A stretch of DNA of 64,000 nt from Flavobacteriales bacterium UBA952. Lineage in GTDB: Bacteria; Bacteroidota; Bacteroidia; Flavobacteriales_D; Crocinitomicaceae. Location: NCBI GenBank assembly GCA_905182495.1, contig CAJJBU010000017.1, positions 62,001 through 126,000 on the forward strand, read 5' to 3'. The translations under genes were made by a program, and so were the position numbers. Numbering within the stretch: position 1 is the stretch's first letter; each line of letters starts with the position of its first letter. Below the pieces are notes generated by a model. The model did not search any database. It was not told the DNA's origin and saw only the letters and a program-made list of their open reading frames with translations. This document shows positions 1 to 64,000 of the stretch, piece by piece.

Positions 1-1
1 T

Positions 2-1135
2 CAAAAGACAATTCTTCAACCAAAAAAACACAGTCTCGATTTACTTAGAGAGCAGGCTCACTTACGTTTTAGAACGAATACCTTCGGAGCTGTTTTTCGC
101 ATTAGACATGCTGCATCATTTGCGATTCATAAATTCTTCAATGAAAGAGGGTTTAATTATATCCACACACCTATTTTGACAGGTTCTGATGCGGAGGGAG
201 CGGGAGAGATGTTTAGGGTGAGTACGCTTGATCCTAAGAACCCACCTTTAGATGATGAGGGGAATGTAGATTACAGTAAAGATTTTTTTGGAAAGCAAGT
301 CAATTTAACGGTTTCGGGGCAGCTTGAGGCTGAGCTTGCCGCATTAGGACTGGGTCAGGTGTATACATTTGGACCTACCTTTAGAGCAGAAAACTCAAAT
401 ACCTCTCGTCATTTGGCAGAGTTTTGGATGATTGAACCGGAAGTTGCTTTTAATGATCTATTTGACAATATGGATTTGACCGAAGCGTTTTTAAAATACA
501 TCGGTACTTATATTCTTGATAATTGCGGTGAGGATTTGTCTTTTTTAGACCAAAGATATACCCAAGAACAAAGTCAAAAACCACAAAATGAAAGGAGTCA
601 TCTAGGACTTATTGAAAGTATTCAGTTCATTACAAATAACGATTTTAAACGCCTGACTTATACCGAAGCCATAGATGTCTTGCGTAACTCGAAGGCATAT
701 AAAAAGAAGAGGTTCGAATTTCCCGTTGAATGGGGAACGGATTTACAAAGCGAACATGAGCGTTATTTGGTCGAAAAAGAATTTAAGTGCCCTGTGATTT
801 TAAGAGACTACCCTTCAGGTATAAAGGCATTTTACATGAGACAAAATGATGACGGAAAGACGGTTGCAGCTATGGATGTTCTATTTCCAGGCATTGGCGA
901 AATTGTCGGAGGCTCTCAAAGAGAAGAGCGTTTAGATGTTTTAAAATCTAAGTGCAAAGATTTTAATATTGATGAGAAAGAGCTTTGGTGGTACATGGAA
1001 ACTCGAAAGTTTGGAACAGTCCCTCACGCTGGATTCGGAATGGGTTTTGAAAGACTGGTGATGTTTTTAACGGGGATGTCAAATATAAGAGATGTCATTC
1101 CTTTTCCAAGGGCCCGAGACAACGCAGAATTTTAA
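2..1135 (+). CDS. asnS: Asparaginyl-tRNA synthetase, 3' part (5' end outside window)
   Basis: This class IIb aminoacyl-tRNA synthetase charges tRNA-Asn with asparagine in the cytoplasm. The reading frame is open from base 2, so the start codon and the N-terminal anticodon-binding domain lie upstream; about 377 residues remain. Visible family features are the class II motif 2 region ([21 protein letters not shown]) shortened here to its core GPTFRAENS, and motif 3 near the end ([13 protein letters not shown] followed by IRDVIPFPR). The IRDVIPFPR ending and the [11 protein letters not shown] segment favour AsnRS over AspRS. The gene is followed after 11 bases by a hairpin terminator and faces the Spy-like gene on the other strand. 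Confidence 0.95.
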
Positions 1136-1146
1136 AGCAAAAAAAA

Positions 1147-1175
1147 CCCGGAAACGAACTTTCCCGGGCTTTTTT
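1147..1175 (+). terminator. Rho-independent terminator after asnS
   Basis: A GC-rich stem (CCCGG-AAA against TTTCCCGGG, one bulged base) with a short CGAAC loop is followed by six T. It lies directly after the asnS stop. Preceding A residues make it usable in both directions, which fits the convergent Spy-like gene ending at 1187. Confidence 0.8.
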
Positions 1176-1186
1176 AAATTAAGTAT

Positions 1187-1684
1187 TTAATTCTTATTCA
1201 TATTAGAAGGGTTTGAAGGACCTCCAGGACCTCCTCTTTTAGAAGGAGCATTTTTCATACGATTCATGAGCTGCTGTTTAAATTCTTTCTGAACTTCAAC
1301 TTCGAATTTGAATGCTTTTTCATAGCCAATAATCGTTCCGATTTTTTTTGAATAGTCATTTTTAATTTCAATTATTGAGACTTGTTGGTCATGCATATCG
1401 TCAAGGATCTTTTTGTACGTCTCTTCATCAATTTTTGCATCATCTTTTTTTAGTTCTTTAATGCGTTCTTTCATCGCTTTCCTTGACGCCTTAATTTCTA
1501 CTTCCATCTCATTTATTAGGGGCCAGAAGGCTTTTGACTCTTCAGGAGTTAATTCAAGCTTTTTAGTTATGAAACTGACTCTTGCGGCTTCAATCCGTTC
1601 TTTTTTCTCGTTTTTCTGTTCTTTTTCTTGTGCAAATAGCTGAAAACTAGTTAAAACCACACATACAATTAATAGGTTTTTCAT
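1187..1684 (-). CDS. Spy/CpxP-like periplasmic protein in ECF sigma operon
   Basis: A 165-residue secreted protein. Residues 1-18 form a signal peptide ending LFAQ. The rest is highly charged and helical, rich in Lys and Glu, with the segment LELTPEESKAFWPLINEME near residues 42-60 that recalls the LTxxQ-type helix of Spy/CpxP proteins. The tail is Gly/Pro/Asn rich (GGPGGPSNPSN). It is the last gene of the minus-strand set sigma factor, anti-sigma-like protein, Spy-like protein, with 11 bases to the previous gene. In Bacteroidota such proteins are commonly annotated as sensors of ECF sigma factors. The family assignment rests on composition and context, and ligand and role are unknown. Confidence 0.65.
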   Translation of the reverse strand: MKNLLIVCVVLTSFQLFAQEKEQKNEKKERIEAARVSFITKKLELTPEESKAFWPLINEMEVEIKASRKAMKERIKELKKDDAKIDEETYKKILDDMHDQQVSIIEIKNDYSKKIGTIIGYEKAFKFEVEVQKEFKQQLMNRMKNAPSKRGGPGGPSNPSNMNKN

Positions 1685-1695
1685 GGTAAATTGAT

Positions 1696-2178
1696 TTAAA
1701 AAATTAATAATTCGTCTTCGTAAAATTCATATAGGTTAATTTCTTCTTCACTAATATATTTTTCAATATCTGTGAATTGTATATCGTTGGGTAAAAAATT
1801 TTCATCAGCAATAAGATCAACCTCTCCTTCCAAAACAACGCTCGCAAATTCAATAATCTCCTCCGATGAATAGTTTTCGATATGCCGATCTATATAATTA
1901 ATAATTTCAGCATTGCTTACCTGAGCGAGATTTGACTCTAAAGAGTTCTCGATTCTCACGGGGACATTAAAATCTTGAAAAACGATAAATCCAATTACTA
2001 AAATCGCTGCTGCTGCGTAAGCAAAATAAAAAAGGCGTCTGCGTATTGATCTTTCGGATGGCTTTTCTTTGGGATACTCGTGAGTAATTTTTGCAGCAAG
2101 ACCGGCAAAAAAATCACTTGAAGGGACGGTTGTTTTCGCAGGTTTAATGTGATCGAGTATGTTTTTTTTCTTGCTCAT
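1696..2178 (-). CDS. Putative anti-sigma factor, single-pass membrane protein
   Basis: A 160-residue protein with a cytosolic N-terminal part, one membrane helix at about residues 49-67 preceded by positive charges (SERSIRRRLF), and an acidic C-terminal half. It follows the ECF sigma gene after 18 bases on the same strand, the usual place for the cognate anti-sigma factor. There is no visible zinc-binding HxxxCxxC motif, so it is not a classical ZAS protein. The function is inferred from topology and operon position. Confidence 0.6.
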   Translation of the reverse strand: MSKKKNILDHIKPAKTTVPSSDFFAGLAAKITHEYPKEKPSERSIRRRLFYFAYAAAAILVIGFIVFQDFNVPVRIENSLESNLAQVSNAEIINYIDRHIENYSSEEIIEFASVVLEGEVDLIADENFLPNDIQFTDIEKYISEEEINLYEFYEDELLIF

Positions 2179-2196
2179 TCTCTTATTAGATGTTCT

Positions 2197-2760
2197 TTAA
2201 GTTAATTGGTTTAATTTGAACCTTAAAAAGGTTTCTATTTTTTCTTTGGCGAGGTGAAAGCTGGCCTTCAATGCTCCCTGAGATGTCCCTGTTATTTCTT
2301 GTATTTCTTTATAACTAAGGCCTTGAAAGTATTTCAACTCAAACACCAGGGCCTGTTTTTTAGGTAATTCATCAGTAGCCTCGTTTAAGAGTTCTAGTAT
2401 TTGGTCTGGATTTCGACCTTCAAGATCCGAATCCCCCGGTAAAATCTCAATGAGCTCATGATCTAGAGAAATTGCAGTTTTTCTTTTTTCTCTATTGAAA
2501 GTACTAATGGCCTCATTATGGGCAATTCTGAAGATCCATGAATAAAAAGAGGATTTCTCTTTGAACTGCTCAATATTGAGCCATATTTTTATAAAAACAT
2601 CTTGAAGAACATCTTTAGTAAGACTATCTGTTTTGAGGATTTTGAATATTTGGGAATATAGTTTAGGCCCATAAAAGAGGGATAAATCTCTGAATGCTCT
2701 TTCAGCTTCAGGTCCTCCATGCAAAATTGCATTTCTCCATTTTTGATCTTGATCCTTCAT
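2197..2760 (-). CDS. ECF-family RNA polymerase sigma factor
   Basis: A 187-residue sigma-70 family protein of the extracytoplasmic-function group. Region 2 spans about residues 20-92, with the core-binding helix DVLQDVFIKIWLNI at 50-63 and the -10 recognition part SFYSWIFRIAHNEA at 71-84. Region 4 covers about residues 131-175, with the helix-turn-helix GLSYKEIQEITGTSQGALKA. It should direct RNA polymerase to a small regulon, presumably controlled by the following membrane protein. The GH1 gene lies 45 bases upstream on the same strand and may share transcription. Confidence 0.9.
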   Translation of the reverse strand: MKDQDQKWRNAILHGGPEAERAFRDLSLFYGPKLYSQIFKILKTDSLTKDVLQDVFIKIWLNIEQFKEKSSFYSWIFRIAHNEAISTFNREKRKTAISLDHELIEILPGDSDLEGRNPDQILELLNEATDELPKKQALVFELKYFQGLSYKEIQEITGTSQGALKASFHLAKEKIETFLRFKLNQLT

Positions 2761-2805
2761 TTCCTATACTTATAAGATAACAATAAGGCCTTAAGGTTTA
2801 ATTGA

Positions 2806-4260
2806 TCACTTATTTTTTACTAAAAAATCCCGAAACCAATATCCTGAATCTTTTATGGTTCTTGTTTGAGTTTTAAAATCAACATGCACTAACCCGAATC
2901 TAGGCTCGTAGCCTTCGCTCCATTCAAAATTATCCGTGAGGCTCCAAACAAAGTACCCTGTGACAGGTGCACCTTCTTCTTTTGCTTTGAGTACTTGGGC
3001 CAAGTAGGCTTCAAAAAAGGCAATGCGTTTTGGGTCATGAACACGGCCATTTCCTACTATGTCTTTATAACAAACCCCATTTTCGGTGATCATGATATTA
3101 GAGATGTCATATTTTGCAAATTGTTTGATGACTTTGTAAATACCTTCAGGATAAACTTCAAATTTCATTTCATTCATATCCACTTCTCTTTTCTCAGCTG
3201 AAATTTGTTTGGACCATAAAAAAGGGGGAAATACACTTTTTTTTGTGACAACCCGGAAATAATTTTGAAGACCGATAAAGTCAAATTTAAATTTTAAACG
3301 CTCGTCATCACCTGGCTCAAAGTACCGCTCTATTCTTTTTAGAGCTGGCAGCCCATCTATTGGATAACCCAAGCCCAATGAGGGTTCAATGTAAAGCCTA
3401 TTTAATAATGCGTCCATTCTTTTTACGGCTCCAAGATCTTTAAATGCATTAACTGGGTCATCACGGTATGAATCAATATGCGAACAGCTAAAGGTACTTC
3501 CTACTTTTGCATCAGGGATGTTTTTACGAATCACTCTTCCTCCATCTGCCATGGCTAGACATGCGTGATGTGTTGCCTTAAGAAACTTGTATGGCCCTTT
3601 TTCCCCAGGGGCATGGTAACCGAGCATATAACCCAACCCGACGAATGCTGCTGGTTCATTCATGACCATCCAATTTTTCACTTTGGCGCCATACTCTTGG
3701 GTGCAAAATGAGACATATTCATTGAACCAATCTATGATTTCTCTATTGGTCCACCCCCCCTTGTCTTCAAGTGCTTGAGGAAGATCCCAATGGTACAAGG
3801 TGATCCAAGGTTCAAGCCCATTATCAATACACTCATCAATTACTTTATGGTAGAATTCTACACCTTTTTGATTCACGGACCCAGTTCCACTTGGGAAAAT
3901 TCTTGACCATGATATTGAGAAGCGAAAAGCACCAAAATTCATTTGTTTCAATAACGCAATATCTTCTTTGTATTTGTTGTAGAAATTTACTGCTACATCT
4001 CCATTATTGTTTTCGAGTATTTTGTTTTTTCGGTGTGAGAAAGTATCCCAGATGGAAGCTCCTTTTCCATCTTTGTTCCAGGCACCTTCAACCTGGTATG
4101 CAGCACATGCGGCACCCCATAGAAAATCGGTTCCAAAATCCTTTGCGGATAAATTTAATAATGGAGCATGCTTTTTCGGTAAAGTAAATGCCGTACCAAG
4201 AGGGAGTAACAGGGATGAAGCCCCAATGCTCGTTATTTTTATCCAATCGCGTCTTTTCAA
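2806..4260 (-). CDS. GH1 family beta-glucosidase, exported
   Basis: A 484-residue glycoside hydrolase family 1 enzyme expected to hydrolyse beta-glucosides or related beta-glycosides by a retaining mechanism. The acid/base Glu is E202 in the NEP motif, and the nucleophile is E393 in ITENG. Other family signatures are WGAACAAYQVEGAW near 48-61, FRFSISWSRIFPSG near 122-134 and WSLTDNFEWSEGY near the C-terminus. Residues 1-27 look like an export signal and start MKRRDWIK, with a twin arginine, so Tat export is possible. Most bacterial GH1 enzymes are cytoplasmic, so the signal is notable. It heads the minus-strand run leading into the ECF sigma operon. Confidence 0.93.
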   Translation of the reverse strand: MKRRDWIKITSIGASSLLLPLGTAFTLPKKHAPLLNLSAKDFGTDFLWGAACAAYQVEGAWNKDGKGASIWDTFSHRKNKILENNNGDVAVNFYNKYKEDIALLKQMNFGAFRFSISWSRIFPSGTGSVNQKGVEFYHKVIDECIDNGLEPWITLYHWDLPQALEDKGGWTNREIIDWFNEYVSFCTQEYGAKVKNWMVMNEPAAFVGLGYMLGYHAPGEKGPYKFLKATHHACLAMADGGRVIRKNIPDAKVGSTFSCSHIDSYRDDPVNAFKDLGAVKRMDALLNRLYIEPSLGLGYPIDGLPALKRIERYFEPGDDERLKFKFDFIGLQNYFRVVTKKSVFPPFLWSKQISAEKREVDMNEMKFEVYPEGIYKVIKQFAKYDISNIMITENGVCYKDIVGNGRVHDPKRIAFFEAYLAQVLKAKEEGAPVTGYFVWSLTDNFEWSEGYEPRFGLVHVDFKTQTRTIKDSGYWFRDFLVKNK

Positions 4261-4333
4261 TCTATTTTTTTAACGTTTATAAGTTTAACTTATTATGATT
4301 GTAATCAAATTAATGTGTTTAAAATCATATACT

Positions 4334-4341
4334 TATATTTG
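4334..4341 (+). promoter_or_regulatory. Bacteroidota -7 box TATATTTG
   Basis: Exact match to the TAnnTTTG consensus of the Bacteroidota housekeeping sigma factor, 29 bases before the ATG of the 519-residue secreted protein. No convincing -33 TTG was seen. Confidence 0.5.
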
Positions 4342-4370
4342 CCCTTATCAAACTAAAAAAAATAAAGATC

Positions 4371-5930
4371 ATGAAAAAAGTATTTTTACTTAGTATAGCA
4401 ATTCTCCTGACTACACTGGGCAACACACAATCTGTTGAGATTGAAGGTGTTAGGGGGTATAAGTTTAATGGCGTTTCACCTATCTTGGATTCAAAAGGGG
4501 AGTCTGTAAGCGGGTATTACACACATTATTTAGTCGACAAAGGCGAAAAAGGCATGCGTACGCTTGAATTCAGCATCATAGACAAAGGGGTAACAAAGGT
4601 TACCACTGCTCAAATAGAGTTGCATAAATGGGCAACACTTAACAATACTGTCTTTAATGGCAAATACTTTTTAATCTCTTATGACGACAGAAAAAACAGT
4701 CAAATTGTATTTACAGTTCTCGATTTAGAAGGAAATGTTTTTGCTACCGAAAACATAGTTTCGGATAAAAAAAGAGGAGCGACAAGTGTTGTTTACCCTG
4801 CGGCAAATGGAGAAGGTTTCTACGTCGTTCGACCTGCATTCGTAAAGAACAGGGTCAAAGGTCATTATTTAGAAAAAATAGGAAATAACCTAGAGAAATT
4901 ATGGACGATAGAAGACATCACAGATAAAGGCTATATAGGTATCGCTGCGTTGGTTAATAACAACGATCGTGTTGTTGTTTGGAGAGAGCACGGAACAGGG
5001 ATAAAAAAGCTAAAGCCTCAAATTGTTAGTTATGACGCGAGCACTGGTGAAACTGTATTTTCAAGAGACGGTTTTGATGGCGAAAGCACTATTTTATATA
5101 ACCAAATTCGAATAGACGCAGATAACAACTTGTTGATTGGTGGTGCTTATGTAGCAGGTGAAAAATATAAAACCGTTAATAATACCGGTGTTTATTTACT
5201 CAAGCTTACTTCAGATGGAGAAGAGGAGTTTTACACAAAAATAGTTACGAAAGAAGAAATACAACCTATTCTTAAACAGGTAAGTAAAGGTGTTTCCTTA
5301 GGAAGTAAGGATAAGGTCTGGTGCGAAGATTTAGTAATTGATGGCGATGAAATCGTTATTGTATCTGAGATGTTTAGAAAGAACTTTAATCCGAAGCCTC
5401 AAATCGTTCAAGGCCCAAGAGATCTCATTACAGGTAAATTTATTGGTGACATAGGGTATCGAAATGAGTCAGGAAAGGCGCCTAAAGTGACATTTGAAAT
5501 TATGGATTACATTCTATTTAAATTCGCGAAAGATGGTGCTTTAATAGAAATTAAACCAATCGCAAAAGAAAAATACAATAAGCTTACCGTTTACACTCCT
5601 TATGTCAATTTATATGGGATGTCTATGGCGGCTGTTGTGGAACGTTTGGGCTGGTTTGATTATGGTTTTACGACTACGAATTCCAATGGCGACAAAATTA
5701 TGGTTTGTTCAAATAATGCAGAAGCTAGAAAGCCTCAAGTTTTTTCATACGAACTAAAGGATGACTTTAACAAAGTTCAGATCAACCTAAAGCAAGAGGC
5801 TAATGTTAATTTGGATGAGGGCAAAGTAAGTTATTTTAAAACCATGCGAAACGATGGTCCTAAAATTGCTGTTGCATATTACCAACGTAAGCTCAAAAGA
5901 ATTACGATCAACCTAGAATCTTTAGAGTAA
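4371..5930 (+). CDS. Secreted protein of unknown function, 519 residues
   Basis: Residues 1-19 (MKKVFLLSIAILLTTLGNT) are a clear signal peptide. The mature part is mainly beta-strand-like, with recurring segments such as YFLISYDD, FTVLDLEGNVF and YGFTTTNSNGD that suggest a beta-propeller or similar repeat fold. No catalytic motif or C-terminal sorting domain was recognised, and I cannot assign a function. The gene stands alone: its own promoter box lies upstream, a strong terminator follows, and the GH1 gene is divergent. Confidence 0.85.
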   Translation: MKKVFLLSIAILLTTLGNTQSVEIEGVRGYKFNGVSPILDSKGESVSGYYTHYLVDKGEKGMRTLEFSIIDKGVTKVTTAQIELHKWATLNNTVFNGKYFLISYDDRKNSQIVFTVLDLEGNVFATENIVSDKKRGATSVVYPAANGEGFYVVRPAFVKNRVKGHYLEKIGNNLEKLWTIEDITDKGYIGIAALVNNNDRVVVWREHGTGIKKLKPQIVSYDASTGETVFSRDGFDGESTILYNQIRIDADNNLLIGGAYVAGEKYKTVNNTGVYLLKLTSDGEEEFYTKIVTKEEIQPILKQVSKGVSLGSKDKVWCEDLVIDGDEIVIVSEMFRKNFNPKPQIVQGPRDLITGKFIGDIGYRNESGKAPKVTFEIMDYILFKFAKDGALIEIKPIAKEKYNKLTVYTPYVNLYGMSMAAVVERLGWFDYGFTTTNSNGDKIMVCSNNAEARKPQVFSYELKDDFNKVQINLKQEANVNLDEGKVSYFKTMRNDGPKIAVAYYQRKLKRITINLESLE

Positions 5931-5950
5931 TTATTAGAACAATAAATTTT

Positions 5951-5975
5951 AAAAAGCCCTGCGAAGGGCTTTTTT
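5951..5975 (+). terminator. Rho-independent terminator
   Basis: Perfect stem AAAAAGCCCT / AGGGCTTTTT with a GCGA loop and a run of six T, placed 20 bases after the stop of the 519-residue secreted protein gene. Confidence 0.9.
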
Positions 5976-6030
5976 ATTGTCATGGATTTTTAGGCCGCTT
6001 TTAATTGCCTTTTCAATTAAGTAATGAATC

Positions 6031-6046
6031 CCTTGAATTCTCAAGG
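6031..6046. promoter_or_regulatory. Inverted repeat in ileS promoter
   Basis: CCTTGA-ATTC-TCAAGG, a perfect dyad with 6-bp arms, ends 8 bases before the TAATTTTA box at 6055. Its position inside the promoter would suit an operator, but no regulator is known. Confidence 0.3.
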
Positions 6047-6054
6047 AATCTTCC

Positions 6055-6062
6055 TAATTTTA
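6055..6062 (+). promoter_or_regulatory. Probable -7 box TAATTTTA for ileS
   Basis: One mismatch from TAnnTTTG (final A for G), followed by CACC as in the tRNA-Gln and act operon promoters of this window. It lies 16 bases before the ileS ATG. Confidence 0.4.
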
Positions 6063-6078
6063 CACCCCTACTTATCGA

Positions 6079-9000
6079 ATGAAAATGAAATCAGAATACC
6101 CTGTTTATAAAGCCTTAGAGCTTTCAAAGATTGCCGGCGAGGTAGAACAGAAATGGTCAGAGGAGTCTATTTTTGAGGAATCCATGCGTGCTAGAGAAGG
6201 TCAAGAGCCTTTTGTTTTTTTTGAAGGACCTCCTTCAGCCAATGGAATGCCAGGGATTCATCATGTCATGGCCCGTTCGATTAAGGATCTGTTTTGTCGT
6301 TTCAAAACCTTAAAGGGATTTCACGTAAAACGAAAAGCGGGATGGGATACACATGGTCTTCCTGTTGAATTGGGTGTAGAAAAAGAGCTCGGAATTACAA
6401 AAGAAGACATTGGAAAAAAAATCACAGTAGACCAGTACAATACGGCTTGTAAGACAGCGGTAATGAAATATACCGATGTGTGGAATGACCTTACCAAAAA
6501 AATGGGTTATTGGGTGGATATGGAAGCGCCTTATGTCACATACGAGTCAAAATATATGGAGTCTGTTTGGTGGATTATCTCAGAGCTTTATCGCAAAGAT
6601 TTGTTGTATAAGGGATATACGATTCAACCTTATTCACCTAAGGCAGGCACGGGACTTTCATCGCATGAAATCAATCAGCCTGGATGCTATAAAGACGTAA
6701 AGGACACTTCTGCGGTAGCACAATTCAAGGTTATAGAAAGTGAACAAAATCCTTTTGGGTTAGAAGGCGAATGGTTTCTTTTGGCCTGGACGACTACACC
6801 TTGGACTTTACCTTCTAATACCGCCTTGACTGTTGGGGAAAAAATAGAATATGTTTGCGTGACCACATTCAACCAATACACACATAAAAAGACGAATGTT
6901 GTACTTGCGACCAAGTTGGTGAACTATCAGTTTGCAAAAGCATTTTTTGCCGTTGATGATGCACAGGAATTGAATTCATATCAATCTGGAGATAAGCAAA
7001 TCCCTTATTTTGTGGGCGACACATGTACGGGGAAAGATTTAATTGGCTTGCGCTATGAGCAATTGCTTGATTATTGTCTGCCTGCCGAAAATGCGGAGGC
7101 TGCTTTTCAGGTAATTGCTGGTGATTTTGTAACCACTGAAGACGGAACAGGGATTGTACACACGGCACCTACTTTTGGAGCAGATGATGCAAAAGTGGCT
7201 AAGGAAGCGGGTATTCCCCCAATGTTGGTTAAAGACGAACAGGATAATCTAGTGCCATTGGTGGATCTTCAAGGCCGATTCCGAAAGGAGGTTTCTGATT
7301 TTGCTGGGATGTACGTGAAAAACGAATACTATCATGCAGATGAGGTCCCTGAAAAATCGGTCGATGTATTAATAGCGGTAAAGCTAAAAGAAGAAAACAA
7401 GGCCTTTAAAGTTGAAAAATATGAGCACAGTTACCCCCATTGCTGGCGAACTGATAAGCCTATTCTTTACTACCCTTTGGATTCTTGGTTTATAAAAGTC
7501 ACCGAGAATAAAGAGACGATGGTCGCCTTGAACAAGACCATTAATTGGAAGCCAAAATCAACAGGTTCAGGTCGTTTTGGAAAGTGGCTAGAAAACGCCA
7601 ACGATTGGAATCTTTCTCGCTCTAGATATTGGGGTATACCAATTCCTATATGGAGAACAGAGGATGGTCTTGAGCAAATTTGTATCAGCTCTGTTGAACA
7701 TCTACAAACGGAGTGTCAAAGATCTTTTGAAGCAGGAGTAATGGCTGAAAACCCGCTTGAGGATTTCATTGCAGGAGATATGTCGAAGGAGAATTACAAT
7801 AAGCTTGATTTACATAAGCATATTGTGGATGCGATTGTCTTGGTCTCTGATTCCGGTAAGGAAATGCATCGTGAGGCTGACCTGATGGATGTATGGTTTG
7901 ATTCTGGTTCGATGCCGTATGCACAGTGGCATTATCCTTTTGAAAACAAAGAGAAAATAGACAACAACACATCTTATCCTGCAGATTTCATTGCAGAAGG
8001 CGTTGATCAAACACGAGGTTGGTTTTATACGCTTCATGCGATTTCATCAATGGTATTCGGCAAGGTGGCTTATAAAAATGTCATTTCTAATGGCTTAGTT
8101 TTGGATAAAAAAGGACAAAAAATGTCCAAGCGATTAGGTAATGGAGTTGATCCATTTGAGACCTTAAGCAAATACGGCCCTGATGCTACGCGTTGGTATA
8201 TGATTACAAATGCACAGCCATGGGACAACCTCAAGTTTGATATTGAGGGGATTGTAGAAGTGCAGCGAAAGTTTTTTGGAACGCTTTACAATACCTACTC
8301 TTTCTTTTCTCTGTATGCAAACGTAGACAAGTTTGATTATTCGCAAAAGGATATCCCTCTTAAAGAACGACCGGAAATAGATAGATGGGTTTTATCTAAG
8401 CTTCATTCGCTAGTTGAAAACGTGGACGACAGCTATTCAAGTTATGAGCCTACGAAAGCAGGAAGGGCGATACAAGAATTTGTAACAGAACAATTGTCTA
8501 ATTGGTATGTGAGACTTTGCAGGAGGAGATTTTGGAAAAACGATGACCCACAAGACAAAATTGCAGCTTATCAAACGCTATATACCTGTCTAGAGACAAT
8601 TTCTATAATTGCTTCACCCATTGCACCCTTTTTTATGGACCGTTTATACCTAGATTTAAACCAAGGTTCACAAAAATCTAAGCTCGCTTCGGTTCATTTG
8701 ACGGATTTCCCAGTGGCCAATACTGAGGTTATACAAAAGACATTAGAGACCCAAATGGAATTGGCGCAGCGCGTTTGTTCTTTGGTTCTCGGTTTACGTA
8801 AGAAAGAAAGAATTCGCGTAAGACAGCCCTTGCAAAAGATTATGGTTCCTGTACTTAATAAACAGACTGCAGAAAACTTGAACCATGTCAGAAGCCTTAT
8901 TCTGTCTGAAGTAAATGTGAAAGAGCTTGAAATGATTGCCGAAGACAATGAGATATTGGTAAAAAGCATCAAGCCTAATTTTAAAACAATTGGCCCGAAG

Positions 9001-9489
9001 TATGGAAAGCATATGAAGGCTATAGCAAGTCTTATTTCAAGCTGGACGGCTAAAGATATTGCGGACCTTGAAAAGTTAGGTACTTGGACCGGGGAGGTCA
9101 ATGGCGAACCGGTCTCATTAGATCTAGGAGATTTTACAATCAACACAAAAGATATTCCAGGTTGGCTTGTTGCCAATGAAGAAGGCTTAACTGTAGCGCT
9201 AGATATTTCTATTTCTGAAGATTTAAAATCTGAGGGTATTGCTAGGGAGATTGTCAATAGAATTCAAAATTTAAGAAAAGAGAAAGGCTTTGAAGTTACC
9301 GATAGAATTTCATTGACTTTGGATACAAACGAAGTAATCAAAAGTGCTATTATAAGCAATGAAAAGTATATTTCAGAAGAGGTTTTAGCCTCAGGTATCA
9401 GCTTTGAAATCTTGTCTGAAGAGATGCATTTGGAAACAATTGAAACAGAAAATGATCTTAAAATAAGTTTAAATAAAAAAGAAGTTTAA
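6079..9489 (+). CDS. ileS: Isoleucyl-tRNA synthetase, IleRS2-like with GxHH motif
   Basis: A 1136-residue class I synthetase that attaches isoleucine to tRNA-Ile and edits misactivated valine. The Rossmann-fold signature that is HxGH in most class I enzymes reads G59-I-H-H62 here (in PSANGMPGIHHVMARS), a swap of the first and third positions. The KMSKS loop reads KMSKR (residues 681-685). The CP1 editing domain (around TTPWTLPSNTALTV and GTGIVHTAPTFGADD) is present, as are WFDSGSMPYAQ and a long C-terminal region. The KMSKR form and overall length fit the eukaryote-like IleRS2 clade, in which GxHH has been linked to mupirocin hyper-resistance. It is the only IleRS in the window. Confidence 0.97.
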   Translation: MKMKSEYPVYKALELSKIAGEVEQKWSEESIFEESMRAREGQEPFVFFEGPPSANGMPGIHHVMARSIKDLFCRFKTLKGFHVKRKAGWDTHGLPVELGVEKELGITKEDIGKKITVDQYNTACKTAVMKYTDVWNDLTKKMGYWVDMEAPYVTYESKYMESVWWIISELYRKDLLYKGYTIQPYSPKAGTGLSSHEINQPGCYKDVKDTSAVAQFKVIESEQNPFGLEGEWFLLAWTTTPWTLPSNTALTVGEKIEYVCVTTFNQYTHKKTNVVLATKLVNYQFAKAFFAVDDAQELNSYQSGDKQIPYFVGDTCTGKDLIGLRYEQLLDYCLPAENAEAAFQVIAGDFVTTEDGTGIVHTAPTFGADDAKVAKEAGIPPMLVKDEQDNLVPLVDLQGRFRKEVSDFAGMYVKNEYYHADEVPEKSVDVLIAVKLKEENKAFKVEKYEHSYPHCWRTDKPILYYPLDSWFIKVTENKETMVALNKTINWKPKSTGSGRFGKWLENANDWNLSRSRYWGIPIPIWRTEDGLEQICISSVEHLQTECQRSFEAGVMAENPLEDFIAGDMSKENYNKLDLHKHIVDAIVLVSDSGKEMHREADLMDVWFDSGSMPYAQWHYPFENKEKIDNNTSYPADFIAEGVDQTRGWFYTLHAISSMVFGKVAYKNVISNGLVLDKKGQKMSKRLGNGVDPFETLSKYGPDATRWYMITNAQPWDNLKFDIEGIVEVQRKFFGTLYNTYSFFSLYANVDKFDYSQKDIPLKERPEIDRWVLSKLHSLVENVDDSYSSYEPTKAGRAIQEFVTEQLSNWYVRLCRRRFWKNDDPQDKIAAYQTLYTCLETISIIASPIAPFFMDRLYLDLNQGSQKSKLASVHLTDFPVANTEVIQKTLETQMELAQRVCSLVLGLRKKERIRVRQPLQKIMVPVLNKQTAENLNHVRSLILSEVNVKELEMIAEDNEILVKSIKPNFKTIGPKYGKHMKAIASLISSWTAKDIADLEKLGTWTGEVNGEPVSLDLGDFTINTKDIPGWLVANEEGLTVALDISISEDLKSEGIAREIVNRIQNLRKEKGFEVTDRISLTLDTNEVIKSAIISNEKYISEEVLASGISFEILSEEMHLETIETENDLKISLNKKEV

Positions 9490-9494
9490 AATCA

Positions 9495-9502
9495 TATATT
9501 TG
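9495..9502 (+). promoter_or_regulatory. -7 box TATATTTG directly before carrier-protein gene
   Basis: Exact TAnnTTTG match whose last base is only 5 bases from the ATG at 9508. A start site about 6 bases after the box would make the mRNA leaderless or nearly so. Confidence 0.45.
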
Positions 9503-9507
9503 TAAAT

Positions 9508-9978
9508 ATGTCTGAGTCCTCAGTTTTTATAGTCGATGGTATTGAAATGCAGTCTGGAATGGCGTCTGAAGTGCGCTGGAAAGACAGAGATTTCTTTGAA
9601 GTAATTTACAAAGGGAAAACGTTTCAAGGTGAAATTTTGAATCGTGACATTGAGAACCGTCGCCTTTCTGTAAAGCTAAATCATCGTGTTTTTGATATTC
9701 AGAAAAAGTTTGTTTTAGATGAACTTATTTCAAAGCTTGGTCTTGATAAAGTAAAGATTAAGAAATTGAAAGAGCTCAATTCTCCAATGCCAGGCAGGAT
9801 TTTAACTATTCAGGTTCAAGAAGGAGACATCATTAAAGTCGGCGACCCAATTCTTTCCTTAGAGGCGATGAAAATGGAAAATGTTTTAAAATCGGATGGA
9901 GAAGGTATTGTCAAAAGGATTGCTATTTCAACTGAGCAGATTGTAGATAAGGGCCAGCTCTTAATTGAATTCGAATAA
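9508..9978 (+). CDS. Biotin carboxyl carrier protein (acyl-CoA carboxylase)
   Basis: A 156-residue biotinyl-domain protein. The C-terminal 70 residues form the biotinyl/lipoyl fold, with the biotinylation motif EAMKMEN; the modified residue would be K122. The hairpin partner segment SPMPGRILTI is at about residues 92-101. The N-terminal 85 residues match the extra domain found on carriers of propionyl-/acetyl-CoA carboxylases rather than the Ala/Pro-rich linker of E. coli AccB. It is a plausible partner of the carboxyltransferase beta subunit at 22834, although no biotin carboxylase gene is in the window. The stop is 2 bases from the convergent DUF2141 gene. Confidence 0.88.
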   Translation: MSESSVFIVDGIEMQSGMASEVRWKDRDFFEVIYKGKTFQGEILNRDIENRRLSVKLNHRVFDIQKKFVLDELISKLGLDKVKIKKLKELNSPMPGRILTIQVQEGDIIKVGDPILSLEAMKMENVLKSDGEGIVKRIAISTEQIVDKGQLLIEFE

Positions 9979-9980
9979 CT

Positions 9981-10385
9981 TTATTGAAGTTCAATTGTTA
10001 TTTTCTGATTATTTAGATGCTTAAATGCCGCTTGAGAAAATGCCGGGGCACTAAATCGGTTTCTTGCATTATTTGAAAACCCATAAGGCTCGGTAGGCAT
10101 TCCTAATAGATTCTTGTCTAAGACTCCGTTCCCATTTACATCATGGTATACCGCTGCGGCGTATGATTTATGTCTGAGGTTTTTAAATGTATATTTAATC
10201 TCCTTAGAATCTAGATCCAATACGACAGCTTCGAGCTGTTTGCCAAAAGTAGGAAAAGTGCTTCCTGAATCAAACAAGGCAATATATACTTGTCCTTGGG
10301 TGTTTTTACATCCAATAATATTTACGGTCAAGTCAGATGTCGTATTTAAAGCACTTAATATTATAGCGAATAATAGGGGGTACAT
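9981..10385 (-). CDS. DUF2141 family exported protein
   Basis: A 134-residue protein with a short N-terminal hydrophobic segment (residues 3-14) that probably directs export. The family is recognised by the pattern AAAVYHDVNGNGVLDKN followed by GMPTEPYGFSNNAR, with an Asp/Asn-rich loop resembling a calcium site. DUF2141 proteins are common in Bacteroidota and Proteobacteria; their function is unknown. The gene is monocistronic and convergent with the carrier-protein gene. Confidence 0.8.
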   Translation of the reverse strand: MYPLLFAIILSALNTTSDLTVNIIGCKNTQGQVYIALFDSGSTFPTFGKQLEAVVLDLDSKEIKYTFKNLRHKSYAAAVYHDVNGNGVLDKNLLGMPTEPYGFSNNARNRFSAPAFSQAAFKHLNNQKITIELQ

Positions 10386-10556
10386 ATGTAATAATTTAAT
10401 TTGTTATGATGTTGATAATAAGTAACATACAAGTAAAATCGTTGTAATCGCGTAGAAAACTAGTCTAAACAGGGTACTTTTTTTTGGTCGCTCTGGTAAG
10501 CGAGACCTGAAATTAAAATCCTTTTCCTTCACACCCTAAAAATAATTCAATTTCTC
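10386..10556. other. Intergenic region with imperfect hairpin before galE
   Basis: This divergent spacer holds an imperfect dyad at 10486-10507 (GGTC+GCT against AGC+GACC, two bulged bases, loop CTGGTA) preceded by eight T. It lacks a downstream T-run, so it is not a forward terminator. Nothing else was recognised. Confidence 0.3.
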
Positions 10557-10564
10557 TACCTTTG
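10557..10564 (+). promoter_or_regulatory. -7 box TACCTTTG directly before galE
   Basis: Exact TAnnTTTG match ending 4 bases before the galE ATG at 10569. This implies leaderless or near-leaderless initiation if it is used. Confidence 0.45.
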
Positions 10565-10568
10565 GTAC

Positions 10569-11595
10569 ATGCGCAAAAAAGTTTTAGTTACGGGTGGGGC
10601 TGGATACATTGGTTCACATACTGTTGTGGAGTTATTTAATGCGGGTTACGAGCCTATTATATTAGATGACTTTAGAAACTCTGACGAATCTGTCCTTAAA
10701 GGTATTTCTCAAATCATTGGAATAAAGCCAGAGTTACTAAAATGCGACGTTTGTGACACAAAAAAAATCAGCAAATACATAAAGGAAAATGAAATTTGTG
10801 GCCTGATACACTTTGCCGCTTATAAAGCTGTTGGAGAATCGGTAGAAAACCCGTTACATTATTATCAAAACAATATAGAGGGCTTGGTTTCAGTGCTAAA
10901 GGTCATTTCCATGAATCCAGAAATCACTTTCGTTTTTTCTTCCTCATGCACAGTCTACGGCGAACCTGTTGGGCAAAAAGAAGTTACGGAAACAACAGAA
11001 AAGAGTATTCCAACGTCGCCTTATGGTTATACAAAATGGCTGGGAGAACAGATCATTAATGACGTCTTTAAATCGGCTCCAGGCCTTCGACTGATGAGTT
11101 TGCGTTATTTTAATCCAATTGGAGCACATGAATCCACAGCGATTGGAGAGTTACCTCTTGGGAAACCTAACAACTCTAATCCCTTTCATTACACAGACTG
11201 CTGCGGGGCTACATGACCAATTAACCATTTTCGGAAATGATTACCCGACAATTGATGGGACCTGTGTTCGAGATTACATACATGTTGTTGACCTCGCTGA
11301 GGCGCATGTGAAGGCCTTGGGCTTTTTAACGAAGGCATCAAAAGGATGTCATGAGGTCGTAAATATTGGTACAGGAAAGGGCTCTAGTGTCTTGGAAATG
11401 GTTCATGCCTTTGAGCAGGTAAACCAGGTTAAATTGAATTATAAATTTGGGCCAAAAAGAGCAGGAGACGTCATAGAAATTTATGCAAATGTTGATTATG
11501 CCAAGGCGCTCCTGGGTTGGCAATCAAAAAAAACGATTACTGATGCGGTTAGAGATTCATGGAATTGGGAAAAATCAATTCGCTCTATAGAATGA
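10569..11595 (+). pseudogene. galE: UDP-glucose 4-epimerase gene split by a +1 frameshift
   Basis: GalE interconverts UDP-glucose and UDP-galactose with bound NAD. Residues 1-202 are read from 10569 (GGAGYIGS nucleotide-binding loop, SSSCTVYG, catalytic YGYTK, RYFNPIGAHEST). After GKPNN the frame runs off into an unrelated tail ending at 11216. The expected continuation LIPFITQTAAG... GNDYPTIDGTCVRDYIHVVDLAEAH resumes at 11176 in the next frame and runs to 11595. Skipping one base at about 11175 gives a 341-residue protein, the normal length. Both halves are otherwise intact, so the lesion is either very recent or a sequencing/assembly error; no known slippery site is visible. If real, it inactivates the enzyme unless a paralogue exists. 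Confidence 0.9.
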
Positions 11596-12314
11596 GACTA
11601 CTAACGATCTTTATTTTCATCTCTTTTGTCGCAATCGCCCAAGGGGAAAAAGCACAAACACAAGAACGGCCTGGTTTATTTTGGTATTTCAGTGGGTTAA
11701 GGCCATTCAAAGATATCGATAGAAAAAAATATGACCGTGTTATCGTTGACTTGACCTATAACGATTGGATTGGAGAAAATGGTCCTTTCCAAAATCACTG
11801 GAACTCAATAGGGGTATCAGCTAGTATAAATAAAGACATTCAATTGGAGCGGACCGAAAACCTTGCCTTTGGAATTGGTTTAGGTTATGCTTATTTAAAT
11901 CACCGAGCACCAAGAGTTTTTTATGTCACACCATTTCAATCTGTTCAATCGATTATCCCATCAGCCTCAGATAGTATTATCTCGTCGTATCTTACCATAC
12001 ATCAGTTTTACATTCCTATAGAGCTACGTTTAAGGTCAAAAGGGTGGAAGCATAAAAAATTAATTTTTGGCGCTAGAATTGGAATTCAACCGATTATGAA
12101 TATAAGTTCCTACCGCACATTTGAAGGGCAAGTTGAATATTCAGAGATTAAATTAAAAGAAGAGTATAATTGGTTTTATCTTTCTACTTATATCCGTTTT
12201 GGATTTAGAAATTGGTCCATATTTGGTGCCTTCCAGCCTCTTTCAATATTTTCAAATAATCAAAGTATGGAAATTCGCCCAGTACAAATCGGTATAAGCC
12301 TTTCTTTATTCTAA
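11592..12314 (+). CDS. Outer-membrane beta-barrel-like protein
   Basis: A 240-residue protein. I place the start at the ATG at 11592, overlapping the galE stop as ATGA, because it opens a good signal peptide (MRLLTIFIFISFVAIAQ); an upstream in-frame start would lie inside galE. The mature part has alternating aromatic beta-strands such as FYIPIELRLRS, LIFGARIGIQP and WSIFGAFQPL, and ends in ISLSLF, an outer-membrane-type C-terminal Phe. It is probably a small barrel of the PorT-like/OMP_b-brl class. No specific function was recognised. It is tightly linked to galE and tatD (1-base overlap). Confidence 0.7.
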   Translation: MRLLTIFIFISFVAIAQGEKAQTQERPGLFWYFSGLRPFKDIDRKKYDRVIVDLTYNDWIGENGPFQNHWNSIGVSASINKDIQLERTENLAFGIGLGYAYLNHRAPRVFYVTPFQSVQSIIPSASDSIISSYLTIHQFYIPIELRLRSKGWKHKKLIFGARIGIQPIMNISSYRTFEGQVEYSEIKLKEEYNWFYLSTYIRFGFRNWSIFGAFQPLSIFSNNQSMEIRPVQIGISLSLF

Positions 12315-13099
12315 TGATTGACACGCATTCACATATGTATAGTTCGCAGTTTGACGAAGATCGAAATGCAGCTCTAGAAAGAGCAAGGGCTGAAGGGGTG
12401 TCCCATATACTGTTGCCTAATATTGACTCATCTTCAATTGAGGTATTACATCAGTTGTCGGTAAATGAAAAAGACTGTATTCCCATGATGGGTTTACACC
12501 CATGTAGTGTAAATAAAGAATTCGAATCGGAACTCTCTAGAATTGAATCGGAACTTTTTCATGGCGTGCATCATTATATTGCGGTTGGTGAGATTGGGAT
12601 TGATCTTTATTGGGACCAAAGCTATCTTGAAGAACAGAAATATGCTTTTCGAAAACAAGTTGTTTGGGCTAAAAAGTTGGGGCTTCCAATTGTGATCCAC
12701 GCGAGAGACTCTATGGCTGAAATCCTAGAAATTTTAGACCAAGAGAATAGCAAAGAATTGACCGGGGTATTTCATTGTTTTTCGGGAACATCAGCCGATG
12801 TAAAACGCATATTAGCCTATGAGGGTTTTAAGTTCGGTATTGGGGGTGTGGTGACTTTTAAAAAGTCAAACCTTCCCATTATTTTAAAGGAAATCCCCTT
12901 GAATAAAATTTTACTAGAAACGGATGCCCCTTATTTGGCCCCAGTCCCTTTTCGGGGTAAACGCAATGAGAGCGCCTACCTGAGTTATATAGCAGATAAG
13001 TTATCTGACATCTATGAATGTCCTTTAGAGGAAATAAAACAGGCAACATCTTTTAATGCAGAAGCGCTATTTAAAATCTCAAAATTCATAAAAAAATGA
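12314..13099 (+). CDS. TatD family metal-dependent hydrolase/DNase
   Basis: A 261-residue TIM-barrel amidohydrolase-type enzyme of the TatD family, which acts as a metal-dependent deoxyribonuclease. Metal-binding features are DTHSH at residues 3-7, the Glu in GEIGID, His in VIHARDS and FHCFSGT, and the terminal Asp in LLETDAPYLAP. The length is normal for the family. Its ATG overlaps the stop of the preceding gene (TAATG) and its stop overlaps the asparaginase start (ATGA), which indicates translational coupling in one operon. Confidence 0.93.
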   Translation: MIDTHSHMYSSQFDEDRNAALERARAEGVSHILLPNIDSSSIEVLHQLSVNEKDCIPMMGLHPCSVNKEFESELSRIESELFHGVHHYIAVGEIGIDLYWDQSYLEEQKYAFRKQVVWAKKLGLPIVIHARDSMAEILEILDQENSKELTGVFHCFSGTSADVKRILAYEGFKFGIGGVVTFKKSNLPIILKEIPLNKILLETDAPYLAPVPFRGKRNESAYLSYIADKLSDIYECPLEEIKQATSFNAEALFKISKFIKK

Positions 13100-14118
13100 C
13101 AAAAGTATTAGTCATATACACAGGTGGTACAATCGGTATGATCAAAGACCCTGAGACAGGATTATTGAATAGTTTTGACTTTAATTCTGTGTATGAGCAT
13201 ATCCCGGAGTTGAATAGATTGAATGTGGAGATTGATACGATGAGCTTTAAAACTCCGATTGACTCATCGGAGGTCACATCTAAGCACTGGTTGGAGCTAG
13301 CCGAATTGATTAAGAAAGCATATAGTTCATACGATGGATTTGTCGTTTTACATGGCACAGATACCATGTCTTTTACCGCCTCTGCCTTAAGTTACATGAT
13401 TCAGGGCCTTCGAAAACCGATCGTTTTTACTGGAAGTCAATTGCCCATAGGAGTCATAAGGACAGACGGGAAAGAGAATCTGATAACTGCAATTGAAATA
13501 GCTGCAGCTAAAGACTCTAATAGTGAATCAATAATCAAGGAGGTCGCAGTATATTTCGAATATTCACTATACCGAGGCAATAGAAGCTCGAAGGTTAGCT
13601 CTCATCAATTTGAGGCATTTAAATCTCCAAATTATCCCGAATTAGCAGTTGCTGGCGTGAATATTACATATAAATGGGACAGTTTACTAAGAACACAACA
13701 CGAGGAGCCTATATATCAATTTGGCCTGTCTACGGCCGTGGCTTTACTTAAAATATTTCCTGGAATGGATATTGACATTTATAAAGACTTGTTCAATTAT
13801 TCAAAGACAAAAGGAATCGTTTTGGAGACATTTGGCTCTGGTAATGCCCCATCCAATATTGAAATGCAACGGCTCATGCAACAATATGTAAAAGCGGGTG
13901 GGCTAATTATTAATATTACACAATGCAGTACAGGAGGCGTAAAACAAGGGGCTTATCAAACGAGCACCTTTTTTAATAAAATAGGGGTCATTAGTGGGTC
14001 TGATATGACTGTAGAAGCGGCGTTGACCAAATTGATGTTTGTATTGGGCAACAAAAACTCCCCTGAACGAATAAAGGAGCTTCTTTCGATACCGATTTGT
14101 GGAGAAATGGATCGTTAG
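13096..14118 (+). CDS. ansA: Type I L-asparaginase
   Basis: A 340-residue asparaginase converting asparagine to aspartate and ammonia. The N-terminal catalytic loop TGGTIGM (residues 9-15) carries the nucleophilic Thr, and the second motif HGTDTMSFTASAL carries the Thr-Asp pair. There is no signal peptide, so it is the cytoplasmic type I form. It overlaps the tatD stop by 4 bases and its own stop overlaps the convergent ATPase gene by 4 bases. Confidence 0.93.
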   Translation: MTKVLVIYTGGTIGMIKDPETGLLNSFDFNSVYEHIPELNRLNVEIDTMSFKTPIDSSEVTSKHWLELAELIKKAYSSYDGFVVLHGTDTMSFTASALSYMIQGLRKPIVFTGSQLPIGVIRTDGKENLITAIEIAAAKDSNSESIIKEVAVYFEYSLYRGNRSSKVSSHQFEAFKSPNYPELAVAGVNITYKWDSLLRTQHEEPIYQFGLSTAVALLKIFPGMDIDIYKDLFNYSKTKGIVLETFGSGNAPSNIEMQRLMQQYVKAGGLIINITQCSTGGVKQGAYQTSTFFNKIGVISGSDMTVEAALTKLMFVLGNKNSPERIKELLSIPICGEMDR

Positions 14119-14789
14119 ATTTCTTTTTCCATGACTACACCATTTTCAACGAGTAGGGTTCTGCTCGGAAATAATTTCACAATATGCATATCGTGAGTGG
14201 CCATTAGAATTGAGGCCTTTTTTTCTTTCGCTATGGCAATTAATAAGCGCATAATTTCTTCTGACGTTTCGGGGTCTAAATTCCCTGTAGGCTCATCTGC
14301 TAAAATCAATTTGGGTTCATTTAAAAGAGCTCGAGCAATGGAGACCCTTTGCTGTTCTCCTCCAGAAAGCTCATGTGGCATTTTTTCATTCATCTCTTCG
14401 AGACCAACCATTTTTAAACAAGCGATTGCGCGGTCATGTATCAGCGATTTCTTACGCCAGCCTGTTGCTTTTAAGACGAAATAAAGGTTTTGAATTACTG
14501 TTCGGTCCATTAATAATTGAAAATCCTGGAAAACGATTCCGATCTTTCGGCGAATCATAGGAATGTCTCGTCTTTTTAACTTTCTCAAATCACAAGAATC
14601 AAAATGGCCTTGCCCGTTCGTTAATTCTAATTCGCCATAGAGCGTTTTTAAAATACTACTCTTTCCACTTCCTGTTTTTCCTATTAAGTAAACAAATTGA
14701 CCTTCTTCAATAGACAGTTGGACATTAGAGAGAACCTTGTTCCCCTTTTGATAAATATCGGTGTTTTCGAGAGTAACTACTTTAGACAT
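14115..14789 (-). CDS. ftsE: FtsE-like ABC transporter ATP-binding protein
   Basis: A 224-residue ABC ATPase. The Walker A motif GKTGSGKS is at residues 37-44, the signature LSGGEQQR at 141-148, and Walker B LILADEP at 161-167, followed by the TGNLD typical of FtsE/LolD-type ATPases. I chose the ATG at 14787-14789 because it gives the normal family length; the frame is open to 14972, but that extension has no family similarity. FtsE works with the membrane protein FtsX in septal cell-wall control; no FtsX gene is adjacent. A LolD-type role is the alternative. Confidence 0.85.
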
Positions 14790-14916
14790 AAAACTTATGT
14801 GTTTATACAAAAGTGCAGAATCATCTTCGGCAAAAATGAATTGTTTTGGAATATATCTTAACATGAGGAGGTTTAAAACTTTTGATTTCTTACCTAACAT
14901 GGCTTGTTTGTGAATG

Positions 14917-14924
14917 TAAATTTG
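14917..14924 (+). promoter_or_regulatory. -7 box TAAATTTG directly before TPR gene
   Basis: Exact TAnnTTTG match ending 4 bases before the GTG at 14929. If the downstream ATG at 14959 were the real start instead, the leader would be about 29 bases. Confidence 0.45.
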
Positions 14925-14928
14925 TTTA

Positions 14929-17900
14929 GTGCGAAAAAGTAGAACATTAAGTATTTTGATGGCGATTGCCATCTTTCCAATTTTGGTTTTCTCTCAGGAA
15001 ACCGACAAGTATTCAAGTCTCTACGAAGGTTATTTTCGTGGAGAAGAGCTGTATTCCAATTTGCAATATGGCGCTGCGAAAAAGGAATTTAGAGATTTCA
15101 TCACCCGTTGTGATAACTATAATGACCCCTTGTTTCAAAAGGCATTGTATTACGAGGGAATGGCGGGTCTTGAGCTATATAATAGCGATGCTATTGACCT
15201 TCTTATGGACTACAACAGGCTTTACCCTGAAAACATTCACCGGAAATTCATCAATTTTAAAATAGGAAATTCCTTCTTTCAAGACGAAACATATGACGAT
15301 GCGCAACTCTGGTTGGATAAATTGTCAGCGAGTGACTTAGATTCCGCTTATAGAGAAGAGTATCACTTTAAACTAGGATATTCCGCACTCCAAAATGAAG
15401 ATGCCGATGCTGCAATTAATGCTTTTCGTGAAAATTTAACGGGGCACACACAGTACGCACCTCCGAGTAAATATTTTTTCGCTCATTTATGTTTTGAAAG
15501 AGGGTCTTATCAACTCGCTTTGGAACAATTTTTAGACCTCGAAAAGAACACAGCATACTGTGGAATTGTTCCTTATTATATTGTTCAAATCTATCATAAG
15601 CAGGGAGATTTTGATGCCGTTATTGATTATGCGCCAACCGTATTATCGTGTAAGCTTGTTAATCATGAGAAGGATGTCAATCATATTATTGGAAATGCCT
15701 ACTACAAGAAGAGAAACTATGATGATGCCTTGCGCTATCTTATAAAGTATGCGAAGAAATCTCGTTTAAGCAGAGAGGATGCCTACCAGATTGGATACGC
15801 CTTTTTTGAAACAAAGGCATATGAAAATGCGATTCATTATCTTGATCAGGTGGCGCGTATAGATGATAGTCTCGGACAAATATCTATGTATAAAATTGCA
15901 GAGTGCTATCAGGTAACTGATCAGCTTTTGCCAGCAAGAAGCGCTTTTGAATACGCATCTGAAATGTTATCAATTCCAAAAATACAAGAAGATGCCTTGT
16001 ATAATTTTGCTGTGATTTCTTTCGCAGTGGATATCAATCCTTATGATGAGTCTGTTCGTGCTTTTGAGAACTATCTGGCACAGTATCCAAACTCGACTAG
16101 AAAAGAGGATGTCTATCAATATTTAATTAACGCCTATAGCTCAACGAGTAATTACAAAAAAGCAATTGAATCCCTAAAAAAGCTTCCAAACCTAGATGCA
16201 CGTTTAAAGCGCGTGTATCAAACCTTATCCTTCAACCATGGTGTTGAGTTATTTCAGAAGCGATTATACAATTCCTCAATCCGTTCTTTTGCAGCGGTAA
16301 ACGACCATCCTATTGACCCACAGCTAGCGGCTCTTTCTCGCTATTGGATCGCAGATGCCTATTTTAGACAAAATAAAATGCAAGAGGCAATTGCTAATTA
16401 CAAGATGTTCATTGCTTCTCCTGCCTCCAACGCAATCCCAGAAAAAATAGATGCCTTTTATAATATAGCATATGCCTATAAAGAAATTGATGCAGAAACT
16501 AGAGCCTCTGAGAATTTTAGGATTTACTTACAATCCAATCCAAATAACACACGAAAAGAGGTTGATGCCTGTTTTAGAATTGCCGATATCTTTTATCTGG
16601 ACAAAGAAAATGAATTAGCGATTGAGTATTACGAAAAAGCACTTGCTTACAATACCAAATTAAATGACAAGGCCCTGTATTATGTTGCGAAAACATACGG
16701 ATACAGTGGGCAAGGGGATTTAAAAGTAGCGAAACTGACCGAGATTTTAAATTCATATGCAGATTCTAAATATGCAATGAATGCGACCTATGAGTTAGCA
16801 AACACTTATTCTTCTATTGGTAATAATGATGATGCATTAACTTATTATGATAATTTGATTATTGACTTTCCGAATTCTCCTTTTCTCACCCAGGCCAAGA
16901 TCGGCAAGGCCAATTGCTATCTAAAAAAATGGCAATACGATAAAGCTGAGACCGCCTATTTAAAGGTATTGGCAGAACACGAAAATGAAAATGATGTTTG
17001 TGAGATTGCAGCCAAAGGATTGGTTGATGTATATACGGCGCAACAAAAGCCTCAAAAAGCGGCAGAAGTTGTAGATAGGTATAGTTGTATTAATTACACG
17101 GACGATGAAAAAGAGAACTTGTTTTATACACCAGCGCTCCAAGCTTATTTAGACACTAATTATTTGGATGCCATTGATAAATTTAAAATCTATCTCAGTA
17201 GCTTTTCTGAATCTGGAAAATATGTTGCTGAAACTTATTATTACTTGGGCACTTCTTATTTAGTAGTGAATGATTCGGTAAATGGGATTGAGAAATACAA
17301 ACTGTTTTTAGCGCGAACGACCAATTCATATAGTGAGACTGCAGCGCGTAAAGTAGCACGCTATTATTATCTCCAAAAGGATTATACGACAGCACTTTCC
17401 TATTATGAAAAACTTGAGACCTTAGCAACGACGCCAAGCATCGTCTTTATAGCTCGCTTTGGAATTATGCGATCTGCTTATTTTATTGAAGATTATTTAA
17501 AAAGCAAGGAATATTCGGCACTGGTCTTAGAATCACCAGAGCTAGACAACACCCAAGAGGCCGAAGCTAAATATGCTATGGGTATTTCGGCGTACCGCTT
17601 GACGATGTATGAGGAAGCGATTGCACCGCTTCGCTGGTTGGTTGGAAATACGACAACATTTATGGGCTCAGAGGCAAAATATACTTTAGCCTATATTTAT
17701 TTTGCGCAGGCAAATATGGAGGCATCACGTAAAGAGATTAATGAACTCTTAAAAAGGAAACCGAGTTATGATTATTGGATTGCTAAGGTCTTGGTTTTAA
17801 AATCAAGAATTTTTGTAGTCGAAGAGGACTATGTTCAAGCGGAACAAAATTTAAAATCTGTAAAAGAGCATTACCCTATTCAAGATGATGGTGTGATTGA

Positions 17901-18003
17901 TGAAGCCAATGCATTGTGGCAAGAAATTCTTCTTTTAAAAGAAGCAGAAGAAAAGAAAGAAGAGGAAACTCCAGAAACTAAAATTGAAATAAATGAAGAA
18001 TAG
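14929..18003 (+). CDS. Large periplasmic TPR-repeat protein
   Basis: A 1024-residue protein made almost entirely of tetratricopeptide-like helix pairs; examples are EAIANYKMFIASP, LAIEYYEKALAYNT, DALTYYDNLIIDFPNSPF and NGIEKYKLFLARTT. The GTG start at 14929 gives a proper signal peptide (MRKSRTLSILMAIAIFPILVFSQ). The ATG at 14959 would leave a hydrophobic segment without basic residues and is less likely. The C-terminus is Glu/Lys-rich. Such repeats usually scaffold protein complexes. The stop overlaps the following outer-membrane barrel gene by 11 bases, suggesting a joint role at the outer membrane. The function is not known. Confidence 0.85.
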   Translation: MRKSRTLSILMAIAIFPILVFSQETDKYSSLYEGYFRGEELYSNLQYGAAKKEFRDFITRCDNYNDPLFQKALYYEGMAGLELYNSDAIDLLMDYNRLYPENIHRKFINFKIGNSFFQDETYDDAQLWLDKLSASDLDSAYREEYHFKLGYSALQNEDADAAINAFRENLTGHTQYAPPSKYFFAHLCFERGSYQLALEQFLDLEKNTAYCGIVPYYIVQIYHKQGDFDAVIDYAPTVLSCKLVNHEKDVNHIIGNAYYKKRNYDDALRYLIKYAKKSRLSREDAYQIGYAFFETKAYENAIHYLDQVARIDDSLGQISMYKIAECYQVTDQLLPARSAFEYASEMLSIPKIQEDALYNFAVISFAVDINPYDESVRAFENYLAQYPNSTRKEDVYQYLINAYSSTSNYKKAIESLKKLPNLDARLKRVYQTLSFNHGVELFQKRLYNSSIRSFAAVNDHPIDPQLAALSRYWIADAYFRQNKMQEAIANYKMFIASPASNAIPEKIDAFYNIAYAYKEIDAETRASENFRIYLQSNPNNTRKEVDACFRIADIFYLDKENELAIEYYEKALAYNTKLNDKALYYVAKTYGYSGQGDLKVAKLTEILNSYADSKYAMNATYELANTYSSIGNNDDALTYYDNLIIDFPNSPFLTQAKIGKANCYLKKWQYDKAETAYLKVLAEHENENDVCEIAAKGLVDVYTAQQKPQKAAEVVDRYSCINYTDDEKENLFYTPALQAYLDTNYLDAIDKFKIYLSSFSESGKYVAETYYYLGTSYLVVNDSVNGIEKYKLFLARTTNSYSETAARKVARYYYLQKDYTTALSYYEKLETLATTPSIVFIARFGIMRSAYFIEDYLKSKEYSALVLESPELDNTQEAEAKYAMGISAYRLTMYEEAIAPLRWLVGNTTTFMGSEAKYTLAYIYFAQANMEASRKEINELLKRKPSYDYWIAKVLVLKSRIFVVEEDYVQAEQNLKSVKEHYPIQDDGVIDEANALWQEILLLKEAEEKKEEETPETKIEINEE

Positions 18004-19726
18004 CCGCGTATATTTATTGCTTTTTTCATTTGTTGTAATCGCTCAATTAGGCTATGCACAGCCTCCAGACGTCACGATTGATGGGAAGGGAAGCCGAAAA
18101 GTTGAGCCCGCCCATAGACTCACCGTTTCCCCTCAAGTCATCGATACCGTTAAGCCTTCTCCTGTTGCATCTTACCCCTTGTTAGCTTACCTATATCCTA
18201 CTGACATCCGTCTTAATCCCATTAAGGCCGCTGAGATTGAGACAACTGAAAAGTTGCGCCAACTTTATCCTTTTTATGCCAAAATAGGTGTAGGTTCTGG
18301 CGTTATGCCGCTGGGACAGTTTATCTATAATTCGACTCGTTCTAAGGGCTATCAATATAGATTGAAAGTAGATCACATTAGCTCGTTTGCATCCATAAAG
18401 GATAGAAATAATGTCGAATACGCACCGGCGAACTATGACAAAACGGGGGTTTCACTATTTGGTAAAATAGTTGACAATCGATATATGATAAATGGGCAAT
18501 TAGATTATCATAATCACGGATTCAATTATTATGGAATTCCGTCGGATACAATTGATAAATCGCTTATTGGACAAAGGTTTCAGAAAATTGGTGGGAATAT
18601 GGGTTATGTATCTGATTTTGGGGATAGTGCGGTTATGAACTATGCGATTGATTTGGATTACCATTTCCTGCAGACCGCATCACCATTAGAGGATTCCCTA
18701 TCCGATTGGAGATCGGCTGAACATAACGCAAAGTTCAACATTAAAGGCTGGTACAATTATAAATCGGAAGAGTTTTATGCGAATTTTGGACTTCGATTTA
18801 ATGATTATGGGTTCGGACTTGAGGATACAATAATTAATCAAGCATTGGATTCAGGCCGGGTCAGAACAAATACAATTATTGATTTGAAGCCAGGGGTTTT
18901 AACGCAACTTATGGATAACCGATTCAAATTGGACTTGGGCTTTTCTATGTCTGTTGATATCGGTGAGGAAACAAAGTTTTATATCTATCCTCAAGCAGAG
19001 GTGAAATATTCCCTGTTTAATGACATTTTCATTCCGTTTGCTGGTATTAGAGGAGGACTTGAGCAAACCTCTTTTTCAACACTGACTCAAGTCAACCAAT
19101 TTCTTGCTCCTTCAGTTTTTCTTGCCAATGAAAACAACCCCTATGATATTTATGGAGGCATCAAAGGAACATTAAGTAAAAACATGGGCTTCAATGTGAA
19201 TGCTAGCTTTAAAAAGATCACCAATAAGGCCTTGTTTATTGTTGATACACTCGGACAGTACAGAAATAAGTTCGCATTGCTTTATGACACCTTGAATCAC
19301 ACAAGAATTGAAGCTTCTATTTTCTACCAGCTAGATGAAAAACTTAAAATTGATGGGCTGGCCCGTTACAATTCCTATGAGACAAAAAATGAAGCTTTTG
19401 CCTGGAATTTACCTTCTTTAGAGTTTCAACTTCGAGCATCCTATAATTTATTTGATAAATTCTTATTAAATCTAGATGGTCATATTGAAACTGGAAGAAA
19501 GGCATTGGTTTATGAATTAGGTGAAGATGTCTTAGAAGAGAATGACCAGTATTACGTTTCTTTGGGTAGCATAGTTGATTTCAACCTGGGTGTTTCCTAT
19601 CGGTACAATAAGCGAGTTACTGCTTTTCTGCAGCTAAACAATCTTGTATCACAGCGATATAATGATTGGTATAACTACCCTGTTCAGCCAATTCAGGTAA
19701 TGGGCGGTGTGTCATTTAGATTTTAA
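17993..19726 (+). CDS. Outer-membrane beta-barrel protein, TonB-receptor-like
   Basis: A 577-residue protein with a signal peptide (residues 1-22, ending LGYAQ). The rest consists of long amphipathic beta-strands with periplasmic turns, e.g. FKLDLGFSMSVDIG, YNLFDKFLLNLDGHIETG and a terminal IQVMGGVSFRF ending in Phe, as in TonB-dependent receptor barrels. The length leaves no room for a normal plug domain in front of a 22-strand barrel, so it is a barrel-only relative. Translational overlap with the TPR gene points to a functional pair. The substrate is unknown. Confidence 0.75.
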   Translation: MKNSRVYLLLFSFVVIAQLGYAQPPDVTIDGKGSRKVEPAHRLTVSPQVIDTVKPSPVASYPLLAYLYPTDIRLNPIKAAEIETTEKLRQLYPFYAKIGVGSGVMPLGQFIYNSTRSKGYQYRLKVDHISSFASIKDRNNVEYAPANYDKTGVSLFGKIVDNRYMINGQLDYHNHGFNYYGIPSDTIDKSLIGQRFQKIGGNMGYVSDFGDSAVMNYAIDLDYHFLQTASPLEDSLSDWRSAEHNAKFNIKGWYNYKSEEFYANFGLRFNDYGFGLEDTIINQALDSGRVRTNTIIDLKPGVLTQLMDNRFKLDLGFSMSVDIGEETKFYIYPQAEVKYSLFNDIFIPFAGIRGGLEQTSFSTLTQVNQFLAPSVFLANENNPYDIYGGIKGTLSKNMGFNVNASFKKITNKALFIVDTLGQYRNKFALLYDTLNHTRIEASIFYQLDEKLKIDGLARYNSYETKNEAFAWNLPSLEFQLRASYNLFDKFLLNLDGHIETGRKALVYELGEDVLEENDQYYVSLGSIVDFNLGVSYRYNKRVTAFLQLNNLVSQRYNDWYNYPVQPIQVMGGVSFRF

Positions 19727-19731
19727 TTATC

Positions 19732-20751
19732 GTGCAATCAGAAGCCATCTTCTTGGTAAAAAAAGGAGCATCACGCGATGCTTTTGAAAAACGGAATATT
19801 CTATTACCTGAGCTAAAAGCTGGGGAGGTTTTAATTAAAAGTGAAGCATTTGGACTGAATTATGCGGATGTAATGGCTCGCAATGGCTTGTATCGTGATG
19901 CCCCTCCAATGCCTTGTGTCATTGGATATGAAGTCGTGGGCGAAATTGTAAGCGTTGGTCCAAATGGAGCTTTAGAGCTTATAGGGAAAAGGGTTCTTGC
20001 CTTTTGTCGATTTGGGGGCTATGGCAGACACGTAATCACCACAGCGTTGGCCATACTTCTTATTGATGATCTTCCTTCCGCCGAATTACTAGCCTTAAGT
20101 ACTCAAGGAGCGACAGCCTATTATATGACTGATATTCTAGCACCGATCCAAAAAGGGGATAGAGTTTTGGTTCATGCCGCTGCAGGAGGGGTAGGATCTC
20201 TGTTGGTTCAGTTAGCTAAAAGGAGAGGTGCTACAGTAATTGCCAAGGTTGGGTCTTCTCAAAAAGAGACACTTTCAAAAGAATTAGGGGCTGATTTTAC
20301 AATCAATTATAAAGAGAATGATTATTTTGAAATCCTAAAAAAGCAGCCTAAAATTGACGTGAGTTTCAATCCTGTAGGAGGCTCAACGTTTTCTAAAGAT
20401 ATGAAGCTCATGAATTCAGGAGGTAAGCTCTTCTTGTTTGGCGGGTCTGAATTGTCTGGAGGTCGTTATGGTTTTCTTTCGTCCTTAAATTTTTTGAGAA
20501 AAATGGGACTGGTTGTACCCGCAATTCTAATGATGGGGTCAAGAAGTATTTTAGGCGTAAACATGCTAAAGATAGCAGACCAGAAACCACAGGTCATGCA
20601 TGATTGTTTAGCTGCACTAATGGAGCTATACCGAAAAGATGAAATAAAAATATGTGTGGGCAAGGTATACGATGTAAAGGATATTGCTCTTGCACATGAT
20701 TACCTAGAGAGTGGAGCCTCAATGGGAAAATTGTCTATAACTTGGGACTAG
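19732..20751 (+). CDS. Zinc-independent quinone oxidoreductase (MDR family)
   Basis: A 339-residue medium-chain dehydrogenase/reductase of the NADPH:quinone oxidoreductase / VAT-1-like group. The GroES-like half contains EAFGLNYADVMARNGLY and CVIGYEVVGEIV. The nucleotide-binding loop AAAGGVGSLLVQLAKRRGATVIA, interrupted here at its core AGGVGSLLVQLA, marks the Rossmann half. Cysteine and histidine zinc ligands of alcohol dehydrogenases are absent. Translation starts at a GTG 6 bases after the previous stop, so it is cotranscribed. The stop overlaps the convergent small gene by 4 bases. Confidence 0.85.
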   Translation: MQSEAIFLVKKGASRDAFEKRNILLPELKAGEVLIKSEAFGLNYADVMARNGLYRDAPPMPCVIGYEVVGEIVSVGPNGALELIGKRVLAFCRFGGYGRHVITTALAILLIDDLPSAELLALSTQGATAYYMTDILAPIQKGDRVLVHAAAGGVGSLLVQLAKRRGATVIAKVGSSQKETLSKELGADFTINYKENDYFEILKKQPKIDVSFNPVGGSTFSKDMKLMNSGGKLFLFGGSELSGGRYGFLSSLNFLRKMGLVVPAILMMGSRSILGVNMLKIADQKPQVMHDCLAALMELYRKDEIKICVGKVYDVKDIALAHDYLESGASMGKLSITWD

Positions 20752-20993
20752 ACTTTTTTTGCGAAAAGTTTTAAAAATAAATTTTTGATCTGAACGCGAA
20801 ATAAAAACATCAATATCAAATATGGAATAATCATTAAGAAAAGGATTCCGCTATTCATATTACTTCCAAAAGAAGCCTCCTCGAGTCCACTTCCCTGTTT
20901 AGCCAAAAGTTTACATTGTGAACATCCTTGTGACCATCCATTAGACATGAACGTTAAGCTTAACAGAAAAAAAAGAAAATTTTTTAAGCGCAT
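20748..20993 (-). CDS. Small exported/membrane protein with CxxC motif
   Basis: An 81-residue protein starting at the ATG at 20991-20993 (MRLKNFLFFLLSLTFMSNGWSQ), which gives a signal peptide. A longer in-frame extension to 21047 is possible but unlikely. After the signal comes GCSQCKLLAKQG with a CxxC pair, then a membrane helix (GILFLMIIPYLILMFLFRV) and a basic tail. The CxxC outside the membrane could bind metal or be redox active; this is inference. No family was recognised. Confidence 0.65.
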   Translation of the reverse strand: MRLKNFLFFLLSLTFMSNGWSQGCSQCKLLAKQGSGLEEASFGSNMNSGILFLMIIPYLILMFLFRVQIKNLFLKLFAKKV

Positions 20994-21054
20994 GGTTCTT
21001 ATGATAAAAATCCTTGACAAAGATACAAAATGCTTAAAGCAAAACAAAATATCC

Positions 21055-21062
21055 TAACTTTA
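21055..21062 (+). promoter_or_regulatory. Probable -7 box TAACTTTA before TPR lipoprotein
   Basis: One mismatch from TAnnTTTG, ending 4 bases before the ATG at 21067. The spacing matches the other short-spaced promoters of this window. Confidence 0.35.
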
Positions 21063-21066
21063 CATT

Positions 21067-22197
21067 ATGAAAATAGGTTTGTATTTAATATCCTTTTTAG
21101 GACTGTTTATCGCTTGCACTACTGACGATTATACTGAAACTATGAAACCGAATGCGTCCAAGGATTCTCAATCGATCTCATACACTGATTTGAGAGCAGT
21201 TTTAGATGCAGATTTGATTAAAACCCCCAATAATATTTCCCTTTTAGTAAAGCGTGCGAATTTAGCTTTAGAGAATTATGATTATTCTGTAGCTTTTTCT
21301 GATGCGGCAAAAGCCTTTCGGTTGGACAGCACTAATCTCGAATCTCGACTCGTATATGCGCTTTCAATCATTAATCAAGGCCAAAGGAGCGTTTCCGATA
21401 TTAGGGTGTCTCAAGGCCATTTTCAAATAGTGGTATCTCAAGACCAGAAAAACACAAAGGCAATGGTTGGTTTGGCAAACACATATGCCTTACAACAGGA
21501 TTTTGAATTGGCAAGAGAATGGATCGAGAAGGCATTGGTCTTGGACCCTAAATTTTTTGATGCACACGTCCTAAAGGGAAGTATGTATAAGGTTTTGGCT
21601 GCTGCACTAAACGGAGAAAAGGAGTCAGGAAAGCTTTCTAAGATGTATTTAGATTCAGCGATTCAAGCATATTCACGTGTGAGTCAATATTATCCAGACA
21701 AGGCAGAGATTTATATTGAACTTGGCATTTTATTTCAGCAATCAAATAATGAAATTTGTGTTGATCATTATTATTCGGCAGTACAATTAGACCCTCAAAA
21801 CATTGATTATAAATACGCATTGGCGTATGCTTATGGGCTTTTCAATCAAGAAAGAAAGGCGATGAAGGTTTATCAAGAAATGCAGGAGCTAGATTCATTG
21901 TTTTGTGAGGCTTTTTGTCAGATGGGACAGATTTATCAAAAGAAATACATGGAGAGTGACAGTGCGTTAAACATGTATAGGACAGCGATTGAGATTGACG
22001 AATATCATATAGATGCGTATGTGAATATGGGTGTCATTTATGAAGAGCAAAAGGATTATGATAGAGCCATCCGAAGTTATTCAAAAGCACTTTCGATTCC
22101 TCTCGAGCAAAGAGGACCATATATGTCTTTAATCGAGTTTTCCGGGATTCAGGATTTGGCGAGAGAATATGCGGATGGAATCAAAAATAAACTGTGA
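21067..22197 (+). CDS. TPR-repeat lipoprotein
   Basis: A 376-residue protein with a lipoprotein signal (LFIAC-TTDD, acylated Cys at residue 17) and at least six TPR units, e.g. ELAREWIEKALVLDPKFFDAH, here cut to its core WIEKALVLDPKFFDAH, plus SALNMYRTAIEIDEYHIDAY and RAIRSYSKALSIP. TPRs mediate protein contacts; no partner is evident. The following membrane-protein gene starts at a GTG that overlaps the stop, so the two are coupled. Confidence 0.85.
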   Translation: MKIGLYLISFLGLFIACTTDDYTETMKPNASKDSQSISYTDLRAVLDADLIKTPNNISLLVKRANLALENYDYSVAFSDAAKAFRLDSTNLESRLVYALSIINQGQRSVSDIRVSQGHFQIVVSQDQKNTKAMVGLANTYALQQDFELAREWIEKALVLDPKFFDAHVLKGSMYKVLAAALNGEKESGKLSKMYLDSAIQAYSRVSQYYPDKAEIYIELGILFQQSNNEICVDHYYSAVQLDPQNIDYKYALAYAYGLFNQERKAMKVYQEMQELDSLFCEAFCQMGQIYQKKYMESDSALNMYRTAIEIDEYHIDAYVNMGVIYEEQKDYDRAIRSYSKALSIPLEQRGPYMSLIEFSGIQDLAREYADGIKNKL

Positions 22198-22769
22198 AGA
22201 AAATTGAAATAACAAGTGCGCTAATTGGTGATGTTGCTCTCCCATTGGCAGGCTTTTTCTTTTGGGACTGGGGGTTTTATTTTATTGCTTTATTTTTCCT
22301 TTTTGACATTTCATTTCGTTCTATTTTTTTAAATAAAAGGGTCAAGCTTCTTCCCTCGATGGTATTCGAAAACCGTTTTGTATTGAAAGGCGTGTTGCTT
22401 ACAGTTTTTGAAATATTAGCATTGCACATTTTGGTGATTCTATCAATTTCGTCTATTGATTTTGTTTCTGAATTTTGGTCTTTTTTAACGTATCAGGAAA
22501 TAGGTGTTGCCCAGGGAGTCGTTTTACTACCGCTATTGATTCTTAATGAATTTATGAGAATACGCAATGAGCAAAAAATGAAAGTGCCTCAACATGTTCG
22601 TTTTGACATCATGATAAACAGTCAGAAAATTCAGCTATTTAGGGTCCTTTTGTGGTGTCTTTTTATGGGGCTCACCATGCTAATCCCCTTTCATGAAACG
22701 GCTTTAGTTCTGATTTTCATTGCCACATTAAGCATTCAACCCTTTTGGATATACAGAAATATCTCATAA
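22194..22769 (+). CDS. Polytopic membrane protein of unknown function
   Basis: A 191-residue hydrophobic protein with about five predicted membrane segments (for example LPLAGFFFWDWGFYFIALF, VLLTVFEILALHILVILSI, LLWCLFMGLTMLIPF, ALVLIFIATLSI). It starts at a GTG overlapping the stop of the TPR lipoprotein gene. No conserved motif was recognised. Confidence 0.7.
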   Translation: MKKIEITSALIGDVALPLAGFFFWDWGFYFIALFFLFDISFRSIFLNKRVKLLPSMVFENRFVLKGVLLTVFEILALHILVILSISSIDFVSEFWSFLTYQEIGVAQGVVLLPLLILNEFMRIRNEQKMKVPQHVRFDIMINSQKIQLFRVLLWCLFMGLTMLIPFHETALVLIFIATLSIQPFWIYRNIS

Positions 22770-22808
22770 CGGGACTTGCTTTTGAGTCACGCACATTGAA
22801 TTTTCTCT

Positions 22809-22816
22809 TATTTTTG
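22809..22816 (+). promoter_or_regulatory. -7 box TATTTTTG for carboxylase gene
   Basis: Exact TAnnTTTG match, 17 bases before the ATG at 22834. A TTTG at 22781-22784 lies 24 bases upstream and may be the -33 element. Confidence 0.45.
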
Positions 22817-22833
22817 TTTACCTGACACGAGAT

Positions 22834-24375
22834 ATGGATAAGAATCAAGAGTTACACGATAAAAGAAAGAAGTCCTTAGAAGGGGGTGGTAAAGAACGCA
22901 TTGATCGCCAACACAATCAAGGAAAGTTAAGTGCTAGAGAACGCCTTACAGTGCTGCTAGACGAGTCGAGTTTTCAAGAAATTGGAGGACTTGTTGAGCA
23001 CCGAGCTACTGCCTTTGGTCTAGATAAGCAAAAAATCCCTGGAGATGGTGTCGTTGCTGGTTATGGAACTATTCATGGGAGATTAGTATATGTGTTTTCA
23101 CAAGATTTCACAGTGTTAGGAGGTTCCTTATCAGAGACACACGCTGCAAAAATTTGCCGTGTGATGGATATGGCTTTGAAGAACGGAGCCCCAGTTATAG
23201 GGCTGAATGATTCAGGTGGCGCTCGGATTCAAGAGGGTGTCGTTTCCCTTGCGGGTTACGCAGATATTTTTTTTAGAAATACAAGGGCGTCAGGAGTTAT
23301 TCCTCAGCTTTCTGTGATCATGGGGCCATGTGCTGGAGGTGCTGTATATTCGCCGGCCTTAACAGATTTCATTTTCATGGTCGAGGACACCTCTTATATG
23401 TTTGTCACGGGGCCAAATGTTGTTAAAACGGTTACCCATGAAGAGGTCACTTCAGAGGATCTTGGTGGTGCTAAAACACATGCAGAAAAGTCAGGGGTCA
23501 ATCACTTTACTTCATCAAATGATGTAGAATGCTTAAAAAGTGTGCGTGATATAATGAGTTACATGCCTCAAAATGCACAAGAGCAAGCTCCACAACCAGA
23601 ATCTTTTCGGTATGATTCAAAAAAGGTAAATTCGATCGAATCGGTTCTCCCAGAAAACTCGACGATCCCTTATGATATAAGAAAGATAATTGATTGTGTA
23701 ATAGATGATGATTCATTTAGAGAGGTTCATAAAGATTTTGCTAAAAATATAGTTATTGGCTTTGCAAGAGTTGAAGGCAAAACAATTGGTGTCGTCGCAA
23801 ATCAGCCATCATCAATGGCTGGGGTTTTAGATATTGATTCGTCTAGAAAAGGAGCTCGATTTGTTCGCTTTTGTGATGCTTTCAATATTCCCTTACTCGT
23901 TTTTGAAGATGTACCTGGTTTTCTTCCTGGAACGGATCAAGAATGGAGGGGGATCATAACGCATGGCGCAAAATTACTTTATGCATTTTCTGAAGCGACA
24001 GTACCTCGAATCACAGTGATCACCCGAAAAGCATATGGAGGTGCTTTTGATGTGATGAACTCCAAAAGTATTGGTTCGGATCTTAATTTTGCTTGGCCTA
24101 CTGCAGAAATTGCCGTTATGGGAGCCAAAGGAGCTGCGGAGATTATTTTCAAAAAGGAAATCGCAAATAGTCCTGACCCACAAAAGAAATGGCTTGAGAA
24201 GGAAGCGGAGTACGCGGATTTATTTGCTAATCCATATCGTGCAGCGGAACGCGGAATTATTGACGAGGTGATTTTTCCAAATGAAACAAGAAATAAAGTC
24301 ATCTTAGGCTTTAAAATGCTTGAGAATAAGAACGAGGTATTGCCCCCAAAAAAACATGGTAATATACCATTATAA
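22834..24375 (+). CDS. pccB: Acyl-CoA carboxylase carboxyltransferase beta subunit
   Basis: A 513-residue biotin-dependent carboxyltransferase of the propionyl-CoA/methylmalonyl-CoA type, which transfers carboxyl from biotin to an acyl-CoA. Signatures are [13 protein letters not shown] near residue 33, the acyl-CoA oxyanion site [29 protein letters not shown] and, in the C-terminal half, [16 protein letters not shown] with [14 protein letters not shown]. The length is typical. The biotin carrier at 9508 may be its partner. Whether the substrate is propionyl-CoA or acetyl-CoA cannot be told from the sequence by eye. Confidence 0.92.
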
Positions 24376-24383
24376 CTAAAAAA

Positions 24384-25367
24384 ATGAAAAAATTAATAGA
24401 AGCGTTTCCAGACAATATAATAGAAGCAATGAACATTGCTGAATCTTCATCTTTACAGAAGCCACCCCATGACATACACAACATCCTAATGTGTGGTTTG
24501 GGAGGGTCAGGAATAGGTGCGAAAATGGTTGCAAATTGGCTGCAAGATGAGATCAAAGTACCGGTTTCACTTGTGAATGATTACACACTGCCTGGCTATG
24601 TAAATAAAAACACTTTGATCATTGGCTCTAGCTATTCTGGTAATACGGAAGAAACCACGATTGCACTAGAAGAGGCGAAGTCAAGATCTTGTCACATTAT
24701 CGGTATTTGTAGCGGGGGTAAATTAGAACAGTTTTGCAAGGACAATGGATATGATTGCATCGTAGTTCCTGGAGGGAACCCACCTAGAAGTGCCTTGGCC
24801 TATTCGGTTATTCAGCTCTTACATATTTTTGCATCATTGGGTTTTGTATCCCATGAACATAAACAACATATGCTTAAAGGCGGAGCCTTTATTGAGTCTC
24901 ATCAAGAGGAAATTCATGATATAGCGAAGGAAATGGCGGCACATCTATTTGGAAAAGTGGGCGTGTATTATGCGGAGACAAAGTATGAGGGTGTCATCGT
25001 GCGTGCAAGACAGCAATTCAATGAAAACTCGAAATATCTAGGATGGCACCACGTAATACCAGAGATGAATCATAATGAACTTGTTGGATGGACGGGTGGC
25101 GATGATCGATTTGCGCCTGTCTTTTTTAACACAGGAGATTTACACCCTAGAAATTACCGAAGGTTTGAGATTTCAAAGTCCGCAATAGAAAAGAAATGTG
25201 GTAAGGTCTTTAACGTATCTGCAAAAGGAGATTCTTTTATTGAACGCTCCCTCTATTTAATTAATATCGTGGATTGGGCATCTTATTATTTGTGTGAAAT
25301 GAATGGTGCTGATATCATAGATATTGAGATCATTGATTATCTAAAAAGTGAATTGGCGAAGTTTTAA
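24384..25367 (+). CDS. Bifunctional phosphoglucose/phosphomannose isomerase
   Basis: A 327-residue SIS-domain isomerase of the archaeal-type PGI/PMI family, interconverting fructose-6-phosphate with glucose-6- or mannose-6-phosphate. The first SIS domain has CGLGGSGIGAKM (residues 37-48) and the phosphate loop SSYSGNTEET (82-91). The family motif PPRSALAYS is at 133-141, and the catalytic EMNHNELVGW and DLHPRNYRRFE follow. It starts 8 bases after the carboxylase gene and is followed 3 bases later by lipB, so the three form an operon. Confidence 0.9.
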   Translation: MKKLIEAFPDNIIEAMNIAESSSLQKPPHDIHNILMCGLGGSGIGAKMVANWLQDEIKVPVSLVNDYTLPGYVNKNTLIIGSSYSGNTEETTIALEEAKSRSCHIIGICSGGKLEQFCKDNGYDCIVVPGGNPPRSALAYSVIQLLHIFASLGFVSHEHKQHMLKGGAFIESHQEEIHDIAKEMAAHLFGKVGVYYAETKYEGVIVRARQQFNENSKYLGWHHVIPEMNHNELVGWTGGDDRFAPVFFNTGDLHPRNYRRFEISKSAIEKKCGKVFNVSAKGDSFIERSLYLINIVDWASYYLCEMNGADIIDIEIIDYLKSELAKF

Positions 25368-25370
25368 CCA

Positions 25371-26066
25371 ATGATGCCGAGAGTTTCCATCTACGATATA
25401 GGGCTGATTGATTATCAAGAAGCTTGGGATTTTCAGGAAAAATTATTCAAAGCGGCCATAGACAATAAAATAGCCAAGCGAAAAGATGCGGAAGTGCCAC
25501 TTCCATACAATCACATGCTGTTTTGTCAACACCCTCATGTCTATACACTTGGGAAAAGCGGAAATAAAGAGCACTTATTATTAGATGAAGATGGACTCAA
25601 GGATAAAAAGGCCATGTTCTATAAAATAAATAGAGGAGGGGATATCACCTATCATGGGCCAGGTCAACTTGTCGTTTACCCGATTCTGGATTTGGAACAA
25701 TTCTTCACCGACATTCATAAATACATGAGGTTACTTGAAGAGGCCGTCATACGAACCATTGCTGTTTACGGAATTAAAGGAGAGCGCATTGATGGCATGA
25801 CAGGCGTTTGGCTTGAAGGAGGCTCAAAGAATGAGCGTAAAATATGTGCTTTAGGAGTGAAAGCATCTCGCTGGGTCACAATGCATGGTATAGGTTTTAA
25901 CGTGAATACGAACCTTGATTATTTTCGAAATATTGTTCCTTGTGGAATAGAAGATAAAGCTGTAACTTCCATGCAAAAGGAACTCGGTTCACCACAAGAC
26001 ATTCAAGAAATTCAATCTGTACTGCTTCAAGAGCTTAAAGATTTATTCGGATTTCATGTACTGTAA
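25371..26066 (+). CDS. lipB: Octanoyltransferase LipB
   Basis: A 231-residue enzyme that moves octanoate from acyl carrier protein to lipoyl domains, the first step of lipoate synthesis. The signature RGGDITYHGPGQLVVYP is at residues 88-104. The catalytic Lys is K164 in LGVKASRW and the acyl-accepting Cys is C191 in VPCGI; the conserved His is in MHGIGFNVN. Two adjacent ATG codons open the gene. There are 3 bases after the PGI/PMI gene and 12 before the serine hydrolase. Confidence 0.95.
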   Translation: MMPRVSIYDIGLIDYQEAWDFQEKLFKAAIDNKIAKRKDAEVPLPYNHMLFCQHPHVYTLGKSGNKEHLLLDEDGLKDKKAMFYKINRGGDITYHGPGQLVVYPILDLEQFFTDIHKYMRLLEEAVIRTIAVYGIKGERIDGMTGVWLEGGSKNERKICALGVKASRWVTMHGIGFNVNTNLDYFRNIVPCGIEDKAVTSMQKELGSPQDIQEIQSVLLQELKDLFGFHVL

Positions 26067-26078
26067 AATGTTAGTTAT

Positions 26079-27311
26079 ATGGTAAAGAAATTTTTTAAGT
26101 ATACGGCCTATATTTTTGGGGCTATCATTTTAATCGTGAATCTTTTTATTGTTTTATCAGGTCGGTTTTATTTGTATTCAGGAATCACAAAGACCTATCT
26201 TATAGGAAAAATGGGTCCCGGCATTTATGACCTAGATGTTTTCCCGGTAAACGCAATACCAAAGTCGAGCGCTCCTGTGCAAATTATTAAAGATGCCTCT
26301 AAGAACACGAAGCTTACAGGAGCCGAGAACCAATATCTGAAAAGCATAGAGACTAAAGCATTTTTGGTTTTGGACAATGACACAATCGTTCACGAAGAAT
26401 ATTGGGGTGACCATACTATTGATGAGGTTTCAAACTCGTTTTCAGCATCTAAGACGGTCATCAGTCTACTAATAGGAATTGCTATTGATGAGGGAAAAAT
26501 ACAAAATGTGGATGAACCTGTGTGCAACTATATTCCTGAATTTAAAACCAACGGTCGGGAAGGTTTGACGATTCGACATTTGTTAATGATGTCAGCAGGT
26601 TTTGATTGGGTGGAAAGTGGGAAAAACCCGCTTTCGGAGGCTGCTGAAGGTTATTATACCTCTGACCTATATGGTTTAGTGACTCGTTTGAGAATTATTG
26701 AAACACCAGGTAAGCGTTTCCATTACCAAAGTGGGAATACCCAAATTTTAGGATTTATACTGGAGAAAGCAACTGGGTTGACCTTAACGGATTATATGTA
26801 TCAGAAAATTTGGGAGCCAATAGGAGCAAGCAGCCAAGCTTTTTGGAGTTTAGACAAGGAGAGTGGCGATGAGAAATCATTTTGTTGTCTATATGCAACG
26901 GCACGAGATTTTTCACGCCTTGGAACCCTTATTTTACATGATGGTAAACTAAATGGAAAACAAATCATACCTATTTGGTATTTGAATGAAATGATTAAAA
27001 CATCCTCAATGAACACAGATGATGGCGTTGAGAACATGAGGTATGGATGGCATATTTGGGTTTATAAAAATCAAGGAAAGCCAATTCATTATTTCAGGGG
27101 GTTAAAAGGACAGTATATCATTGTGGTTCCCCATTTAAATAGAGTGATTGTGCGTCTAGGAGAAAAGCGCGGAGGACACTATAAGATTCCTGAAAAGGAG
27201 ATCAAAAACACTTCCTATAGATCCATTAATGATGAGCGACTGGGGCATACTGTAGACTTATTTGAATACTTAAATATTGCAAACCGAATCGTGTCACAAA
27301 GCAGACCTTAA
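26079..27311 (+). CDS. Serine hydrolase, class C beta-lactamase-like, membrane-anchored
   Basis: A 410-residue protein of the beta-lactamase/DD-peptidase/NylB superfamily. An N-terminal membrane anchor covers residues 8-27. The nucleophile motif SASK is at S122-K125, followed by the tyrosine motif in FHYQSGNTQILG and a C-terminal segment GQYIIVVPHLNRVIVRLG. The catalytic part should face the periplasm. Many members are esterases or amidases of unknown substrate. It is paralogous to the minus-strand gene at 28185 (shared patterns SKxVxSxLIGIAIDEG and FCC-x-xA). It overlaps the next start by 1 base. Confidence 0.85.
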   Translation: MVKKFFKYTAYIFGAIILIVNLFIVLSGRFYLYSGITKTYLIGKMGPGIYDLDVFPVNAIPKSSAPVQIIKDASKNTKLTGAENQYLKSIETKAFLVLDNDTIVHEEYWGDHTIDEVSNSFSASKTVISLLIGIAIDEGKIQNVDEPVCNYIPEFKTNGREGLTIRHLLMMSAGFDWVESGKNPLSEAAEGYYTSDLYGLVTRLRIIETPGKRFHYQSGNTQILGFILEKATGLTLTDYMYQKIWEPIGASSQAFWSLDKESGDEKSFCCLYATARDFSRLGTLILHDGKLNGKQIIPIWYLNEMIKTSSMNTDDGVENMRYGWHIWVYKNQGKPIHYFRGLKGQYIIVVPHLNRVIVRLGEKRGGHYKIPEKEIKNTSYRSINDERLGHTVDLFEYLNIANRIVSQSRP

Positions 27312-27718
27312 TGAAAGAAAACCTTAAAGGCCCAAAAGTCGAAAATGTTGCGGTAGCAATCGTACAAACTGAAATTGACGGTGCGCTATGTTATTACGCT
27401 TACCTTATTAGCCAACGGGATGATATTATGGAAGGGATTATTATTGCTAGCACCGGTTATGGAGAAAACACCAAGACTGGAGAAACAGTCCGGACCTCAA
27501 CCTTAAGACATTGTATAGAGGTCTTGTTGCCCAATGAGGCCGGGAAAATAGAGTCTATTATGCCTGAAGTTTTTGGTTTGTCTAATGAATATTGGGTCAG
27601 TTTTTGGGTAAATGACGTTATGTATGATAAACGGTTTGTATTTCCTGCCGAATCTATTTCGCCGTCTAACATGAGTCTAGTCCCCTCTTTAGGCCTTCAG
27701 GGGGTCATTATTAAATAA
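27311..27718 (+). CDS. Hypothetical protein, 135 residues
   Basis: A soluble protein without signal peptide or membrane helix. Segments such as VAVAIVQTEIDGALCYYAYLI suggest an alpha/beta fold (core ALCYYAYLI), and VRTSTLRHCIEVLLP and WVSFWVNDVMYDKRFVFP are the other distinctive stretches. I do not recognise the family. Its ATG overlaps the serine hydrolase stop (TAATG), so it is translated from the same message. Confidence 0.6.
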   Translation: MKENLKGPKVENVAVAIVQTEIDGALCYYAYLISQRDDIMEGIIIASTGYGENTKTGETVRTSTLRHCIEVLLPNEAGKIESIMPEVFGLSNEYWVSFWVNDVMYDKRFVFPAESISPSNMSLVPSLGLQGVIIK

Positions 27719-27723
27719 TAAGT

Positions 27724-28176
27724 ATGGAATTTATCGAACCCAACATTGAGTTGGTCCTTGGCTGCCTTAAAAAACTTAAAGAAGACACTGCCCCGAATTG
27801 GGGCACATTAACGGCAAGGGGTATGGTAGAACATCTTACGGATAGTTTACAAATGGCTTACGGATTTAAGCATCATGAAATAGAGGTTCCAGAAAAATAT
27901 TGGTCTAAAATGCGTGATATTTTAGATGCTGAAACTTTGTTGCCCAAAAATTATTCGGCAACGTTTGCACCAACGATTCGAAGCATAAGAAATGAAACAC
28001 TACCCCTAGCTCTAGGAGAATTTAAAAAAGAATGGTTCAGCTATCAGAATGCATTTAATGAGTCCCCTGAAATGATCACGAATCATCCCAATTATGGTCC
28101 TTTAAATAGAATGCAATGGAATAGATTATTGTCCAAGCATTTGACCCATCATTTTAAGCAGTTTTCCTTGCTGTAA
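27724..28176 (+). CDS. DUF1569/DinB-like protein
   Basis: A 150-residue helical protein with the pattern HPNYGPLNRMQWNRLLSKHLTHHFKQF at its end, here summarised as FG/YGPLN-xx-xW followed by KHLTHHFKQF, which is characteristic of DUF1569 members of the DinB four-helix superfamily. With the early His in MVEHLTDSLQMA these histidines could form a metal site. The function is unknown. It closes the plus-strand operon that begins at 22834. Confidence 0.7.
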   Translation: MEFIEPNIELVLGCLKKLKEDTAPNWGTLTARGMVEHLTDSLQMAYGFKHHEIEVPEKYWSKMRDILDAETLLPKNYSATFAPTIRSIRNETLPLALGEFKKEWFSYQNAFNESPEMITNHPNYGPLNRMQWNRLLSKHLTHHFKQFSLL

Positions 28177-28184
28177 GTATAGGA

Positions 28185-29282
28185 TTAAAGCTGGTCAGAG
28201 ATTTGCCTAAAGACATACCACCAATTCACGCGTTCAGCAGAAAGCTTGTTTTCTTTGTCGTTGAGAGCGACAATGATTAATTTTTTTTTTGGATGAATAT
28301 AAATATGTTGCTTATACAATCCAATAGCCATGAAGTCACCGTAAGCTTCTAGTCCAATATGCCATGAATAATTAAAATTGAAGCTGCTCCCATTGAGTGT
28401 ATCTCTGCTAATGGATTTCTCGTACCAAGATTCACTAAAAATGCGCTTGTCACCCCATGTTCCTTTGTTTAAATAGAGCCTTCCGAATTTTGCATAATCT
28501 AGGCTGCTTGCAGAAATACAACAAAATGCTTTCTCTACCCCAAGTCTATCCGTAGACCATTTGACATCATTGCATATTTGAATGGGCGCCCATAGCTTTT
28601 CTTCTGCATACTTTGATATACTTTTCCCTGTTGCTCTAGCCAGAATGACACCTAATAATTGGGTATTAATATTCAAGTAAGATTGTTTCGCTCCGGGATG
28701 GTTATTGAAACGAATACTAGGGATTACTTTCAAAATGTCTCTACCATAATATAAACGAGCATCCATTTGCAAGGAGTTTTCAATTCCTGAGGTGTGATTC
28801 AATAAATGAACGATTTGCAGGGAATCAGCGCTTGAACTTTGTGCCAATTCCGGCAAATATTTCGACACCAAAGTCTTTTCATCTTCTAAATAACCTTCGT
28901 CTATAGCAATTCCGATAAGACAGGAGACTACTGATTTCGAAATCGAGTAAGAGGAGTGTGAGGGTTGGTCCGCAAGACCACTTTTGCGATACATGTATAT
29001 AAGACTATCATTTTGAATTACCAATAGTTCTCGAACCTTATGGTTCATACAGAGGCTTTCTAGCCCCCCAAAGTCAGGCAAATCACTAGTCCAGTCATTA
29101 ACCATGAGTTCAATCGGTTTTTGAGATAATTCGAATTCGAAACAATTGTTGTTAGACGAAGTAACTGTAGATTTAAAGCGGGCGGCATCTTTTTTATCCG
29201 GCCTACCTAAAAACAGACTTTGTATGGGAACGCATGAGAACAATAAAGACAGTAATAGTATGGAAGTTAGAATTCGTTTCAT
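28185..29282 (-). CDS. Serine hydrolase lipoprotein, beta-lactamase-like
   Basis: A 365-residue protein with a lipoprotein signal (SLLFSC, Cys17) and the catalytic motif SISK at S113-K116, within SYSISKSVVSCLIGIAIDEG. The tyrosine motif is in SYLNINTQLLG. It resembles 6-aminohexanoate-dimer hydrolase-type esterases. It is a diverged paralogue of the gene at 26079, inverted relative to it, and is convergent with the DUF1569 gene (8 bases between stops). The substrate is unknown. Confidence 0.85.
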   Translation of the reverse strand: MKRILTSILLLSLLFSCVPIQSLFLGRPDKKDAARFKSTVTSSNNNCFEFELSQKPIELMVNDWTSDLPDFGGLESLCMNHKVRELLVIQNDSLIYMYRKSGLADQPSHSSYSISKSVVSCLIGIAIDEGYLEDEKTLVSKYLPELAQSSSADSLQIVHLLNHTSGIENSLQMDARLYYGRDILKVIPSIRFNNHPGAKQSYLNINTQLLGVILARATGKSISKYAEEKLWAPIQICNDVKWSTDRLGVEKAFCCISASSLDYAKFGRLYLNKGTWGDKRIFSESWYEKSISRDTLNGSSFNFNYSWHIGLEAYGDFMAIGLYKQHIYIHPKKKLIIVALNDKENKLSAERVNWWYVFRQISDQL

Positions 29283-29331
29283 ACGAAGTTAAATGTGCCG
29301 TAATAAATTTAATTATTGATTAAGCGGTGTA

Positions 29332-31566
29332 TTATTTTAGCAGTGTTAACAACCTTTCAATGGTTTCAATTTGGTTCTCTATTTCGGAGATACTGGTTAC
29401 ACCAACGGGCCCTACTATTAAAATCTCATTTCCATTACATTCAATGTGATAAATGGGATTTTGAACTAAGAAATCTAATACCTCAGAGGTAAAGAAGGAA
29501 CGTATCTCACTTTCATTTGAACCTTTTAAAAAATAGAGTTTAGAAAAGTCTTGGTTATCTGTGAAATTCAAATCTCCCATTGACCCAAATACTCTGACTC
29601 GGTCAATAAACCGGTCAACAAACTCCTCTCTACGAAGAACAAAGGTAGGGGCTTCAGCAGTAAGACTGGAGACCTGTACCGTACAGTGATAAACCTCTCG
29701 AGCAAGCATCGCTCCTTCAGAAAAGGTGACATCTGTGAGTTCCCAAGATAATTCCTCATCGAGGTACGAACCTCTAATTATATTCTCCTTGTATTCAATA
29801 GGCCGAGAGTCGAAAAAATGAAATCGCTCTAGTCTTTTAAAGCTACTATCCTGACCTAGCTGAAATTCCCAGTTGTTTAATACAGAAAGTTCCTTTAGTC
29901 TTTTCTGGCGAGGAGATACCCGTTGTGCTATTGGAGCGATACTGCTTTTTAAGGCAAACTTATGATTTGTGGAGGAGATGTGCTTATGTAGGCCAATAAG
30001 TTCTACGGTTCCACCCGTCAGTTCATGACTTCTCTTAAAGTTATCAATCGCCTCTTGTACCGTTAAGTCAATGATTTTAGCGCCAGAGAAATTAATTTTT
30101 AAAGTTGCCGCCGCGGGAACCTCTTCTAACTTCTTCAAAATCTTGAGCAAGGTCATGAAATTAGCAACCCCACGAATTCGCAGTTCTAATTCCCCACTTG
30201 TTTTCTTGAATTCTATATTTCCAGGAGAAAAAACGTAAAGGAAAAATTGAGGAACTGATATCCTAGCAATCAGAATATGGGTGATTAATGTAATTATTAT
30301 TCCTGCAATTAAACCGAATAAGAGATTGTTGTAAACGGTGAACAATAAAGTTGAAACCATAAACACCAATTGCTCCACTCCCTCCTTATAGACCTCTTTA
30401 AAGACTCTTGGTGAAGCCAATTTGATTCCGGCAAAAACAAGGACAGCGGCTAAAGCGGCCAGAGGAACCATATTCATAACAGGCTGAAGGAGTAATATAA
30501 ATAATAATACAAGGAAGCCATGGAAAAAATTGGAGTACTTCGTTTTTGCTTTGTTTTGAACATTTACCGTGCTTCTTACAATAACATTTAAGATCGGAAG
30601 TCCTCCTAGCATTCCGGAAACAATGGTGCTTGCACCGAGGCCCATAAGGTCTTTATTTAAATCTGTTTTTCTTTTGAAAGGGTCTAGTTTGTCAATAGCT
30701 TTTGCTCCAGCCAAACTAATAATTGACGAGATTGTCGTCAGAGACAGCACCACTAGCCAGAAAACACCACTATCAATCCTTGAGAAATCTGGAAATAAAA
30801 AGACATCAGTCAGATCAGCGGGAATAGATATTAGATAATTAGTAGGTTTTTCGAAAGCCATGCCTAAAAACTCAATATGTTGACCATCCAGGTAATTATA
30901 GAGCATTACAATTGGTACTGAAATTGCCAACACCCATACCGGAGCTGGAATAATGTGAAAGACTTTGTAGCTTATTCTTGCATGAAAGAAAAGAAGAAAT
31001 ATGCCAATAATTGAAATAAATGCGATATAAGGATTGGCATGGGGTAATTGATCAAACAAGTCTCGTAAAATCCCAACTGCATTGTCTGCTGAAGAACTTG
31101 TGCCTATGGCTACATGCATTTGTTTAGCGAAAATAATAACACCAATAGCGGCCAAAATACCATGGATGACGGAAGAAGGAAATATTTCTGCAATACGCCC
31201 TAGTTTTAAAAAGCCAAGGACAACCTGCAAGATTCCAGAAACGACAATAGCAGCCAACACATAATTTATGGCACGTCCGCTTCCGTCATCCAAGGATACA
31301 ATGGCTCCAAATATAACGGTAATTAATCCGGCAGCAGGCCCATTAATGGTCAGCTTCCCACTCCTAAAAAAAGTAGTTACGAACCCTCCAATAACGCATG
31401 AAAGCAAGCCTGACAAGGGTTGTACGCCTGAGGCAATAGCAATAGCCATTGACAATGGTAGGGCGACTAAGGCGACGCTAAGCGACGCGATGAGATCATT
31501 TCGCCAGTTTTGCTTTAAACCTGCAAATCCCTCTTTGGGTATGTCCTCTGTGCGTTTGTGGTACAT
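29332..31566 (-). CDS. SulP-family anion transporter with extra C-terminal domain
   Basis: A 744-residue membrane transporter of the SulP/SLC26 family, probably moving sulfate, bicarbonate or another small anion. The core (about residues 20-430) has the N-terminal signature LIASLSVALVALPLSMAIAIASGV, core ALVALPLSMAIA, plus INGPAAGLITV and GMLGGLPILNVIVRSTVN. A STAS domain follows at about 440-545 (LKINFSGAKIIDLTVQEAID). Unusually, about 199 further residues (546-744) follow, with no membrane helix and motifs such as FVLRREEFVDRF and FSKLYFLKGSNESEIRSFF. No carbonic anhydrase gene is adjacent. It is monocistronic. Confidence 0.88.
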   Translation of the reverse strand: MYHKRTEDIPKEGFAGLKQNWRNDLIASLSVALVALPLSMAIAIASGVQPLSGLLSCVIGGFVTTFFRSGKLTINGPAAGLITVIFGAIVSLDDGSGRAINYVLAAIVVSGILQVVLGFLKLGRIAEIFPSSVIHGILAAIGVIIFAKQMHVAIGTSSSADNAVGILRDLFDQLPHANPYIAFISIIGIFLLFFHARISYKVFHIIPAPVWVLAISVPIVMLYNYLDGQHIEFLGMAFEKPTNYLISIPADLTDVFLFPDFSRIDSGVFWLVVLSLTTISSIISLAGAKAIDKLDPFKRKTDLNKDLMGLGASTIVSGMLGGLPILNVIVRSTVNVQNKAKTKYSNFFHGFLVLLFILLLQPVMNMVPLAALAAVLVFAGIKLASPRVFKEVYKEGVEQLVFMVSTLLFTVYNNLLFGLIAGIIITLITHILIARISVPQFFLYVFSPGNIEFKKTSGELELRIRGVANFMTLLKILKKLEEVPAAATLKINFSGAKIIDLTVQEAIDNFKRSHELTGGTVELIGLHKHISSTNHKFALKSSIAPIAQRVSPRQKRLKELSVLNNWEFQLGQDSSFKRLERFHFFDSRPIEYKENIIRGSYLDEELSWELTDVTFSEGAMLAREVYHCTVQVSSLTAEAPTFVLRREEFVDRFIDRVRVFGSMGDLNFTDNQDFSKLYFLKGSNESEIRSFFTSEVLDFLVQNPIYHIECNGNEILIVGPVGVTSISEIENQIETIERLLTLLK

Positions 31567-31625
31567 GGGTTTCTAAGATAGAAAATATTGAGTAAAAGGC
31601 ATGAATCAAGCAAGAAATTTTTGAA

Positions 31626-33131
31626 TTAAATAATAAGGCTCTCTCCATTCATTTCATCTGGACATTCAATACCTAATCTTTTTAAAATAGTTGGAGCGAT
31701 ATCAGCCAATTTACCGCCTGTAATTTTCACATCTTTCTCGGATACAAATACGACCGGGACGGGATTGGTCGTATGGGCTGTATTCGGACTTCTGTCAGCA
31801 TTAATTGCCATGTCAGCATTGCCGTGATCAGCGATAACAATGAACTCATAACCCGTTTTTTTTCCGATAGTTATGATTTCTTCTAAACAATGATCCACTG
31901 TTTCTACGGCCTTAACGATAGATGGAAAGACCCCGGTGTGCCCAACCATATCTGGATTTGCAAAATTCAAACAAATAAAATCTGGATTCTCTGTCGTTAG
32001 GTAGTCAATGATTTTAGACTTTACAATGTGTGCACTCATTTCAGGCATGAGGTCATAGGTCGCAACCTTTGGCGAATTAACAAGGATTCTATGTTCCTTC
32101 TCAAAAGGAGCTTCACGGCCTCCATTAAAAAAGAAGGTTACATGAGGGTATTTTTCTGTTTCGGCTATACGCACCTGTGAAAGCCCATGTTTTGAAATAA
32201 CCTCCCCCAGGGTATTGGCTAGGTTTTCCTTTTCAAAAACAATCTTAACGTGCTTAAAAGATTCGTCATAACGAGTCATACAATAATAATGAAGGTCCAA
32301 TTTTTTCATACCGAACTCAGGAAAATCTTTTTGCGTTAATGCCGTTGTAATTTCTCTTGGACGATCGGATCGAAAGTTAAAACAGATGACGACATCTCCG
32401 GTCTCTATTATACCATCATTGTTAATAATGACCGGGTCTACAAACTCATCGGTAATTCCATTTTTATAGGATGCACTGAGGGCTTCTGAAGCGGAATTAA
32501 ATTTAGCCCCTTGCCCTTTGGTCATCAGATGATATGCCTTTTTTATTCTTTCCCATCGGTTATCACGATCCATTGCAAAGTAACGCCCGATTACACTAGC
32601 TATTTTGACTGTAGTCGTACTGATGAAATCTTCAAGCTCTTTTACAAACCCAAGCCCACTTTTCGGGTCGCAATCTCGACCATCTGTAAAAACATGAATG
32701 TAAGTATTAGTTATATTTTGCTCATTAGCCATGGTGCATAGTGCCTCCAAGTGCTTCTGATGACTATGGACACCTCCATTGGAAACCAGTCCTATAAAGT
32801 GCATTTTTTTATTTTGTTCTCGCGCGACCTTAAAGGCCTCTAACAATACGGGGTTTTTAAAAAATGCTTTAGATTTTACACTGTTATTGATCCTACTCAA
32901 TTCTTGATAAACGATTCTTCCCGCACCAATATTGAGATGCCCAACCTCGGAATTCCCCATCTGTCCAGCAGGTAGGCCCACAGCCTCACCAAAAGTGGTT
33001 AGTTGCGCATTCGAATACTTTTTAAGGAGTGAATCAAAAAATGGTGTTTGGGCTTTTGAAATGGCATCGGAATCATCCTTTTTTCCAATACCCCATCCAT
33101 CCAAGATTAGTAGGCCAATTTTATTTTTCAT
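31626..33131 (-). CDS. gpmI: Cofactor-independent phosphoglycerate mutase
   Basis: A 501-residue enzyme interconverting 3- and 2-phosphoglycerate in glycolysis. It is the metal-dependent alkaline phosphatase-superfamily type. Metal ligand D11 lies in LDGWG, and the phosphorylated Ser is S61 in MGNSEVGH. Other marks are FTDGRDCDP, NFANPDMVGHTG and VIADHGNADMA near the C-terminus. Its start overlaps the end of the upstream histidine kinase gene by 11 bases, which suggests coupled expression. Confidence 0.96.
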   Translation of the reverse strand: MKNKIGLLILDGWGIGKKDDSDAISKAQTPFFDSLLKKYSNAQLTTFGEAVGLPAGQMGNSEVGHLNIGAGRIVYQELSRINNSVKSKAFFKNPVLLEAFKVAREQNKKMHFIGLVSNGGVHSHQKHLEALCTMANEQNITNTYIHVFTDGRDCDPKSGLGFVKELEDFISTTTVKIASVIGRYFAMDRDNRWERIKKAYHLMTKGQGAKFNSASEALSASYKNGITDEFVDPVIINNDGIIETGDVVICFNFRSDRPREITTALTQKDFPEFGMKKLDLHYYCMTRYDESFKHVKIVFEKENLANTLGEVISKHGLSQVRIAETEKYPHVTFFFNGGREAPFEKEHRILVNSPKVATYDLMPEMSAHIVKSKIIDYLTTENPDFICLNFANPDMVGHTGVFPSIVKAVETVDHCLEEIITIGKKTGYEFIVIADHGNADMAINADRSPNTAHTTNPVPVVFVSEKDVKITGGKLADIAPTILKRLGIECPDEMNGESLII

Positions 33132-34017
33132 TTGGTAATTCTATAATAAATTTTGTTCCTTTTGGCGTATTGCTTTCACAGAATATTTTCCCGCGATGGA
33201 GATGAACAAATTCACTTGTAATAAATAAGCCTAATCCACTTCCTTTTTGAGCACGTGTATCTTCATTTCCAATGCGATAGAATTTAGTAAAAATTTGTTC
33301 CCTTTCTTCGGATGAAATTCCAGGGCCTTGGTCTGAGACAATTGCTTTAATTATTTTGTCGTTCTTATTTACTGAGATCTGTAATTTAGGATCCCCTCCT
33401 GAATATTTGAGAGCGTTTTCTAATAGGTTGTTAAATATCGTTTCAATCATAAAAGAGTCTGCCTTGATTCTTGAAACATTACAGATTAAAGAAACTACAG
33501 GGCTCCCAAGTGAACGGTTTATCTCCTCTTTTTTCTTTTCAAGAAAAGATTCTATTGCAAAATCATCTAGTTTAGGAATGAACCCATTGCTTTCTATTCG
33601 AGAGGCATTTAATATGTTGTCAATAAGTGCGGCCAGTCTTTGATTTTCTGAAAGTGCTTTTGATATGAGAACTTCTTGGTTACTTTCGCTGAGTTTCCTT
33701 TTTTGAAGTGTTTGCAGAGCAAGTTGAATAGAAGTTAAAGGGGTTTTTAATTCATGAGTTACAGAAAGCATAAAGTTATTTTGTCGCTGAGAGAGTCGAA
33801 TCTCTTTTGCAATTCCGTGTTGAATTTTCCAAAACCCAGCCATAAGAATTAAGATAAAAACACCGCCTTCCCCAATAATCATTAGTATTCGCCGAGAATT
33901 TTCTTCGTTGGAGTTATCTACTAAGGCGCCTAAATCTATAATTTGATAACCCCACCATATAAATTGAAGAAAGACATAAAAGGCCAATAAGTAAATTAGG
34001 ATATTGGATCGGTTCAT
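33121..34017 (-). CDS. Sensor histidine kinase, orphan
   Basis: A 298-residue membrane kinase with two helices (about 7-22 and 43-62) separated by a short periplasmic loop of about 20 residues, so it has little room for an external sensor domain. The phosphorylated His is H88 in SVTHELKTPLTS. The ATP-binding domain shows N box NNLLENALKYS, G1 DQGPGIS and G2 GSGLGLF. No response regulator is adjacent; the neighbours are gpmI and a polysaccharide deacetylase. The signal may be a membrane or envelope state (inference). Confidence 0.9.
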   Translation of the reverse strand: MNRSNILIYLLAFYVFLQFIWWGYQIIDLGALVDNSNEENSRRILMIIGEGGVFILILMAGFWKIQHGIAKEIRLSQRQNNFMLSVTHELKTPLTSIQLALQTLQKRKLSESNQEVLISKALSENQRLAALIDNILNASRIESNGFIPKLDDFAIESFLEKKKEEINRSLGSPVVSLICNVSRIKADSFMIETIFNNLLENALKYSGGDPKLQISVNKNDKIIKAIVSDQGPGISSEEREQIFTKFYRIGNEDTRAQKGSGLGLFITSEFVHLHRGKIFCESNTPKGTKFIIELPNEK

Positions 34018-34040
34018 GTGTTATATAGTTTTGTGATTCT

Positions 34041-34643
34041 TCATAGGACACTAAATTTAAGCCCTTTTTGCTTTACTATTTCAATCACCCTTGGAAGACT
34101 TTCCTGCATACTCAGGTTACTCTTTGCACTATTATGAAAAAGAAGAATATCCCTCCCAGTTATTTTATTTGCATTTTTCACAATCTCATCAGGCCCAATT
34201 TCTTTTTTGTAGTCCTGTGAATTCCAGGTCCACATGATGATCTGCTTTCCCAATAAAAGGATTCGGTTGACTTGTCCAAACTTCGCTCTACCATACGGAG
34301 GTCGAAATAAATCTGCGACGTGCAAATCATCTGTCCTCTGAATTGATTTCAGGTAGTCCGCCGTTTTTGATTCTGTGCCTTTCTCATGATTATAAGTATG
34401 GTTTCCTATAGCATGTCCATGATCGATAATTTGTTTGAAAATCAGTGGGTTTTCCTCAATATTTTTTCCAATACAGAAAAAAGTCGCTTTTACATTTTCT
34501 TTCTTTAACAAACCCAAAACCCAAGGCGTCGTATCGGGGTCTGGCCCATCGTCAAACGTAAGGTGCACTGTGTTCTTGTCTTCTCCTCGCCAAATTCGTC
34601 TTTTAAAAACTAGTTGCACAAGGAGAGGGACTCTAACAAACAT
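34041..34643 (-). CDS. Polysaccharide deacetylase (NodB homology, CE4)
   Basis: A 200-residue carbohydrate esterase family 4 domain, removing acetyl groups from peptidoglycan, chitin-like or other N-acetylated sugars. The catalytic and metal residues are D31-D32 in TFDDGPDPDTTP and H82 and H86 in GNHTYNH. RPPYGR and LLFHNSAKS complete the five CE4 motifs. The N-terminal 20 residues are weakly hydrophobic, not a clear signal peptide. It lies 6 bases after the DUF2723 gene, hence in one operon. Confidence 0.88.
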   Translation of the reverse strand: MFVRVPLLVQLVFKRRIWRGEDKNTVHLTFDDGPDPDTTPWVLGLLKKENVKATFFCIGKNIEENPLIFKQIIDHGHAIGNHTYNHEKGTESKTADYLKSIQRTDDLHVADLFRPPYGRAKFGQVNRILLLGKQIIMWTWNSQDYKKEIGPDEIVKNANKITGRDILLFHNSAKSNLSMQESLPRVIEIVKQKGLKFSVL

Positions 34644-34649
34644 AAAGCC

Positions 34650-37600
34650 TTACTTATTGATTATAGTATAATTGTATTCTGTTGCCATACTACTGAGTTG
34701 GCCTTTAAAGGCAGAATTTAAGGCATCCATGTTTTCAGACAACCCAGACGTCACGAGTTCATTTTCAATTTTAGGAAGTACTTTGCCAAACAAATAATCT
34801 ATCGCCTCGGTCACCTCTTTTGATATGCCGCCACTTGGAATTGCTTTTTGAATTTTAAAACAGGCGTCAGCTGCTGCAAATAAGTCATCTCGATTGCTGT
34901 TCATTGTTCCTTGTTTGATCGCAAATAAGGCATCACTTTTTTCGAAGTAGGTGAAAATCCGTTTATACCTTTTAATAAGTTTTTTACCGAGTACAGTTGC
35001 TTTTGAATCTTCACCGAGTAAAGCGTATAGTTGGACATACTCATGAAGGCTACCACTAACTCGTGGACTATATGCGCTATTTCTTACACGATTGTAATCC
35101 AATGAGGTAATCGGATCGTTCCCGGTGACTTCTCCAAAGTCAAGAACAGTTTCGATAGGCATGAGATTTAGAGACCGGTCTAAAACCTTTATTGCTCTTG
35201 CAGTATCTCCTTGATAATATAGTTGCTCAGCAAGAAGTAAAAAGTCAGTTCGATAATGAGAAGTATGTCGACGCGCATAGTAATCCGTAAGTACTTTTGG
35301 ATTGGCCATGTCTCCGAATTCGTATTCTTTCATAAGTTTCGAATACATTTTCTCAACATTAAAAAAGTTTTGTTTTTCGTTCATCCTTAGCGGCATCTCC
35401 GGTGGACATGGATTCAATTCATAAGCCACTCCAACTTGTTTTACATATCCTTTTTGTAAAAGTCTTGTTGCAAATTTAGAGCCCCTATTGCTAGAAAAAT
35501 AAATCCCTCTTTCCCAATTGAAATTACTTAGAATATCGAGCATCATAATCTCTTCTCTTGAAATTCGATCGATACCAGTATAACTTATTGAAATGGAATT
35601 AGGACACCTTTCCGCCTCTTCTTCAGAAATAATTCCCGCCTTGATTGCGTTTGGTTTATTTACTGCCAAGGTAAAGTTTTGACTAGGGAAAAGGTTTACC
35701 TCTGAACCTCTTCGCATTTTCAATAAACCTTTATTACTTCGAACGTATTCCATAGCCTTTGTCAAGTCCATAGAGTCCCATCCGGTTTCGAATGTTTCAA
35801 AGGGCTGAGACAATAAATTTAATGCGCTTATGGTCGCGTTGTATTTATCTTCATCTCCTTGGCCATAGGTTTTTAATTTACTCTCAAGTTGCGGGTACAA
35901 CTGCTTTAACACCCAGTATTGAGAGGTGACTAACCCGCTGAAGTTCAGATTTTCGTTAGCACTCAAGTAAGCTAGCGATTTTTGAGTCTGATTTTTCATT
36001 GAAGGTTGTAACACAGAAAGCTGGTAAAGAACGTTTTGAATAGCACTTGCAAATGCTGGATATTTCACTTTTGCGGCAGCCTCATTACTCTTGTTCTCCA
36101 GTCTTAGGTTTATGATTTCATTTATTCCAGCTTTACTAATATTTGAGCTGCTTACCATATTAAATAAATCTGTGAAATATAACTGATCCGTAGTTCCCCC
36201 GTACATAAGGATTTGATCCTCTGTAAATTTAATAGGGAGGGGTTCCGATTCATAAGCCTTCATTTTCATCTGATTGGTGTACCAGTCTGTGCCCATTAAA
36301 GAAAGATTACAAACACGTACGTCCGTTCTAAAGCCCTCTACCTCTTGGGCGTACCATAGCGGAAAAGTGTCATTGTCTCCATTCGTAAAGATGATCCCGT
36401 TTTTCTCACAAGAGGTCAAATAGTTTTTAGCCAAATCACGTGCCGTTGTTTTGCCGTGTCTATTGTGGTCATCCCATCCTTGAATCCCCATTAATATGGG
36501 AACTATTAATCCAAGTGCCCCCCCTAATGCCAAACGGATGTTTGAATTCTCTAGCTTAACTTTATGTTTAAGAAAATCCATAATGGCATATACTCCAAAA
36601 GCGATCCACATGGCAAAAAAGTAAAAGGAGCCCGCGTAAGCATAATCTCGTTCTCTTGGTTCAAATGGTTTTTGATTCAGATAAATAACAATCGCAATAC
36701 CAGTAAACAAAAATGCTAGCGTTAACACAAAAGCATCCTTAGGTGATTTTCTGTAGTGAAATACCAAACCAATTAGGGCGAAAATTAAAGGAATGAAATA
36801 AAACTTGTTATTGGATTTGTTATCTGAAGAGTACAGTGGTGCATATGCCTGGTCACCAAGTCTTGCATTATCAATAAAATTAATTCCTGAAATCCAATTC
36901 CCACGCATGTCGTCTCCATGACCTTGTATATCATTTTGCCTACCTGAGAAATTCCACATGAAGTATCTAAAATACATCCAGTTTAATTGGTAGTTGAAAA
37001 AATACGTGAGGTTTTCAGCTGTTGACGGCATTCTATTACCATCCTTTCCTATTTCAGTATCTGTTTCATCATCGGGGTTGTACCCAGACCAATATTTATA
37101 CCCTGAGACATGCCGTGGCGTACTCGAATACATTCTTGGGAAAAAAGTAGTTTGCTTGTATGTGGGAGTTGCATTTTTTCTAATGGAAGCATTGCTCTCG
37201 TAGTACTTCTCTTTGATAGATAAGCCATCAAAACTTTGTGTCTCCATCCATTTTGTTGCATCCATCTTATTCACGAAGGCTTTCATATCAATATCATCGT
37301 CGGTGACCACCCAACGGCGCAAATAGTAAGCCGAAAGGTCTTTCCATTCTTCTTGAGATGCCATTTCAGAATTCCAATATTGCCCCTTGGCTAAGGGAGC
37401 ACTTCCGTACTGCTCTCTTTTTAGATAAGAATGAAGCGTAACAAGGTTTTCCGGGTCATTTTCGTCAAGAGGTGTATTGGCATTTGACCGAATTACAATG
37501 ACTGCAAAAGAGCCATATCCAATCAACAAGAAAATCAAGCCCATTAATGAGTTTGCTAGAATTGTATTCTTTTTCTTATTGGCATAACGCACGGCCCAAA

Positions 37601-38441
37601 TGCAGCTTGCAATTAATAGCGCGAAAAACAATATAGAACCAGCATAGAATGGTAAGCCGAAGTTATTCACAAAGGAAACCTCAAGTTTTGACGCGAGAGA
37701 AATAGTTCCCGGAATGATTCCTTCTTGAATAAAACCAAGAACGACAATGGACAATAGACCCGCTAGAACGAATCCTTTTGGGGTCGTTTTTTTAACTCTA
37801 AAATAAATAACATAACCAATAGCTGGAATAACTAGGATTCCCAGTAGGTGAACCCCTATGGCAAGTCCCAATAAAAACAAAATCAAGAGCAACCATTTAT
37901 TTGGGGAAGCCCCACTCATAAGTTTGCTTTTTTCGTACAAGGCCATTTCTTCATCCCATTTCAGTATCGCCCAGAAGATGACAGCTGTAAATAAGGATGC
38001 CATAGCGTAAACCTCGCCTTCTACTGCAGAAAACCAAAAGGAATCAGAAAAAGTATAAGCCAAAGAAGCAACGGAGGCTGAAATGAAAATGGCAATTTTA
38101 TCGGAATCTTCTAGCGTTTCTTTAGCCTGTAGAACCATTTTTTTTAGTAATATGGTTAAGGACCAAAACATAAAGAGAATTGTGAAGGAGCTAGAAAATG
38201 CGGATAGGGCATTGATAAAGTATGCGACGCTGTCCGGTGCTGCAAAAAAGGAAAATATACGACCAAGAAGCATATACAATGGCGCCCCTGGAGGGTGGCC
38301 TACTTCGAGTTTGTAGGCTGCTGTTATATATTCACCACAGTCCCATAAACTTGCAGTGTCCTCTATAGTCATTAAGTATACGATGGATGCAATCGCGAAA
38401 ACAATCCAACCGTTTAGTTTATTGATGAAAGTATAATTCAT
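34650..38441 (-). CDS. DUF2723 integral membrane protein, glycosyltransferase-like
   Basis: A 1263-residue protein. The N-terminal half holds about a dozen membrane helices. The first 60 residues carry the family signature DCGEYITAAYKLEVGHPPGAPLY, core WDCGEYITAAYKLEVGHPPG, a pattern of the GT-C/PMT-like fold with an acidic residue in the first loop. The soluble C-terminal half (about residue 640 on) has helical, TPR-like stretches (YYQGDTARAIKVLDRSLNLM). DUF2723 is widely conserved in Bacteroidota; some relatives act in protein O-glycosylation, but its role here is inference. Confidence 0.9.
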   Translation of the reverse strand: MNYTFINKLNGWIVFAIASIVYLMTIEDTASLWDCGEYITAAYKLEVGHPPGAPLYMLLGRIFSFFAAPDSVAYFINALSAFSSSFTILFMFWSLTILLKKMVLQAKETLEDSDKIAIFISASVASLAYTFSDSFWFSAVEGEVYAMASLFTAVIFWAILKWDEEMALYEKSKLMSGASPNKWLLLILFLLGLAIGVHLLGILVIPAIGYVIYFRVKKTTPKGFVLAGLLSIVVLGFIQEGIIPGTISLASKLEVSFVNNFGLPFYAGSILFFALLIASCIWAVRYANKKKNTILANSLMGLIFLLIGYGSFAVIVIRSNANTPLDENDPENLVTLHSYLKREQYGSAPLAKGQYWNSEMASQEEWKDLSAYYLRRWVVTDDDIDMKAFVNKMDATKWMETQSFDGLSIKEKYYESNASIRKNATPTYKQTTFFPRMYSSTPRHVSGYKYWSGYNPDDETDTEIGKDGNRMPSTAENLTYFFNYQLNWMYFRYFMWNFSGRQNDIQGHGDDMRGNWISGINFIDNARLGDQAYAPLYSSDNKSNNKFYFIPLIFALIGLVFHYRKSPKDAFVLTLAFLFTGIAIVIYLNQKPFEPRERDYAYAGSFYFFAMWIAFGVYAIMDFLKHKVKLENSNIRLALGGALGLIVPILMGIQGWDDHNRHGKTTARDLAKNYLTSCEKNGIIFTNGDNDTFPLWYAQEVEGFRTDVRVCNLSLMGTDWYTNQMKMKAYESEPLPIKFTEDQILMYGGTTDQLYFTDLFNMVSSSNISKAGINEIINLRLENKSNEAAAKVKYPAFASAIQNVLYQLSVLQPSMKNQTQKSLAYLSANENLNFSGLVTSQYWVLKQLYPQLESKLKTYGQGDEDKYNATISALNLLSQPFETFETGWDSMDLTKAMEYVRSNKGLLKMRRGSEVNLFPSQNFTLAVNKPNAIKAGIISEEEAERCPNSISISYTGIDRISREEIMMLDILSNFNWERGIYFSSNRGSKFATRLLQKGYVKQVGVAYELNPCPPEMPLRMNEKQNFFNVEKMYSKLMKEYEFGDMANPKVLTDYYARRHTSHYRTDFLLLAEQLYYQGDTARAIKVLDRSLNLMPIETVLDFGEVTGNDPITSLDYNRVRNSAYSPRVSGSLHEYVQLYALLGEDSKATVLGKKLIKRYKRIFTYFEKSDALFAIKQGTMNSNRDDLFAAADACFKIQKAIPSGGISKEVTEAIDYLFGKVLPKIENELVTSGLSENMDALNSAFKGQLSSMATEYNYTIINK

Positions 38442-38573
38442 GTCTCTGTTAATTCCTTTAATAGTGATGCGAATTTACGAATATTCGTTTGTACTTCGAC
38501 GTATTATGGTGCAAAAGCGCAACTCAGAGATATAATTTTTGTTAATCGCTAAGTTTAAATTAAATTTTGTTGT

Positions 38574-38581
38574 TAAATTTG
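38574..38581 (+). promoter_or_regulatory. -7 box TAAATTTG for tRNA-Gln
   Basis: Exact TAnnTTTG match followed by CACC, the same extension seen before the act operon. It lies 29 bases upstream of the mature tRNA start. Confidence 0.55.
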
Positions 38582-38610
38582 CACCCTAATTGATGATTCA
38601 AGTCATCTAT

Positions 38611-38683
38611 TGACCCATAGTGTAATTGGCAACACGTCTGTTTTTGGTACAGAAGAGTCTAGGTTCGAGCCCTAGTGGGTCAA
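38611..38683 (+). tRNA. tRNA-Gln (anticodon TTG)
   Basis: The cloverleaf folds completely: acceptor TGACCCA/TGGGTCA plus discriminator A, D arm GTGT/ACAC, anticodon stem TCTGT/ACAGA with loop TTTTGGT (anticodon TTG, reading CAA and CAG), and T arm CTAGG-TTCGAGC-CCTAG. The 3' CCA is not encoded. A terminator hairpin follows 9 bases later. Confidence 0.95.
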
Positions 38684-38692
38684 CTGAATGTG

Positions 38693-38723
38693 AAGAGTGA
38701 ATGTGGAAGCATTCACTCTTTTT
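38693..38723 (+). terminator. Terminator after tRNA-Gln
   Basis: Perfect 11-bp stem AAGAGTGAATG / CATTCACTCTT with a 6-base loop and a T-run. It overlaps the ATG at 38701, which rules that codon out as the thiL start. Confidence 0.85.
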
Positions 38724-38736
38724 AATTTGTGACAAT

Positions 38737-39780
38737 ATGAACGAAGAAGAAAACAAGCACAACGAAATAGACGCACTAGGAGAGTTTGGGTTAATTGATT
38801 CTCTTACAAAGGATGTCGTTTTAAAAAACCCTTCAAGTCTACTTGGTGTTGGAGATGATGCTGCAGAAATAGAGATTTCTTCAAAAGAGTCTATTCTGCT
38901 ATCTACCGACATGCTTGTTGAAGGAGTTCATTTTAACCTTTCCTATGTTCCTTTGAAGTCATTGGGCTTCAAGGCTGTTTCGGTTAATGTTTCTGATATT
39001 TTAGCCATGAATGGAAAGCCAGAGCAATTGACTGTGTCAATAGGTGTTTCGAGTAAATTTCCTATTGAGGCTATTGAGGAATTGTATAAAGGGATCCATT
39101 CCGCTTGCGAATTTTATAATGTTGATTTGGTCGGAGGTGATACGGTATCTTCTTTGTCTGGATTGATTTTGTCTCTCTCTATAGTTGGTCGCACAGCAAA
39201 AGAAAAAATATGTTATCGAAGCGGGGCTAAAGAAAACGATCTAATTGTTGTAACAGGGGACTTAGGAACCTCCTATCTTGGTTTACAAATTTTGGAAAGA
39301 GAAAAAGGTGTATTTCTTGAAAACCCAAATATTCAACCAAAACTTGATGGTTACGACGAATTAGTCAAGAAGCAAATACAACCGATAGCACGGCAAGATG
39401 TAATCGATATATTTCAGGAGCTTGACTTTGTGCCGAGTTCAATGATTGATATTTCTGATGGTCTTGCATCCGAACTTTTACATATTGCCAAATCAAGCGA
39501 TTGTTCCGTGTCAATATATTCAGACAAACTTCCTATTACCGAAAAAGTAATCCTGACTGCTGACGAGCTTAGCTTAGACCCATATATGTGCGCCATGAAT
39601 GGAGGAGAGGATTATGAGCTTTTATTTACGGCCAGTCAAAAGGATTATGAAAAAATAAAGAACAACCCTAGTTTTTCTATTATAGGTTTCGTGACTGATA
39701 AATCGCAGGATAATTTATTGATTGATAAAAACAACAGTGCAGTGCGAATTTCTGCTCAGGGCTGGAAGCACTTTAATTAA
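38737..39780 (+). CDS. thiL: Thiamine-monophosphate kinase
   Basis: A 347-residue enzyme phosphorylating thiamine monophosphate to the active diphosphate, the last step of thiamine synthesis. Family marks are the N-terminal GEFGLIDSL, the metal-binding LGVGDDAAEI, LLSTDMLVEGVHF, VNVSDILAMNGKP, LVGGDTVSS, DISDGLASEL and NGGEDYELLF. I chose the ATG at 38737 because the upstream in-frame ATG lies within the tRNA terminator. A box TTAATTTG (38722-38729) directly after that terminator may be its promoter. The last 8 bases overlap the convergent SPOR-like gene. Confidence 0.93.
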   Translation: MNEEENKHNEIDALGEFGLIDSLTKDVVLKNPSSLLGVGDDAAEIEISSKESILLSTDMLVEGVHFNLSYVPLKSLGFKAVSVNVSDILAMNGKPEQLTVSIGVSSKFPIEAIEELYKGIHSACEFYNVDLVGGDTVSSLSGLILSLSIVGRTAKEKICYRSGAKENDLIVVTGDLGTSYLGLQILEREKGVFLENPNIQPKLDGYDELVKKQIQPIARQDVIDIFQELDFVPSSMIDISDGLASELLHIAKSSDCSVSIYSDKLPITEKVILTADELSLDPYMCAMNGGEDYELLFTASQKDYEKIKNNPSFSIIGFVTDKSQDNLLIDKNNSAVRISAQGWKHFN

Positions 39781-40165
39781 TTCTTGGAAGCTGTATTAAG
39801 TCTTCATGGATAATACAGATTACAAATTCCCCAAATATTTCTCTTTTGATTCTTTCTGCTTCATCGCGTGTTCTAAAATCTCCGGCTTTTAAATTAAAAT
39901 GAGGAGCTTCAAATTCAACATAGGTGTCTATTTTAGGATAGCGCTTTAAAAACCGATCCCTAGCCTCATCCACGATGCTTTTATCAGAGTCAAAACAAAT
40001 CTGAAGGCGGAAACCAGGTATCTCGTCCATATTCCTTTCTTGTTGAACGAGGGCATCAATTCTGGCGTCTTTTAATACATTAATTTCTCCTTTGGAATCA
40101 GTGGATTGACCGAATCCTTGATATCCCATTAAATAAAATAAAAAAAGAAATATGATTTTTTCCAT
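39773..40165 (-). CDS. Exported SPOR-like small protein
   Basis: A 130-residue protein with a signal peptide (residues 1-19, ending YQGFGQ). The mature part resembles a SPOR domain: GFRLQICFDSDKSIVDEARDRF, core GFRLQICFDSDK, followed by Y-x-E-x-P-x-FNLKAGDFRTRDEAERIKRE. SPOR domains bind denuded peptidoglycan glycans at division sites. It stands alone on the minus strand. Confidence 0.7.
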   Translation of the reverse strand: MEKIIFLFLFYLMGYQGFGQSTDSKGEINVLKDARIDALVQQERNMDEIPGFRLQICFDSDKSIVDEARDRFLKRYPKIDTYVEFEAPHFNLKAGDFRTRDEAERIKREIFGEFVICIIHEDLIQLPRIN

Positions 40166-40271
40166 TAGAGTGAACGTGACTATAATACTTATACGAATTT
40201 ACTGAAAATAGTTACAATCACCATTTTTGTTATTTAGAATCATTTTAAATTAATATTCATCGGCGTCTTTT

Positions 40272-40288
40272 TGTCATAAAAGTGTCAT
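40272..40288. promoter_or_regulatory. Direct repeat TGTCAT x2 upstream of act promoter
   Basis: Two TGTCAT copies start exactly 11 bp apart (40272 and 40283), on the same helix face, ending 18 bases before the -7 box at 40307. They could be an activator site, but this is a guess from position. Confidence 0.25.
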
Positions 40289-40306
40289 GTAAACAATGAA
40301 ACTTCA

Positions 40307-40314
40307 TAATTTTG
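40307..40314 (+). promoter_or_regulatory. -7 box TAATTTTG of the act-cox operon
   Basis: Exact TAnnTTTG match, followed by CACC, 58 bases before the actA ATG. The 207-base spacer before actA otherwise shows only the TGTCAT repeat. Confidence 0.5.
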
Positions 40315-40372
40315 CACCGTTAAAATGTGTTAATTGCCTTTTTAATATTGATCTATATTTAGTTTACTTTTC

Positions 40373-41734
40373 ATGAAAATAACTAACATTCAGAAAGTTA
40401 CAAAGATAAGCTTCGGGCTACAAGCCTTAGTTCTTTTCTTCTTTCTTACACTCGTTCCAACGTATTTCTCTCAAGGAGAAGGTCTTTTTAAGGCCAAATG
40501 TGCTACCTGTCATGCTGTTTTCAGTAATGGAACAGGTCCTAAATTGTATGAAGCCCGAAAACGGTGGGAGTCGGTCGATGAAGGAGAATTGATTTATGAA
40601 TGGGTTCGTAATAACGCAGCGCTTAGGGCTAGCGGGAAGTCAAATCGTGCCAACGAGATTTTCCAAGAATACAAAGGGAGTGTAATGACTGTCTTCGCTG
40701 ATTTAACAGATGAGCAAATCACATCTGTTTTTGATTGGATAGATTCTCAAGACCCAAACGCTCAGGCTGCAGGTGGAGGTAATCAAGCTTCTGCAGGAGG
40801 TGGCGATGTCATGGATGAAGAGCAAGGGCTTCCTTGGATGTGGATCATCATGGGTATCATGTTCAGTATTATTATCATGGCTGTTGGTGGCGTTAGACGT
40901 CAATTGAAAATTGCTACGAAAGAAAGCACCGAAGATGCTGAAGGATTGACTTATGTTGAGGAATTTAAAACATGGGCTTGGAAATATAGACTGTATGTAG
41001 GACTTGCAACATTGGTGATTGTTCTTTCCTTAATTGTAGGATTTTTTCAAACACTATATCAAATCAATCTACAGGAGTCTTATCAGCCTTCTCAGCCCAT
41101 TGCGTTTCCGCATGATGTGCACGCGGGTGTGAACGGCATTGATTGTAAGTATTGTCACAATTCTGTTACGAAGTCTAAATCGGCTGGTCTACCAACGGTT
41201 AACGTTTGTATGAATTGTCATAAAAAAATCAACGGGGAAGGGAAAGAATTTCAAGGGGAGATTAATAAAATCTATGCTGCAGCAGGATGGGACCCAACGA
41301 AAGGACCAGCTGGAGAGTACACTGGAGAGACGAATCCAATCGTTTGGAATAAAGTTCACAACCTTCCTGACCATGTTTATTTTAATCACTCTCAGCACGT
41401 TGAAGTTGGAGGTTTAGACTGTAAGCAATGTCATGGTGATATGGCGAAACTTAAAGAAACGGCAAAAGTTCAACCACATCAAGAGTTGAATAAGATTGAA
41501 GAAAACATTGAAAGTAAAATTCAATTTGATAGAGCAACTCTTACCATGGGATGGTGTATTCAATGTCATGATCAATCAGGTATTTCCATTGGTGATGGGA
41601 AAAATCAGTATTATACTGAGATACATGATCGCTTAAAGAAAAATGATTACGACTTGTTAAATTCCTATAATGAGGATGGCCGCGTATCGGTTAAAGAGCT
41701 TGGTGGTTGGGAATGTTCAAAATGTCACTATTAA
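40373..41734 (+). CDS. actA: Alternative complex III subunit ActA, six CxxCH motifs
   Basis: A 453-residue multiheme c-type cytochrome and first gene of the operon. After a membrane segment (about residues 12-29) comes a single-heme cytochrome domain with CATCH at 43-47. A Gly-rich linker and further membrane helices follow (WMWIIMGIMFSIIIMAVGG and YVGLATLVIVLSLIVGFF). The C-terminal region has CKYCH, CMNCH, CKQCH, CIQCH and a final CSKCH two residues from the end, the pentaheme part. ActA passes electrons from quinol oxidation towards cytochrome c or the oxidase. The extra N-terminal heme domain is notable against the classic pentaheme form. Confidence 0.9.
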   Translation: MKITNIQKVTKISFGLQALVLFFFLTLVPTYFSQGEGLFKAKCATCHAVFSNGTGPKLYEARKRWESVDEGELIYEWVRNNAALRASGKSNRANEIFQEYKGSVMTVFADLTDEQITSVFDWIDSQDPNAQAAGGGNQASAGGGDVMDEEQGLPWMWIIMGIMFSIIIMAVGGVRRQLKIATKESTEDAEGLTYVEEFKTWAWKYRLYVGLATLVIVLSLIVGFFQTLYQINLQESYQPSQPIAFPHDVHAGVNGIDCKYCHNSVTKSKSAGLPTVNVCMNCHKKINGEGKEFQGEINKIYAAAGWDPTKGPAGEYTGETNPIVWNKVHNLPDHVYFNHSQHVEVGGLDCKQCHGDMAKLKETAKVQPHQELNKIEENIESKIQFDRATLTMGWCIQCHDQSGISIGDGKNQYYTEIHDRLKKNDYDLLNSYNEDGRVSVKELGGWECSKCHY

Positions 41735-41765
41735 TAAAGAAATTTTCTACTGAAAGAAATAAGGT

Positions 41766-44700
41766 ATGGCAGACACAAAAAAATATTGGAAAGGAATAGA
41801 CGAGTTGAACGATACTAAGGCGTTTCAGGATTCTAAAGATGTTGAATTTCCAGAGCAGAATAATAGCCTAGAAAACTTTTTAGCTGATGATTCTTTAAAT
41901 GAGTCGTCTACAGGAAGAAGGGATTTCTTAAAGTTCTTGGGGTTTTCGGTTGCAGCAGCAACTGTTGCCGCATGTGAGGCGCCTGTAATAAAAGCGGTGC
42001 CCTATGTAATGAAGCCCGAAAACGTTGTTCCAGGTATGGCAACATGGTATGCATCTACATATTATGACGGAAGTGCTTTTGCAAGTATTTTGGTCAAAAC
42101 ACGAGAGGCAAGACCAATCTTCATTAAAGGGAATAAAGATTTTGGAATCACAAGTGGTTCAGTAACCCCTCCAATTATAGCTTCCGTTCTCGGACTCTAT
42201 GATAGCGAGAGACTGCAAGAACCCATGAAGTCCGGAAAGAGTTCTAAATGGTCTACCGTTGATAGTGAAATCAGCAATGCGTTGAAAACATCCAAGCGAG
42301 TTGTACTTGTTTCAAATACGGTAATCAGTCCATCGGTTCTATCTTCTATTGAAATATTAAAGTCTTCTGCTTCAGGCAGCTTTGATCATATTCAATACGA
42401 TCCTATTTCATATTCCGGAATTCGCAATGCACATGCTTTGAACTACGGTAAAGCGATGATCCCTAGTTATGATTTTTCTAAAGCGAAAACAATCGTATCT
42501 GTAAATGCAGATTTCTTAAGTACTTGGTTAATGCCAACTCAGTTTGCAACTCAGTATGGAGAAACTAGAAATCCGGATTCCGAATGGATGTCCAAGCATT
42601 TCCAGTTTGAGGCTGTTATGAGTGTTACAGGTTCCAATGCAGATTATCGTGGAATGACAAAGCCTTCTGAAGAAGAAAGTGTCTTGCGTTATATTCTAGA
42701 TAAGTTGATCGGAAAACCGGCTTCTATATCTAAAGGACTTAAGGCAAACGCAGATGCCGCAGTTACTTCTTTAAAGATAAGCGGCGAGGAATCCTTAGTC
42801 GTTTGTGGAACCAACAATACGGGGCTTCAGCAACTGGTAAATGAAATCAACAATGCAGTTGGTGCTTATGGCACGACCATTGACCTTTATAATGAATTGA
42901 ACTTGTTTCAGTCAGAGGAAGGTAAAATGCTAGACTTGGTTGATTCAATGATTAAAGGGTCTGTACCTGATGTTGTTTTGTTTTATAATTCAAATCCAGT
43001 TTATTCTTTGCCAAATGGAAAAGCATTTGCAAAGGCACTGAAAACTGTTAAAACTTCAGTATCGTTAAATTCTCATGGTGATGAAACTGCAGTGGCATGT
43101 ACATTTATGTGTCCTGATCATCATGCATTAGAGGCGTGGTCTGATTTTCAACCTACAACAAAGCATTATGCTTTGGCTCAGCCAATGATAACACAGATTC
43201 ACAATACGGCATCTGCGTTAGAATCATTTGTTGTTTGGGCAGGTGTGGCAGAAAGAGTAGGAAAAACCTCAACGCTTGCATATGAAAAGATAAAAGAGAC
43301 TTTTTCAGATATCAATGGGGGTAATTTTGATTTAGCCGTTCATAACAGTTGTGTAGATTTAGTTTCTTCGACGATTGAAGAAACATTTTCGTTTAGTTCG
43401 GCATCGATATCAAAGACACCTAAGTTTTCAAAAGGCGTCGAATTCGTTGCTTACCAAAAAACAGCTATTGGCGCGGGTAATCATGCTAATAACCCTTGGT
43501 TAAATGAGCTCCCTGATCCTATTTCAAAAGTCACTTGGGATAACTATATAACCATGAATCCTGTTGAAATGACCAAAGCAGGATATGCAACAACCTATGA
43601 CCAAGAAAATGGCCTGTCTTTGGCTACGATTACTGCAAATGGGATAAAGCTAACACTACCGGTTTATCCATTGCCTGGACAAGCACTTGGTACGGTTGGT
43701 GTTGCGCTTGGATATGGACGTGGTGGCCATGGCGAGAAGATCGGTAAAGCGGCCTACCAGACAAAAGAATATGGGGGTTACATTACCGACAAAAATGGAA
43801 ATCCAAAATCAATTGGTGAGAATATTTTCCCAATGATCATGTCCTCTGCCAATGAGTTGACTTATGCGAATTCTGCAAAGGTGAATAAAGTTGACGGTGA
43901 ATATATTATAGCCGCGACACAAATTCACCACACGGTGATGGGTAGACACTCTATCGTTAGAGAAACAACAAAAGGAATCTATGATTCCAATGGTAAGGAG
44001 TCATACAACCCTGCTCATATGCTTCAAACGATAGATGCAGATGGAAGCCATGTTGAAAAGCCAGTTAGCGAATTTGATTTATGGGATGCGCATCCAGTTG
44101 AGAATATTGGACATAGATGGGGAATGACCATTGACCTGTCCTCTTGTATTGGTTGTTCAAACTGTTTGGTTGCTTGTCAATCAGAAAACAATGTACCTGT
44201 TGTTGGTAAAGATGAAGTCCGTCGTGGAAGGGAAATGCATTGGTTGAGAATTGACCGCTATTTTGCAAGTGCTGAGGAAGCAGCAGTTGGAACTAGGAAA
44301 GATAAAGATACATTTTCGTTTAGTGCAGCTGAAATAGCAGCTTTAAACCCTAAGGTAGTTCATATGCCGATGATGTGTCAACACTGTAACCACGCGCCTT
44401 GTGAAACAGTTTGTCCTGTTGCAGCGACAACCCATAGTAATGAAGGTCTAAATCAAATGACATATAACCGTTGTATCGGTACAAGGTATTGTGCGAACAA
44501 CTGTCCTTATAAAGTAAGAAGATTTAATTGGTTCAATTATCCAGCTTACAAGAAGTTTACAGAAATCAATCCAGCTCAAGATGATTTAGGTAGAATGGTA
44601 TTGAATCCAGATGTCACAGTTCGAACGAGAGGTGTCATGGAAAAATGCTCATTCTGTGTTCAAAGAATTCAATCCACCAAGTTAGAGGCCAAAAAAGAAG

Positions 44701-44966
44701 GCGTCCCTGTTGCTGATGGAAAGTTTGCAACGGCTTGCTCTGATGTCTGTCCTACTAATGCAATTGTCGTAGGAGATTGGAATGATATAGAATCAAATGT
44801 TAGAAAGAGCTCAGAAGAAAAACGTTCTTATCAGGCATTGGAAGAGATTGGTGTGAAACCCAACGTATGGTATAAAGTAAAGGTTCGAAACGAAGAAAAT
44901 GACTTATTGTCAAAGCTTCAGGTCGACAAGAAAGCGCATCACGAACCAAGTCACAAACAACACTAA
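41766..44966 (+). CDS. actB: Alternative complex III subunit ActB (Mo-oxidoreductase-like plus Fe-S)
   Basis: A 1066-residue periplasmic subunit. The precursor has a twin-arginine motif (GRRDFLKFLGF, RR at 51-52) followed by a hydrophobic stretch and a lipobox-like AAC, so it is probably exported by Tat and lipidated on C70. The large middle part resembles molybdopterin oxidoreductases, but no cofactor Cys/Ser motif was recognised. The C-terminal third carries iron-sulfur motifs: CIGCSNCLVAC, CQHCNHAPCETVCP, CIGTRYCANNCPY, CSFCVQRI and CSDVCPTNAI. This fused arrangement is standard for ActB. It follows actA by 31 bases. Confidence 0.95.
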   Translation: MADTKKYWKGIDELNDTKAFQDSKDVEFPEQNNSLENFLADDSLNESSTGRRDFLKFLGFSVAAATVAACEAPVIKAVPYVMKPENVVPGMATWYASTYYDGSAFASILVKTREARPIFIKGNKDFGITSGSVTPPIIASVLGLYDSERLQEPMKSGKSSKWSTVDSEISNALKTSKRVVLVSNTVISPSVLSSIEILKSSASGSFDHIQYDPISYSGIRNAHALNYGKAMIPSYDFSKAKTIVSVNADFLSTWLMPTQFATQYGETRNPDSEWMSKHFQFEAVMSVTGSNADYRGMTKPSEEESVLRYILDKLIGKPASISKGLKANADAAVTSLKISGEESLVVCGTNNTGLQQLVNEINNAVGAYGTTIDLYNELNLFQSEEGKMLDLVDSMIKGSVPDVVLFYNSNPVYSLPNGKAFAKALKTVKTSVSLNSHGDETAVACTFMCPDHHALEAWSDFQPTTKHYALAQPMITQIHNTASALESFVVWAGVAERVGKTSTLAYEKIKETFSDINGGNFDLAVHNSCVDLVSSTIEETFSFSSASISKTPKFSKGVEFVAYQKTAIGAGNHANNPWLNELPDPISKVTWDNYITMNPVEMTKAGYATTYDQENGLSLATITANGIKLTLPVYPLPGQALGTVGVALGYGRGGHGEKIGKAAYQTKEYGGYITDKNGNPKSIGENIFPMIMSSANELTYANSAKVNKVDGEYIIAATQIHHTVMGRHSIVRETTKGIYDSNGKESYNPAHMLQTIDADGSHVEKPVSEFDLWDAHPVENIGHRWGMTIDLSSCIGCSNCLVACQSENNVPVVGKDEVRRGREMHWLRIDRYFASAEEAAVGTRKDKDTFSFSAAEIAALNPKVVHMPMMCQHCNHAPCETVCPVAATTHSNEGLNQMTYNRCIGTRYCANNCPYKVRRFNWFNYPAYKKFTEINPAQDDLGRMVLNPDVTVRTRGVMEKCSFCVQRIQSTKLEAKKEGVPVADGKFATACSDVCPTNAIVVGDWNDIESNVRKSSEEKRSYQALEEIGVKPNVWYKVKVRNEENDLLSKLQVDKKAHHEPSHKQH

Positions 44967-44976
44967 GAATTAGCGT

Positions 44977-46365
44977 ATGCAAAAGGAAGCTGCAATAAGA
45001 GAACCCCTCATACTTGGTCACAAGTCCTACCATGACATTACGGAAGATGTTTGTAGACCAATTGAAGATAAGGCACCAAAGATGTGGTATATCTTGTTTG
45101 GTATAGCATTGGTTGTGGGTCTATATGGAATAGGTTGTATTCTTTATTTGCTGGGTACTGGAGTAGGTGTTTGGGGATTGAACAAGACCATCGGTTGGGC
45201 TTGGGATATTACAAATTTCGTTTGGTGGGTTGGTATCGGACATGCTGGAACTCTAATATCTGCAGTGCTTCTTCTCTTTCGTCAGAAATGGAGAATGGCA
45301 ATTAACAGGTCAGCAGAAGCGATGACAATCTTTGCCGTATTTATGGCGGGATTATTTCCATTGATTCACATGGGACGTTTATGGGTAGGTTATTGGGTAA
45401 TGCCAATACCTAATCAGTTTGGTTCTTTATGGGTTAACTTTAACTCCCCTTTACTTTGGGATGTATTTGCGATTTCGACATACTTATCAGTATCCGTTGT
45501 GTTTTGGTATATTGGTCTAATCCCTGATTTTGCTACTATTCGAGACAGAGCAAGAAAACCGATTTCTAAAAAGATGTATTCTATTCTTGCATTTGGATGG
45601 TCAGGAAGAGCGAAACATTGGAACCGATTTGAATTGGTTTCATTGGTTTTAGCTGGTCTTGCAACGCCACTTGTATTTTCGGTTCACTCTATTGTATCAT
45701 TTGACTTTGCCACCTCCGTGATTCCTGGATGGCATACGACAATATTTCCTCCATATTTTGTTGCCGGAGCTGTTTTCTCTGGATTTGCTATGGTGCAGAC
45801 CTTATTGCTTATCATGAGAAAGGCAATGAATTTAGAGGCTTATATTCATACAAAACATGTTGAATACATGAACATTGTAATCATGGTAACTGGATCAATT
45901 GTTGGAACGGCTTATATTACTGAGCTATTTATTTCTTGGTATTCGGGTGTTGAATACGAAGCGTATGCTTTTATTAACAGAGCGACCGGACCTTATTGGT
46001 GGGCTTATGCCGCGATGATGACGTGTAATGTTGTTTCTCCTCAGTTGATGTGGTTCAGAAAATTAAGAAGAAGCCTATTATTTACATTTTTCATTTCGAT
46101 AGTAGTAAATATCGGTATGTGGTTTGAGCGTTATGTGATTATCATGACCTCCCTGCATAGAGATTATTTACCGTCTTCATGGAGTATGCATTATCCGAGT
46201 CCTATTGATATAGGTGTATACATTGGTACAATAGGTTTATTCTTCGTTTTCTTCTTGTTATTTGCTAGGTTCTTCCCTGTATTGGCATTGAATGAAATCA
46301 AATCGATATTGAAAGGTTCAGGACAGTCCTATAAAGAATCTCCTGATTATTATAAAAATCATTAA
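44977..46365 (+). CDS. actC: Alternative complex III subunit ActC (NrfD-like)
   Basis: A 462-residue polytopic membrane protein of the NrfD/PsrC family with about ten helices, forming a quinol-binding membrane core of ACIII. Recognisable stretches are FVWWVGIGHAGTLISAVLLLF, core WWVGIGHAGTLISA, the region LFPLIHMGRLWVGYW, and VPGWH-type text FATSVIPGWHTTIFPPYFVAGA, core IPGWHTTIFPPYFVAGA. It starts 10 bases after actB. ActC and ActF are the two NrfD-like subunits of the complex. Confidence 0.94.
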   Translation: MQKEAAIREPLILGHKSYHDITEDVCRPIEDKAPKMWYILFGIALVVGLYGIGCILYLLGTGVGVWGLNKTIGWAWDITNFVWWVGIGHAGTLISAVLLLFRQKWRMAINRSAEAMTIFAVFMAGLFPLIHMGRLWVGYWVMPIPNQFGSLWVNFNSPLLWDVFAISTYLSVSVVFWYIGLIPDFATIRDRARKPISKKMYSILAFGWSGRAKHWNRFELVSLVLAGLATPLVFSVHSIVSFDFATSVIPGWHTTIFPPYFVAGAVFSGFAMVQTLLLIMRKAMNLEAYIHTKHVEYMNIVIMVTGSIVGTAYITELFISWYSGVEYEAYAFINRATGPYWWAYAAMMTCNVVSPQLMWFRKLRRSLLFTFFISIVVNIGMWFERYVIIMTSLHRDYLPSSWSMHYPSPIDIGVYIGTIGLFFVFFLLFARFFPVLALNEIKSILKGSGQSYKESPDYYKNH

Positions 46366-46374
46366 GAAAGAGCT

Positions 46375-46905
46375 ATGTCTGATAAAGTAATATATGTAAT
46401 GTATGACGACGACGGAGTGCTGAAAGATGGTGCGAAAAAGTTGGTTTCTAGTGGAGTCAAAATTTCGGATACTTTTTCACCTTTTCCGATTCATGGTATT
46501 GATCCAATTATTGGAATTAAAAACACACGATTAGGGATTATGGCTTTTTTATATGGGCTGATAGGATTAACGTTAGCTACAATAGGAATGCGCTTTTTCA
46601 TGATTGATGACTGGCCCATGAATATTGGTGGTAAACCGAGTTTCACCTACCTGGAAAACATTTTGTCTTTTGTCCCGATTTCTTTTGAATTTACTGTAAT
46701 GTGTGCAGCACACGGAATGGCAATCACTTATTTGTTGCGTAATAAGACCTTACCAGGTATGCCTGCTCAAAACCCTGACCCTCGAACAACTGATGATAAA
46801 TTTGTAATGGAAATTAGAACTTCTGAAAATTCAATGGATGAAAAAGAATTGGATCAGTTGATAAAGGATACTGGTTTTATTGAGATAGACAAAAAGATCA
46901 TATAA
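46375..46905 (+). CDS. actD: Alternative complex III subunit ActD (DUF3341)
   Basis: A 176-residue protein of the DUF3341 family. The N-terminal soluble part (VIYVMYDDDGVLKDGAKKL, core YVMYDDDGVLKDGAKKL, and SPFPIHGID) is followed by two membrane helices (about 58-78 and 96-116) and a soluble tail. It is a structural subunit of ACIII, without known cofactors. It starts 9 bases after actC. Confidence 0.92.
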   Translation: MSDKVIYVMYDDDGVLKDGAKKLVSSGVKISDTFSPFPIHGIDPIIGIKNTRLGIMAFLYGLIGLTLATIGMRFFMIDDWPMNIGGKPSFTYLENILSFVPISFEFTVMCAAHGMAITYLLRNKTLPGMPAQNPDPRTTDDKFVMEIRTSENSMDEKELDQLIKDTGFIEIDKKII

Positions 46906-46929
46906 GTAATATTGAGAAACGCTTTGAAA

Positions 46930-47664
46930 ATGAACAACAAATTTAATTTATACACTAGTCTGTCCTTTCTAATGTTCGTAACACTTTTCGTGTCATGTTC
47001 ATCGGATCCGGATAGCCCTGGAACGGAATACATGCCTGATATGTATCGTTCTCCTGCAATTGAGACCTATGTTGACTATGGCGAAATAAGGGGAAAAGAA
47101 AATAAAAGTTACAAATCAATCCTGTCGGCGAGACAAACACCGAAATATACAGTCCCGTATGTAGGAACAGATGAGCAAACTGTCAAAATGATGCTTCCAA
47201 ATAAAAGAAAAGCGGGAATAGCTTGGCGAGAAAGTCATGGTTTATACGGTTGGGACTTGGATAATGTAAGCGGTTATGAAATGTCTCGATTTGACACAGT
47301 GAACCCAATGGTTATGACAGCGGATAATGCTTCAGGTATTTTAAAGCAGGGTGAAAAACTGTATTCCTCAATGTGTATGCATTGTCACGGAGAAAAAGGG
47401 GATGGTAATGGCCCAATGATTCAAAGTGGAGCCTACGGTGATTTAGGAGTTGTTCCGGCATATAAAAATTTAGATACGCTTTCTGAGGGTAAGATATTCC
47501 ACAGTATCTATTACGGAAAAGGTTTTATGGGAGCACATAGTTCGCTCTTGAATAAAAAAGAAATATGGACACTGGTTCATTATGTTCGCCAATTCCAAAT
47601 AGATGGATACGGTAAGTTTGAAGAGATAGCTGAAGTAGAGGTCAATCAAGAAACTGCTGAGTAG
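46930..47664 (+). CDS. actE: Alternative complex III subunit ActE, monoheme cytochrome c lipoprotein
   Basis: A 244-residue cytochrome c. I chose the ATG at 46930 because it opens a lipoprotein signal (LFVSC, Cys23); a TTG at 46912 is in frame but less likely. One heme motif, CMHCH at 149-153, is followed by GEKGDGNGPM, and a distal Met is likely in GFMGAHSS. The protein is anchored to the membrane by lipid and carries electrons from ActA to the oxidase. It is the fifth gene of the operon. Confidence 0.92.
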   Translation: MNNKFNLYTSLSFLMFVTLFVSCSSDPDSPGTEYMPDMYRSPAIETYVDYGEIRGKENKSYKSILSARQTPKYTVPYVGTDEQTVKMMLPNKRKAGIAWRESHGLYGWDLDNVSGYEMSRFDTVNPMVMTADNASGILKQGEKLYSSMCMHCHGEKGDGNGPMIQSGAYGDLGVVPAYKNLDTLSEGKIFHSIYYGKGFMGAHSSLLNKKEIWTLVHYVRQFQIDGYGKFEEIAEVEVNQETAE

Positions 47665-47685
47665 AAGTAATTAATTTTTAGATAA

Positions 47686-48873
<1,188 letters not shown>

Positions 48874-48894
48874 CCAACCAAGTCGATAGATAAA

Positions 48895-50289
48895 ATGGAA
48901 AAAATTATAATTCTTATTGTCCTTATAACAGGTGTGATTGCTATAGCGCAGCTTGTAAGAGTATATGAGTTAACATACAAACTCAAAAATCGTGGTGAAC
49001 ATGAAATCCCTAATCGTGATAACAATCTAAACGCCAAATTAATGCTTGGCTTTATGATGTTTCAGTTTTTGGGCTTTATATACCTAATGTTAAAATACGG
49101 ATGGACTGGTAGAGGAGAGCCTGCATCTCTTCAAGGTGTTGAAACTGATTGGCTTTTAAATGTCAATTTCATCATCATCATCCTCGTTTTCTTTATTACG
49201 AATTTCTTATTGTTCTTTTTTGCTTATAAGTACGTAAGAAAGCCGGGTGTAAAGGCAACCTATTATTCACACAATAATAAGCTCGAGATCATTTGGACGA
49301 TTGTCCCTGCAGTTGTTTTAGGAGTAATTATTATTCTAGGTCTAAAGTCATGGACGGAATTGACTGCACAATCTTCTGATAAAGCAGAGAAAATCGAATT
49401 GTTTGCTTATCAGTTTGCTTGGATTGCAAGGTATTCTGGAGAAGACAATACTTTAGGTAAATTTGATTATAAGCTCACCACCGGTAATAACGAATTGGCA
49501 TTAATGACTGAAAGTACGATTGACACTTCTCTCAATGAAATGAAATTGTCGATCGAAAACTTAGAATCAAAATTGAAGCAAGTGAATTTTGACTATTTGG
49601 TTTCAGCGTATCGAGGTCTATCTTCAAATTCATCGTTTAAAAGTGGAATTGATAAAGCGGCTCAAGAGATATTGGTTTCAGACTTTAATTTAGCGGAGGC
49701 AGAAGCAGAATTCAAACATCTTTATGGAGATCACATAGGGAATCATGGCCATTTGGAGATTGCATTAGAGGCACCAAATCAAGAAACTCAAACGATCATA
49801 GGTGATTTAGAACAGCAGCTATCTATTAAAGAAAGACTTTATAGAGGTTTGGTTCAAATGAAACAAAATCACAATCCGGATGTTGATAAATATGCTTTAA
49901 ATGATATTTTGCAAAAGGACACATTGTATTTATGTAAAGGTCGTGATTATGAATTCTCATTTAGGTCAAAGGATGTAATCCATTCAGCTTACTTCCCGCA
50001 TTTTAGAGCGCAAATGAATGTAGTGCCTGGAATGCCTACTAGATTCAAGTTTACGCCGTCATTGACTACCAATGAAATGCGTAAAAGTAAGAATGATGAA
50101 AAATTTAATTTTGTTCTTATGTGCAATAAGATTTGCGGAGGGGCACATTATAAAATGAAAATGATTGTTGTAGTTTATCCTGAGGCCGAATACAATACTT
50201 GGATGGCTTCTAAGAAAACGGCAACATTTAAAGACCAATATTCTCCAGCAGTTGAAGCTGTGGAAAGTACAATAGATTCAAACATTTAA
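48895..50289 (+). CDS. coxB: Cytochrome c oxidase subunit II with long insertion
   Basis: A 464-residue subunit carrying the CuA electron-entry site of the terminal oxidase. Membrane helices lie at about 1-20, 50-67, 90-112 and 133-149. CuA ligands are H363 (VIHSAYFPHF), C410, C414, H418 and M421 (CNKICGGAHYKM). No CxxCH is present, so no cytochrome c domain is fused. Between the first beta-strand (QFAWIARYSG, 173-182) and the rest of the CuA domain lies an insertion of roughly 125 residues (200-327), mostly helical, that most subunit II proteins lack. Confidence 0.94.
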   Translation: MEKIIILIVLITGVIAIAQLVRVYELTYKLKNRGEHEIPNRDNNLNAKLMLGFMMFQFLGFIYLMLKYGWTGRGEPASLQGVETDWLLNVNFIIIILVFFITNFLLFFFAYKYVRKPGVKATYYSHNNKLEIIWTIVPAVVLGVIIILGLKSWTELTAQSSDKAEKIELFAYQFAWIARYSGEDNTLGKFDYKLTTGNNELALMTESTIDTSLNEMKLSIENLESKLKQVNFDYLVSAYRGLSSNSSFKSGIDKAAQEILVSDFNLAEAEAEFKHLYGDHIGNHGHLEIALEAPNQETQTIIGDLEQQLSIKERLYRGLVQMKQNHNPDVDKYALNDILQKDTLYLCKGRDYEFSFRSKDVIHSAYFPHFRAQMNVVPGMPTRFKFTPSLTTNEMRKSKNDEKFNFVLMCNKICGGAHYKMKMIVVVYPEAEYNTWMASKKTATFKDQYSPAVEAVESTIDSNI

Positions 50290-50305
50290 TTAAAAAAAAT
50301 ATACG

Positions 50306-52168
50306 ATGTCTTCAGTAGCACACGAAAACCATCATGACGAACACCACCATGAGGAGCATTTCATCTCAAAATATATCTTCAGTCAAGATCATAAGATGAT
50401 CGGGAAGCAGTTTTTAATGACTGCGGTATTTATGGGTCTCGTAGCCATGATGCTATCTATTTTCTTTCGAATTCAATTGGCATGGCCAGGGGAGGAATCT
50501 ACCTTTTTAAACATTTTCCTTGGTGATGAATGGGCGCCAAATGGTATCATGAAGGAGGACATGTATTTAGGCTTGGTCACCTTGCACGGAACTATAATGG
50601 TTTTTTTCTTATTAACAGGGGGGCTATCTGGAACCTTCTCTAATATTCTTATTCCTTTACAATTGGGCGCAAGAGATATGGCGTCGGGCTTTTTGAATAT
50701 GCTATCCTATTGGTTTTTCTTCTTGTCTTCACTATTAATGTTTGCCTCTCTTTTTGTACATGAAGGGGCTGTGTTCGGACTTCAGCTTGGAGACCCAACC
50801 ACAAGTCTACCAGGGGTATGGGATGGATCCGGCCCAGCAATGGCAGGTTGGACAATCTATCCTCCGTTATCTGCGCTTCCCCAATCAGTCTCTGGCTCAG
50901 GTTTAGGAATGACCTTGTGGTTATTCTCCATGACGATTTTCATCGCATCTTCATTAATCGGTTCGTTAAATTATATCGTAACGGTATTTAACCTGAGAAC
51001 AAAAGGAATGATAATGACGCGTATGCCTTTAACCATATGGGCATTCTTTGTTACTGCTATTCTTGGCGTATTGTCTTTCCCCGTGCTGTTATCTGCTGCA
51101 TTATTATTGATGATGGATCGAATGGCGGGAACTAGTTTTTATTTATCTGATATCATTGTAGGATCTGAAATGCTGGCAAATCATGGAGGGTCTCCTATTC
51201 TATATCAGCATTTATTTTGGTTCTTAGGCCATCCAGAGGTATACATTGTACTTCTTCCGGCACTAGGGTTGTCATCAGAAATAATAGCGACAAATTCACG
51301 TAAACCAATTTTCGGATATAAAGCGATGATTGGTTCCATTCTAGCCATAGGATTCCTATCCTTTATTGTCTGGGGCCACCATATGTTTATAACGGGAATG
51401 AACCCATTCTTAGGTTCTGTTTTTGTTTTTACAACTTTACTTATTGCAATACCTTCAGCTGTTAAGGTCTTTAATTATTTGGCTACGTTGTGGAAAGGCT
51501 CATTGGTACTTACGCCGGCCATGATGTTTGCAATCGGTCTTGTTTCTACGTTTATTACAGGAGGGGTTACGGGTATTATTTTAGCCGATTCTGCTTTAGA
51601 CATTGCGTTGCATGACACTTATTTTGTTGTCGCTCACTTCCATATCGTAATGGGAATGTCTGCTGTGTTTGGAATGTTCGGTGGCGTCTACCATTGGTTC
51701 CCAAAAATGTTTGGTAAGATGATGAATACAAGATTGGGTTATGTTCACTTTTGGATTACCATCATTGGTGCGTATGGCGTGTTTTTCCCAATGCATTTTG
51801 TTGGACTTGCTGGCGCTCCTAGAAGATATTACAACTACTCAGTATATGAGGAATTTGATAAAGGGGCATTGGATATGATGATGGATCTGAATGTGATTAT
51901 TACGTTCTTCGCTATTTTTGCGGCACTTGGACAAGCTTTGTTCTTATTCAATTTCTTCTACAGTATTTTTAGAGGCCCTAAGGCCCCTCAAAACCCTTGG
52001 AGGTCAACGACCCTTGAGTGGACGACTCCTGTAGAGCATATTCACGGAAATTGGCCCGGAGAATTACCGACTGTGCATAGATGGCCGTATGATTATTCAA
52101 AGCCTGGAGCTGATGAGGATTTTATTCCCCAAACAGTGCCACTAGCAGAAGGAGAGGAGGAGCATTAA
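50306..52168 (+). CDS. coxA: Cytochrome c oxidase subunit I
   Basis: A 620-residue heme-copper oxidase catalytic subunit that reduces oxygen to water and pumps protons. The CuB/active-site motif WFLGHPEVYIVLLPALG includes the Glu of the A1-type proton channel and the His-Tyr crosslink pair. HHMF provides two more CuB histidines, and HDTYFVVAHFHIVMG the heme ligands. The N-terminus is His-rich (ENHHDEHHHEEH). It ends the act-cox operon and is convergent with the DUF3109 gene, with 5 bases between them. No subunit III/IV gene follows. Confidence 0.96.
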   Translation: MSSVAHENHHDEHHHEEHFISKYIFSQDHKMIGKQFLMTAVFMGLVAMMLSIFFRIQLAWPGEESTFLNIFLGDEWAPNGIMKEDMYLGLVTLHGTIMVFFLLTGGLSGTFSNILIPLQLGARDMASGFLNMLSYWFFFLSSLLMFASLFVHEGAVFGLQLGDPTTSLPGVWDGSGPAMAGWTIYPPLSALPQSVSGSGLGMTLWLFSMTIFIASSLIGSLNYIVTVFNLRTKGMIMTRMPLTIWAFFVTAILGVLSFPVLLSAALLLMMDRMAGTSFYLSDIIVGSEMLANHGGSPILYQHLFWFLGHPEVYIVLLPALGLSSEIIATNSRKPIFGYKAMIGSILAIGFLSFIVWGHHMFITGMNPFLGSVFVFTTLLIAIPSAVKVFNYLATLWKGSLVLTPAMMFAIGLVSTFITGGVTGIILADSALDIALHDTYFVVAHFHIVMGMSAVFGMFGGVYHWFPKMFGKMMNTRLGYVHFWITIIGAYGVFFPMHFVGLAGAPRRYYNYSVYEEFDKGALDMMMDLNVIITFFAIFAALGQALFLFNFFYSIFRGPKAPQNPWRSTTLEWTTPVEHIHGNWPGELPTVHRWPYDYSKPGADEDFIPQTVPLAEGEEEH

Positions 52169-52173
52169 ATTTT

Positions 52174-52755
52174 TTATTTATTTTGCTTTTTTAGTTCTTC
52201 GTTTACCCTTTCTAGTTCTTCAAAAAAGTCAGCCCCGAACGCTCGGGTTAAGGGTTCTTTTAAGAACCTGAAAACAGGTACTTTCAATGATGAACCTAAT
52301 TCACAGGCAGGACTGCAGATATTCCAAGTCTCATAATTTAACGCTGTGAATTCAATAAAGTCTTTTGTGCGAATAGGGTACAAGTGACATGATATAGGTT
52401 TATTGAAGGAAATCGCATCATCCTTATAGGCGGTTTCAATCGAGCACTGAGCAGTGTTACTTTTGTCAAAATATACAAACGCACATTCTTTTTTATTTAC
52501 CAACTGGGTTGAGGGTTGCTCTTCGTCATCTTCATAATAGAAGCCATTCTCCTTTATGGCATCAATTCCTTTACGATTCATATAGGGCTTGATATGGTCT
52601 AAATTGTCCCTAATCAATTCAACCTCTGATTGTTTTAGAGGAGCACCTCCATCACCTTGGACACAACAGGCTCCCTTGCATTTAGACAGGTCGCAGACGA
52701 ACTGCTCTGAAAAGACTTCGGTTGATATTATTTTGTTATTGATTTCTACGAGCAT
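52174..52755 (-). CDS. DUF3109 family cysteine-cluster protein
   Basis: A 193-residue protein of the DUF3109/YkgJ-like group. Conserved cysteines occur as CDLSKCKGACC at residues 25-35, C in KKECAFVYF, ISCHLYPIRT and WNICSPAC, and probably bind a metal or Fe-S cluster. It has no signal peptide. It is monocistronic and divergent from rimP. The function is unknown. Confidence 0.8.
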   Translation of the reverse strand: MLVEINNKIISTEVFSEQFVCDLSKCKGACCVQGDGGAPLKQSEVELIRDNLDHIKPYMNRKGIDAIKENGFYYEDDEEQPSTQLVNKKECAFVYFDKSNTAQCSIETAYKDDAISFNKPISCHLYPIRTKDFIEFTALNYETWNICSPACELGSSLKVPVFRFLKEPLTRAFGADFFEELERVNEELKKQNK

Positions 52756-52801
52756 AATTATAAAAGTAAGGGTTATTCCTTTTTTATTTAGGTAAATGTG
52801 C

Positions 52802-52809
52802 TATCTTTG
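52802..52809 (+). promoter_or_regulatory. -7 box TATCTTTG of rimP-nusA-infB
   Basis: Exact TAnnTTTG match. Transcription would start near 52815, leaving a leader of about 60 bases that contains the hairpin at 52834. Confidence 0.55.
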
Positions 52810-52833
52810 TAGTCACAAATGTGAGGAATACAG

Positions 52834-52860
52834 AAAGAGGGGACGAAAGTCCCCTCTTTT
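52834..52860 (+). terminator. Terminator-like hairpin in rimP leader
   Basis: AAAGAGGGGAC / GTCCCCTCTTT with a GAAA tetraloop and a short T-run (TTTTGTT). It lies between the promoter and the rimP ATG, so it looks like an attenuator for the rimP-nusA-infB operon. Confidence 0.65.
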
Positions 52861-52876
52861 GTTAAGCAATAATGAC

Positions 52877-53353
52877 ATGATTTCAAAAGAGCGCGTAACA
52901 GCTTTAATCGATGAACGTATAGAAGACCTGAAGAAGGACTTGTATGTTGTTGAATTGACTATTTCTGCAAATAGCGTTATTCGTGTCGAGCTAGACAAGG
53001 TTGATGGATATGTCGCTGTAGAAGATTGTATGTCGATTTCTAGAAACATCGAACACAATCTTGATCGAGAGGCTGAAGACTTTGAGCTTCATGTATCCTC
53101 AGCGGGTTTAGACAAGCCATTCCGTCATCCAAATCAGTACCGTAAGAATATTGGCCGCCGCGTCAAAGTTAAACTCAATGATGCTTCTAAAATTGAAGGT
53201 GAGTTGGTTTCCTATAACGAAGAAGGAATTGAATTGATGGATCGTGTAAAGAAAAAAATTGAGGGCCGAAAAAAGAAGGAATGGGTAGAGGATATCTACA
53301 AGTTTAAATTAGAAGAAATAAAAGAAACAAAAATTGTAATATCATTTAAATAA
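52877..53353 (+). CDS. rimP: Ribosome maturation factor RimP
   Basis: A 158-residue protein needed for 30S subunit assembly. The two-domain fold is recognisable from SISRNIEHNLDREAEDFELHVSSAGLDKPF, core ELHVSSAGLDKPFRH, and the C-terminal Sm-like barrel. I chose the ATG at 52877; the longer frame from 52796 would cover the promoter and the leader hairpin. It heads the conserved rimP-nusA-infB operon, 6 bases from nusA. Confidence 0.92.
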   Translation: MISKERVTALIDERIEDLKKDLYVVELTISANSVIRVELDKVDGYVAVEDCMSISRNIEHNLDREAEDFELHVSSAGLDKPFRHPNQYRKNIGRRVKVKLNDASKIEGELVSYNEEGIELMDRVKKKIEGRKKKEWVEDIYKFKLEEIKETKIVISFK

Positions 53354-53359
53354 AGTAAT

Positions 53360-54595
53360 ATGAACAGTATTGAATTGGTAGATTCGTTTTCAGAATTTAA
53401 AGATCTGAAAAACATTGACAAGCAGACAATGCAACATGTCCTTGAGGATGTTTTTAGAGCTATGTTCAAGAGGAAGTTTAACACAGATGAGCATATTGAC
53501 ATCATTGTAAATATTGACAAAGGAGATGTTCAAATCTTTTTAAATAAGGAAATCGTTGATGATGGCGAAGTAGAAGACCCAAATACTGAAATGGCGTATT
53601 CTGATGCTATTAAAATTGAACCAGATTTTGAAATAGGAGAAGAAGTTACTGAAGAATTTCGTTTTGCTGATTTTGGAAGAAGAAATGTTCTTTCGCTTAG
53701 ACAAAACCTTATTTCTAGAATTCTAGAATTAGAAAAGGATCATCTTTACAAGATGTACAAGGAGCGTATTGGTGAAATCATGACAGGAGAGGTATATCAA
53801 GTATGGAAGAAGGAGATCTTGGTTATGGATGATGATGGGAATGAACTTCTTTTACCGAAATCAGAGCAAATACCATCAGACTTCTTTAAAAAAGGAGAAT
53901 CTGTTAGAGCTGTTGTTTCTAAGGTCGATATGCGAAATAGCACACCAGTTATTATATTATCTCGTACGGCACCAGAGTTTTTAGAGCGTTTATTTGAGTT
54001 AGAGGTCCCTGAAGTATTTGACGGTTTAATTACCATTAAGAATATTGTTCGTGAACCGGGTGAAAGAGCTAAAGTAGCTGTTGAATCTTATGACGATAGA
54101 ATAGATCCTGTTGGAGCCTGCGTAGGTATGAAAGGATCTAGAATTCATGGAATTGTTAGGGAGCTGCGAAATGAGAACATTGATGTAATTAATTACACGA
54201 CAAATAATCAGCTTTTAATTCAACGAGCATTATCTCCAGCAAAAATAACTTCAATGGAAATTCTTGAAGAGGAGAGCCGTGTTAAGGTTTACTTAAAACC
54301 AGATCAAGTATCGCTTGCTATTGGTAGAGGAGGTAATAACATTAAGTTAGCGGGTCGCTTGTGTGGTTATGAAATTGATGTTTATCGTGACGGAGAAGTG
54401 GACATTGAAGATGTAGATTTAGAAGAATTTGCAGATGAAATAGATAGCTGGATTATAGATGAGCTTAAGGCAATAGGATGTGATACTGCAAAATCTGTTT
54501 TGGAAATTAATGTTGAGGATATGGTAACACGAACTGACCTTGAAAAAGAGACGATTGAGGAAGTATTTCGTATTTTAAAGGCGGAATTTGAATAA
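53360..54595 (+). CDS. nusA: Transcription termination/antitermination factor NusA
   Basis: A 411-residue RNA polymerase-binding factor controlling pausing, termination and antitermination. In order: N-terminal RNAP-binding domain, S1 domain (about 135-200, IGEIMTGEVYQVWKKEIL), and two KH domains (GACVGMKGSRIHGIVREL and SLAIGRGGNNIKLAGRL). A short C-terminal helical domain ends the protein; the acidic repeats of E. coli NusA are absent. It lies between rimP and infB with gaps of 6 and 35 bases. Confidence 0.96.
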   Translation: MNSIELVDSFSEFKDLKNIDKQTMQHVLEDVFRAMFKRKFNTDEHIDIIVNIDKGDVQIFLNKEIVDDGEVEDPNTEMAYSDAIKIEPDFEIGEEVTEEFRFADFGRRNVLSLRQNLISRILELEKDHLYKMYKERIGEIMTGEVYQVWKKEILVMDDDGNELLLPKSEQIPSDFFKKGESVRAVVSKVDMRNSTPVIILSRTAPEFLERLFELEVPEVFDGLITIKNIVREPGERAKVAVESYDDRIDPVGACVGMKGSRIHGIVRELRNENIDVINYTTNNQLLIQRALSPAKITSMEILEEESRVKVYLKPDQVSLAIGRGGNNIKLAGRLCGYEIDVYRDGEVDIEDVDLEEFADEIDSWIIDELKAIGCDTAKSVLEINVEDMVTRTDLEKETIEEVFRILKAEFE

Positions 54596-54630
54596 ATTTG
54601 AACTATCGATTTAAAATCGAAAAAATAATT

Positions 54631-57294
54631 ATGGCAGGAAGACCAATTAGATTAGGTAAAGCAGCAGGCGAACTCAACGTGGGACTGTCGCATATTATAG
54701 AATTCCTTAGTTCTAAAGGAATTACTATTGATACCAACCCCAACACAAAGCTTGATACCGAGCAATACGAAATGCTATGCGCTGAATTTGCGGCAGACCA
54801 AGCTCTTAACGAAAAATCTAAAGGTGTTTTAACAAGCCGTGAAAAAAGAGAATCTTTATCTCTAGGAGACTCAAAAAAGGAAGAGCCGCCTGTTGTTAAG
54901 GAGGAACCAGCGATGAATGTTGAGGAAATCAAACGTCAAGTTGCCGAAGAAAAAGCGCCGAGTAAACCTGAATCTGGTTTAAAGGTTGTGGGCAATATTG
55001 ATCTTAATGCGCTGAAACCAAAGAAAAAAGTAGTAGAAGCTAAGCCCGAAGAGCCAAAACCTCTTCCAGAGGAGAAGAAAGTGGAGCCTATAAAAGTTGA
55101 GACACCGAAGCCTTCTAAAACGGAAGAAAAGCCCCTTGAAAAGCCAGTTGTTCCTCCTGTAAAGAGTAATGAGATTGAGACGATTAAAGTTGAACGTAAG
55201 AAAATCACGGGACCAACAGTTCTTGGTAAAATTGAATTGCCGGTAGAAAAGCCTAGGTCTTCAAGCAACTCTCGTGCTGAACACGCAAATAAACGGAAAA
55301 GAAAACGAATTAAGAAAGTTGAAACACCCGCTCCTGGAGCAAAAGGTGTAAGCTCTAAATCTCAAGCAACCAAGCCTAAAAAAGCTGAAATCACGGAAAA
55401 AGATATTCAGAAAGAGATTAAAGACACTTTAGCAAGGTTATCCAATAAAGGTGGTAAGTCAAAAGCATCTAAAAATAGAAGACAAAAAAGAGATAGTGTT
55501 GCTCAGCGTCGTCAAGAAGAAATGGAGATTGCTGAACTTCAAGAAAAAGTATTGAAGTTAACTGAATTTGTGACGGTTTCAGAATTGGCAGTGATGATGA
55601 ATATTCAGCCAACACAGGTTATTTCGGTTTGTATGTCCTTAGGGATTTTTGCGTCAATTAATCAAAGACTTGATGCGGAAACAATTCAAATTGTTGCAGA
55701 TGAATTTGGTTATGAAACACAATTTGTTAGTGCTGAGGTACAGGAATCGATACCGACTGTAGAAGATAATGAAGAGGATTTAATTGATCGCCCACCAATC
55801 ATCACGGTAATGGGACACGTTGATCATGGTAAAACCTCTCTTTTGGATAGAATTCGAGATGCAAATGTTACCGAGGGTGAAGCCGGTGGTATCACACAGC
55901 ACATCGGGGCTTATTCTTTAATTCTAAAAGACGGTCGTAAAATAACCTTCTTAGACACACCTGGTCACGAGGCATTTACAGCCATGCGTGCTAGGGGTGC
56001 TCAGGTAACCGATGTTGCGATTATTATTGTTGCAGCTGATGATGACGTTATGCCACAAACAAAAGAGGCTATTTCTCATGCGCAAGCGGCAAATGTCCCT
56101 ATGATATTTGCAATCAATAAAATTGATAAACCAGGAGCAAGTCCTGATAAAATTCGTGAGCAACTTTCAGCGATGAATATTTTAGTTGAAGATTGGGGAG
56201 GAACCTTTCAGTGCCAAGAGATTTCAGCAAAACAAAATGTGAATATCGATGAACTCTTAGAAAAAGTCTTACTTGAAGCGGAGATGCTTAACCTTAAGGC
56301 AAATCCAGACAAACCAGCTCTTGGAACAGTAATAGAGGCATCATTGGATAAAGGAAAAGGCTTCGTAACGAATATGTTAGTTCAGGCAGGAACTTTGAAA
56401 ATAGGAGATGTTCTATTGGTTGGTAGACACCACGGAAGAGTTCGTGCGATGCACGATGAAAAAGGGGTGGCGATGAAAGTTGCTGGTCCATCACAAGCGG
56501 TTTCCGTTTTAGGGATTAACGGTGCACCAAGTGCAGGTGACAACTTCAATGTTATGCTTGATGAAAAAGAGGCCAAATCTATTGCAACAAAAAGAGAGCA
56601 GCTATATCGTGAGCAAGGTCTTAGAACAACGAAGCATATTACACTAGATGAAATCGGTCGTCGTTTGGCAATCGGAGACTTTAAGGAATTAAATCTGATT
56701 ATAAAAGGAGATGTTGATGGTTCTATTGAGGCACTTTCTGATGCTTTACTCAATTTGTCGACACCAGAAATTCAAGTTAATATAATACACAAGGGTGTTG
56801 GTGCTATTTCTGAGGCAGATGTGCATCTTGCATCGGCATCAGATGCGATCATCCTTGGATTCCAAGTTCGACCTACTATAGGGGGGCGTAAATTGGCGGA
56901 AAACGAGCAAATCGATATCAGATTATATTCTATTATATACAAGGCGATTGAAGAAATTAAAGCTGCCATGGAAGGTATGCTCTCTCCAGATATTGAAGAA
57001 AAAATTGTTGGCTCTGCTGAAATCAGAGAGACATTTGATATTACGAAAGTCGGTACAATTGCAGGGTGTTATGTTTTAGACGGGACAATCAAAAGAAATT
57101 CTAAAATCAGAATCATTCGCGATGGAATCGTAGTTCATTCAGGCGTTCTTGGTTCTTTGAAGCGATTCAAAGACGATGTAAAAGAAGTCAAAAACAATTA
57201 CGAGTGCGGGTTGAATATTGATAAGTACAATGACATTCAAGAGGGTGACGTTGTGGAGGCTTATGAAGAGTTAGAGGTCGCTCGTAAACTATAA
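54631..57294 (+). CDS. infB: Translation initiation factor IF-2
   Basis: An 887-residue GTPase that places initiator tRNA on the ribosome. I chose the ATG at 54631 (MAGRPIRLGKAAGELNVG); an upstream in-frame start would add 11 residues without family support. After the N-terminal IF2N-like domain comes a long Lys/Glu/Pro-rich linker, then a second IF2N domain (TVSELAVMMNIQPTQVI). The G domain shows GHVDHGKTS, DTPGHEAF and NKID, and domains II-IV follow. It is the last gene of the rimP operon. Confidence 0.96.
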   Translation: MAGRPIRLGKAAGELNVGLSHIIEFLSSKGITIDTNPNTKLDTEQYEMLCAEFAADQALNEKSKGVLTSREKRESLSLGDSKKEEPPVVKEEPAMNVEEIKRQVAEEKAPSKPESGLKVVGNIDLNALKPKKKVVEAKPEEPKPLPEEKKVEPIKVETPKPSKTEEKPLEKPVVPPVKSNEIETIKVERKKITGPTVLGKIELPVEKPRSSSNSRAEHANKRKRKRIKKVETPAPGAKGVSSKSQATKPKKAEITEKDIQKEIKDTLARLSNKGGKSKASKNRRQKRDSVAQRRQEEMEIAELQEKVLKLTEFVTVSELAVMMNIQPTQVISVCMSLGIFASINQRLDAETIQIVADEFGYETQFVSAEVQESIPTVEDNEEDLIDRPPIITVMGHVDHGKTSLLDRIRDANVTEGEAGGITQHIGAYSLILKDGRKITFLDTPGHEAFTAMRARGAQVTDVAIIIVAADDDVMPQTKEAISHAQAANVPMIFAINKIDKPGASPDKIREQLSAMNILVEDWGGTFQCQEISAKQNVNIDELLEKVLLEAEMLNLKANPDKPALGTVIEASLDKGKGFVTNMLVQAGTLKIGDVLLVGRHHGRVRAMHDEKGVAMKVAGPSQAVSVLGINGAPSAGDNFNVMLDEKEAKSIATKREQLYREQGLRTTKHITLDEIGRRLAIGDFKELNLIIKGDVDGSIEALSDALLNLSTPEIQVNIIHKGVGAISEADVHLASASDAIILGFQVRPTIGGRKLAENEQIDIRLYSIIYKAIEEIKAAMEGMLSPDIEEKIVGSAEIRETFDITKVGTIAGCYVLDGTIKRNSKIRIIRDGIVVHSGVLGSLKRFKDDVKEVKNNYECGLNIDKYNDIQEGDVVEAYEELEVARKL

Positions 57295-57335
57295 CTCAGC
57301 GTCCTTTAGTAAATCTTCAGCTGATAATTATTCAT

Positions 57336-57343
57336 TACATTTG
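57336..57343 (+). promoter_or_regulatory. -7 box TACATTTG for tatA
   Basis: Exact TAnnTTTG match, 23 bases before the tatA ATG. It indicates a new transcript after infB. Confidence 0.45.
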
Positions 57344-57366
57344 TTTGTATTTAAAAGTTAATTTAT

Positions 57367-57561
57367 ATGTTTTATTTAGTTCCAGGAGGAGGACAAATTG
57401 CAATTATAGTTCTCGTTATTGTCGTTTTGTTTGTCGGCGGAAAAAAAATCCCTGAATTGATGAAAGGACTCGGTAAAGGAGTCAATGAATTCAAAAACGC
57501 CTCTAAAGGAGACGGTTCAGCGAACGAAGAGGAATCAAAGGACGAACAGGAATCAAAGTAA
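57367..57561 (+). CDS. tatA: Sec-independent translocase protein TatA/E
   Basis: A 64-residue pore component of the twin-arginine translocase that exports folded proteins. There is one membrane helix (about 9-24), then the hallmark [22 protein letters not shown] amphipathic helix (core [15 protein letters not shown]) and an acidic tail. TatB and TatC are not in the window. A local client is probably ActB. It is followed 6 bases later by gatA. Confidence 0.93.
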
Positions 57562-57567
57562 AGATTC

Positions 57568-58968
57568 ATGTATAGGACGATTGCCGACACCAAAGAGGCT
57601 ATTCTTTCAGGTAAATCTGTATCCGCGATCGTGGAAGACGGCCTGATTAAAATAGATTCACACCACCATCTTAATGCTTTCGTAGAAGTTTTTAGTGCTT
57701 CAGCTAGAATTGCTGCATTGGAAATTGATAAAAAAATAAAGCAAGGTTCGGCGGGAAAACTCGCCGGAGTAATCATAGGAATCAAAGACAATATCTGCTA
57801 TAAGGGTCATAAGGTATCGGCAGCCTCTAAAATATTAAATAATTTTGAATCCCTTTATACAGCTTCTGTACTTCAAAAGCTATTGGATGAAGATGCGATT
57901 GTTATAGGTCGTTTAAATTGCGATGAATTCGCAATGGGTAGCACGAGTGAAACTTCTTTTTATGGCCCAGTTAAAAACAATATCAATCCGAATTATGTTC
58001 CTGGTGGGTCTTCTGGAGGCTCAGCAGTGGCGGTTTCGGCCGGTTTGTGCGCAATATCATTGGGCAGCGATACAGGAGGTTCGGTTAGACAGCCCGCTTC
58101 TTGGACAAATACCTTTGGACTGAAGCCAACTTATGGAAGACTTAGCCGATATGGACTTATTGCCTATGGCTCTTCGTTTGACCAGATCGGTGTATTTGCA
58201 AATGATTTAGAAGATATCAAAGTGATTTTTGAGCTCACCTATGGTAAAGACCCTTTAGATTCGACTTCAAGCAAGGCTTCTTATGATGTTTTCGATAAGC
58301 AACGACCACTGAGAATTGGTTTTCTTTCGGAATACATGAATCATGATGGTCTTGACCCGGAAATTAAAAAAAAGATTGAGCTTTTAAGAACAAATTTACA
58401 AGCAAATCAAATCGAGGTCAGTGATTTTAGTTTCCCTTACTTGGATCATTTGGTGCCGACATATTATGTATTAACCACTGCAGAGGCGTCTTCAAACCTT
58501 TCTCGATTTGATGGGGTACATTTCGGCTACAGGAGTGAAAAATCTAAGGGCGTTGAAGAGACGTATAAGAATTCTCGTTCAGAAGGGTTTGGACAAGAAG
58601 TTAAAAGAAGGATCATGACAGGTACGTTTGTTCTTTCACACGGTTACTATGATGCTTACTATACAAAAGCACAAAAAGTTCGCCGGCTTGCTAGAAATGC
58701 TACGGATGAGATCTTCAAGAATGTGGACATTTTAATTACCCCTACAACTGCATCCACTGCTTTTGAATTAGGGTCTGTTTCAGATCCATTGCAGATGTAT
58801 CTTCAAGATATTTTTACGGTGCATGCTAATATTACGGGAAACCCTGCTATTAGTATTCCTTTTGGACAGCATTCTAATGGCATGCCTTTTGGTTTACAGC
58901 TTATGTCCTCTTGCAATGATGAGGGAGCCCTTTTGCATTATGCAGGGCTATTAAAAAAATATTTTTAG
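57568..58968 (+). CDS. gatA: Glutamyl/aspartyl-tRNA amidotransferase subunit A
   Basis: A 466-residue amidase that frees ammonia from glutamine for converting Glu-tRNA-Gln (or Asp-tRNA-Asn) to the amidated form. The Ser-Ser-Lys triad is visible: K73 in GIKDNI, the GSSGGS segment at 147-152, and nucleophile S172 in SDTGGSVRQPA. With asnS present in this genome, the enzyme probably serves mainly tRNA-Gln; the tRNA-Gln gene is 19 kb away. GatB and GatC are not in the window. Confidence 0.93.
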   Translation: MYRTIADTKEAILSGKSVSAIVEDGLIKIDSHHHLNAFVEVFSASARIAALEIDKKIKQGSAGKLAGVIIGIKDNICYKGHKVSAASKILNNFESLYTASVLQKLLDEDAIVIGRLNCDEFAMGSTSETSFYGPVKNNINPNYVPGGSSGGSAVAVSAGLCAISLGSDTGGSVRQPASWTNTFGLKPTYGRLSRYGLIAYGSSFDQIGVFANDLEDIKVIFELTYGKDPLDSTSSKASYDVFDKQRPLRIGFLSEYMNHDGLDPEIKKKIELLRTNLQANQIEVSDFSFPYLDHLVPTYYVLTTAEASSNLSRFDGVHFGYRSEKSKGVEETYKNSRSEGFGQEVKRRIMTGTFVLSHGYYDAYYTKAQKVRRLARNATDEIFKNVDILITPTTASTAFELGSVSDPLQMYLQDIFTVHANITGNPAISIPFGQHSNGMPFGLQLMSSCNDEGALLHYAGLLKKYF

Positions 58969-58969
58969 A

Positions 58970-60454
58970 ATGAATAAGATTAATTTAATTGTTTGTTTGG
59001 CTCTTGTTTTTTCAAGTTTTTCTCAAGGAAGTAATACGCCAAAAATTGGTGATTCTCTACATAAGGATCCGTTTCTAAATACGATTGAACAAAGCTTGAA
59101 TCTGTTTTACAATGAGTATAGTGGAACTGAAAACGTAGATTCTATTCGTCAATCCTTGAATTACCTTCCAACAGATTTACCGGTATTTACAGATGAAGTA
59201 TATTGTCAACGGCTTGATGAAATGAATGAAATGAGTCCGTTTCATTTGGATTGTAATTCAAGTACACTCAGTACGCTCAGGTATTTCGTGAAAAAGAGAA
59301 GAGGTTTTATTAAAGTCGTTCTAGGAAGATCTCCGCTTTATTTTGAGATGTTCGAAGCCAAACTAGCGTCCTATGGATTGCCAATTGAACTCAAATATTT
59401 ATCGGTGATAGAAAGCGGCTTGAGGCCCAATGTTAAGTCTCGCGTAGGCGCTTTAGGTCTTTGGCAATTTATGTATAGAACCGGATTGTATTTTGGCCTT
59501 AAAGAGAATTCATACATTGATGAAAGAATGGACCCGGAAAAGGCAACCGATGCCGCCTGCAGGTACCTCAAAAAGTTACACGGAATTTATGGCGATTGGA
59601 ATTTAGCTTTAGCCGCCTATAATGCGGGCCCCGGAAATGTCAATAAGGCAATAAGGCGCTCAGGTAATAAAAAAACGTACTGGGAAGTACGCCCATATTT
59701 GCCACAAGAAACTAGAGGTTATGTGCCTAATTTCATCGCAGCTGCTTATTTAATGACGTACCATAAAGAGCATAATATTTTCCCCGAAAAATTTAATAGG
59801 CATAATATTGAAATCGACACCTTGTGTTTTAAATCGTCTATCCATATGGGCACGATTTCTAAAGTCATTGACTGGCCCCTCGAAGAGATCAGAGCTTTAA
59901 ACCCGGTTTTTAAAAGTACGTATATCCCAAAATCCAACCCTTCATACTGTTTAACGGGTCCGCATGAAAAAATTAATTTAATTGCAGGTTTAGAGGACTC
60001 ATTAATGGCCTTAGAACACTCTATATTTGGGACGGATGAAGTACAAGTAAAACAAATTTATGTGCAAGATTCGCTTTCTGGAGATACGGTTCGGAAGACG
60101 ATCAATATATATTACCATAAAGTTCAAACAGGTGATGTGTTGAAATCTGTAGCTTCATACTATAGTGTGAGTTCAGATGATATTATGAATTGGAATGGGC
60201 TCAATACCACAAATATTTATACTGGTCAGCACCTGCGAATCGAGACCGAAAAAAAAATAACAGCACCGAAGCCAAAGCCTCGTCCTACCACCAATACGAC
60301 AACTGGAGCAAAGAAATATTATACGGTGAGAAGTGGAGACACTTTTGGTCATATTGCCGAAAAGCATCGGCTCTCTCAATCGAAACTTAAACGTTTAAAT
60401 CCAAGAGTGAATATTAATAGAATTTCTATTGGGCAAAAAATCAGAATTCGATAA
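58970..60454 (+). CDS. Membrane-bound lytic transglycosylase (MltD-like) with LysM domains
   Basis: A 494-residue exported peptidoglycan-cleaving enzyme. A signal peptide (residues 1-19) is followed by a GH23 lysozyme-like domain at about 115-290, with catalytic E148 in SVIESGLRP and the family stretch GALGLWQFM. AAYNAGPGNVNKAI is also diagnostic. Two LysM domains follow in the C-terminal part (HKVQTGDVLKSVASYYSVS and YYTVRSGDTFGHIAEKHRLS), joined by a Pro/Thr linker. It starts 1 base after gatA and ends 1 base before the DUF4837 gene. Confidence 0.92.
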   Translation: MNKINLIVCLALVFSSFSQGSNTPKIGDSLHKDPFLNTIEQSLNLFYNEYSGTENVDSIRQSLNYLPTDLPVFTDEVYCQRLDEMNEMSPFHLDCNSSTLSTLRYFVKKRRGFIKVVLGRSPLYFEMFEAKLASYGLPIELKYLSVIESGLRPNVKSRVGALGLWQFMYRTGLYFGLKENSYIDERMDPEKATDAACRYLKKLHGIYGDWNLALAAYNAGPGNVNKAIRRSGNKKTYWEVRPYLPQETRGYVPNFIAAAYLMTYHKEHNIFPEKFNRHNIEIDTLCFKSSIHMGTISKVIDWPLEEIRALNPVFKSTYIPKSNPSYCLTGPHEKINLIAGLEDSLMALEHSIFGTDEVQVKQIYVQDSLSGDTVRKTINIYYHKVQTGDVLKSVASYYSVSSDDIMNWNGLNTTNIYTGQHLRIETEKKITAPKPKPRPTTNTTTGAKKYYTVRSGDTFGHIAEKHRLSQSKLKRLNPRVNINRISIGQKIRIR

Positions 60455-60455
60455 A

Positions 60456-61511
60456 ATGAAGATCTTATATGGATTCTTAGGTCTTGCACTTTTCTTTTCC
60501 CTTTCAGGTTGTGATCAAAAAAACTATTCAGGCCTTAATGTCACAGGGAAAATAGGAGAGATTTTAGTTGTATGTGATGACGTGATTTGGAATTCTCCCT
60601 TGAAGTCAGAATTGGATACTGCATTGACGCAGTTCATATTGCCTTATTGGCCTGATGTTGCTACTTTTGAGCTGATTCATCGAAGCCCCAGAAATTTTGA
60701 TGGAGCGATAAAACGACATCGTAATGTTTTATTCCTAACGATAGACAATACATTTAATGATACTAAATCTCGCATAGAGTCGCGCAGGAACGTCTGGGCA
60801 AATAGGCAATTAGTCATCGAAATAACAGCCCGCGATTTAGAACAGCTATATGAAACCTGTAAAGATGGTTTGCCTGAAGTTCATCAAGGCTTTGATCGTG
60901 CAGAATGGAATCGTATCCGTAAATATTTTGGTGAGAAACAGAGTACGTATGTCAATGAAAAACTCTCAAAAAATTTCGGAATACATATTGACTTGCCGGA
61001 TGGCTCTAATATTGTAACAACCCAACCGAACTTTTACACCATTCAGCTTCCAAATGCCTCGAGGCCTATCGAATTTGTTGGTACAGGCCAACAGGATGTA
61101 GGTGCAATTTACTCTGGAGTTATGGTTTATCAATATCCGTTTCAAGATTCTACAGAATTCACCTTAAGTAATCTCCTTCAGGCCAGAGACACTATGCTCA
61201 AATACAATGTGCCTCATGAAACTTCACGATTGTATATGGGAACGCAATATACAGATTTTGTATTTCCAGAATTATCCGAGAGCACCAATTTCGATGGCAG
61301 TATTTCTGGAGTTGAGATGCGGGGGATGTTTGTTTTTAAAGGAAAATCAATTCACACAACAGGCGGCGCATTCTGGGCTTTTCATTTTGTACACCCAAGG
61401 TCAAAGAAGCTGATATGTATTTCCGGGTACGTGGACGCTCCTGCTACAACGAGCTGGACACATTCATTAAGAGAGATTGAGGCGATTTGGAAAAGTGTTA
61501 CAATTCAATAA
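60456..61511 (+). CDS. DUF4837 family lipoprotein
   Basis: A 351-residue lipoprotein. I chose the ATG at 60456, one base after the previous stop, because it opens a lipoprotein signal (FSLSGC); an upstream in-frame start would lie inside the transglycosylase gene. The mature part matches DUF4837 by GKIGEILVVCDD, RRNVWANRQLVIEI and GTQYTDFVFPE. The family is found in Bacteroidota; its function is unknown. Operon position with a peptidoglycan lyase hints at an envelope role. Confidence 0.8.
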   Translation: MKILYGFLGLALFFSLSGCDQKNYSGLNVTGKIGEILVVCDDVIWNSPLKSELDTALTQFILPYWPDVATFELIHRSPRNFDGAIKRHRNVLFLTIDNTFNDTKSRIESRRNVWANRQLVIEITARDLEQLYETCKDGLPEVHQGFDRAEWNRIRKYFGEKQSTYVNEKLSKNFGIHIDLPDGSNIVTTQPNFYTIQLPNASRPIEFVGTGQQDVGAIYSGVMVYQYPFQDSTEFTLSNLLQARDTMLKYNVPHETSRLYMGTQYTDFVFPELSESTNFDGSISGVEMRGMFVFKGKSIHTTGGAFWAFHFVHPRSKKLICISGYVDAPATTSWTHSLREIEAIWKSVTIQ

Positions 61512-61675
61512 GGCCTCAAGAATTGTAGCGGCGATTATTACATTTAACGAAGCACGCCATATGGAATGCTTCCATAGTTAACTGCTAAATTGTGTTGAAC
61601 GGGACGGTGGTATAAGAATCCTATTCACTTGATCGGAATACGGATCTCTTCGAAAGGCTTAATCTCAAGGAGATA
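61510..61675 (+). pseudogene. Remnant of a family 2 glycosyltransferase N-terminus
   Basis: Read from 61510, one frame gives RIVAAIITFNEARHMECFHS and then a stop at 61579. From about 61607 the next frame gives VV-stop-ESYSLDRNTDLFERLNLKEI. Together they match the start of WaaE-like GT2 enzymes (IITFNEExNI... about 17 residues ...VVDSYSTDxT), including the spacing of 16-17 codons between the two blocks. A frameshift, two stops, a missing start codon and loss of everything after about 55 codons make it a dead fragment. It fills the spacer between the DUF4837 and UbiA-like genes. Confidence 0.5.
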
Positions 61676-61678
61676 AAT

Positions 61679-62464
61679 ATGAATAAAGCACTTGAATTCG
61701 GAATTCGCACACACTTCCACTTGGCTATTTTCAGCTTTGTATATATCGTTGGACTTTATAAACGAGATACGGAATCTATTGTATACGCGGCGATGTTCTC
61801 CTTTGGGATTTTAGCCATTTATAATTCCCATAGACTTTATAAATTAAAAAGCAGGGAGCTTCCTGAGTCTGTTTTCATTTGGGTTAATGCTCACAAATGG
61901 ATGGTTTTAGGTATAGCGATCACATCCTTAATAGTGTCCTTGGCTTTATACCTGTGCAACTTTGATCAAAGTTACGAAGTTCATTTTCTTACTGGAATAT
62001 GTATAATTGTAAGTTTTTTATATGTCTATAAAATTGGACATTATTGTCTTCGAGAGATTCCTTTTCTCAAGATATTTCTTGTTTTAGGCATTTGGTTCTT
62101 CCTTTTGCATACCCTGCCTATTTTGTTGTTTTCACGCCCCATTTCTTTAGGCCCAGGTCTTATTTTGTTGATTGCTATTCTGATTCCATCGGACATGAAA
62201 GACATCCGTTTTGACCCAAAAGAAATGTACACGATTCCTCAAATATTGGGGATAAATAGGTCCCTCTATTTATTGCGTTTCCTCTCGTTTATCGGTGTCT
62301 TTTTTCTGATATATTTAGATTGTAATAACCTGGTCCCTTGGCTCATCAGCTTTGTTTATTTATTCATTCTTACATTTTTCCATAGAAAAATTGGGAATGA
62401 ATATTATTTTGTTTGGGTGGACGGAAGTTTTTTAATAACGGGTTTAGGGCTGCTATTTACTTAG
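61679..62464 (+). CDS. UbiA-like polytopic membrane protein
   Basis: A 261-residue protein with about eight membrane helices. NSHRLYKLK (about residues 49-57) and SDMKDIRFDPKE (about 180-191) sit where UbiA prenyltransferases have their two Asp-rich motifs. The second motif keeps D-x-x-D-x-x-x-D, while the first lacks the usual NDxxDxxxD pattern, so it may be a diverged or non-canonical member. A strong Shine-Dalgarno-type AAGGAG (61667-61672) lies 6 bases before the ATG, unusual for Bacteroidota. The substrate is unknown. Confidence 0.6.
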   Translation: MNKALEFGIRTHFHLAIFSFVYIVGLYKRDTESIVYAAMFSFGILAIYNSHRLYKLKSRELPESVFIWVNAHKWMVLGIAITSLIVSLALYLCNFDQSYEVHFLTGICIIVSFLYVYKIGHYCLREIPFLKIFLVLGIWFFLLHTLPILLFSRPISLGPGLILLIAILIPSDMKDIRFDPKEMYTIPQILGINRSLYLLRFLSFIGVFFLIYLDCNNLVPWLISFVYLFILTFFHRKIGNEYYFVWVDGSFLITGLGLLFT

Positions 62465-62478
62465 ATTTCAATGCGCAC

Positions 62479-62504
62479 AAAAAACCCGAAATCTCTTCCG
62501 GGTT
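62479..62504 (-). terminator. Intrinsic terminator on minus strand
   Basis: Read on the minus strand: AACCCG stem, GAAGAGATTT loop, CGGGTT, with six T at the end of the stem. On the plus strand no T-run follows the stem, so it works towards lower coordinates, away from leuS. No minus-strand protein gene precedes it. Confidence 0.7.
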
Positions 62505-62585
62505 CTGTGTGTTAAAAAAACATTGAATTATAAAAAAAGTAAAGTGTTAAAAACTTAAAAAAGCAGTAAAGTAATCTGTTTTTCA
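62479..62585 (-). ncRNA. Candidate sigma-54-dependent small RNA
   Basis: The minus strand has a consensus sigma-54 promoter at 62596-62611, predicting a start near 62585, and an intrinsic terminator ending near 62479. The enclosed transcript is about 107 bases, very U-rich, with the 8-base repeat ACUUUACU twice, 27 bases apart. A 24-codon frame from a TTG at 62586 (MKNRLLYCFFKFLTLYFF...) would encode a basic-hydrophobic peptide, but it would be leaderless and its hydrophobicity follows from U-richness. The existence of the transcript is inferred from the two signals. Confidence 0.5.
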
Positions 62586-62595
62586 ATTTGGTTAA

Positions 62596-62611
62596 TGCAA
62601 CTATTGTGCCA
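62596..62611 (-). promoter_or_regulatory. Sigma-54 (RpoN) promoter, -24/-12 elements
   Basis: Minus-strand TGGCAC-AATAG-TTGCA matches the RpoN consensus TGGCACR-N4-TTGCW at every fixed position, with a preceding pyrimidine. It lies in the 255-base spacer between the UbiA-like gene and leuS. Confidence 0.65.
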
Positions 62612-62694
62612 AAATCACAGATTGAATTTTATTTTAGACAAGGAGGGAACGGTGTTTTTTAAAAGTCTATCTTTTTCAGATGAATCACAATACG

Positions 62695-62702
62695 TATCTT
62701 TA
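62695..62702 (+). promoter_or_regulatory. Probable -7 box TATCTTTA for leuS
   Basis: One mismatch from TAnnTTTG, 17 bases before the leuS ATG. Confidence 0.35.
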
Positions 62703-62719
62703 CATTCTTAAAATAGCTT

Positions 62720-64000
62720 ATGGAGTATAACTTTAGGGAAATAGAGGCCAAATGGATTTCATTTTGGAAATCAAATAAAAGTTATAAGGTTTCTGAGGAT
62801 TCTTCAAAACAGAAGTATTATGTTTTGGATATGTTCCCTTATCCATCCGGTGCAGGGTTACATGTTGGGCACCCTTTAGGTTATATCGCGTCTGATGTTT
62901 TAGCGCGTTATAAGAAGCTGGAAGGGTATAATGTTTTGCACCCTATGGGTTATGATTCATTTGGTTTGCCCGCTGAACAGTATGCGATTCAAACAGGGCA
63001 ACACCCCGCGATAACGACCGATAAAAATATAGAACGCTATCGCAATCAACTTGACCAATTAGGTTTTTGTTACGATTGGGATCGAGAACTTAGAACGTCC
63101 TCTCCTGATTATTATAAGTGGACACAGTGGATTTTTAAACAGTTATTTGATTGTTACTACGATGAAAGATTGAATAAGGCCGTTCGCATATCTGCCTTGG
63201 TTTCTGAATTTGAGATATCAGGTAACCAAAATGTCCAAGCAACAAATGACTGTGAAAGTGTGTTTTCCTCTAAGGATTGGATGTCCTTTGATGCGGCTAA
63301 AAAAGAAGCTACTTTACAGCAATATAGATTGGCTTATTTAGCTGATAGCTGGGTAAATTGGTGTCCTGAGCTTGGAACCGTCTTGGCTAATGATGAGATT
63401 GTGAATGGTAAATCTGAACGAGGAGGTCACCCCGTAATGCAGAAGAAAATGCGTCAATGGTCTATGAGGATTAAGGCATATGCCGAACGTCTTTTAAAAG
63501 ACTTAGATCATTTAGATTGGACAGATTCAATTAAAGAGCAGCAAAGAAATTGGATTGGAAAATCAGTAGGATGTTCTGTGTTATTTGAAGTCGAAAGCCA
63601 CACGGAATCCATCGAGGTATTTACAACGCGTCCTGACACCATTTTTGGTGTTTCTTTTATGGTCTTGGCTCCGGAGCATCCACTTGTAAAAGAGATAACA
63701 ACTAACGAAAACAGGACGGCGGTTCTAGATTATCAACGGGCAGCATCTAAAAAGACTGAAAGAGATAGACAGAGTGACGTTAAAACAATTTCAGGTCAAA
63801 ATACAGGAGCATTTGTCATTCACCCTTTGAGCGGTGAAAAAATTCAGATATGGATTGCTGATTATGTATTGGCTTCTTATGGAACAGGAGCTGTTATGGC
63901 GGTCCCTTGTGGTGACCAAAGAGATTTTGATTTTGCTAAATATTTTGACATTGAGATTAAAAATATTTTTGATAACATTGATGTATCTGAGGCTGCACAC
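62720..64000 (+). CDS. leuS: Leucyl-tRNA synthetase, 5' part (continues beyond window)
   Basis: The first 427 codons of the class I synthetase charging tRNA-Leu. The start MEYNFREIEAKW is typical. The HIGH motif reads HVGH within PYPSGAGLHVGHPLGYIASD, and MGYDSFGLPAEQYAI follows. The editing domain is entered near the window end (TTRPDTIFGVSFMVLAPEH, core TTRPDTIFGVSF, and YGTGAVMAVPCGDQRDF). The KMSKS loop and anticodon domain lie outside. Unlike the IleRS of this window, the HIGH motif is normal. Confidence 0.96.
   Translation, partial: MEYNFREIEAKWISFWKSNKSYKVSEDSSKQKYYVLDMFPYPSGAGLHVGHPLGYIASDVLARYKKLEGYNVLHPMGYDSFGLPAEQYAIQTGQHPAITTDKNIERYRNQLDQLGFCYDWDRELRTSSPDYYKWTQWIFKQLFDCYYDERLNKAVRISALVSEFEISGNQNVQATNDCESVFSSKDWMSFDAAKKEATLQQYRLAYLADSWVNWCPELGTVLANDEIVNGKSERGGHPVMQKKMRQWSMRIKAYAERLLKDLDHLDWTDSIKEQQRNWIGKSVGCSVLFEVESHTESIEVFTTRPDTIFGVSFMVLAPEHPLVKEITTNENRTAVLDYQRAASKKTERDRQSDVKTISGQNTGAFVIHPLSGEKIQIWIADYVLASYGTGAVMAVPCGDQRDFDFAKYFDIEIKNIFDNIDVSEAAH

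Follow-up and report, generated by a model that had tools for sequence, protein, structure and literature searches.

Bacteroidota are abundant in the sea and in the gut, and to our knowledge little is known about the mechanics of small RNAs in this phylum. The closest described system is Rfp36 of Flavobacterium psychrophilum (PMC9723704). This putative regulatory RNA is described as part of a chaperone and envelope regulon and as preceded by a predicted sigma-54 (SM4) promoter, and it is the only sigma-54-linked sRNA of Bacteroidota met in the literature searched. In proteobacteria, GlmY and CrcZ/CrcY are likewise described as sRNAs with -24/-12 promoters under the control of an activator (PMC7073468, PMC8657755). 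The enteric sRNAs MicA and RybB (PMC1804206) are short as well and are controlled by a sigma factor for folding and envelope stress, although this factor is sigma-E. Their type is marked by Hfq-dependent repression of omp mRNAs.

Here, the spacer upstream of leuS very probably harbors a conserved small RNA driven by sigma-54, as judged from the sequences of the window (the whole stretch of 64,000 nucleotides that was analyzed) and of related genomes. The elements of the locus are as follows.

62596..62611, minus strand: predicted sigma-54 -24/-12 promoter TGGCACAATAGTTGCA (pattern match; same position in 13 of 13 RNA-bearing genomes)
62479..62585, minus strand: predicted small RNA of about 107 nt (start set by the spacing from the -12 GC, 3' end falling within the T run; covariance model match)
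62557..62584, minus strand: predicted 5' stem-loop of the RNA (folding; modest covariation between two clades)
62521..62554, minus strand: conserved, U-rich core (GUUUUUAACACUU...UAUAAUUCAAUG) that is mostly unpaired; candidate contact region (near-invariant alignment columns)
62479..62504, minus strand: predicted intrinsic terminator with six T (sequence, folding and covariation)
62695..62702, plus strand: TATCTTTA, -7-type sigma-A box of leuS, pointing away from the RNA (13 of 13 genomes)
62720..64000, plus strand: leuS, running off the window (open reading frame; compared with leuS of relatives)
61679..62464, plus strand: gene for a 261-aa membrane-type protein, convergent with the RNA (open reading frame; no Pfam match)

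A stand-alone, RpoN-controlled small RNA had been proposed at this position in a first-pass annotation, and the proposal is supported by the presence of rpoN in the genome and by the co-conservation of the predicted promoter, RNA and terminator beside leuS. On sequence, the RNA has its own promoter and its own terminator, and it is intergenic and non-coding. We consider it probable that it is a stand-alone stress sRNA of about 107 nt, which would be co-induced with chaperones and act in trans via its core without the help of Hfq. On protein-folding or envelope stress, sensed by a sigma-54 activator, RNA polymerase with sigma-54 would open the promoter, and htpG and similar chaperone genes would be switched on at the same time. 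The RNA would be transcribed leftward, away from leuS, be stopped at its own intrinsic terminator, and act on one or more mRNAs through the exposed, near-invariant U-rich core. Both the transcription of the RNA and its base-pairing action are what we infer from these features.

Compared with the systems above, the RNA is new as a family and known as a kind. Rfp36 could be likened to it by description only, and matches to R1, a covariance model built from eight sequences of the RNA without their promoters, are confined to a single genus: 12 of the 399 genomes searched across the order have the RNA, all of them from this genus and none from a further one of the 70 genera covered, with stricter filters in this order-wide search that may lose weak matches. 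GlmY and CrcZ/CrcY belong to another phylum, and no Rfam family scored above its gathering cut-off in the leuS-side region; the only sub-threshold match, MicC (RF00121), scored 22.3 bits (E 0.31), its cut-off being 90, and was taken as chance. A sigma-54 sRNA beside leuS was not found in the literature searched. The likeness to MicA and RybB presumes the regulon proposed below, and Hfq was found in none of the 18 genomes searched (five of 14 controls ringing), so the RNA was not filed under this type and any RNA chaperone would be another protein. RbpB is described as a global RNA-binding protein in Bacteroides (PMC11697453). Since F. psychrophilum is described as being without Shine-Dalgarno sequences (PMC9723704) and Hfq was missing here, the enteric sRNA model is not simply transferable. 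A bolder and rather doubtful extension would be that sigma-54, within this lineage of Flavobacteriales, replaces the enteric role of sigma-E and its Hfq-dependent sRNAs, activating htpG-type helpers while the RNA lowers the mRNAs of exported proteins under folding or envelope stress, again free of Hfq. Being conserved and having a clean sigma-54 promoter, the RNA offers a defined point of entry to the sRNA mechanics of Bacteroidota.

With regard to conservation, a DNA search with the 255-base spacer as the query was carried out in its own genome and 59 relatives. Query positions 105-244 matched five genomes (G017, G019, G026, G027, and G033) at 75-78% identity, and these matches began a few bases before the promoter and ended at the terminator. 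G019 and G027 gave a second match adjoining leuS (query 7-40); the remaining matches were weak and short, including one in G031 that fell within the promoter-RNA-terminator unit. Strong R1 matches were obtained in 13 of the 86 genus genomes, namely the source genome itself (E 7.4e-11, with its own sequence in the model) and 12 further ones, with one copy each, all beside leuS, and no extra copy in the RNA-bearing genomes at E 0.1. As the eight model sequences had been chosen by their promoter pattern, the fair test of the promoter is given by the five other genomes (G060, G074, G089, G090, and G092). TGGCAC-N5-TTG(C/T)A was present at the same place in all five, and the promoter in 13 of 13 overall. 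The mean pairwise identity was 0.835 for the promoter (16 bases, 13 genomes) and 0.785 for the RNA (12 sequences, leaving out G089, which is cut by a contig end); the flanks were less alike, at 0.49 on the leuS side (spacer) and 0.48 past the terminator (40 bases). By alignment, the predicted promoter has been conserved jointly with the RNA core and the terminator, as a single unit, and a search of relatives, suggested in the first-pass annotation as a check, finds them co-conserved beside leuS in 13 genus genomes. Among named records, the unit is carried by the uncultured Flavobacteriales MAG CAJWCX010000009.1 (L022), which was the one locus with a strict site (TGGCAYN5TTGCA) upstream on the minus strand among the best 80 of 588 named leuS loci, a few of these 80 having less than 200 bases upstream.

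A leuS tree with 43 rows (all 13 RNA-bearing genomes, 26 of the 60 RNA-less ones examined, and four named outgroups) places the carriers in two well supported clades. One consists of nine genomes that all have the RNA, the other of four carriers plus G068, whose stretch upstream of leuS is too short to judge (115 nt); whether the two clades are sisters is not settled by this tree. The clade-wise distribution indicates that the RNA is a feature of lineages and not of the whole genus.

The intrinsic terminator with six T, which had been placed about 107 nt downstream, was confirmed at this distance when measured from the predicted start at 62584/62585. Its stem is read from the sequence at 62503-62484 and its T run at 62484-62479. 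In folding, it reached a z of -2.65, with one of 200 shuffles equally low. Across eight sequences, 98.2% of the cells are paired and three of seven pairs have changed on both sides; of 500 shuffles, none reached the covariation score, 18 reached the count of pairs changed on both sides, and 37 the number of pair types. A simple terminator scan did not list the terminator at 62504-62479, perhaps owing to stem pairing that extends into the T run. As leuS, the upstream gene, lies on the other strand, a terminator on the minus strand argues for a transcript that starts within the spacer. The 5' stem-loop is the weaker evidence: 85.5% of its cells are paired (nine of 500 shuffles as high) and its covariation score was reached by two of 500 shuffles, whereas its pairs changed on both sides were matched by 390 and its pair types by 491 of 500. 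Its changes track the split of the two clades, and the modest covariation would thus be mainly this one split.

The near-invariant core consists, in the alignment, of GUUUUUAACACUU, a short variable U-rich link, and UUUUU(C/A/U)AUAAUUCA. Within it, UUUUUAACAC does not vary, and further 3' there is another, related U-run that leads into AACA or AAAACA. Most of the 13 folds leave the AU-rich core mostly unpaired. Two copies of ACTTTACT had initially been put forward as target-binding sites. Both are present in the window, but the ACUUUACU pair is not conserved: even the closest relative, G089, no longer has the first copy, which lies in the 5' stem-loop, and shares only the second, which differs in the other 11 genomes, so the copies were dropped as target sites.

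The complement of the core resembles a start site (UGAAUUAUGAAAAA), which had suggested a targeting of gene starts. With one mismatch allowed, sequences antisense to TTGAATTATGAAAAA occur at 96 sites in 12 genomes (17 with the reversed control). The RNA's own locus accounts for 12 of these 96 sites, and start codons alone could explain the excess. Among the 63 sites read, there was no antisense target common to both clades, and orthologs recurred only inside the nine-genome clade or inside one genome. By eye, the recurring genes are a MurI-like gene in three genomes as well as an acyl-CoA thioesterase-like gene and four others in two genomes each. The idea found no support in the window: hybridization of the core to 50 gene starts was no better than that of shuffled cores (72 of 100 as good, compared with 18 of 100 for internal regions).

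Decoy action is the main rival to mRNA pairing. The sigma-54-dependent RNA would then sequester an RNA-binding protein, which would bind at the UUUUUAACA(C) motif, of which there is a further copy ahead of the terminator. CrcZ/CrcY and GlmY are described as sigma-54-dependent RNAs that titrate proteins (PMC8657755, PMC7073468), and the invariant UUUUUAACAC, the related repeat 3' of it, and the mostly unpaired, AU-rich core would all agree with such a role. However, there are just two short copies of the motif, and the second varies between the clades. We therefore regard a decoy as possible, though not as the expected outcome.

Pairing with mRNAs in trans also has to be weighed against a role in cis, in which the unit serves as an insulator between leuS and the convergent 261-aa gene, or in which its transcription tunes the divergent leuS promoter. 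The arrangement would allow for this: the unit lies between leuS and the adjoining 261-aa gene in 12 of the 13 genomes (the contig of G089, the 13th, ends before that gene), and the leuS promoter box is close by, with TATCTTTA beginning 28-30 nt from the end of the leuS ATG in 13 of 13. Yet insulation requires neither an invariant core nor a sigma-54 promoter, and the hairpin in the window is followed by a T run on the minus strand alone. Moreover, leuS was found in 81 of the 86 genus genomes, and its upstream stretch was examined for 60 of the 68 that lack the RNA (the other eight have a partial or divergent leuS). Neither the strict site nor TTTTAACAC was present upstream of leuS in any of these 60, G068 being too short to tell and G075 offering 191 nt, and 27 of them keep a match to the 261-aa gene there (tblastn, E 0.01 or better, several weak). 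With this, a cis role appears unlikely. ATAATTCA alone occurs in three RNA-less genomes (G014, G030, and G095). Three further genomes (G015, G081, and G020) gave weak, terminator-like R1 matches at E 0.02-0.07. These loci contain no promoter and no leuS or 261-aa match, and they look like unrelated terminators; they were dropped as carriers, which makes the count 13 and not 16 of 86.

The promoter had been described in the first-pass annotation as TGGCAC-N5-TTGCA on the minus strand upstream of leuS, matching the RpoN consensus, and it was confirmed at 62611-62596 as the single match to the strict pattern in the 64-kb window. Among 100 dinucleotide shuffles, the strict pattern occurred by chance 0.09 times per window on average, with at least one match in eight of them. 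With one mismatch allowed, the shuffles averaged 1.79 matches, and the window has just the one at 62611-62596. By these odds, the site alone is weak evidence, and the case rests on its conservation. The -24 GG and the -12 GC, 10 nt apart, are both present in the window; across the RNA-bearing genomes, GG is kept in 13 of 13, GC in 11 (replaced by GT in G027 and G090), and the spacing in all, and a purine follows 13 nt past the -12 C in every one. The distance from the -12 GC puts the predicted RNA start at 62585 or 62584. A sigma-A or SM5 box (TAnnTTTG / TAnnTTGY) is absent upstream of the RNA in all 13 genomes, and a promoter of this type was rejected; TATTTTTG lies within the RNA of G031, G074, and G090, 50 bases past the first base of the promoter. 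An inverted repeat of TAGAC (62635-62639, one base off the first-pass position) and GTCTA (62665-62669) had been suggested to bind an enhancer-binding protein. The repeat is present in the window, but in only one of the 13 genomes, and was dropped as such a site. By alignment, no conserved activator-binding element was found in the spacer between leuS and the promoter, where only the leuS end is conserved.

It is quite improbable that TGGCAY-N5-TTGYA is the binding site of some other DNA-binding protein, with the RNA starting elsewhere. The promoter call rests on the consensus, and the two GT variants would fit such a reading, but the constancy of GG, GC, spacing, and start purine, the lack of a sigma-A or SM5 box, and the presence of rpoN in 85 of 86 genus genomes all speak against it. 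A small peptide from the 24-codon TTG frame, raised in the first-pass annotation as the alternative product, is hardly credible and was refuted by comparison, as the frame is open in the window but has its 24 codons in the source genome alone, stops after 10 codons in the closest relative (G089, leuS 91% identical), and has no counterpart in the other 11 genomes when read from the same start. In addition, the gaps in the U runs of the alignment do not come in multiples of three. There is indeed no protein gene in between, as had been noted: no open reading frame of at least 60 aa occurs between the 261-aa gene and leuS.

An absence of rpoN had been named as grounds for refuting a sigma-54-driven RNA. 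The source genome, which is 85% complete, encodes a full-length rpoN with AID, CBD, and DBD domains, together with two Sigma54_activat proteins (E below 1e-40). The first activator (L188, 1252-2418) has 388 aa with a receiver and an AAA+ domain and no HTH match; lacking an HTH, it might act from solution, with no upstream site needed. The second (L189, 805-2037) has 410 aa with an AAA+ domain and HTH_8 and no receiver. Its gene is flanked by lptE and a miaB-like gene (named by eye), and in F. psychrophilum, lptE is described as being paired with a gene for a probable sigma-54 regulator (PMC9723704). Two activators were found in all ten RNA-bearing genomes tested, one of those in G026 holding a stop, and 20 other genomes contained three (11 genomes), two (7 genomes), or one (2 genomes).

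Finally, other sigma-54 sites were considered for the likely regulon. The strict pattern gave 11 matches in six RNA-bearing genomes and, as a reversed control, one; four of the six have no match other than the RNA promoter. With one mismatch allowed, the source genome (G000) contained 81 matches and G017 118, versus 30 each for the reversed control. From the 76 one-mismatch sites in G000, the 34 keeping GG and GC were read, most of them within long frames; in G017, 28 of the 118 were read. The five strict sites of G000 comprise the RNA promoter, two sites inside genes (L125 and L126), one before a thioredoxin-family gene (L120), and an intergenic one (L127). Two genes have a sigma-54-type site in both genomes, with predicted starts 7-10 nt before the ATG. 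One is htpG, named by eye and with a matched HSP90-like ATPase domain (TGGCATACCAATTGCG at G000:C13:23497, L267, and TGGCATGCCAATTGCG at G017:C1:1427159, L323; starts 9-10 nt before the ATG). The other is the exported-looking thioredoxin-family gene, directly preceded by its site (TGGCATTCTTTTTGCA at G000:C13:82973, and the form ending in ...GCT at G017:C1:1362369, L322).

In F. psychrophilum, SM4 (sigma-54-type) promoters are described for htpG, groESL, dnaK, grpE-dnaJ, lon, clpB, a thioredoxin-family gene, and Rfp36, as assigned by 5'-end mapping and motif prediction (PMC9723704). A survey from 2025 describes sigma-54-controlled chaperone genes as enriched in Bacteroidota (PMC12316311). As htpG and the thioredoxin-family gene are common to our sites and the SM4 list, folding or envelope stress is the best guess of the signal, deduced from two genes. 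The RNA would accordingly belong to a chaperone and envelope regulon, resting on these two other sigma-54-type genes, and it may link to the sigma-54 chaperone regulon that is reported for Flavobacterium and Bacteroides (PMC9723704, PMC12316311). Nitrogen stress, the inducer considered in the first-pass annotation, is less likely than chaperone or envelope stress, judging by these other sites.

A skp/ompH-like gene (named by eye; L257 and L320) was rejected as a sigma-54 target. The identical string lies within its signal-peptide codons in two genomes, and it is likely a coincidence that could mislead motif scans. In G017, four exported-looking genes have a one-mismatch site (L313, L315, L321, and L326) whose predicted start lies 4-10 nt ahead of their ATG, and they could represent an exported-protein regulon; except at L321, the site also falls within a longer upstream frame. 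The intergenic strict site of the source genome, L127 (G000:C26:5325), lies outside long frames, upstream of a frame that by eye looks like a beta-barrel protein and divergent from a mutS2-like gene.
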